Shown here: positions 1 to 32,785 of the stretch, piece after piece
Layout of the letters: every line of letters begins with the position of its first letter
How positions within the stretch are numbered: the first letter of the stretch is position 1
Made by a program: the position numbers and the translations under genes
Notes under the pieces: model-generated
Database searches by the model: none
The model's input: only the letters and a program-made list of their open reading frames with translations
What the model was told of the DNA's origin: nothing
NCBI GenBank assembly: GCA_902791625.1
Contig: CADAWN010000013.1
Coordinates: 1 to 32,785 of the forward strand
Origin: an uncultured Erysipelotrichaceae bacterium
Lineage (GTDB): Bacteria > Bacillota_I > Bacilli_A > RF39 > UBA660
Reading direction: 5' to 3'
Length of the DNA stretch: 32,785 nt

Positions 1-1
1 A

Positions 2-1603
2 AGAATACTTGATCGTATTATTGGTTTTAGACTAAGTAAACTATTACAATCTAAAATAGGAGCTAAAAGTGCAGGACGTGTACAAAGTGTTGCTCTTAAG
101 TTAATTGTAGATAGAGAACGTGAAATAGAAGCATTTAAACAAGAAGAATATTGGACTATTACTGCTAAGTTTAATAAGCCAGAGTTTGATGCAGATTTAT
201 TTAAATATAAAGAAGATGATATTGAACTTAAAAGTGAAAGTGATGCTGATAAAGTTATTTCTGAATTAAGTAGTGATTATAAAGTAGAAAGTATTGAGAA
301 GAAAGAACAAGCTAAAAAGAGTAAGTTCCCATTTATTACAAGTACACTTCAACAAGAAGCATCTACTAAACTTGGTTTTCCTGCTAAAAAGACTATGTCT
401 ATTGCCCAAAAACTATATGAAGGTATTGACATTGGAACTGAGACTGTCGGATTAATTACTTATATGAGAACTGATTCTATTCGTTTAAGTGATGAGTATA
501 CTAAAAGTGCTTATGCATACATTAATGATAAATATGGTAAAGAATATAGTGGTTATATAAAAAAAGCTAAGAAAAATGATAATGTACAAGATGCACATGA
601 AGCAATAAGACCAACTAGTGTAAATAGAGAACCTAGTAAAATGAAAGAGTATTTAACACCAGATGAATATAAATTATATAGATTAATATATGTAAGAACA
701 CTTTCATCTTTAATGGCTGATGCTAAAGTAAATAAAACTACTGTAATACTTGATAATAATAATTATAAATTTAAAGTAACTGGTCAAGAATTAATATTTG
801 ATGGTTATTTAAAATTATATAAAGATTATGAATCTAGTGAAGATGTAATACTTCCTAAATTAGAAGAAAATAAAGTATATAATACTGAAGTAGTAGATAA
901 AGAACAACACTTTACAAAACCACCTGCAAGATATTCAGAAGCTAAACTTATTAAAGAAATGGAAGAATTAGGAATAGGTAGACCTAGTACTTATGCTAAA
1001 ATTATTGATACTTTAAAAGAAAGAGATTACGTAATACTTGAAGATAAGAAGTTTAAACCTACTGAGATAGGAATTGAAACTACTGATAAACTTCAAGAAT
1101 TCTTCTCTGACTTAATTAATGTTAAATATACTGCAGCAATGGAAAATGATTTAGATGAAATTGCTGAAGGAGAAAAAGTTTGGAATGAAGTATTAGATGA
1201 ATTCTATAAACTTTTTGAACCACGTGTAAAAGATGCTTTTGGAGAAATGGAAAAGAAAGCGCCTGAAGAAACAGGAGAAGTTTGTCCTGAATGTGGAAGT
1301 CCACTAGTAATTAGAAAAGGTAAGTTTGGAGAGTTTACCGCATGTAGTAATTATCCAGAATGTAAATATATTAAAAAAGAAGAAAAGAAAATAGTAGAAG
1401 TTATGGATTGCCCTGATTGTGGCGGTAAAATAATTGAAAGAACTACTAGGAAAGGTAAAATCTTCTATGGATGTAATAACTTTCCTAAATGTAAATTTGC
1501 ATCTTGGGACAAACCACTTCCAGAAAATTGTCCTGAATGTGGTAAATACTTAGTAGAAAAAGATGGAAAGATTAAATGTAGTAGTTGTGATTATGAAAAA
1601 TAG
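2..1603 (+). CDS. topA: DNA topoisomerase I, 3' part (5' end outside window)
   Basis: Type IA topoisomerase that relaxes negatively supercoiled DNA through a covalent 5'-phosphotyrosine. The reading frame is open from base 2, so the Toprim domain and N-terminus lie upstream of the window. The active-site motif TYMRTDS is present, with the catalytic Tyr codon at 461-463. The HEAIRPT motif follows near 597, and the GIGRPSTYAKII segment near 975. The C-terminus carries three topoisomerase zinc ribbons: two four-Cys ribbons from about 1282 and 1408, and a shorter CPEC...CSSC one at the very end. This is the normal Firmicutes TopA tail. It is followed by an intrinsic terminator. The xerC/codV-like gene two genes downstream matches the Bacillus topA-codV neighbourhood. 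No frameshift is seen in the visible part. Confidence 0.97.
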   Translation, partial: RILDRIIGFRLSKLLQSKIGAKSAGRVQSVALKLIVDREREIEAFKQEEYWTITAKFNKPEFDADLFKYKEDDIELKSESDADKVISELSSDYKVESIEKKEQAKKSKFPFITSTLQQEASTKLGFPAKKTMSIAQKLYEGIDIGTETVGLITYMRTDSIRLSDEYTKSAYAYINDKYGKEYSGYIKKAKKNDNVQDAHEAIRPTSVNREPSKMKEYLTPDEYKLYRLIYVRTLSSLMADAKVNKTTVILDNNNYKFKVTGQELIFDGYLKLYKDYESSEDVILPKLEENKVYNTEVVDKEQHFTKPPARYSEAKLIKEMEELGIGRPSTYAKIIDTLKERDYVILEDKKFKPTEIGIETTDKLQEFFSDLINVKYTAAMENDLDEIAEGEKVWNEVLDEFYKLFEPRVKDAFGEMEKKAPEETGEVCPECGSPLVIRKGKFGEFTACSNYPECKYIKKEEKKIVEVMDCPDCGGKIIERTTRKGKIFYGCNNFPKCKFASWDKPLPENCPECGKYLVEKDGKIKCSSCDYEK

Positions 1604-1630
1604 ACTTGATTAACATCAAGTCTTTTTCTT
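1602..1630 (+). terminator. Intrinsic terminator after topA
   Basis: A perfect 9-bp stem (agacttgat at 1602-1610, atcaagtct at 1615-1623) with a 4-nt loop is followed by tttttctt. The stem starts inside the topA stop codon. Confidence 0.85.
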
Positions 1631-1700
1631 TACACTAATATTTATACTTTTTATACTATTTATAAATAATTATGTTAAAATAAAAGTAGGAGTGATTTTT

Positions 1701-2702
1701 ATGGAAAATAAGAAAGTATGTAATTTATGTTTATATTACTCATCTAAAAAACATGCAAAGATTATAAATAAAGACTATGATAGTATTCATGAAATTGATT
1801 TAATTACAAGACGTTTTAAAGATGAAGATGATTTTAGAAATGATAGAAATAATAAAGCTAAAATAGCAGAGTGTCAGAATAGTTTTCTTAATTATTTGGA
1901 AAAAGTACCTAAAAGTAAACAAGATGGAAAAATTTATATACTAAAAGGTGAAGAATACATTAAACCTTACTATAAATCTACTTATAGAACACCAAAACAA
2001 TTAATTGAATCAATTACTAATAAATTAAGAGAAGAACAAGATAATCATTTATTATTACTTTATTTAAGACGCTTTGGCTCTGTATTTGATACTGATGCTG
2101 CTAAAGTTAGAGGATTTAAAAAATTAAAAGATAAAATATCTGGATATGGTACTAATAAAGTAGAATCAAGCCTTAATCAAACTCATTATGAACAAATGTT
2201 ATCAGTTATTAATGAATTACTTATGTTTAAATATAAAAAACAAACTAGATCAATTAGTGAAAAAGATTTTATGTTAATTAGAAGAATGTCTGATTATATT
2301 GATGAGGGAATAGAAAATAGAATTAAGTTAGAACAAGAACAAAAAAATAGAAAAATACAAGAAAAACCTGCACCTAAAGAAGAATATGTAGATTCTCAGA
2401 TATCATTTGATGATTTAGGTAAAATAATGGATAAGATGAAACAAGAAGAATTAGAACGTAATGCCGTTAAGATGAAAGATTTTCCTGAATTAATGAATGA
2501 GTATAAAAAAGAAATTGAAGAGTTAGATAAAATAATTAAAATAGAAAACGAAAGAAGAGAATTAGAAGAAATAAGAAAACTTTTAGGTGATAAATATTAT
2601 CTTAATGAAGAAGGTCAAGTAGGATTCTCTAAAACATTAGAAAATAGAGATAGAGAAGAACTTCCTGATGAAGAGGAAAATAAAGGATTAAGATTAAGAT
2701 AA
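1701..2702 (+). CDS. Unrecognised protein, charged with C-terminal coiled coil
   Basis: I do not recognise this 333-residue protein. ATG 1701 is preferred over the in-frame GTG at 1692, because an aggag ribosome binding site (1688-1692) lies 8 nt before it. The N-terminus has a CNLC pair (residues 8-11). A mixed helical region follows, and from about residue 210 the protein is very rich in Glu, Lys and Arg with heptad-like spacing, which suggests a coiled coil. No signal peptide or membrane segment is evident, so it is probably cytoplasmic. Its TAA stop directly abuts the ATG of the recombinase gene (taaatg), so the two are probably co-transcribed and translationally coupled. It occupies the place where Bacillus has trmFO, between topA and codV, but it has no FAD-binding motif, so it is not that enzyme. 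Confidence 0.8.
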   Translation: MENKKVCNLCLYYSSKKHAKIINKDYDSIHEIDLITRRFKDEDDFRNDRNNKAKIAECQNSFLNYLEKVPKSKQDGKIYILKGEEYIKPYYKSTYRTPKQLIESITNKLREEQDNHLLLLYLRRFGSVFDTDAAKVRGFKKLKDKISGYGTNKVESSLNQTHYEQMLSVINELLMFKYKKQTRSISEKDFMLIRRMSDYIDEGIENRIKLEQEQKNRKIQEKPAPKEEYVDSQISFDDLGKIMDKMKQEELERNAVKMKDFPELMNEYKKEIEELDKIIKIENERRELEEIRKLLGDKYYLNEEGQVGFSKTLENRDREELPDEEENKGLRLR

Positions 2703-3611
2703 ATGAAAAAGAGTGTAGAAGAATTTCTAAATAATTTAAAATATCAAAGAAATTATTCTGATTATACTATTTTAAGTTATAAAGAAGATTTAAACATCTA
2801 TGAAGAGTTTTTAAGTAGAGAAGTACTTGATTTTAAAAAAGTTAAATATAATGATATAAGAATGTATTTAAGATATTTAAAAGAAGAAAAGAATGAGAAA
2901 AACTCTTCAATTTGTCGTAATTTAAGTGCTTTAAGAACATTTTATAATTACTTAATTACTAAAGAAATAACAGAGTCTAATCCGTTTATATATTTAAATG
3001 GTCCTAAAAAAGAAAAAAGATTACCTAGATATTTTGAATATAATGAATTAGAAGAATTATTTAAAGTACCTGATTTAAAAGATCCTTTTGGACAAAGAAA
3101 TAGATTAATACTTGAAATGTTATATGCGACTGGTATGCGTGTTGGTGAACTTGTAAGTATTAAAGTTAAAGATATTAACATAGAAGAAGGAACTATACTT
3201 ATTTTAGGAAAGGGTAATAAAGAAAGAATTACTCATTTTGGAGAATATGCAAAAGATATACTTCTTTTATATTTAGAAGATGGTTATAAGAAACTTAATA
3301 AAAATAATTTAGAGTATTTATTTATTAATAATAAAACTACTAAACTTACTGAAAGAGGAGTAAGAGACATACTTAATAATGTCATTAAAGAAACTGATTT
3401 AAGTAAACATATATCTCCTCATATGTTAAGACATACTTTTGCAACTCATCTTTTAAACGAAGGATGTGATATACTTAGTGTTCAAAAATTACTAGGGCAT
3501 GAAAGTATTTCAGCAACTGGTATATATACTCATGTAACAACTGAACACTTAAAGAATGTATATTATAATAACTTTCCTAGAGCTAAGATGAATAATAAGA
3601 AAGAAGAATGA
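2703..3611 (+). CDS. xerC: Tyrosine recombinase XerC/CodV
   Basis: Site-specific tyrosine recombinase, most likely one of the pair that resolves chromosome dimers at dif. It has 302 residues, the usual Xer length. The N-terminal SAM-like core-binding domain spans about residues 1-90. In the catalytic domain I can place R146 (ATGMRVGEL), K170 (LGKGNKER), H240 and R243 (HMLRH), H266 (LLGHES) and the nucleophile Y275 (GIYTHV), so the set is complete. The ATG directly follows the stop of the upstream gene, with no clear ribosome binding site, which points to translational coupling. Linkage to topA favours the XerC/CodV role over XerD. A phage or integron integrase is less likely, given the size and the housekeeping neighbours. 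Confidence 0.9.
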   Translation: MKKSVEEFLNNLKYQRNYSDYTILSYKEDLNIYEEFLSREVLDFKKVKYNDIRMYLRYLKEEKNEKNSSICRNLSALRTFYNYLITKEITESNPFIYLNGPKKEKRLPRYFEYNELEELFKVPDLKDPFGQRNRLILEMLYATGMRVGELVSIKVKDINIEEGTILILGKGNKERITHFGEYAKDILLLYLEDGYKKLNKNNLEYLFINNKTTKLTERGVRDILNNVIKETDLSKHISPHMLRHTFATHLLNEGCDILSVQKLLGHESISATGIYTHVTTEHLKNVYYNNFPRAKMNNKKEE

Positions 3612-3832
3612 TTATGGATATTGAATTTAATAGTCAAGAAGAATTATATAAAAGAGTAAAGCCTGCTTTAACTAGTAAAAGAAGAGAATTAAAAAGATAT
3701 GGTATAGATGTTAAAGAAGAAGAAATATGGATGTATCTAGTTGATACAGAATTTAAAAACGGTAATAATTTAACTCTTTCAGATATTGTTAGTTCTATAA
3801 TGCATATAGAAAAAGAAACATTTTTAAAATGA
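3608..3832 (+). CDS. comN: ComN-like post-transcriptional regulator
   Basis: A 74-residue protein. The pattern around KPALTSKRRELK, then GID, then EEEIWMYL, then LSDIVSSIM resembles the ComN (YrzD) family of Bacillus, described as a post-transcriptional regulator of the comE operon. In Bacillus comN sits next to secDF, as it does here, and this synteny is half of the argument. The ATG at 3608 overlaps the xerC stop (ATGA); a second in-frame ATG at 3614 could be used instead. No catalytic residues are expected. What it regulates in this organism cannot be told from the sequence. It is the last gene before a terminator, so it probably belongs to the topA-xerC side transcriptional unit and not to secDF. 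Confidence 0.65.
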   Translation: MIMDIEFNSQEELYKRVKPALTSKRRELKRYGIDVKEEEIWMYLVDTEFKNGNNLTLSDIVSSIMHIEKETFLK

Positions 3833-3834
3833 AT

Positions 3835-3865
3835 AAAATACTATAAATTATAGTGTTTTTTTCTT
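3835..3865 (+). terminator. Intrinsic terminator after comN
   Basis: An A/T-rich stem (left arm 3835-3845, right arm from 3849, one G-U pair, 3-nt loop) runs into a tract of Ts. The stem is weak in GC but the T tract is long. Confidence 0.65.
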
Positions 3866-3931
3866 TATTCTCTTTTCTTTTTTTACTTTATTCGCTATAA
3901 TAATATATGTAGTTCAAAAAGAGGTGTAAAC

Positions 3932-6189
3932 ATGAAGAAGAAAGAAACTAAAAGAAAAGGATTAGGAAAAACAATAACTTTATTATTAGTATTAGTACTA
4001 ATTGGTGTGGGTATTGGATTTTCATTCAAACCAATATTTAAAAATTTAAAATTTGGTTTAGATTTACAAGGAGGATTTGAAGTTTTATATAAAGTTGAAT
4101 CTATTGATGGTTCTAAAATGAATTCTGATAAAATGCAAGCAACATATAAAACTTTAAGTAAACGTATTGACTCATTAGGAGTTAATGAACCTGAAATAAT
4201 TCTAGAAGGAAATGATAGAATTAGGGTAAAACTAGCTGGTGTTAAAAATGAAGATGAAGCACGTAAACAGTTATCTACTGTTGCAACACTTTCATTTAGA
4301 GATGTAGATAATAATCTATTAATGGATAGTAATGTTTTAAATGCATCTAATGCTGCTAAAGTAGGACAAGATTCAGCTGGTAATCCTGCAGTATCATTAA
4401 GTATTAAAGATAAAGATAAATTTTATAATGTAACTAATAGAATTAAAGATAAAGAAACTGGTAAAAACTTAATTGTTATATGGTTAGATTACGAAGAAGG
4501 TAAAGATAGTTACGAAAATGAACAAGGTAAATGTGGTACTGAAGGTTCTCGTTGTTTAAGTGCTGCAACTGTCTCACAAGCTTTTGCTAGTGATGTTATA
4601 ATTCAAGGTAATTTTAAACAAGAAGAAGTAGAAAACTTAGTTGATTTAATTAATTCAGGAAGTCTTCCTTCTAAACTTACTGAAATATCAAGTAAAACAG
4701 TAGAAGCAAGTTTTGGTGATAATACATTTAGTAAAATAGTAATTGCTGGAATTATTGGCTTACTTTTAATAGTTGCTATTATGGTACTTGTATATCATTT
4801 TGTTGGATTAATCTCAACTATTTGCCTACTTATTTATACATTACTTGTATTCGCAATATTCTGGACAATTGGAGGAGTATTAACACTACCTGGAATTGCT
4901 GCTTTAATACTAGGTATTGGTATGGCAGTAGATTCCAATGTTATTACATTTTCACGTATTAAAGATGATTTATATAAAGGTAGAAGCCTAGAATCAGCAT
5001 ATAAACAAGGTACAAAAGAAAGTCTTTCATCTATAGTTGATGCTAATATTACAACATTAATTATTGCAATTATAATGTTTATATTTGGTGAATCTAGTAT
5101 TAAAGGATATGCAACTATGTCTATGATTACAATCTTTGTTACTATGTTTACTATGGTATTCTTAACAAGATTTATATTAGGATTATTTGTAAAAACTGGT
5201 TACTTTAGTAATAAGACTGCTGCATTTATAAATGTATCTAAAAATGATATTCCTGATACATCGAAAAATGAAGAAGTAAAAGTAAAACCTTTCTCTAAAG
5301 TTAACTTTATAGGTAAAACTAAGTTCTTTGTAGGACTATCATTACTTGTAATAGTAGCAGGTACAGTATTTACAATAGTTAAAGGACCAAACTTAGGAAT
5401 TGACTTTAAATCAGGAAGTAATATTTCACTTATTACTAGTGAAAAACTAAGTAAAGATGAATTACAAGAAGATTTAGATGAATTAAAATTAAAAGCTACA
5501 GATATAAAAATAGATAATAAACAAACAGACATAATTGTTAGTCAAGTATTTGATGAAAATAAAGTTAAGAAAGTTAAAAACTATTTTAAAGAAGAATATG
5601 ATGCAAGTGTAGATATAAGTGTTATTAGTAATGTAGTTAAAAAAGACTTAATTAAGAATGCGATATATTCAATATTAATATCATTTATAGGAATTATACT
5701 TTATGTATCATTAAGATTTAAATTTAGTTATGCATTTGGTGGAATAGTTGCTTTATTACATGATGTTGCTATGATGTTTGGAGTATTTATCCTTACTAGA
5801 CTTGAAGTAAATACTATGTTTATAGCAGCAGTACTTGCAATCATAGGTTACTCAATTAATGATACGATTGTATGTTTCGATCGTGTTCGTGAAAATATAA
5901 ACAAGAATGATAAAAAGATGACTAAAGAAAAACATTTGTAAGAACACTTCTTACTTCAATTACTACAATCATTTGTATAGTTGCTTTAATGATTTATGGA
6001 CCAAAAGATATATTTGGATTTAATGCAGCAATGTTAGTAGGATGTATTGTTGGTACATATTCATCAATGTTTATCGCATTAGCAATCTTCTTAAAACTTG
6101 AAAGTAGAAATATAGGAAAAGCTCCTAAAGCTAAAAAAGTTTATGAAGATAGTATAAAAGAAAAAATGATTAAAGGAATTAATTGTTAA
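3932..6189 (+). pseudogene. secDF: SecDF protein-export membrane protein, one frameshift
   Basis: Fused SecD-SecF, which uses the proton motive force to help preprotein release at the Sec translocon. The frame from 3932 gives 669 residues: TM1 (about 13-32), the SecD motif GLDLQGG, a periplasmic-side P1 domain with a Cys pair near residue 200, the SecD membrane block ending near 425, a linker, and a SecF half starting near FIGKTKFF with GIDFKSG. It stops at 5939-5941 inside the last membrane block. The remaining residues (TFVRTLLTSITTIICIVALM and on) continue in the -1 frame to 6189. Adding one A to the run 5928-5932 restores a single 752-residue protein, the normal length (about 737 in Bacillus). 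The fragments are 3932-5941 and 5989-6189. A sequencing or assembly error, a real mutation, or slippage on the A run could all explain it. The start has a good aaagaggtg site, and a TATAAT lies at 3896-3901. Confidence 0.9.
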
Positions 6190-6218
6190 TCATATATATA
6201 GAATAAAGAGGTGATATT

Positions 6219-8376
6219 ATGTCACATAGAGTAGATACCATTACTTTTGATGATGTAAAAGAAAAGCTAAAAACATATATTACTGATAAAAATGAGTTAA
6301 AAAATATTGAAAAAGCATATAAACTTGCTGAAGTAAAACATGAAGGGCAATTTAGAAAAAGTGGAGAACCATATATTGTTCATCCACTTAATGTTGCCAT
6401 GATTTTAACTACTATTTATGCAGATAGTGAAACAATTGAAGCTGCACTTTTACATGATGTTTTAGAAGATTGCGATTGTACAAGAGAAGAAATGGAATCT
6501 TTGGTTGGACCTAATGTCACTAAATTAGTTGAAGGTGTAACCAAGATTTCTAGGTTACACTTTTCTACTGAAAATGAATATTTGATTGAATATTATAAAA
6601 AAATAATAGTAGGTATGAGTGAAGATGTTAGAGTTATTATTGTTAAACTTGCTGATCGTCTTCATAATATGAGAACATTATGGGCTCTTCCTGAAGAAAA
6701 GCAAAAGAAAATTGCTCGTGAAGCACTTGAAATACTCGCCTATTGGAGATCATTTAGGTATTCATAAAATTAAAAGTGAATTAGAAGATTTATCTCTTAG
6801 ATATCTTAAAAAAGATGTATTTTATGATATAGTTGAACGTCTTAATAAGACTAAAGTTGAAAGAGAATATACTGTTCGTGAAATGATGCAAAGTGTCACT
6901 GATTTACTTAATGAACATAATATTCATCATGAAATACTAGGTAGAGCTAAAAGTATTTATAGTATCTATAAAAAACTTAATAAAGGTAAGAAATTTACTG
7001 AAATATTTGATTTAAGTGCTTTAAGAATACTTGTAGATACTCCTCAAGATTGCTATATGGTACTTGGAATAATACATTCTAAATATCGTCCAATGCCTAA
7101 AAGATTTAAAGACTATATAGCTATGCCTAAAACAAATATGTATCAGTCACTTCATACAACTGTATTTGGTATAGGTGGATATTTATTTGAAATTCAAATT
7201 AGAACATATGAGATGGATGAGATAGCAGAAAATGGAATTGCTTCTCATTGGGCTTATAAAGAGAAAAAAGATGTTAATGCAACTAAGAGTGCAATGCAGA
7301 CATCTACTGAACAAAAACTACAATTCTTTAAATCAATAATAGACTTAAAAAATGAGAAATTAAGTAGTGAAGACTTTGTTAATGTTGTACGTGATGAAGT
7401 ATTAAATAATAATATTTATTGTTTTACTCCTAAAGGAGATGTTATTGAACTACCAAAAGATGCAACACCAATAGATTTTGCTTATAAAATACATACTAAA
7501 GTAGGTGAGACTACAACTGGAGCAATCGTCAATAATAACATAGTAACACTTGACTATAAATTACAAGATGGTGACATAGTTAAAATAATAACTAATAAAA
7601 GTTCAACTCCATCACAAGAATGGATTAATATAGTTAAAAGTACTACTACTAAGAATAAAATTAAAGCATTCTTTGCTAAAAGTGAAAAAGAAGTATATAT
7701 CGAAAGAGGAAAAGATACTTTAGAGAAAGAATTAAGAAAAAGAAAACTAGCTTTCAATACTATATTTAGTCCTGAAAACTTAAAAACTATTCTTACTACT
7801 TTAAAACTAGATACACTTGAAGATATATATTTAAATGTAGGTAATAATAAAATAGCTCCCAATTCAGTTATTAATATAATAGATAAGATATATGAAGAAA
7901 AAGAGCCACCAAAAAAAGTATTTGTAGAAAGTAAAGATAAAGAAACTGATATTATAGTATCAGGAATAGATAAAGTGAAAGTAAATTTAGCTAATTGTTG
8001 TAATCCAATATATGGAGATGAAATAATAGGCTATATTACTAAAGGAAATGGTATTTCAATTCATAGAGTTAATTGTCATAATATAGAAACTATTGAAAAT
8101 AGAATAGTTGATGTTAAATGGAATAATGATACAAATAAGAAATACTTATGTGAGTTATTAATTACTTCTAATACATTAGATGATCATATAGTAGATATTA
8201 TTCAAAAAGTAACTAAACCAGATGTAACTATAGATGGTATTAAGACTATGTCTAAGACTAATGTAGTGGTATATAACTTAAGTTTATATGTAAGAAGTGT
8301 TGAACAACTTAATATATTAATATTTAATCTAGAAAAAGAATCTTTTATAACTAAAGTAGAAAGAGTATTTAAATGA
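6219..8376 (+). pseudogene. rel: Bifunctional (p)ppGpp synthetase/hydrolase Rel, one frameshift
   Basis: Long RelA/SpoT homologue controlling the stringent response. The first frame (6219-6767) encodes the HD hydrolase half, with the HDVLED motif and a complete-looking HD set. The second frame (6712-8376) encodes the synthetase domain (RFKDYIAMPK, YQSLHTTV, EIQIRT), the TGS domain (CFTPKGDVIELP), a Cys-rich segment (NCCNPI, HRVNCHNI) and a C-terminal ACT domain. The break is at about 6737-6739. The family reads APIxxxLGI here, so restoring A-P needs two extra bases near 6738 and gives 719 residues. Removing one base also restores the frame but loses the Ala. The downstream frame has no ribosome binding site, so separate translation is unlikely. 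Start ATG 6219 follows aaagaggtg. In Bacillus rel sits between apt and dtd; dtd is conserved here, while recJ and apt are absent between secDF and rel. Confidence 0.9.
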
Positions 8377-8807
8377 AAGTAGTTGTTCAAAGAAGTAATA
8401 ATTCTAGTGTTACAATTGATGGTAAAATTCATGGTAAAATAGATAAAGGATTAGTTCTACTTGTTTCATTTACTGAAGGTGATTCATCTAAAGAAATAGA
8501 TTGGATGGTAAATAAAATACTTAATTTACGTATATTTGATGATGAAGATGGAATAATGAATAAAAGTGTATTAGATATTAATGGTAGTATTTTATCAATC
8601 TCACAGTTTACATTATATGGAGATTGTTCTAAAGGAAATAGACCTAGTTATGTAAAAGCTTTACATAGTGAATTATCTAAACCACTATATGATGAATTTA
8701 ATAAAAAATTAAGTGAAAAAATACATGTAGAGACTGGTATATTTGGAAGTGATATGAAAGTAAGTATCGAAAATAATGGACCAGTAACTATAATAATTGA
8801 ACACTAA
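8373..8807 (+). CDS. dtd: D-aminoacyl-tRNA deacylase
   Basis: Hydrolyses D-amino acids mis-attached to tRNA, acting in the cytoplasm as a dimer. The 144-residue length is typical. Visible hallmarks are the N-terminal MKVVVQR strand, the catalytic-site SQFTLYGD segment, and the C-terminal NNGPVTIIIE with the cross-subunit Gly-Pro motif. The ATG overlaps the rel stop by four bases (ATGA), so translation is coupled to rel; rel-dtd order is conserved in Bacillus. It is followed by a strong terminator. Confidence 0.96.
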   Translation: MKVVVQRSNNSSVTIDGKIHGKIDKGLVLLVSFTEGDSSKEIDWMVNKILNLRIFDDEDGIMNKSVLDINGSILSISQFTLYGDCSKGNRPSYVKALHSELSKPLYDEFNKKLSEKIHVETGIFGSDMKVSIENNGPVTIIIEH

Positions 8808-8810
8808 ATT

Positions 8811-8834
8811 AGACAACTGAGGTTGTCTTTTTTC
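8811..8834 (+). terminator. Intrinsic terminator after dtd
   Basis: Perfect 7-bp stem agacaac (8811-8817) / gttgtct (8822-8828), tgag loop, then tttttc. Confidence 0.9.
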
Positions 8835-8863
8835 TTTAAATGATAACGATATTATGGTATAAT
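8835..8863 (+). promoter_or_regulatory. Putative extended -10 promoter for lepA
   Basis: TATAAT at 8858-8863 preceded by TGG, giving a TGnTATAAT extended -10. The -35 (tttaaa, 8835-8840, 17-nt spacer) is weak. Only 18 nt separate the -10 from the lepA ATG. Confidence 0.65.
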
Positions 8864-8881
8864 TTAACTAGTGGTGATAAT

Positions 8882-10675
8882 ATGAAACAACAAAATATTA
8901 GAAATTTTTCCATTATAGCTCATATTGATCATGGTAAAAGTACTTTAGCTGATAGAATACTTGAAGTATGTGGTGCGGTAAGTAAAAGAGAAGCTAAAGA
9001 TCAAATACTTGATTCAATGGATATAGAAAGAGAACGTGGTATTACAATTAAATTAAATACTGCTACTATGAACTATAAATATGAAGGTGAAGAATATTTA
9101 CTTAATTTAATAGATACACCTGGCCATGTAGACTTTTCATATGAAGTAAGTCGTTCACTTGCATCTTGTGATGGTGCTATTTTAGTAGTAGATGCAACAC
9201 AAGGAATAGAAGCACAGACACTTGCTAATATGTTTTTAGCACTTGATAATAATCTAGTAATAATACCAGTTATAAATAAAATAGATTTACCTAGTGCAGA
9301 TGTAGAAAAAGTTAGTCGTGAACTAATTAATATTTTTGGATTTAGTCGTGATGAAATAATACTTACTAGTGCGAAAACTGGTGAAGGTGTAAAAGAATTA
9401 GTAGAAGAAATAATAAGAAAAGTTCCTGCACCTAGAGGTGATGCAAATAATCCTTTACAAGCATTAATATTCGATAGTATCTATGATTCATATCGTGGAG
9501 TAGTAATTGCAGCGCGTATTATGAATGGATCTTTAAAAGTAGGAGATACAATTCATATGATTGAAGCTAAAAAAGACTTTATAGTAACTGAACTATTTAT
9601 AAATACTCCTAAAGAAGTATCTAAAGAAGAACTTAAATGTGGTGAAGTTGGACATATTGTCGCATCTATTAAAGATATTTCATCTGTAAAAGTAGGAGAT
9701 ACTATTACTTCAATTGAAAAATATACAGATACTCCACTAGAAGGTTATAAACCTATGAAATCAATGGTTTTCTGTGGTTTATATCCAGTAGAAAGTGTTA
9801 AGTTTGAAGCTCTTAGAGAAGCACTTAATAAACTTAAACTTAATGATGCATCATTAGAATTTCAACCAGAAACATCTAGTGCATTAGGATTTGGTTTTAG
9901 ATGTGGTTTTTTAGGACTTTTACATATGGATATCATTAAAGAACGTATTACAAGAGAATTTAATATAGAAATAATTACAACTGCACCTTCAGTAGTATAT
10001 AAAATTATTCTTACTAATGGAGATGAAGAAGAAATAGATACACCTAGTAAGATGCCAGATAAGAGTAAATTAAAAGAAACACTTGAACCATATATTAAAA
10101 CAAGTATATTTACACCAAGTGAATATATTGGTCCAATTATGGAATTATGTCAAGATAAACGTGGTACATATCTATCTATGGAGTATATTGATGAAGAAAG
10201 AGTTAATATTCATTATGAATTACCACTTTCTGAAATAGTATATGACTTCTTTGACAAATTAAAATCTTATACAAAAGGTTATGCATCATTTGATTATGAA
10301 ATGATTGGTTATAGAAGTAGTAACTTAGTTAAGATGGACATTCTTCTTAATGGAGAAGTAGTTGATGCCTTAAGTACAATAGTACATAAAGATTTTGCTT
10401 ATACTCGTGGTAAAGCAGTAGTAGAAAAATTAAGAGAAACTATACCACGTCAATTATTTGAAATACCAGTTCAGGCAGGAATAGGTAATCATATAATCGC
10501 AAGAAGTACTATTAAAGCACTTCGTAAAGATGTTTTAGCTAAATGTTATGGTGGAGATATTACTCGTAAGAAAAAACTTCTAGAAAAGCAAAAAGAAGGT
10601 AAAAAAAAGATGAAACAAATTGGCAATGTAGAACTTCCTCAAGAAGCATTTATGAGTGTTTTAAGTATGGAATAA
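8882..10675 (+). CDS. lepA: Elongation factor 4 (LepA), ribosomal GTPase
   Basis: Translational GTPase that acts on the ribosome under stress and in subunit maturation. It has 597 residues, the normal length. The G1 motif AHIDHGKS lies near residue 13, ERGITI marks switch I, DTPGHVDF is G3 and NKIDL is G4. The LepA-specific C-terminal domain is intact ([14 protein letters not shown], ending [10 protein letters not shown]). I chose ATG 8882 over an upstream in-frame start at 8840. It follows ggtgat at the proper spacing, the product then starts at the family's usual point, and the longer start would lie upstream of the promoter. The following gene begins 13 nt later with a strong aggagg, so they probably form one transcript with hemW. 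Confidence 0.97.
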
Positions 10676-10688
10676 TAGGAGGTATTAT

Positions 10689-11177
10689 ATGTTAAATGAT
10701 GAAGTATTAAAGATAAAATTATTATTAGATTATGAAATTAGTAATCTTTATATAGAAAGTGGAGCATCTACTAAATTAATTAGTGATAAAACTGGTGTTC
10801 CTCTTAGTACAGTAAAACGTGCACTTACAACTATTCATGATAAAATGAGTGAATATGAAAGATTACTGCCAGATTTTCTAACAAGAGATGCTTTAGAACA
10901 ATTAGACTTAGAAATAAAAGAATTAATAGATGAAAATAAAAGAACTAATAAATGGATATCTAGGGAACTAGATGAAGATATATTTAGTAAAGAAATAGAA
11001 AGAATTAAAACATTAAAGAGTGACTATGATAAACATAATACTATAAGTAATGAAGAAAAAAAGATTATGGTTAATTTAAGAATAAATGGGGATACTTTTA
11101 GAGAAATTAGTAATAAAACAGGGCGTTCGTTATCTAGAGTACATGCAAATATTGAAAATAAAGGAAAAACAAAATGA
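10689..11177 (+). CDS. Putative DNA-binding protein with two HTH segments
   Basis: A 162-residue protein that I cannot assign to a named family with confidence. Residues about 22-48 (STKLISDKTGVPLSTVKRAL) read as a helix-turn-helix. A second one lies at the C-terminus (TFREISNKTGRSLSRVHANI). The N-terminal half, an aliphatic helix, then the HTH, then a Leu-rich helix with LIDENK, has the general layout of SpoIIID-type sporulation regulators, but that protein is about 90 residues with one HTH. The middle is a charged helical linker. It lies between lepA and hemW, where hrcA-type regulators often follow hemW in Firmicutes; it does not look like HrcA. Its ribosome binding site aggagg is strong, and its TGA stop overlaps the hemW ATG. 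A regulator of this operon or of sporulation is only an inference. Confidence 0.75.
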   Translation: MLNDEVLKIKLLLDYEISNLYIESGASTKLISDKTGVPLSTVKRALTTIHDKMSEYERLLPDFLTRDALEQLDLEIKELIDENKRTNKWISRELDEDIFSKEIERIKTLKSDYDKHNTISNEEKKIMVNLRINGDTFREISNKTGRSLSRVHANIENKGKTK

Positions 11178-12274
11178 TATCTAGTGTATATATACATATT
11201 CCTTTTTGTAAGAAAATATGTTCTTACTGTGATTTCTGTAAAGTATTCTATAATAAAAAGATGGTAAAAGAGTATTTAAAATCACTTAAAAATGAAATAA
11301 ATACTAAATATAAAGGTGAGATGATCTCTACTATTTATATAGGAGGAGGAACACCTTCGTCACTTGATATAAAAGAACTTAAAGAACTATTCAAAATAAT
11401 TAAAATATTTAAATTAGATAAAACTTATGAATTTACAATAGAATGTAATTTTGATAGTATTACTAAAGAAAAATTAGATTTATTTAAAGAAAATGGCGTT
11501 AATAGAATTAGTTTTGGATTAGAAACTATCAATAAAGATGTACTTAAACTATTAAATAGAGACTTAGATTTAGATTATGTAAAAGAAATAATAGATTATT
11601 CTAATGAAATAGGATTAATAAATATCAATTTAGACTTAATGTATGGTTTTTCTTTCTCTAACTTTGATAACTTAAAGAAAGATTTAGAGTTTATACTTAG
11701 CCTTGATATTAAACATATATCTACATATTCACTAATACTTGAAAAAAATACTCTTTTAGATATCAAAAAATATAAAAGTATAGATGAAGATTTAGATAGA
11801 GAAATGTATGACTATATTCATACTACTTTAAAAGATAATGGATTTAATCATTATGAGATTAGTAATTTTGCTAAAGAAGGTTATGAATCTAAACACAATC
11901 TAATATATTGGCATAATGAAGAGTATTATGGATTTGGAGTAGGAGCTAGTAGCTATTATGATGATTTACGTATAACTAGTTCTAGAAGTATAACTAATTA
12001 TAATAAAATGATATATAATTATGAATATGAAGAATTAACTAATAATGATAAATATATTTATGAAATTATTTTAGGTTTAAGACTAAAAGAGGGGATTAGT
12101 TTAGATAATTTTAAGAAAAAATTTGGTTTTTGTATTAGAAAAAATTACAATATTAGTAGAATGGTTAAAGAAGGTAAAGTAGTTATTAATAATGATTATC
12201 TTAAAGTACCATTTAACAATTGGTATGTAATAAATACAATTTTACTTGATTTTATGGAGGTAAATAATGAATAG
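11174..12274 (+). CDS. hemW: HemW-like radical SAM protein
   Basis: Radical SAM protein of the HemN/HemW family, thought to act as a heme chaperone and not as a coproporphyrinogen oxidase. The 4Fe-4S motif is CX3CX2C at C12, C16 and C19, with a further Cys three residues later (CSYCDFC). The SAM-binding GGGTPS follows near residue 57, and the C-terminal HemN domain is recognisable (NLIYWHNEEYYGFGVGASSY). At 366 residues it has the HemW length. The start overlaps the upstream stop (ATGA). lepA-hemW linkage is common in Firmicutes, although here a small HTH gene sits between them. No other heme gene is visible in the window. Confidence 0.9.
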   Translation: MISSVYIHIPFCKKICSYCDFCKVFYNKKMVKEYLKSLKNEINTKYKGEMISTIYIGGGTPSSLDIKELKELFKIIKIFKLDKTYEFTIECNFDSITKEKLDLFKENGVNRISFGLETINKDVLKLLNRDLDLDYVKEIIDYSNEIGLININLDLMYGFSFSNFDNLKKDLEFILSLDIKHISTYSLILEKNTLLDIKKYKSIDEDLDREMYDYIHTTLKDNGFNHYEISNFAKEGYESKHNLIYWHNEEYYGFGVGASSYYDDLRITSSRSITNYNKMIYNYEYEELTNNDKYIYEIILGLRLKEGISLDNFKKKFGFCIRKNYNISRMVKEGKVVINNDYLKVPFNNWYVINTILLDFMEVNNE

Positions 12275-12848
12275 AGAAGATATATATAAGACTGAGCTTA
12301 ACTATATTAAAAATGATTATATTAGATATAGTACACTTGAAATGATTAAACTTCTTCCTGAATATATATTTCATGAAGCAGCATCTTCTACTGGTAAATA
12401 TCATCCTAAATATACTCTAGGCGATGGTGGATTAGTAAGACATACTAAAGCTGCGACTAGATTTGCTTATGAACTATTAAATAATCCTTTAATAGGAGGA
12501 AAATATACAGATACTGAGAAAGATTTAATGTATATGGGTATAATTTTACATGATGGACTAAAACGTGGCTTAGAAGAGGAAAAATACACTAGATTTGATC
12601 ATCCTATACTTATGGCTAACTATATTGAAGAAAATAAAGATAAATTAAAACTAAGTGATGAAGAAAGAGAACTTGTTTGTTCAGTAATAAAAACTCATAT
12701 GGGACCATGGACTACTGATTATAATGGAAATGAAGTATTAGAGTGTCCTAAAAATAAATATCAAAATTTCGTTCATATGTGTGATTTTCTAGCCAGTCGT
12801 AAAGCTATTCTATTTGAATTTGATAATGATAATAATATAATTTGTTAA
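12267..12848 (+). CDS. HD-domain phosphohydrolase
   Basis: A 193-residue cytoplasmic protein with the metal-binding pattern of HD phosphohydrolases: H59 (VRHTKAA), H95-D96 (ILHDGL), H112 (DHPIL), H144 (KTHMGPW) and D173 (MCDFLAS). Such proteins hydrolyse phosphate esters of nucleotides or nucleic acids, but the substrate cannot be read from the sequence. The gene overlaps the hemW end by 8 nt and has a ggagg site inside hemW. The thymidylate kinase gene follows 40 nt later behind its own promoter. That neighbour makes a role in nucleotide metabolism possible, but this is only an inference from position. Confidence 0.85.
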   Translation: MNREDIYKTELNYIKNDYIRYSTLEMIKLLPEYIFHEAASSTGKYHPKYTLGDGGLVRHTKAATRFAYELLNNPLIGGKYTDTEKDLMYMGIILHDGLKRGLEEEKYTRFDHPILMANYIEENKDKLKLSDEERELVCSVIKTHMGPWTTDYNGNEVLECPKNKYQNFVHMCDFLASRKAILFEFDNDNNIIC

Positions 12849-12870
12849 AAATATAATTTATTGATATAAT
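12842..12870 (+). promoter_or_regulatory. Putative sigma-A promoter for tmk
   Basis: TTGTTA (12842-12847), a 17-nt spacer, then TATAAT (12865-12870) with TG at 12862-12863 (extended -10). The ATG is 18 nt downstream, so the leader is very short. Confidence 0.7.
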
Positions 12871-12888
12871 GAAAATAGAGGTGATAAT

Positions 12889-13554
12889 ATGGAAGGTAAG
12901 TATATAGTAATTGAAGGAACTGATTGTTCTGGTAAAGAAACACAATCTAAATTACTTGAAGAAAAACTAAAAGAATTAGGTTATAAATGTATAAGACTTT
13001 CTTTTCCAATGTATGAAACACCAACTGGTAAAATAATTGAAGAAGCATATCTTGGTAGAAATAATAATGGAGTATTTCCAGAAGGCTCATCTAATGTTGA
13101 TCCACTAGTTGCGGCACTTTATTATGCAGCAGATAGAAAATATAATATAAATAATATACTTAAATATTATGATGAAGGATATTATATAATACTTGATAGA
13201 TATACTACATCTAATATGGCATATCAAGGTAGTAAAATACTTGATCAAGATGAAAGATTCTATATGTATCAGTGGATTGATAAATTAGAATATTGGCTTT
13301 TAAAACTTCCTAAACCTGATAAAACAATATTTTTACATATGCCTTTAAAATATACTTTAGAACTTATGAAGAATAGGGAAGTACTTGATGACAATGAAAA
13401 GAATGAAGACTATTTAAGAAGAAGTGAAGAAGCATATATAGAATTATCTGAACTATATGGTTGGGATAAGATAGAATGTGTTAAAGATGGAAATATAAAA
13501 ACAATTGATGAAATAAATGAAGAAATAGTTAAATTTATAATAGAAAAAGAATAA
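12889..13554 (+). CDS. tmk: Thymidylate kinase, atypical clade
   Basis: Phosphorylates dTMP to dTDP. The P-loop is GTDCSGKETQ (residues 10-19), differing from the usual GxDGxGKTTQ by Cys and by Glu after the Lys. DRYTTSN (102-108) is the DR(Y) motif that holds the base and sugar. LPKPDKTIFL marks the strand before the LID. The LID itself lacks the common Arg-rich pattern. The combination EGTDxSGKETQ plus DRYTTSN is, as I recall, typical of a separate Firmicutes clade annotated as thymidylate or deoxynucleoside kinase, so the substrate range may differ from classical Tmk. The length of 221 residues is normal. Start ATG 12889 follows agaggtgat. The gene ends in a terminator shared with the convergent pilB-like gene. 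Confidence 0.88.
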   Translation: MEGKYIVIEGTDCSGKETQSKLLEEKLKELGYKCIRLSFPMYETPTGKIIEEAYLGRNNNGVFPEGSSNVDPLVAALYYAADRKYNINNILKYYDEGYYIILDRYTTSNMAYQGSKILDQDERFYMYQWIDKLEYWLLKLPKPDKTIFLHMPLKYTLELMKNREVLDDNEKNEDYLRRSEEAYIELSELYGWDKIECVKDGNIKTIDEINEEIVKFIIEKE

Positions 13555-13583
13555 AGTTAAACCTTTATTCTTTTTTATTTTTG
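13544..13583. terminator. Bidirectional terminator between tmk and pilB
   Basis: A perfect 13-bp stem (aaaaagaataaag at 13544-13556, its complement at 13563-13575, 6-nt loop) has A-rich and T-rich flanks on both sides. It overlaps the ends of both convergent genes. Confidence 0.8.
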
Positions 13584-15230
13584 TTCATTTTCTACATTAA
13601 TAGGAGTTAATGGAATTTCAGGTAATTTTGTATTATTTACAATTGGTTCATCATTTTTAATATCCGTGTTAGAATCTTCCGGTAGAATACTACTTATTTC
13701 TTCTTTAGCCTCCTCCTGTTCTAATGGTAATAAATTACTTACTAGTTCTGAATTGGGTTGGCTTGGTATCTCAGTAGGTGGCATCATACTATTACTATTA
13801 CTATTATTATTATCAGTTTGAGTTTCCTTTACAGTAACTGTTTGTTCTATAGGTGCTTGATTAGAAACAATATTCTTATTTTCTAGTATTGAATTAGCTT
13901 CACCAGTTGCCTTAGTATTAGTAGTATTCATCATTTTTCTTAGTTCTGCGATTTCTTTGTTTCTTTCTTTTTCTAGTTCTTCTTTTTGTTTTTCATCTAA
14001 ACCTTCTTTAAATTCTTCATAATAACTATCATTAATATCATTATCAATTTCAATTATTCTATATATTTCTTCAAATGTTGTAATACCATCCAATATTTTT
14101 TGTAATCCATCTTGAAGTAGTGTAATAACATTACCACTACCATAAACTAACTTTTTAATATCTTCTTTTTCTACATGTTCATTATTTAATGTATTTCTAA
14201 TATCATCATCAATTTCTAGTACTTCTTGTATTGCAATTCTTCCTCTATAACCTTTAGTACATTCAGGGCAACCATTTGGATTAGCTTCTATTATTTGATC
14301 AACATCTTTTCTTAAAGCTAATTTAAATACTTTCTTTTCGTAAGGAGTAGTCTCTCTAGTTGTATGACAATGAGGACATACCTTTTTTGCAAGTCTTTGT
14401 GAAATAATTCCAGTAAGGGCAGTTGATAATAAATATCTTTCAACATCCATATCAAGTAAACGTTCAATAGTAGCAAGGGAATTATTTGTATGTAGAGTAG
14501 AAATAACTAAATGTCCTGTAATAGATGCACGAACTGCTATTTTTGCAGTTTCAGTATCACGAATTTCTCCGATTAGTATAACATTAGGGTCTTGACGTAA
14601 TATTGATCTAAGAACAGTTGAAAAATCAAGTCCGATTTCTGAATTAACTTGTACTTGATTAAGTCCTTCAATATTCATTTCTATGGGATCTTCAACAGTA
14701 ATAATATTAGTTTTTTCTTTATTTAATACCTGTAAGATAGAGTAGGAAGTAGTACTCTTACCTGAACCAGTAGCTCCAGTAATTAATATTATTCCATTTG
14801 GAGCAGCTATCATATTTTTTAATTTTTGGAAATTTTCTTCATTAAATCCTAGTTTTTCTATACCATTTAAACTTCTCGAATAGTCAAGGATACGTATAAC
14901 TATCTTTTCTCCTTCATTAGTAGGTAAACAAGATACACGCATATCTAAGTCTTTATCACCGAATTTTCCTTTTATTGCACCATCTTGAGGTAATCTACTT
15001 TCTGTAATATTCATTCCAGCCATTAATTTTAATCTCGTAATTAAATTTCTAACATAAACTTTAGGGATTACTGTATAGTCAACTAAATCACCATCTATAC
15101 GTCGTCTTACAATAAGACTGTCTTCACGTGGATCAAAATGTATATCAGAAGCGCCACATTTAGATGCTTCAATAATGATGGCATCAACTATTTTAGTAAT
15201 AGGTGACTTAACAAAATCAAATGTAACCAC
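13575..15230 (-). CDS. pilB: PilB/GspE-type assembly ATPase with long C-terminal tail
   Basis: Secretion ATPase that powers assembly of a type IV pilus or pseudopilus. Motifs in order: ASDIHFDPRE (27-36), PQDGAIKG, Walker A GATGSGKST (152-160), the Asp box VEDPIE (179-184), Walker B VILIGEIRD (217-225), the His box GHLVISTLHTN (239-249), and a four-Cys metal site CPHC/CPEC (C285, C288, C321, C324). The N-terminal MshEN domain of many PilBs is absent, as in ComGA. After about residue 400 comes an unusual tail of 150 residues: a charged coiled-coil-like stretch, then a Pro/Asn/Ser/Glu-rich segment that looks disordered. It includes an Asn/Ser run encoded by a trinucleotide repeat. The start is GTG 15230 behind a ggatgggg-like site. 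It diverges from two prepilin genes; no PilC or prepilin peptidase gene is in the window. Confidence 0.9.
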   Translation of the reverse strand: MVTFDFVKSPITKIVDAIIIEASKCGASDIHFDPREDSLIVRRRIDGDLVDYTVIPKVYVRNLITRLKLMAGMNITESRLPQDGAIKGKFGDKDLDMRVSCLPTNEGEKIVIRILDYSRSLNGIEKLGFNEENFQKLKNMIAAPNGIILITGATGSGKSTTSYSILQVLNKEKTNIITVEDPIEMNIEGLNQVQVNSEIGLDFSTVLRSILRQDPNVILIGEIRDTETAKIAVRASITGHLVISTLHTNNSLATIERLLDMDVERYLLSTALTGIISQRLAKKVCPHCHTTRETTPYEKKVFKLALRKDVDQIIEANPNGCPECTKGYRGRIAIQEVLEIDDDIRNTLNNEHVEKEDIKKLVYGSGNVITLLQDGLQKILDGITTFEEIYRIIEIDNDINDSYYEEFKEGLDEKQKEELEKERNKEIAELRKMMNTTNTKATGEANSILENKNIVSNQAPIEQTVTVKETQTDNNNSNSNSMMPPTEIPSQPNSELVSNLLPLEQEEAKEEISSILPEDSNTDIKNDEPIVNNTKLPEIPLTPINVENEQK

Positions 15231-15277
15231 AATATCAGCCCCATCCTTTATCCTTTTTTTATTCTTTAAAAATTACC

Positions 15278-15306
15278 TCGACTTTTGCATGGTAATGTAC
15301 TATAAT
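15278..15306 (+). promoter_or_regulatory. Putative promoter for the prepilin pair
   Basis: TCGACT (15278-15283), a 17-nt spacer and TATAAT (15301-15306), in the divergent gap between the ATPase gene and the first prepilin. The leader would be about 40 nt. Confidence 0.55.
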
Positions 15307-15354
15307 ATAGTATATAATAAATTTAAAAGAATAGCAATAAAGAAAGAGGAATTT

Positions 15355-15972
15355 ATGAAAAAAAAGATAGGTCAAGAAGGGTTCGCATTAATTGAAACAT
15401 TGATAGTCGCAACGTTCGTTTTAAGTATATTTATTGTACTTATAGCAAATTATTATCCATTAATGGGTAAGCTTGAACGTTATTCAAATTATGATGAGAC
15501 TGAAAGTATATATATTGCATATCACTTAATGAATTTAATACAAGACAATTCTACTATTTTTAATAGTATACCTAATGCGACTGGTAACAATTATACGTTA
15601 ATTACATATAGTGGTAACAAAGAAGATTCAAATTATTTATGTGAATTGAATACTTATACAACTAATAAAGAACAATGTGAAAGATTCGTAAAATTATCTA
15701 ATATTAGTAAAATCTATATAACTAATTATTCAACAAAACCATTAAAAAATAATATAAAAAATATTCAAAATGTATCACGTGCTTTTGAATTATATGTAAA
15801 ATATATGCCAAGTTATGAATATAGTGCTGGAAATTATGAAAGTGGTAATAGTGGTCCTACTAAAGAAGCTAAACTAGATAGACTTATTGTAGAAAGAAAG
15901 ATTAAAGATGATAAAACTGGTAAAAATATCTATAAATATGCAAATTATGAAATAAGAAAAAAAGGAGTGTAA
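15355..15972 (+). CDS. Type IV prepilin-like protein 1
   Basis: A 205-residue protein with the class III signal of prepilins: a short basic leader (MKKKIGQEG), cleavage after Gly, then FALIETLIV with the conserved Glu at +5. A hydrophobic helix of about 20 residues follows. The rest is hydrophilic, with a Cys pair (residues about 96 and 107) that could form a disulfide. I chose ATG 15355 because it follows agaggaa and puts the leader at the right length; the open frame extends upstream through non-coding sequence only. The next prepilin starts two bases after the stop, so they form an operon. The role is probably as a pilin or minor pseudopilin used by the divergent ATPase, as in competence or adhesion pili. 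The exact class cannot be told. Confidence 0.82.
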   Translation: MKKKIGQEGFALIETLIVATFVLSIFIVLIANYYPLMGKLERYSNYDETESIYIAYHLMNLIQDNSTIFNSIPNATGNNYTLITYSGNKEDSNYLCELNTYTTNKEQCERFVKLSNISKIYITNYSTKPLKNNIKNIQNVSRAFELYVKYMPSYEYSAGNYESGNSGPTKEAKLDRLIVERKIKDDKTGKNIYKYANYEIRKKGV

Positions 15973-15973
15973 T

Positions 15974-16600
15974 ATGACAAAGTTAAATAATAAAGGATTA
16001 TCCATTATTGAGTTGTTAGTATGCTTTGTAATTGTTGCTGTTATATCTATTACACTATTAAATATTGTCATGGATTATAATGCTACACAAGAAACCGAAA
16101 ATATAAAAAATATTATAAAAACATATAAAAATACGGTTACTAAAAGCATACAAAATGACATCATAAAATATGGGCTTTCAAAAGTAGAAGTAGATCAAAC
16201 TAATACTGATAGTGATTCTGTTAAATTAATACTTACTTTTAAAGATTTACCTGATTCAATAAGTTCTAAAACAAAAAATCTCATTATACATGCAAGTAGT
16301 TCTGATAATTATGTTTTGTATGAAGATACTGTTAAGAGTGGTAATACCTATATTAATCAACCAGTTAAATATGTATTACCACATACTACTAAAATATATG
16401 TAGATAAAGCTAATGATTCTATTAATAATACTAGCGGTAAAGAAAATAAAAATGACATTCACTTCAAAAACTTACCTGAGCCTATTACTGGTACAGAATC
16501 TTATGTTAGTAATGATGTTTTTTACTTATATATTCCAATTGAACATAGTGAAGTAGATGAAACGTATGGTATTACTATAATCGCACCTTTAGTACATTAA
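15974..16600 (+). CDS. Type IV prepilin-like protein 2
   Basis: A 208-residue protein with a prepilin leader: MTKLNNKG, cleavage after Gly, then LSIIELLVC with Glu at +5, and a single long hydrophobic helix (about residues 9-30). The globular part has no recognisable signature. It starts two bases after the upstream prepilin stop, with aaaggagt inside that gene's end, so the two are translated from one message. Its last 26 bases overlap the end of the convergent ylbJ gene. It is likely a minor pilin partner of the previous protein; which of the two is the major subunit is not visible. Confidence 0.82.
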   Translation: MTKLNNKGLSIIELLVCFVIVAVISITLLNIVMDYNATQETENIKNIIKTYKNTVTKSIQNDIIKYGLSKVEVDQTNTDSDSVKLILTFKDLPDSISSKTKNLIIHASSSDNYVLYEDTVKSGNTYINQPVKYVLPHTTKIYVDKANDSINNTSGKENKNDIHFKNLPEPITGTESYVSNDVFYLYIPIEHSEVDETYGITIIAPLVH

Positions 16601-17510
16601 AAAGTAATATATATATAATAATTGATAATAAAGTTGCTATAAATCTTCCCTTAAAAAAAGAAGAATATGGTAACTTTTTATTTTTTATAATACTTTTTAC
16701 TTGAAAATGAATATTTATTCCTCCAAAAGTAAGTAAAATAGTAATTAATAAACCTTTTATAAATAAAGATAAATTAATATTTGTTATTGATATAATACCA
16801 TTAGTTATATCAAAAATCATAAATATTATTAAGTTAAATATTTTATTTTTATATAAGGAATTAATAAGAGTAGAAAGTGTTATAAAAATAATAGTATTAA
16901 ATAAAACTATAAGAATAATTTTAAAAGTATTTATAAATGATTCATTTAAGACTTCTATTAATTCTTTACTATTACTACTGTACTTAGTATTTATGTTTGT
17001 AAACTTATTTTTTATCATTAAAATTAATAATATATTTGATCCATAGTGACTAATTAATACAATTAAAGCTATTTTCATATTTGTTAAAATACTTATTGTT
17101 CCGAGAATAAAAATAGGGTTAGAAAAGTGTGTTACATATAAGAGTTTATTTGCTAGATTATAATCAATATAATCTTTATCTAAAAAATAACAAATATACT
17201 TACTACCACTAGGGAAACCTAGTAACATACTTAAAAAAACTAAAAGTAATCCATTTGAACTTAAATTAAAAATTTTACTTAATATTTTACCAAAAGTAGT
17301 ATTAAAGGCTTTATATATGTTATAACTAATTAATAAATCACCTAGTGTATAAAATATAAACATACAAGGAAAAACATTGTTAAAATAAATACTAGATGCT
17401 TCAATAACAGTAGTTATTACTAATTTTGATTTACATATTACAAGTATAAATATGACAAGTAATCCTATTAAAATATAGTTTTTCTTTACTTTATTTAAAA
17501 ATATAGTCAT
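16575..17510 (-). CDS. ylbJ: Sporulation integral membrane protein YlbJ
   Basis: A polytopic membrane protein of 311 residues with about eight hydrophobic helices. Segments that recall YlbJ are the FPCMFIFYTLGDLL stretch (about 48-61), the GFPSGSKY motif near residue 100 and the C-terminal FGGINIHFQVKSI. YlbJ carries a nucleoside-recognition (Gate) type fold and is needed for full spore resistance in Bacillus. The protein is shorter than the Bacillus one (about 400). The start has aaggaa at good spacing. It diverges from the YlbL-like protease gene; in Bacillus ylbJ and ylbL also lie close together, although in the same direction. Expression in the mother cell would be expected from the family, but I see no convincing sporulation promoter. 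Confidence 0.85.
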   Translation of the reverse strand: MTIFLNKVKKNYILIGLLVIFILVICKSKLVITTVIEASSIYFNNVFPCMFIFYTLGDLLISYNIYKAFNTTFGKILSKIFNLSSNGLLLVFLSMLLGFPSGSKYICYFLDKDYIDYNLANKLLYVTHFSNPIFILGTISILTNMKIALIVLISHYGSNILLILMIKNKFTNINTKYSSNSKELIEVLNESFINTFKIILIVLFNTIIFITLSTLINSLYKNKIFNLIIFMIFDITNGIISITNINLSLFIKGLLITILLTFGGINIHFQVKSIIKNKKLPYSSFFKGRFIATLLSIIIYILLFNVLKVRL

Positions 17511-17526
17511 AAAATTCCTTCTTTTT

Positions 17527-17535
17527 TGTTATAAT
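17527..17535 (+). promoter_or_regulatory. Putative extended -10 for ylbL
   Basis: TGTTATAAT, 19 nt before the ATG. No good -35 is seen, and the element sits just upstream of the divergent ylbJ start. Confidence 0.6.
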
Positions 17536-17554
17536 TGTTTGTGAGGTCGATTAA

Positions 17555-18571
17555 ATGTTTACTAATATATATAAAAAAATAAAAGAATTTATTCGTAGTG
17601 AATGGAAGTTTTTACTAATAATTTCTATCATTATATTTATAACTAATTGTCCAGTTAATTGTTATGTAATAACGGGTGGAGGAACAATAAGTGCGACTGA
17701 TAGAGTTGAAGTTGAGGGTTCTAAAAAGAGTAAAGGTAGTATTCATCTTGCTTATGTTTCTGAATTAAAAGGAACTATTTATACTTATCTTTTAAGTTAT
17801 ATTATTCCATCGTATGAAAGAGAAAGTCTAGATGATTACAAATATAATAAAAATGAAAGTGAAAAAGATATCCAGTTTAGAAATAGTTTACTACTTAATA
17901 ATTCACTAAATAATGCGATATATGTAGCTTATAAAAAAGCAGATAAAAAAATAGAAATTACTTCTGAAAAAATGTTTGTTTATTCTATTACTGATAAGGC
18001 TAAAACTGATCTTCAAATAGGTGATGAGATAGTTGAAGTAGATGGTAAAAAAATAAATAATATGGAAGATATAAAGAATACTATTAAGGACTTTGGAGTT
18101 AATGATGAAATTAATATTAAAGTAATTAGAGATGAAAAAGAACTTACTTGTACAGCTAAACTTTATATAGAAAAGAAGCAAAAATTAATGGGTGTTCTTT
18201 TAATGAAAGATTATGGATATAAATTTGATCCAAAACTAACCATTACATTTAAAAAATCAGAAGGTGGTCCATCTGGAGGATTAATGTTAAGTCTAGAAGT
18301 ATATAATCAGTTATCAAATACTGATATTACTAAAGGTAAAAAGATAGTAGGAACAGGTACAATTGATAGAGATGGTAATGTTGGTGAGATAGATGGAATT
18401 AAGTATAAATTAATGGGCGCAGTTGATGAAAAAGCAGATATCTTTATCGCACCAAGCGGAAATAACTATAAAGAAGCAGTAAAAGAGAAAAAGAAAAATA
18501 ATTATAAAATTAAGATAATTGAAGCAAAGACATTTGATCAAGTAATAGAAGAATTAAGTAAGTTAAAATAG
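17555..18571 (+). CDS. ylbL: YlbL/SepM-like PDZ and Lon-domain serine protease
   Basis: A membrane-anchored protease of 338 residues. One N-terminal membrane helix (about 17-33) is followed by an extracytoplasmic region. A PDZ domain lies around residues 140-205 (LQIGDEIVEVDGKKI), and a Lon-type S16 catalytic domain follows. The nucleophile is S240 in GGPSGGLMLSLE, and the general-base Lys is K285 in GIKYKLMGA, so the Ser-Lys dyad is complete. Family members such as SepM process a competence peptide and YlbL acts in DNA damage recovery; the substrate here is unknown. The start ATG follows gaggtcg. A terminator begins in its stop codon. In Bacillus the gene lies close to ylbJ, as here. Confidence 0.9.
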   Translation: MFTNIYKKIKEFIRSEWKFLLIISIIIFITNCPVNCYVITGGGTISATDRVEVEGSKKSKGSIHLAYVSELKGTIYTYLLSYIIPSYERESLDDYKYNKNESEKDIQFRNSLLLNNSLNNAIYVAYKKADKKIEITSEKMFVYSITDKAKTDLQIGDEIVEVDGKKINNMEDIKNTIKDFGVNDEINIKVIRDEKELTCTAKLYIEKKQKLMGVLLMKDYGYKFDPKLTITFKKSEGGPSGGLMLSLEVYNQLSNTDITKGKKIVGTGTIDRDGNVGEIDGIKYKLMGAVDEKADIFIAPSGNNYKEAVKEKKKNNYKIKIIEAKTFDQVIEELSKLK

Positions 18572-18600
18572 AAAAGATTTCTTTTCTATTTTTCTTTTAG
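18568..18600 (+). terminator. Intrinsic terminator after ylbL
   Basis: Near-perfect stem atagaaaaga / tcttttctat (18568-18589), followed by ttttctttt. Confidence 0.8.
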
Positions 18601-18601
18601 A

Positions 18602-18610
18602 TGTTATAAT
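18602..18610 (+). promoter_or_regulatory. Putative extended -10 for mutS
   Basis: TGTTATAAT, with TATAAT at 18605-18610, right after the ylbL terminator and 27 nt before the mutS ATG. Confidence 0.6.
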
Positions 18611-18637
18611 AATTTATTATGAATTGTGGTGAAGTAT

Positions 18638-21184
18638 ATGCGTAGAAGTGAAGTAGATAGAGAAAAACTTAGTCCAATGATGTTACAATACATGGAGATA
18701 AAAGATAACTATGAAGATACTATTATTTTCTTTAGATTAGGTGACTTTTATGAAATGTTTTTTGATGATGCAATACTTGCTAGTCGTGAACTAGAACTTA
18801 CTTTAACTGGTAAACAAGCAGGACTTGATGAAAGAGTTCCTATGTGTGGTATACCTCATCATGCATATTCAAGTTATGTAGATACATTAATAGAAAAAGG
18901 ATATAAAGTTGCTATATGTGAACAAATGGAAGATCCTAAACTTACTAAAGGAATGGTTAAAAGAGAAGTTGTACAAGTTGTAACAAAAGGTACAAGACTT
19001 GATTCTGGACTTGATTCTAAAAGTAATAACTATATAGCTAGTATCTATGATTTTAATTACTGTTATGGTATTAGTTTTACAGATATAACTACTGGTGAAT
19101 TCTACTCTGAAATAGTAGAAAAAGATGATTATAGTGTTATTAGAGAAGTAGTTAGAAATAACTTTAATGAAGTAATAGTAAATGATGAAATAGATAGAAA
19201 TTTAGTAAATATATTAAGAACTAATTATAATATTTTAGTAACTATTACTAAAGAAGAAGAAAAAAGTGATGTTTATTCATATATTTATGATGAAGTAGAA
19301 GATGAAAGAATAATTACTACTATTAAACACTTACTTTACTATATTACTAATACTAAGAAACAAGCTTTAACACATCTTCAAAAAGTAGAAATAATAAAGA
19401 GTGGAGATCACTTAATATTTGATGGAAATACAAAGAAAAATCTAGAACTTACTGAAACAATACGTACAAGTGACAGAACATACAGCTTGTTCTGGTTACT
19501 AGATAAGAATAAAACAGCTATGGGTTCACGTTTTCTAAAATATAATATAGAAAACCCTTTAACTAGTAAAAAAGAGTTAGAGAGAAGATATGACTTTGTA
19601 GAAAAATTATCTACTGAATTTATATTAAGAGATGACTTAATTAAAGAACTTAATGAAGTATATGATTTAGAAAGATTATGTGGAAGAATTAGTTATGGTA
19701 ACTTAAATGCGAAAGACTTATTACAATTAAAAACATCTCTATATCATTTACCAAGTATTAAGAAAATATTAGAAGAATTAAAATATGATAAAGAAATTGA
19801 AACACTAGATGAAGTATATAGTTTACTTGATAAATCAATCTCAGAAGATGCTCCATTTACTATTCATGAAGGTGGATTAATTAAGAGTGGGTATAACACG
19901 GAATTAGATGAATTAAGAAAAGTTAAAAGTGGATCTAAAGATTTTATCTTAACTCTTGAAAAAGAAGAAAAAGAACGTACTGGAATTAAGAATTTAAAAG
20001 TTGGATACAATAAAGTATTTGGTTATTATATAGAAATAAGTAAAAGTAATATACCACTTGTTAAAGATGAATTTGGATGGAATAGAAAGCAAACTTTAGC
20101 TAACTGTGAACGTTTTACAACACCACTACTTAAAGAAAAAGAAAATATTATTTTAGGAGCAGAAGAGAAAATAATTAACCTAGAATATAAACTATTTATG
20201 GATATAAGAGAAGTAGTTAAAAGATATATTACTAATTTACAAAATATATCTAAAATAATTAGTGAAGTAGATATGTTACAATCATTTTCTATTGTAACTG
20301 ATCAAAATAAATATGTAAGACCTAATCTAGTAGAAGATAAAAGTATAAGTCTAATAGACTGTCGTCATCCAGTAGTAGAAAAAGTAATGAAAGATAAGTA
20401 TATTCCTAATGATATAGTAATGGATAAGAATACTGATATATTACTTATTACTGGGCCTAATATGGCTGGAAAAAGTACTTATATGAGACAATGTGCGATT
20501 ACTATAATTATGGCTCAAATAGGTTGTTTTGTACCTTGTAAGAGTTGTACAATGCCTATATTTGATAAAATATTTACAAGAATTGGAGCTAGTGATGATT
20601 TAGTAAGTGGAGAATCTACTTTCATGGTTGAAATGAAAGAAGCTGAGTATGCTATTCGTGAAGCATCAGAAAATAGTTTAATCTTATTTGATGAATTAGG
20701 ACGTGGTACAGCTACATATGATGGTATGGCTCTTGCTCAAGCAATACTTGAGTATGTTCATGATAAAATAAAAGCTAAAACTATGTTTTCAACTCACTAT
20801 CATGAACTAACTGTTTTAGATAAAAAACTAAAAAGACTTAAAAATGTACATGTATCAGCTATTGAAGAAGATGGTAAAATTACATTCTTACATAAAGTAA
20901 AAACTGGTTCAGTAGATAAAAGTTATGGTATACATGTAGCATCCCTTGCAGGACTTCCTAAAGACTTAATAGATAGAAGTAGAGTAATACTTAAAGACTT
21001 TGAAAAACAAAATGTAAAAGAAAGTAAGTATATGCAGACATCTCTTTTTGATGAAGTAGTAGAAGAACCAAAAGAAAATAAAATAGAAAAAGAAATTAAA
21101 AATATTAATCCTTTAGAGATGACACCAATAGATGCTATTAATTTCTTATATAAATTAAAGCAAGAAATGAAAGAGAATAAGTAA
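18638..21184 (+). CDS. mutS: DNA mismatch repair protein MutS
   Basis: Recognises mismatches and small loops and signals repair. It is 848 residues, the full family length. The N-terminal mismatch-binding domain carries the GDFYEMFFDDA motif, with the Phe-x-Glu that probes the mismatch. Core and clamp domains follow. The ATPase domain has Walker A GPNMAGKSTYMRQ near residue 605, then DDLVSGESTFMVEM, Walker B LILFDELGRGTATYDG and STHYHEL. The C-terminal tail (NPLEMTPIDAINFLYKLK) is the usual dimer/tetramer helix. I chose ATG 18638 over the in-frame GTGs at 18626 and 18629, because ggtgaa at 18628-18633 then serves as ribosome binding site. No mutL follows directly, although that pair is common; it may be elsewhere in the genome. 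Confidence 0.98.
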   Translation: MRRSEVDREKLSPMMLQYMEIKDNYEDTIIFFRLGDFYEMFFDDAILASRELELTLTGKQAGLDERVPMCGIPHHAYSSYVDTLIEKGYKVAICEQMEDPKLTKGMVKREVVQVVTKGTRLDSGLDSKSNNYIASIYDFNYCYGISFTDITTGEFYSEIVEKDDYSVIREVVRNNFNEVIVNDEIDRNLVNILRTNYNILVTITKEEEKSDVYSYIYDEVEDERIITTIKHLLYYITNTKKQALTHLQKVEIIKSGDHLIFDGNTKKNLELTETIRTSDRTYSLFWLLDKNKTAMGSRFLKYNIENPLTSKKELERRYDFVEKLSTEFILRDDLIKELNEVYDLERLCGRISYGNLNAKDLLQLKTSLYHLPSIKKILEELKYDKEIETLDEVYSLLDKSISEDAPFTIHEGGLIKSGYNTELDELRKVKSGSKDFILTLEKEEKERTGIKNLKVGYNKVFGYYIEISKSNIPLVKDEFGWNRKQTLANCERFTTPLLKEKENIILGAEEKIINLEYKLFMDIREVVKRYITNLQNISKIISEVDMLQSFSIVTDQNKYVRPNLVEDKSISLIDCRHPVVEKVMKDKYIPNDIVMDKNTDILLITGPNMAGKSTYMRQCAITIIMAQIGCFVPCKSCTMPIFDKIFTRIGASDDLVSGESTFMVEMKEAEYAIREASENSLILFDELGRGTATYDGMALAQAILEYVHDKIKAKTMFSTHYHELTVLDKKLKRLKNVHVSAIEEDGKITFLHKVKTGSVDKSYGIHVASLAGLPKDLIDRSRVILKDFEKQNVKESKYMQTSLFDEVVEEPKENKIEKEIKNINPLEMTPIDAINFLYKLKQEMKENK

Positions 21185-21202
21185 TTATCTCTTTTTCTTT
21201 TT
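21172..21202 (+). terminator. Probable terminator after mutS
   Basis: Stem agaga(a)taa / ttatctct with one bulged base (21172-21192), followed by ttttcttttt. It overlaps the mutS stop. Confidence 0.55.
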
Positions 21203-21211
21203 AGTATTTTA

Positions 21212-21220
21212 TGATAAAAT
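21212..21220 (+). promoter_or_regulatory. Putative extended -10 for nusB-xseAB
   Basis: TGATAAAAT, 16 nt before the nusB ATG. This matches the extended -10 pattern seen before other genes in the window. Confidence 0.5.
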
Positions 21221-21236
21221 TAATGTGGTGATTAAA

Positions 21237-21647
21237 ATGAGAAATAGAAGTGAATTAAGAGAAGTAGCAATGAAGTGCTTATATCAAGTTTATATTATGG
21301 AACCAACTAATATAGAATTTAATGTTGATGATATAATAAAAGAACAAATTGAAGTAGAAAATGAATTTGTTACTGAACTTGTAAAAGGTGTACTTGATAA
21401 TAGTAAAAAAATAGATGAACTTGCTAATAAATATCTAGTTGATTGGACTATTGATAGATTAAATAAAGTAGATAAAGCAATTCTTTCTATTGGTATATAT
21501 GAACTTACTCTAACAAATACTCCTAGTGTTGTTGCTATTAATGAATCCATTGAACTATCTAAAAAATATAGTGATGAAGCTGTAACTAAGATGATTAACG
21601 GAGTACTTGATAGTATCTATCATAATGAGGATATAGATGAAAGATAA
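21237..21647 (+). CDS. nusB: Transcription antitermination factor NusB
   Basis: An all-helical RNA-binding protein of 136 residues that, with NusE, binds boxA RNA in antitermination of rRNA operons. Family signatures are the N-terminal REVAMKCLYQVY segment, ELVKGVLDN in the middle, WTIDRLNKVDKAILSIGIYEL, and the end AINESIELSKKYSDEAVTKMINGVLDSI. I chose ATG 21237 over the in-frame GTG at 21225, because ggtgat precedes it. The last 11 bases overlap xseA, giving the nusB-xseA-xseB operon known from Firmicutes (folD, often between them, is absent here). Confidence 0.95.
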   Translation: MRNRSELREVAMKCLYQVYIMEPTNIEFNVDDIIKEQIEVENEFVTELVKGVLDNSKKIDELANKYLVDWTIDRLNKVDKAILSIGIYELTLTNTPSVVAINESIELSKKYSDEAVTKMINGVLDSIYHNEDIDER

Positions 21648-22890
21648 ATATATAAGTATTATCCAATTAACAAGATATTTAAAATATAAAATAGATAATG
21701 ATCCAAATTTAGATCAAGTGTTCTTAAGAGGTGAAATATCAAATTTTAAAGCTCATTCTCGTGGACACTTTTATTTCACGTTAAAAGATGAAGAATCGCG
21801 TATAAATGCTGTAATGTTCGCATCTAATGCTTCTAAAATTAAATTTGTACCTCAAGATGGTATGAAAGTACTTGTAACTGGTAAAGTAAGTATATATCCT
21901 GCTAATGGAGGATATCAGATATATGTAAGTGATATGGAAGAAGATGGAATTGGTAATCTTTATATCGCTTATGAGAAGTTAAAAAAGAAATTAGAAGAAG
22001 AAGGATTATTTAATAAAGAACATAAAAAAGAAATACCTAAAATACCTAATAAAGTAGGTGTTGTAACTGCACCAACTGGTGCTGCTATTAGAGATATTAT
22101 TTCAACTATTAAAAGAAGATGGCCAATATGTGAGATTATTCTTTTTCCAGCACTTGTACAAGGAGAAGAAGCAAAAGATGATATTGTAAGGCAGATTAAA
22201 CGAGCTGAAGATTATAATATTGATACTTTGATTGTTGGACGTGGTGGAGGAAGTATTGAAGATTTATGGGCATTTAATGAAGAAATAGTTGCTCGTGCAA
22301 TATATAACTGTCCTATACCAACTATTAGTGCTGTTGGTCATGAAATAGATTTTACAATTGCAGACTTTGTCGCAGACATGCGAGCTCCAACTCCAACAGG
22401 AGCAGGAGAGTTAGCTGTTCCAAATCTTACAGATATTAGAAATTTACTAAATCAAATAAGTATTAGATCAAATAAAGCAGTACTTAATAAAATAGAGATC
22501 AATAAGAAAAAACTGGATAGTATTAAATCTAGACATATATTTAGAGAACCAATAAAAATATATGAAGCTAAAGAACAGAAATTTGATTATTTATTTGAAA
22601 AACTTAAATATAGTATAACTACAATATATAATGATAAATCAAATAGATATTTAAAATTAAAAGAAAATATAATCTTCAAAGATCCTAATATATTACTTGA
22701 TAAAAAGAAAAATAATTATTTAAGAATAATTAGTAAACTAGAAACATTAAGTCCACTTTTAACTATTAAAAGAGGATATTCTATTACTAAGAATAATGGT
22801 AAAGTAATACAAAGTGTAAAAGATGTTAAGAAAAAAGATAGACTTGAAATAGAAGTTAGTGATGGCATTATTAATGCAGAAGCTTTATAG
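21637..22890 (+). CDS. xseA: Exodeoxyribonuclease VII large subunit
   Basis: Catalytic subunit of the single-strand exonuclease ExoVII. The 417 residues show an N-terminal OB fold (SNFKAHSRGHFYFTLKDE), then the nuclease core with GVVTAPTGAAIRDI, the RGGGSIEDLWAFNEE motif and AVGHEIDFTIADFVADMRAPTPTGAGE. A long helical coiled-coil region follows, with a short conserved end LKRGYSI-type motif (IKRGYSITKNNGK). It overlaps nusB by 11 bases and has a gagg site inside nusB. xseB follows after 9 bases. Confidence 0.97.
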   Translation: MKDKYISIIQLTRYLKYKIDNDPNLDQVFLRGEISNFKAHSRGHFYFTLKDEESRINAVMFASNASKIKFVPQDGMKVLVTGKVSIYPANGGYQIYVSDMEEDGIGNLYIAYEKLKKKLEEEGLFNKEHKKEIPKIPNKVGVVTAPTGAAIRDIISTIKRRWPICEIILFPALVQGEEAKDDIVRQIKRAEDYNIDTLIVGRGGGSIEDLWAFNEEIVARAIYNCPIPTISAVGHEIDFTIADFVADMRAPTPTGAGELAVPNLTDIRNLLNQISIRSNKAVLNKIEINKKKLDSIKSRHIFREPIKIYEAKEQKFDYLFEKLKYSITTIYNDKSNRYLKLKENIIFKDPNILLDKKKNNYLRIISKLETLSPLLTIKRGYSITKNNGKVIQSVKDVKKKDRLEIEVSDGIINAEAL

Positions 22891-22899
22891 GAGGATAAC

Positions 22900-23130
22900 A
22901 TGGCAAAAGAAAAAGAATTAAATTTTGAAGAAAATTTAGAAAAATTAGAAGAATTAGTTAAAGATTTAGAAAATGGTAATGTACCACTAGATGATGCGAT
23001 AAATAAGTATCAAGAAGCTATGAAAATAGCTAAAGTTTGTGATGAAAAACTAAAAAGTGCTGAAGAAGCAATTACTAAAATAGTAAAAGATGATAATAGT
23101 GTTGAAGATTTTGAAGTAACAGAAGAATAA
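22900..23130 (+). CDS. xseB: Exodeoxyribonuclease VII small subunit
   Basis: A 76-residue helical protein. It begins FEENLEKLEELVKDLENGNVPLDDAI, the standard XseB helix-turn pattern, and continues with YQEAMKIAKVCDEKLKSAEEAI, which packs along the XseA coiled coil. It has a perfect aggagg ribosome binding site and lies 9 bases after xseA. An acidic tail ends the protein. Confidence 0.96.
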   Translation: MAKEKELNFEENLEKLEELVKDLENGNVPLDDAINKYQEAMKIAKVCDEKLKSAEEAITKIVKDDNSVEDFEVTEE

Positions 23131-23142
23131 AAGGAGATAACT

Positions 23143-24366
23143 ATGGAATTTTGTACATTAACAGAAAAAGAATTTAGAAGTTTTTTAGAAAAGTCACCAG
23201 AAAGAACTTTTTTACAAACTCCTGAAATAGGTAAATTAAGAGAAAAATCAGGATGGAAAGTTGAATATTTAGGAGTTAAAGAAGGTAAAAAAGTTACTGC
23301 AGCAACTCTTATGACTTCAAAAGTAATGCATTTTGGATATAAAGAATTTTATGCTCCACGTGGACTACTAGTTGATTATAAAAATAAAGAGTTACTTACT
23401 TTCTTTACTAATAGTCTTAAAAAACACGTTAAAGAAAATAAAGGTTATGAATTTAGAATTGATCCATATGTTATAAATGTAGAAAGAGATAGTGCTGGTG
23501 AAATTGTTGAAGGTGGAGTAGATAATAGACAAATAAGAACTACACTAGAGGCACTTGGATATAAAAGAATAAAAAAAGAAAACATGGAACAAGTTGGATG
23601 GATGTATGTACTTGATATAGATGGTAAAACAGAAGATGAAGTTCTTAAAAACATGAAACCTAATACTAGAAATACTATTAGAAAAACACTTAAAAATGGT
23701 ATAGAAATAATTGAACTAGAAAAGAAAGATTTACCTATGTTTCATAAAATTATGATAGAAACTGGTAAAAGAAAAGGTTTTCATATTAGAAGTCTAAAAT
23801 ACTTTGAAGATATGTATGACTTATTTAAACCAAGAGATGAAATTAAATTTTTACTTACTAGACTTGATTTAAAAAAACATATTAAGATGCTTGAAGAAGA
23901 TAAGGAAAAACAGCTAGAAGAAAAGAATAAATTAAACGATGCTAAATATAATGATGGTAAAAGAAAAGCTTTTGATCTTGCTATTCAAGGTATAGAAAAA
24001 AGAATAAAACAAGCAGAAGAAATAATGGAGAAAGATGGAGAAGTAATTAACCTATCAAGTTCTATGTTTATTATGATTGATCCAGAAATTATATATTTAT
24101 CAAGTGGTAACTATGAAGAATATATGTGTTATAACTCTCAATACTTAATTCAATGGGAAATGATTAAGTATGGTATAGAACATAAATTTAAAAGATATAA
24201 CTTCTATGGTATAACAGGAAATTTTGATAAAAATGATAAAGATTATGGTATATATGAGTTTAAAACAGGCTTTAATGGCTTTGTAGAAGAGTTAATTGGA
24301 GAATATACCTATCCAACTTCATTTATGTATCACATAATGAATTTAATACATAAAATAAGAAAATAG
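23143..24366 (+). CDS. FemAB-family peptidoglycan aminoacyltransferase
   Basis: A 407-residue member of the FemA/FemX/MurM family, which adds amino acids from aminoacyl-tRNA to the stem peptide of lipid II on the cytoplasmic face. It has two GNAT-like domains; the second is interrupted by a helical coiled-coil arm (about residues 245-300), a Fem hallmark. Recognisable segments are FLQTPEIGKLREKSGWKVEYLG near the start, MKPNTRNTIRKTLKNGIEI (about 170), and the end YNFYGITGNF...YGIYEFKTGFNGFVEELIGEY. Which amino acid it adds, and whether it is the first or a later one, is not visible. It sits 12 bases after xseB with an aaggag site, so it is probably co-transcribed with nusB-xseAB, and it ends in a terminator. 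Confidence 0.9.
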   Translation: MEFCTLTEKEFRSFLEKSPERTFLQTPEIGKLREKSGWKVEYLGVKEGKKVTAATLMTSKVMHFGYKEFYAPRGLLVDYKNKELLTFFTNSLKKHVKENKGYEFRIDPYVINVERDSAGEIVEGGVDNRQIRTTLEALGYKRIKKENMEQVGWMYVLDIDGKTEDEVLKNMKPNTRNTIRKTLKNGIEIIELEKKDLPMFHKIMIETGKRKGFHIRSLKYFEDMYDLFKPRDEIKFLLTRLDLKKHIKMLEEDKEKQLEEKNKLNDAKYNDGKRKAFDLAIQGIEKRIKQAEEIMEKDGEVINLSSSMFIMIDPEIIYLSSGNYEEYMCYNSQYLIQWEMIKYGIEHKFKRYNFYGITGNFDKNDKDYGIYEFKTGFNGFVEELIGEYTYPTSFMYHIMNLIHKIRK

Positions 24367-24391
24367 AAATATTTTCTTTATTTTTTTTATC
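24357..24391 (+). terminator. Intrinsic terminator after the fem gene
   Basis: Stem aagaaaata (24357-24365) / tattttctt (24370-24378) with a GAAA loop, followed by a long T tract. It overlaps the fem stop codon. Confidence 0.8.
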
Positions 24392-24396
24392 TTTTG

Positions 24397-24405
24397 TGTT
24401 ATAAT
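24397..24405 (+). promoter_or_regulatory. Putative extended -10 for sigA
   Basis: TGTTATAAT with TATAAT at 24400-24405, 27 nt before the sigA ATG. No clear -35. Confidence 0.6.
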
Positions 24406-24432
24406 ATAGTGCAACGAAAAAGAGGGAAAAAT

Positions 24433-25755
24433 ATGAATTACGATGAAACAAAAAAATTTATAGAAAAACTAGATTTAAAAGATAAGAATAAAGCTTTTCT
24501 TGATTTAGTTAATTATTTTAAAGAAAATAATACTGTTATTACAGAAAGTGAATATGTAGAATTAATAGATAATTATTCATTTATTAGTAGTGTCTTAAAT
24601 ACATTAATGACTAATGAAGAATTTGAAAGTCTAATACAAGATAATGAATATATTATTTGTTTAATGTCTGTTTATAATGAAAAAAATAATGAAGATAATT
24701 TTGAAGAAGATTTAAATAACTATGAAGAGATTGAATACGATATAAGTGATGCAGCATATGATCCTGTAAAAATATATATGAATGAAGCTACAAAATATCC
24801 ATTATTGTCGCATGAAGAAACTATTGAATTATTTAAAAAATATAAAGAAGGAGACAAAAAAGCAAGAAAGAAAATAATTAACCATAATTTAAGATTAGTT
24901 ATAAGTATTGCTAAAAAATATTCAAATCAAGGATTAGATTTTGGAGATCTTATTGAAGAAGGAAATATTGGTCTAATGACTGCAGTAGACAAATTTGAAT
25001 ATGAAAGAGGATTTAGATTTTCTACATATGCGACTTGGTGGATAAGACAAGCAATTACTCGTAGTGTTTACGATCATGGTAAAACTATAAGAATACCCGT
25101 ACATGTTAATGAAGATATTAAAAAAATTAGAAGTATTCAAATTAAATTAACTCAATCTCTTGGGCATGAACCTAGTATAGAAGAAATAGCTAAAGAAATT
25201 GGTTACACAGTTGAAAAAGTAAGGGAAATAGATAGAGCAAGTCAACTACCTGTTTATATGGATGAAGCAATAGGTGAAGATCATGAAACTACTAGAGGTG
25301 ACATGATGGTTGATGAAAATGCTGAAAGTGCTGTTGAACTAATGGAAAATAACGATTTACGTAATCTTTTAATAAGTGCACTTGATACTCTAGAAGAACG
25401 TCAAAAAGAAGTACTAATGATGAGATTTGGGCTTAATGGTGATAGTCCTATGACACTTGATGAAATAGGTAAACATTATGATGTTACTAGAGAAAGAGTA
25501 AGACAAATAGAACATAAAGCATTAAGTAGATTAAGAAGAAATCCTAGAATTAAAAATAAGATACATAATTATCATGAAGATACAAATGATGAAAATATGA
25601 GTAAATATAGACGTGTAATAACACCAGCAGAACAAAAACTAATTGAAGAAAGAATTGCTAGAATGAATCAAGCACACGAAAACCGTGAAAATAACGATTC
25701 TCATAAACAATATGTTAAAAAAAGAACATTTTTTAAACAAAAGAAGCTAGACTAA
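24433..25755 (+). CDS. sigA: Primary sigma factor SigA/RpoD
   Basis: Housekeeping sigma-70, 440 residues. The N-terminal 105 residues are acidic and helical (a region 1.1-like part). Region 1.2 starts near [16 protein letters not shown]. Region 2 spans about 146-222 with [16 protein letters not shown] (-10 recognition) and [10 protein letters not shown]. Region 3 carries the [15 protein letters not shown] segment. Region 4 (about 312-372) has [15 protein letters not shown] and [20 protein letters not shown] (-35 recognition). Unusually, about 63 more residues follow region 4; they are charged, with a helical middle and a Lys-rich end. Most primary sigmas end within 10-15 residues of this point. 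ATG 24433 is chosen for the agaggg site; an in-frame TTG at 24394 lies upstream of the -10. dnaG, the usual partner, is not upstream. Confidence 0.93.
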
Positions 25756-25775
25756 TTGTCTGCTTCTTTTAACAT
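25739..25775. terminator. Bidirectional terminator at the sigA/spoIVB junction
   Basis: Stem aaaagaagc + agac (25739-25752, one bulged t) with gtct + gcttctttt (25758-25770). A-rich on one side and T-rich on the other, so it can serve both convergent genes. It lies within both coding ends. Confidence 0.7.
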
Positions 25776-26732
25776 TGTAGTAATAAAAATACCATATCCT
25801 TTTTTAGAATCATTTACTATAACATGAGTTACTGCTCCTACAATCTTGTTATCCTGTAGAATAGGGGAACCACTCATACCTTGAACAACACCACCTGTAC
25901 TATTTAATAGTTCTTCATCTGTTATTTCAAACAATATATTTTTAGTATCCGAATTAGGATTTAATTTAATAATATTTATTCTAAATTCTTTTATTTCATC
26001 ATTATTTATAACAGTTCTTATTTTAGCTTCTCCTAAATGTATATCTTTAATAGTTCCTACTTCTATAGTTTTGATATCAGGTAATTTATCTGTATAAGTA
26101 CCGAATATTCCAGAGGTCGTATTTTCCGAAATATTTCCATAAACTTTTGACTTATCGTACCTCGCATTTTTTTCACCTGCTTTACCATCTTCACTTTTAT
26201 TTATACTAGTAACATCAGATTTAAATATTTTACCATCTTTTATCTCAAACTTCTTTGATGTAGTTTTTTCTAATATTTCATGACCAAGAGCTCCAAACTT
26301 TAAAGTCTCTGGATCAATAAAAGTTAAAGTACCAATACCTTGTATACTATCTTTTACATATATTCCTGTTTTATATACACCATCTTGATTAGTTCTACTT
26401 GCTTTTAAACTAAGTTCTTTATTATCTCTTATTATTGTATAATTAATACTTTCTTCATTTGATTCTTTTACAACATTAACCATATCATCAATACTATTTA
26501 CTATTTTATCATTTACTTTAATAATTCTGTCACCAACTTGGAAACCACTATCTTTCGCAATTAATTTATTATCTACTTCATAAAAACCAACAACAAGTAC
26601 ACCATTCGAACTAACTTCAATTCCTACGTTTTCACCACCAGGAATAATAAAATTAGAGTACGCTAAAACATTTATAGGTATTATTGTAATAATAAGTAAC
26701 CATATTATAGTTAGTAGTTTGTTTTTCTTCAT
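25752..26732 (-). CDS. spoIVB: SpoIVB peptidase (S55), sporulation signalling protease
   Basis: Serine protease secreted from the forespore that triggers SpoIVFB-dependent sigma-K activation in Bacillus. The 326 residues comprise a signal or membrane anchor (about 6-25), a PDZ domain around 50-112 ([13 protein letters not shown]), and the S55 catalytic domain. That domain carries H151 in FGALGHEI and S289 in [10 protein letters not shown], so the key residues are present; D272 is a candidate for the acid. The C-terminal [16 protein letters not shown] segment is characteristic. It is shorter than the Bacillus protein (about 425), mostly in the N-terminal half. The ATG has an aaaggag site at good spacing. 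Its end overlaps the sigA end by four bases. Confidence 0.92.
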
Positions 26733-26845
26733 AAAACCAACTCCTTTACAAACTACATTATTAATATGTACTTAATTATTAATTTTAGAAGTAACAATAA
26801 TTTCCTTTTTATAAAAAATAATATATAATTTAAAGAGAGGTAATT

Positions 26846-27649
26846 ATGAAAAAAGTATATATAGAAATAACTAATAATTGTAATTTAAATTGTTCTTTTT
26901 GTATTAAGAATGATAGAGTAAATAAATTTATTAGTATAGAAGAATTTAAAATAATTTTAGAAAAAATTAAACCATATACTAAGTACATTTATCTACATGT
27001 AATGGGAGAAGCACTTCTTCATCCAAAAATAAATGAATTGATAGATTTAGCTTCTCGATATTTCAATGTAAATATAACTACTAATGGTTATTTAATAGAT
27101 AGAATTAAAACTAAAAATATTAGACAAATTAATATATCTATACATAGTTTTGACTATAAATATAAAACTAATACAGAAGAATATTTAAATAATATTTTTA
27201 AAGTGGTTGATAAACTAGATAATACATACATATCTTATCGTTTTTGGGTTAATAATAAAAATAGTAGAGAACTATTAGATATTATTAATAAACACTATAA
27301 TACTAATTTTAAATTAGAAGAACTAAAAAAAGATAATAAGATTAATGATCATATATTTATAAATACTTATAATGAATTTATATGGCCTGATTTAAATAAT
27401 GATTATTATAGTGAAGAAGGTAAGTGTTATGCATTACGTGATCATATAGGAATACTAGTAGATGGTACAGTTGTACCTTGTTGCTTAGATTCTAAAGGAA
27501 TAATTAATTTAGGAAATATTTATAAAGATAATTTAGAAGATATATTAAATAGTGATAGAGTTAAGAAGATGTTAGATGGATTTAGAAATAATAAAAAGAT
27601 AGAAAAGTTATGTAAGAAATGTAATTTTCTGGATATAGATGAAGTATAA
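26846..27649 (+). CDS. Radical SAM/SPASM domain protein
   Basis: A 267-residue radical SAM enzyme. The cluster motif is CX3CX2C at C12, C16 and C19 (NNCNLNCSFC). A strand with HVMGEALLHP follows, which corresponds to the GGEPLL-type motif. The C-terminal half carries extra Cys: CYALRDHIGILVDGTVVPCC, then CKKC near the end, a SPASM-type auxiliary cluster site. Relatives modify peptides, activate sulfatases or act on sugars; nothing here fixes the substrate. No precursor peptide is evident next to it. The start follows agagaggt, and a TATAAT lies 16 nt before the ATG (26824-26829). It diverges from spoIVB. A hairpin separates it from yetF. Confidence 0.85.
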   Translation: MKKVYIEITNNCNLNCSFCIKNDRVNKFISIEEFKIILEKIKPYTKYIYLHVMGEALLHPKINELIDLASRYFNVNITTNGYLIDRIKTKNIRQINISIHSFDYKYKTNTEEYLNNIFKVVDKLDNTYISYRFWVNNKNSRELLDIINKHYNTNFKLEELKKDNKINDHIFINTYNEFIWPDLNNDYYSEEGKCYALRDHIGILVDGTVVPCCLDSKGIINLGNIYKDNLEDILNSDRVKKMLDGFRNNKKIEKLCKKCNFLDIDEV

Positions 27650-27657
27650 AAGTAAAT

Positions 27658-27686
27658 AAAACCTCCACAATATAAATGGAGGTTTT
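27658..27686 (+). promoter_or_regulatory. Hairpin that buries the yetF ribosome binding site
   Basis: A perfect 10-bp stem: aaaacctcca (27658-27667), 9-nt loop, tggaggtttt (27677-27686). The right arm contains the only plausible Shine-Dalgarno for the next gene, ggagg at 27678-27682, 7 nt before its ATG. The hairpin ends in only four Ts, so it could also act as a weak terminator of the radical SAM transcript. Confidence 0.75.
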
Positions 27687-27689
27687 ACT

Positions 27690-28409
27690 ATGCATATAGA
27701 TTTTATAGAAGCTATTAAAGTTATACCTAGATGTTTAGGTGCGACTATATTTTTATTTTTTATAACTAAGATTATGGGTAGAAAACAAGTATCTGAGTTT
27801 AGTTTATTTGATTATGTTATAGGAATATCAATTGGTAACTTTACTGCAGAAATGACTTTAAATACAGATGTACAATATATTGATGGAATGGTCGCAATTG
27901 CTACTTTTGGACTTCTTTCTATTAGTCTTACTAAACTAATTAATAAAAATATCAAATTAAGGCGTTTTATAATAGGTACACCAACTGTTTTAATAGATAA
28001 TGGTAAAATTATACAAAGTGGCTTAAAAAGAGTTAATATAGGCGTAAATGACCTATTAGAAGAAGCACGTATGGAAGGATATTTTAATATAGATGAAATA
28101 GAGTATGCCATAATGGAAGGAAGTGGTACAATTAGTTTTCTTCCTAAAAGTGAATTTAAAAATGTAACAGTTAATGATTTAGATATAAAGAGAGATAAAT
28201 CATATTTAAGTGCGAATATTATTATAAATGGAGAATATATGGAAGAAGCTATTAAAAAGAGTAATATAACAAAAGAAGAGTTAATAAAAAGACTAAAAAA
28301 AATGAATCTAGATTCTCCAGACTCAATACTCTTATGTACAATTACAAATAATAAACTAAATTTTTATTTTAAAGATCAAGAACCAATAAATGATCTTTTA
28401 CTTGAATAA
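27690..28409 (+). CDS. YetF/DUF421-family membrane protein
   Basis: A 239-residue member of the YetF (DUF421) family. The N-terminal half has about three hydrophobic segments, including the family block GRKQVSEFSLFDYVIGISIGN (split here by the membrane boundary), and a second helix at MVAIATFGLLSI. The C-terminal cytoplasmic half carries PTVLIDNGKI and the LLEEARMEGYFNIDEIEYAIMEGSGTISFLPK block, the YetF domain proper. Bacillus homologues are abundant in sporulating species, and some localise to the spore membrane; the biochemical role is unknown. Its Shine-Dalgarno lies in the arm of a 10-bp hairpin, suggesting folding-dependent translation or coupling to upstream transcription. Confidence 0.88.
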   Translation: MHIDFIEAIKVIPRCLGATIFLFFITKIMGRKQVSEFSLFDYVIGISIGNFTAEMTLNTDVQYIDGMVAIATFGLLSISLTKLINKNIKLRRFIIGTPTVLIDNGKIIQSGLKRVNIGVNDLLEEARMEGYFNIDEIEYAIMEGSGTISFLPKSEFKNVTVNDLDIKRDKSYLSANIIINGEYMEEAIKKSNITKEELIKRLKKMNLDSPDSILLCTITNNKLNFYFKDQEPINDLLLE

Positions 28410-28502
28410 TTAAATAAAATAAAATACTAAAGCTCCAAAAAATCCAAATGCCATAACTGCTACTGAAACGATAGATATAATCTTGATAGTTTTCTTACTC
28501 AT
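28410..28502 (-). CDS. Small membrane peptide, 30 residues
   Basis: A short - strand gene between yetF and spoIIM, not previously named by me. ATG at 28502-28500 is preceded by GAGGTG at 6-nt spacing, the same ribosome binding site type as the large genes here. A TTTACT-17-TATAAT promoter lies just upstream on the same strand (28549-28521). The product starts MSKKTIKIISIVSVAVMAF, that is, three Lys in a short head followed by one hydrophobic helix of about 22 residues with GFFGALV, ending after FYFI. It stops exactly where yetF ends, in the convergent direction. Length and shape fit a small membrane-bound regulator or spore-associated peptide; a toxin of the type I kind is also possible. Function is unknown. 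Confidence 0.6.
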   Translation of the reverse strand: MSKKTIKIISIVSVAVMAFGFFGALVFYFI

Positions 28503-28520
28503 CTTGTTCACCTCTATATA

Positions 28521-28549
28521 ATTATAAAATATTTGTAGTAAAAAGTAAA
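28521..28549 (-). promoter_or_regulatory. Putative promoter of the 30-residue peptide
   Basis: On the - strand: TTTACT (28549-28544), a 17-nt spacer, TATAAT (28526-28521), followed after 6 nt by the GAGGTG ribosome binding site. Confidence 0.6.
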
Positions 28550-28602
28550 TTAAAAGTATAAATAAGTGTCATTAATACCTAATATAATTTACTGGTGATA
28601 AT

Positions 28603-29232
28603 ATGAAAAAGAATAGACTAGTACATTACAAAAATAAAGGTAGAAAGATTACTAAAAGAAAGATATTTATAGGTATTTTAATACTATGTATTATATCTTT
28701 TATTATAGGTATATTATATATGTTATTTTTAAATAAAGATGGTAAACATATAGTAGTAGATACTCTAAAAAATTATTTTGGAAGTTTAGACAAATTAAGT
28801 TATAAACATGAACTTTTTATTAATCTTAAAAATAATATATTTCTAGCAGTTATAATGTGGTTTTTTGGTATATCATTATTTGGTGTTATTTTTGAACTTT
28901 TATATCTAATAGTTAAAAGTTTTACACTTGGTTTTTCTATATGTTCACTTATTTATACATTTAAATTAAAGGGTATTTATATTGGTTTAATATATTTAAT
29001 ACCTAGTATTATTAATTTATGTATATATATAGTTTTAGGATTCTTTGCTTTTAACTTTTCTATATATTTATTTAAGTACTTATTTAAGAATAAAGATTAT
29101 AATTTAAGACTTTTACTTAAGAAATATTTAAAACTACTACTTGTATCAGTAATATTACTTATTATTAGTAGTTTAATTGATACTTTTCTTATACCAAATA
29201 TATTAAAACTTTTTACAAAAACACTTATTTAG
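28603..29232 (+). CDS. spoIIM: Stage II sporulation protein M
   Basis: Membrane protein of the DMP complex (SpoIID/M/P), which drives membrane migration during engulfment by peptidoglycan remodelling. The 209 residues (about 215 in Bacillus) have a basic cytoplasmic head, TM1 at about 22-42, an external segment, then four more helices. The family blocks NNIFLAVIMWFFGISLFGVIF and VKSFTLGFSICSLIY are clear (each quoted across the helix). The start ATG follows ggtgat, with a TATAAT 14 nt before it (28583-28588). mnmA follows after 24 bases and is probably partly co-transcribed. In Bacillus the gene is near xerD, which is not the case here. Confidence 0.88.
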   Translation: MKKNRLVHYKNKGRKITKRKIFIGILILCIISFIIGILYMLFLNKDGKHIVVDTLKNYFGSLDKLSYKHELFINLKNNIFLAVIMWFFGISLFGVIFELLYLIVKSFTLGFSICSLIYTFKLKGIYIGLIYLIPSIINLCIYIVLGFFAFNFSIYLFKYLFKNKDYNLRLLLKKYLKLLLVSVILLIISSLIDTFLIPNILKLFTKTLI

Positions 29233-29256
29233 TTTATAATATAGGTGGTGATTTTT

Positions 29257-30369
29257 ATGAGTAGTAAAACTGTTGTAGTTGGTATGAGTGGAGGAGTAGA
29301 CTCTAGTGTAGCTGCAATTCTATTAAAAGAACAAGGTTACAATGTAGTTGGTCTATTTATGCGTAATTGGGATAGTTCTATTAATAATGATTATTTAGGT
29401 AATCCTAATTTAGATAACGATATATGTCCTCAAGAACAAGATTACAATGATGCTAAAGCTGTGTGTGAAAAAATTGGTATACCACTTCATAGAATTGATT
29501 TTGTAAAAGAGTATTGGGATTATGTATTTAAGTACTTTTTAGATGAATTAAAGAAGGGTAGAACACCTAACCCTGATATTATGTGTAATAAATATATTAA
29601 GTTTGATTACTTTGCTAAAGAAGCTGAAAAACTAGGTGGAGACTATATCGCAACTGGTCACTATGCAAAGATGGAAGATGGTTATTTAAAAAGAAGTCAT
29701 GATCAGAATAAAGACCAAACTTACTTCTTATCTCAAGTGTCTTCCAAGCAACTTAAAAACGTTATATTTCCTCTAGGAGATATAGATAAAACGGAAGTTA
29801 GAAAAATAGCAGAAAAACATGACTTAATAACTGCTAAAAAGAAAGATTCAACTGGAATATGTTTTATAGGTGAAAGAAATTTTAAGAACTTTTTAAAGAA
29901 TTATTTACCTAATCAAACTGGAAATATAGTAAATATTGAAACTAAAGAAGTATTAGGTAAACATATTGGTTTAATGTATTATACAATAGGGCAGAGAAAA
30001 GGTCTTGAAGTAGGTGGAACTAAAGATAAGTTATTTGTAGTAGGAAAAGACTTAGAAAAAAATATTTTATATGTTTGTGAAGGTGAAGATAACGAATACT
30101 TATTATCTGATAGTTGTATAGTTGAAGATGTTAATTTTAACTGTAATTTAAGACCAACTGAAATGACTGCTAAATTTAGATATAGACAACCAGATAACGA
30201 GGTTAGGGTAGAGTACTTAGATGATGGTAACCTATTAGTTAGATATAATAATGTTAAAAGTGTAACACCTGGTCAAGCATGTGTTTTCTATCAAGGAGAT
30301 ATTTGTCTTGGTGGAGGTATTGTAAAAGAAGTTCGTAAAGATGAAAAAAAATTATGGTATCTTCTTTAA
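29257..30369 (+). CDS. mnmA: tRNA-specific 2-thiouridylase MnmA
   Basis: Thiolates the wobble uridine (s2U34) of Lys, Glu and Gln tRNAs, receiving sulfur from an IscS-type desulfurase. The 370 residues begin with the PP-loop GMSGGVDSS (9-17), which binds ATP. The two catalytic Cys are C110 (NPDIMCNKYIKF) and C202 (STGICFIGERNF). The C-terminal part ends with the beta-barrel sequences RYRQP and CVFYQGDICLGGGIV. I chose ATG 29257, not the in-frame GTG at 29245, because ggtggtga then forms the ribosome binding site. A TATAAT (29235-29240) directly after the spoIIM stop could give it its own promoter. Confidence 0.97.
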   Translation: MSSKTVVVGMSGGVDSSVAAILLKEQGYNVVGLFMRNWDSSINNDYLGNPNLDNDICPQEQDYNDAKAVCEKIGIPLHRIDFVKEYWDYVFKYFLDELKKGRTPNPDIMCNKYIKFDYFAKEAEKLGGDYIATGHYAKMEDGYLKRSHDQNKDQTYFLSQVSSKQLKNVIFPLGDIDKTEVRKIAEKHDLITAKKKDSTGICFIGERNFKNFLKNYLPNQTGNIVNIETKEVLGKHIGLMYYTIGQRKGLEVGGTKDKLFVVGKDLEKNILYVCEGEDNEYLLSDSCIVEDVNFNCNLRPTEMTAKFRYRQPDNEVRVEYLDDGNLLVRYNNVKSVTPGQACVFYQGDICLGGGIVKEVRKDEKKLWYLL

Positions 30370-30377
30370 AAGTCAAG

Positions 30378-30391
30378 AAATTTCGAAATTT
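30378..30391. repeat. 14-bp perfect palindrome upstream of the HTH gene
   Basis: aaatttcgaaattt reads the same on both strands. It lies just upstream of the -35 of a strong promoter and may be an operator. Confidence 0.6.
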
Positions 30392-30396
30392 GTCAA

Positions 30397-30422
30397 TTTA
30401 CACTTGACACATTTTGTGTAAA
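30397..30422. repeat. Inverted repeat spanning the -35 region
   Basis: tttacac (30397-30403) and gtgtaaa (30416-30422) form a 7-bp inverted repeat around the -35, with a nested acaca/tgtgt repeat (30407-30411, 30415-30419). A protein bound here would compete with RNA polymerase. Confidence 0.55.
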
Positions 30423-30433
30423 ACTGATAAAAT
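30404..30433 (+). promoter_or_regulatory. Strong sigma-A promoter for the HTH gene
   Basis: Perfect TTGACA (30404-30409), 18-nt spacer, TAAAAT (30428-30433) with TG at 30425-30426 (extended -10). This is one of the two best promoters in the window. Confidence 0.85.
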
Positions 30434-30454
30434 TACTTTAGGAGGGTAGAGAAC

Positions 30455-31219
30455 ATGCAAGAATTATACACATTAATAAATGAATTAGGAATATCAAAGG
30501 TACGCCTAGCTAAATATTTAGGTGTTTCACGTCAAATGTTATACAATTATTTGGCTCTTCCAACACTTGATGAATGGCCAAAAGAAAAATCAGTAAGATT
30601 ACTTAGCTTACTAAATATTAAGAGTAGTGATGAAATTAAAGATATTGATATAAATGGTGATTACATCATAGAAGTTGAAAATAGACTTAATGAAAATGTT
30701 AAAGAAACTAATCATGAAGTATTAGCTGATTTAAAAGGATTTAATAAGAAAGAACAAGAAGTTCTAGCTGATATTATTAATCTATTAAAAGAGAAATTAG
30801 CTGATGATAAAACAAAAGAAACATATTATAGTTATGTATATTTATATCATTTCTTACAATCAATGGAAACTACTGGAGAATTAAAATATATCTTAGCTTA
30901 TATGTCTAAATCACTAGGATTTACTGATCCTAATGAATTTGCATTCAATAAAGATAAACAATTCGTATTTGAAAGTATTATCTTCTCAGCTATGACTTTG
31001 TATAACAATGGTGGATCATCTAAGACAAGACTTGCAGATGCCCACAAACGTTTTGTTGAAGACATTGAACATAAAAAAGAAGAAAAACTAAGTAGAACTC
31101 AAGAGTTAAACACTGCTAAAATTCAAGCTCTAAGAGAACTTGGATATGAACAAATTAATGAAAGTAATGCTAAAGAAGTATTAGAAAAAATAGCAGAAAT
31201 TCAATCAAGAAAAGTATAA
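30455..31219 (+). CDS. HTH (XRE-like) protein of unknown role
   Basis: A 254-residue soluble protein. The N-terminus has a clear helix-turn-helix, ISKVRLAKYLGVSRQMLYNYL (about residues 13-33), in the XRE style, followed by a short segment DEWPKEKSVRLLSLLNI. The rest is helical, without a family signature that I recognise: an all-helical middle (TYYSYVYLYHFLQSMETTGELKYI is split over two helices) and a charged coiled-coil end. The start has an excellent aggagggt ribosome binding site. A near-consensus promoter with palindromes around the -35 precedes it, so autoregulation is plausible. It ends in a terminator. It may be a lineage-specific global regulator, since its expression signals are strong; that is an inference. 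Confidence 0.82.
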   Translation: MQELYTLINELGISKVRLAKYLGVSRQMLYNYLALPTLDEWPKEKSVRLLSLLNIKSSDEIKDIDINGDYIIEVENRLNENVKETNHEVLADLKGFNKKEQEVLADIINLLKEKLADDKTKETYYSYVYLYHFLQSMETTGELKYILAYMSKSLGFTDPNEFAFNKDKQFVFESIIFSAMTLYNNGGSSKTRLADAHKRFVEDIEHKKEEKLSRTQELNTAKIQALRELGYEQINESNAKEVLEKIAEIQSRKV

Positions 31220-31241
31220 GGACCTAAAAAGGTTCTTTTTA
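31219..31241 (+). terminator. Intrinsic terminator after the HTH gene
   Basis: Stem aggacct (31219-31225) / aggttct (31230-31236) with one G-U pair and an aaaa loop, followed by ttttt. Confidence 0.75.
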
Positions 31242-31263
31242 TGATGTTTTATAGGAGATATAT

Positions 31264-32000
31264 ATGAAAAATGGAGAAATAATACAAAGATTAAAAAAAT
31301 GTTATGTAGGAAAAGATTGTTGTCAAACTATGTTTCCATTTGGAGAGAAAGCAACAATTATCTCACCACAAGGAATTATATTTCATCTAGATGATAATGA
31401 TATCATTAATAGTTATTCATTAGATGAAAGAAGAAAACAATTTCCTTATAACAATATACCAATACATTATCAAAAATATATTCCTTATTTTGATACATAT
31501 ATGGGATATGCTAATGAACTAAATAACTGGTAACTGTGTATTTGAAACAGTAGCACTTAAAGATAATGATACTGCTCTAGTAATATCTAAATTATTATAT
31601 CCATCTAATAACGAAAAAATAGCAGATGAGAGAGTAGTAATGAAAGATAAAGATATACTCAAATTAATAAGAAGTAAGAGTGATGAAGATATATATTATA
31701 TTTATGAAGATGGAGATATGGCAGCAGAAATACCTTTTGAACACGATAGTAATAAAACATTTTTTGTTATAAGAATAAAAGATAATAATACTACTATGGA
31801 AGGTTATAGATTTGCACATATTCATGATAATAATTACTATGTTGATAAATATAATAAGTAAATATAAATTAGAAGATATGTCTAATTATAAAATACATAA
31901 AGCAATAGATCCAGAAATATCATTAAAATTAAATCCAAGTATTACAAAAGATGATATCAAAAAAGCAAAGAGAATGGTGAAGAGTCTAAAGAGGTGTTAA
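31264..32000 (+). pseudogene. Broken gene of unknown family, two frameshifts
   Basis: Three reading-frame pieces follow one another and together would make about 244 residues. Piece 1 (31264-31533, after aggagat) starts MKNGEIIQRLKKCYVGKDCC and stops at 31531-31533. The next frame is open from 31523 on (ITGNCVFETVALKDND...) through to 31861. The third runs from about 31850 to 32000 (KYKLEDMSNYKIHKAI...KSLKRC). Both junctions need removal of one base or addition of two. The pieces share codon style, do not overlap significantly and are bounded by a ribosome binding site and a terminator, so they are one former or mis-sequenced gene. I do not recognise the family. The N-terminal part has three Cys within 8 residues (CYVGKDCC). 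If read as separate genes, the pieces 31640-31861 and 31812-32000 lack ribosome binding sites. Confidence 0.7.
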
Positions 32001-32016
32001 CACTTCTTTTTCTTTA
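31989..32016 (+). terminator. Intrinsic terminator after the broken gene
   Basis: Stem aagaggtg (31989-31996) / cacttctt (32001-32008) with one G-U pair and a ttaa loop, then tttctttat. The stop codon of the third piece lies in the loop. Confidence 0.8.
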
Positions 32017-32191
32017 TATAATAATGAAAGAGTAGATATATAGAAATATTAAATTTTATAGAAGTTAACATAATATCAATTATAGGAAATTGCATATTAT
32101 AGTAAATATATATGTTTTTTAGCTAATTATATATATCTAATCAATTACTTTTTATTTTTTAATAACTACTACACTATCTACATTTAAACTA

Positions 32192-32326
32192 AATTAGATA
32201 TATAAATAATCATAAATATAATCTAAATTAATTATAATTAATCAATTATATATAAGTTTATTCTAAGCGATTGAGATTACTTTTTATGGATAATTCATCA
32301 CCTCAATCTAATTTATATATCTAATT
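32192..32326. repeat. 16-bp inverted repeat pair around repeat copy A
   Basis: aattagatatataaat (32192-32207) is perfectly complementary to 32311-32326. The arms are 103 bp apart and enclose the first 49-bp repeat. Both are made of A/T nearly throughout, so chance is possible. Confidence 0.5.
32261..32309. repeat. Diverged 49-bp direct repeat, copy A
   Basis: Matches copy B (32396-32444) at 35 of 49 positions without gaps, with conserved ends (ttctaagc and ctcaatct) and core (atggataatt). Copy A also has an internal inverted repeat gattgag/ctcaatc. Confidence 0.55.
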
Positions 32327-32395
32327 GATATGCATATAGATACTAATTTAATGATTTCAATTGATTATATTAAATTGTTAAAAATTAGCGATTAA

Positions 32396-32444
32396 TTCTA
32401 AGCAATCGAAATAATAAAAGATGGATAATTGTCCATCTCAATCT
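32396..32444. repeat. Diverged 49-bp direct repeat, copy B
   Basis: Second copy, same length as copy A. It differs in having a perfect agatgga/tccatct hairpin (32419-32438) in the core, which on the - strand is followed by a T-rich tract. Confidence 0.55.
32407..32438 (-). terminator. Putative - strand terminator within repeat copy B
   Basis: On the - strand the stem AGATGGA (32438-32432) / TCCATCT (32425-32419) is followed by TTTATTATTT. It could end the transcript that starts near 32717. Confidence 0.45.
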
Positions 32445-32717
32445 CTTAAATTTAATAACAAAATTTATAAATATATATGTATGAATACATATACATATAC
32501 CATATAATAGGGTACCTTCCCCTATTTTTATAAAATATATGAAGTAGGGGGAGTATATACTAATTCTTATCATACTACTCCTTATTAGTATAATAATGAT
32601 TATTCTAATAAAAATAGTACCAACTGCATAAGTCGGTACTAAACCCAAATACTAGGGAATAGTATCTAACACTTAAATTAGATATTCCCTTTTTTATTAT
32701 ATGAAGTTTCCTTCACT
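32408..32717 (-). ncRNA. Candidate structured non-coding RNA, about 310 nt
   Basis: On the - strand a near-consensus promoter (32752-32724) would start an RNA at about 32717-32716. No credible reading frame follows it. The RNA would open with a GTGAAG-GAAA-CTTCAT hairpin (32716-32701) capped by a GNRA loop. Three more stems follow: a 12-bp stem with a 3-nt bulge (32655-32689), a 10-bp stem agtaccgact/agttggtact with one G-U (32640-32616), and a 9-bp G/C-containing stem with one A-C mismatch (32553-32516). A stem plus T tract near 32438-32407 could end it. I find no tmRNA, RNase P, SRP or 6S signature. The + strand alternative is discussed under the terminator at 32655. The strand and ends are inferred. 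Confidence 0.4.
32655..32696 (+). terminator. Strong hairpin with + strand T tract
   Basis: gggaata (bulge gta) tctaa pairs with ttagatattccc (32678-32689), loop of 8, followed on the + strand by six Ts. Read on the + strand it is a good intrinsic terminator, perhaps of an RNA starting after the TATAAT at 32503-32508 (about 185 nt). Read on the - strand it is an internal hairpin of the candidate RNA. Confidence 0.6.
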
Positions 32718-32723
32718 AAATAC

Positions 32724-32752
32724 ATTATAACACATTATCTATTCTTTTTCAA
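32724..32752 (-). promoter_or_regulatory. Near-consensus promoter on the - strand
   Basis: TTGAAA (32752-32747), 17-nt spacer ending in TGT, TATAAT (32729-32724): five of six -35 bases, a perfect -10 and an extended TG. No protein gene follows it on this strand. Confidence 0.75.
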
Positions 32753-32785
32753 TACTACTACTCTTCTCTATTCTAACTCTTCTAA

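Follow-up and report, generated by a model that had tools for sequence, protein, structure and literature searches.

A hairpin-rich stretch on the minus strand of the window (i.e., the whole 32,785-nucleotide stretch of DNA analysed here) encodes a real small RNA at approximately positions 32607 to 32717. This RNA is very probably a type I antitoxin of an uncatalogued, lineage-restricted family, present in the window without an active toxin, most likely as part of a decaying module. An antisense RNA gene overlapping the gene of a small hydrophobic peptide was found in 64 of 84 copies, with only a relic of the toxin kept in the window copy, and extensive complementarity between antitoxin and toxin mRNA was evident from cognate duplexes of -150 to -161 kcal/mol. 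We class the RNA and its partner as a new family of an established kind, the type I toxin-antitoxin systems.

The minus-strand RNA and its family

The following features were located in and beside the RNA gene.

32607-32717, minus strand: antitoxin RNA, with its start near 32717 and its end in a T-tract near 32607
32724-32752, minus strand: antitoxin promoter, with -35 TTGAAA at 32747-32752, -10 TATAAT at 32724-32729, TG before the -10 and a spacer of 17
32701-32716, minus strand: H1, the 5' hairpin GUGAAGGAAACUUCAU with a GAAA loop, just past the predicted start near 32717
32690-32697: conserved A-tract of the antitoxin, on the plus strand the T-tract of the putative toxin mRNA terminator (from sequence, alignment and position)
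32655-32689: H2, the second antitoxin stem, on the plus strand the stem of the putative toxin mRNA terminator
32615-32641, minus strand: H3, the antitoxin terminator stem, followed by TTTTTATT, a terminator-like site
32768-32785, minus strand: 3' end of a deoB-like (phosphopentomutase) gene, with its stop at 32768-32770, running on into contig C14

The minus-strand promoter described in an earlier note on this DNA was recognized, with 11 of 12 consensus matches and the first rank among five promoter-like sites between 32000 and 32785. As shuffled sequences yielded 9.3 such sites, only the rank and position of this promoter are informative; transcription starts, including that of the antitoxin near 32717, are predictions from sequence. 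In agreement with the same note, a GNRA-capped hairpin (H1) lay right after the predicted start. Of the three further stems and possible terminator proposed there, H2 and H3 with its T-tract were retained while stems to the left of 32600 fell outside the RNA. As the RNA ends near 32607, the proposed interval of 32408 to 32752 extends approximately 200 nt too far to the left, and the left-hand stem at 32418-32439 belongs not to the RNA but to an AT-rich repeat stretch also found 3' of deoB in relatives. This stretch (32240-32440 of the window) contains repeated short elements like TTTCGATTGCTTAAAAT and GATGGATAATTGtCCATC and also follows deoB at this position in genomes of the same genus (L114, L115 and L116); the stem within it is itself terminator-like on the minus strand. 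An 87-aa minus-strand ORF with a TTG start (32385-32648) was of low complexity and without a Shine-Dalgarno sequence and was taken as chance.

Minus-strand terminator-like sites (i.e., a stem followed by a T-tract) numbered two in the region, compared with 0.1 expected, and one of these was H3. The 112-nt antitoxin RNA folded at -36.4 kcal/mol versus -18.8 +/- 3.4 for dinucleotide shuffles (z = -5.3), and none of 200 shuffles folded as well. The antitoxin, its promoter and its terminator look intact in the window copy.

The window makes up contig C13 of a draft genome of 1.53 Mb in 61 contigs, with an estimated contamination of 6.33%. Its last 99 bases (32687-32785) are identical to the first 99 of contig C14, and the contig break falls on the antitoxin locus, perhaps because strains differ there. 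Extension past 32785 into C14 disclosed a 391-aa minus-strand ORF (L002:82-1257) with homologues in 18 of 26 genomes, which we take from a reading of its protein to be deoB-like. As the stop codon of this gene precedes the RNA promoter, the antitoxin RNA is not the tail of the deoB-like gene; had it been such a tail, the proposal of the earlier note would by its own terms have been refuted. Read-through transcription from deoB into the RNA may occur. The idea that the position after deoB is a conserved locus of the module was dropped, since the module was absent there in three same-genus genomes.

In a DNA search of the same genome, the promoter together with the 5' hairpin came up about ten times. 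A covariance model (R1) built from 52 copies, the window copy among them, identified 10 strong copies in this genome and matched the window at 32610-32717 with 89.3 bits and an E-value of 9.5e-12 in a search of that genome, E-values for this model being rough owing to a short calibration. Elsewhere, a 23-base hairpin pattern matched 29 stretches in other bacterial genomes, most of them in assemblies that bear the label uncultured Bacilli or Erysipelotrichaceae; the isolate names of several suggest animal gut or rumen samples. Among 193 genomes of the same family, 130 had matches to R1, with a maximum of 18 per genome; outside the family, only one genome of a wider class sample and one of a wider phylum sample matched. 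Upstream of 87 copies, at least five of six -10 matches were present in 80 and at least five of six -35 matches in 38, a level reached by approximately 3% of shuffled -35 regions.

Comparison of the antitoxin RNA with Rfam, at gathering scores and at relaxed E-values, returned nothing over the cut-off. A match in the window to cow-rumen-4 (RF02948) scored 20.7 bits, the gathering score being 48.5, and with an E-value of 1.2 was at chance level; searches of 16 other loci at E-values as high as 2 did not return this family. A weak Rfam match to rli28 was likewise at chance level. Searches for tRNA and tmRNA found none. An origin in a phage or plasmid element was rejected, there being no exact match in viral contigs, none in phages and one short plasmid match at E 0.01. 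No report of the RNA or module family was found in the literature, chiefly openly accessible papers, which is weak evidence.

Three helices were evident from an alignment of the 52 copies made from sequence only: H1 at the 5' end, H2 past the A-tract and H3 followed by T's. In this alignment 93.8% of cells paired and both-sided changes occurred in 16 of 23 pairs (7 of 8 in H2 and 9 of 9 in H3), with H1 almost invariant. Double-changed cells numbered 164, compared with 44.5 in shuffles and 10-36 in versions with the partners slid, in which pairing fell to 33-43%. In a larger alignment of 105 copies, fitted to the structure and hence leaning towards it, 18 of 23 pairs covaried, H1 now included, and a compensatory G-C to C-G change in H1 was noted in 27 of 104 distinct copies of the wider set. 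A second form of the 5' hairpin that carries this kind of change, GUCAAGGAAACUUGCAU in place of GUGAAGGAAACUUCAU, was common in the IKIVPT subfamily (L131-L160). Thus, the compensatory changes that the earlier note had called for are present in conserved stems and, together with the predicted start and the Rfam result, bear out its proposal of a structured small RNA that is unannotated and has a promoter of its own. That the hairpins are instead chance terminator-like structures in an AT-rich stretch downstream of deoB has almost no likelihood; other hairpins and AT-rich repeats do occur at the same place in same-genus relatives, but hundreds of copies with a conserved promoter, 5' hairpin and covarying stems, besides the fold of the RNA, speak against chance, which is refuted by conservation and covariation.

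The strand of the RNA was indicated by the ratio of G-U to C-A combinations (C-A being G-U on the other strand), which on the antitoxin strand was 41:0 in H1, 81:7 in H2 and 21:8 in H3. Since G-U pairs are almost confined to the RNA's strand, the functional RNA is that of the minus strand in the window.

Convergent peptide genes and the putative toxin message

An ORF for a membrane peptide of 17-33 aa, led by a Shine-Dalgarno site and converging on the RNA from the opposite strand, was found at 64 of 84 sites. The criteria (i.e., a Shine-Dalgarno site, a start, 17-45 aa, a hydrophobic stretch and a stop at a set distance) were chosen after examples had been seen; in controls under identical criteria, such an ORF turned up on the strand of the RNA itself at 1 of 84 sites, at 6 of 2000 positions drawn at random from these loci and at 5 of 1780 shuffled sites. 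At the other 20 sites no ORF was obtained by these criteria, some being degraded, at contig ends or failing the strict Shine-Dalgarno rule. Typical peptides were MSKKDFLIFSLIFIIFLLIALLFVILK, MTKREKSLFIIILLLFFILITLLYK, MKLKTFIIKVLYLISIILLLSTLLVLAIKK and MRKQEKYLCTIIILLIIVILIILIKIVPTV, and K or R was present within the first eight residues of 57 of the 64. Eight representative peptides gave no family match in Pfam, NCBIfam or PADLOC. For the subfamily to which the window belongs, codons 2-22 gave pN 0.106 and pS 0.249, values by which this peptide is under constraint.

In intact copies, a toxin mRNA of approximately 215-270 nt and an antitoxin RNA of approximately 110 nt would converge. With the A-tract as the T-tract of the toxin terminator, H2 as the stem of that terminator and H3 at the end of the antitoxin, the two RNAs would overlap by approximately 85-90 nt. 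The message would encode a membrane peptide of approximately 27 aa, basic residues usually lying near its N-terminus, and its Shine-Dalgarno site would be held in a local hairpin; on folding, this site was mostly paired whether the 3' end of the message was included or not. In the same sense, the 5' end of the toxin mRNA was similar to the H2 of its locus, at a mean z of 4.4 (compared with 0.0 for antisense), and this similarity exceeded that to 92% of the H2 stems of other loci. Because the 5' end thus copies H2 of the antitoxin, it is complementary to the 3' end of the same message. With toxin mRNA starts inferred from TATAAT boxes, the mean pairing probability between the first 40 and last 60 nt was 0.60 in 61 intact copies, compared with 0.14 in shuffles and 0.35 in chimaeras of different loci, and the full-length message is probably closed by pairing of its 5' end with the 3' terminator region.

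The 5' hairpin of the antitoxin probably protects this RNA, which would pair with the toxin mRNA in its 3' part and silence this message or mark it for decay. We infer transcription, toxicity of the peptide and repression by the antitoxin; silencing, its mode and toxicity are drawn from known type I systems (PMC7472228, PMC6733600, PMC6563280). As toxicity is a prediction, the RNA might instead be a free-standing regulatory small RNA with other targets, and the hydrophobic ORFs small membrane proteins tuned by it rather than toxins. The unusual constancy of promoter and 5' hairpin and the retention of the window copy without a working partner would suit such a role, which we nevertheless hold to be unlikely: the extensive, locus-specific antisense overlap, the tiny hydrophobic peptides, the hidden Shine-Dalgarno sites and the many decayed copies make up a type I pattern, and duplexes of the window RNA with six other intact toxin mRNAs of its genome reached only -34 to -44 kcal/mol, far weaker than those of cognate pairs. 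For the same reason, we set aside silencing of other toxins of the genome as a role of the window antitoxin.

A probable toxin relic in the window

On the plus strand, opposite and beside the antitoxin, the window holds the following.

32548-32631, plus strand: toxin relic, open frame GEYILILIILLLISIIMIILIKIVPTA followed by TAA at 32629-32631, without an ATG, GTG or TTG start behind a Shine-Dalgarno site
32539-32547, plus strand: ATG AAG TAG, with the ATG 90 bases ahead of the toxin stop codon, as in 30-codon relatives, TAG as codon 3 and no Shine-Dalgarno site
32516-32553, plus strand: hairpin CUUCCCCUA...UAGGGGGAG, shaped like the Shine-Dalgarno-sequestering hairpin of intact relatives (from folds of the window and L042)

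The earlier note had reported no protein frame and so missed the toxin frame on the plus strand. This frame ends in IKIVPTA, with its C-terminal 20 codons well kept, and is homologous to MRKQ(D/E)KYLCTIIILLIIVILIILIKIVPTV of L042, L054 and L058 and to MRKSEKYLC...IVPTA of L091, and it clearly belongs to the MRKxEKYLC...IKIVPT(V/A) subfamily. The subfamily pattern occurs only once in the genome of the window, and other copies of the subfamily are broken too. The agreement of the ATG at 32539 with the start position of 30-codon relatives could be a coincidence, the N-terminal part aligning poorly; in another alignment, the start would have been removed by a deletion directly 3' of AGGGGGAG. The hairpin over AGGGGGAG is similar to the Shine-Dalgarno hairpin of relatives, or by a rival reading is derived from a GC-rich hairpin present after deoB in relatives. 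Pairing of the 5' and 3' ends is lost in the window copy, with values of 0.10 and 0.00 from two alternative starts. From these features we read the module as one in which the toxin has died and the antitoxin remains, the lesion being read at an assembly break in a draft genome.

An active module, in which the toxin is still made from a non-standard AUU or AUA start behind AGGGGGAG, appears improbable. No frame other than that of the toxin stays open after AGGGGGAG, which lies within a strong hairpin as in relatives, and the conserved C-terminal codons would fit continued use; against this, none of the assignable intact ORFs of the subfamily uses AUU or AUA, and N-terminal residues have been lost along with the 5'-3' pairing.

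The earlier note had remarked that one stem pairs only on the minus strand and another only on the plus strand and had left the strand unsettled; the ambiguity is expected where two convergent RNAs share one region, the stem that pairs on the plus strand only lying within the remains of the toxin gene. The strand of the RNA is now settled as minus by the G-U excess.

Relation to known type I systems

In Fst/par (RNA I and RNA II of pAD1; Fst/Ldr family), a toxin mRNA for a small membrane peptide and an antisense RNA are convergent, a 5' hairpin hides the Shine-Dalgarno site and pairing involves the 3' ends (PMC7472228). The new family is similar in its convergent RNAs, small membrane peptide, Shine-Dalgarno site in a 5' hairpin and 3'-end pairing. 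It differs from Fst/par in that none of 64 peptides carries the PxxxG motif, that fstAT (RF01797) gave no match in the genome of the window at E up to 1 and none over the cut-off in 21 genomes, that each RNA has its own terminator (H2 and H3) as opposed to one shared bidirectional terminator, and that the toxin 5' end is an inverted rather than a direct repeat of the 3' end. These differences indicate that the new family is not a member of Fst.

In hok/Sok and aapA/IsoA, the latter present in several chromosomal copies, the mRNA of a hydrophobic peptide is closed by a long-distance 5'-3' interaction and opposed by an antisense RNA (PMC6733600). Comparable closure is predicted here for the 61 intact copies (0.60 versus 0.14 in shuffles) and is absent from the window copy; in contrast with these systems, the hosts are different and the overlap is convergent at the 3' ends. 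No toxin or antitoxin match indicating hok/Sok or aapA/IsoA homology was obtained via Pfam, NCBIfam or Rfam. Type I modules of Clostridioides difficile (CD2907.1-RCd9 and relatives) are convergent, 3'-overlapping and multicopy with a long complementary region (PMC6563280). Compared by description, the new family shares the convergent, 3'-overlapping and multicopy arrangement and the long complementary region, with peptides of approximately 27 aa as opposed to toxins of 50-53 aa. The window copy recalls the orphan orzP antitoxin of E. coli, an antitoxin RNA retained without its toxin (PMC11264685), from which it differs in that a toxin remnant is still in place and in that host and sequence are unrelated.

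With these findings, a structured RNA that abounds in a large group of uncultured bacteria gains a likely function, and many unannotated membrane peptides of 20-30 aa are predicted. The window copy would illustrate the death of a module, the toxin being lost first and the antitoxin later. With many diverged copies in each genome, the family lends itself to a natural test of the evolution of antisense specificity and of toxin mRNA silencing by 5'-3' closure. More tentatively, the modules may form an undescribed, lineage-restricted type I superfamily carried by most members of one uncultured Bacilli family, with up to 18 diversified copies per genome of approximately 1.2 Mb, in which locus-specific antitoxins are driven by a promoter and 5' hairpin that hardly vary, each toxin mRNA locks itself shut by a mirror copy of its own antitoxin's stem, and orphan antitoxins persist and might act as anti-addiction RNAs.

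With respect to arrangement, antitoxin copies were often noted in same-orientation tandem arrays of two to four modules (L003 1535-1988, L033 1078-1850, L158 360-1613 and L027 1501-1948). T-box leaders (RF00230, above the gathering score) were noted near antitoxin copies at L033 520-732 on the minus strand and L027 2102-2310 on the plus strand.
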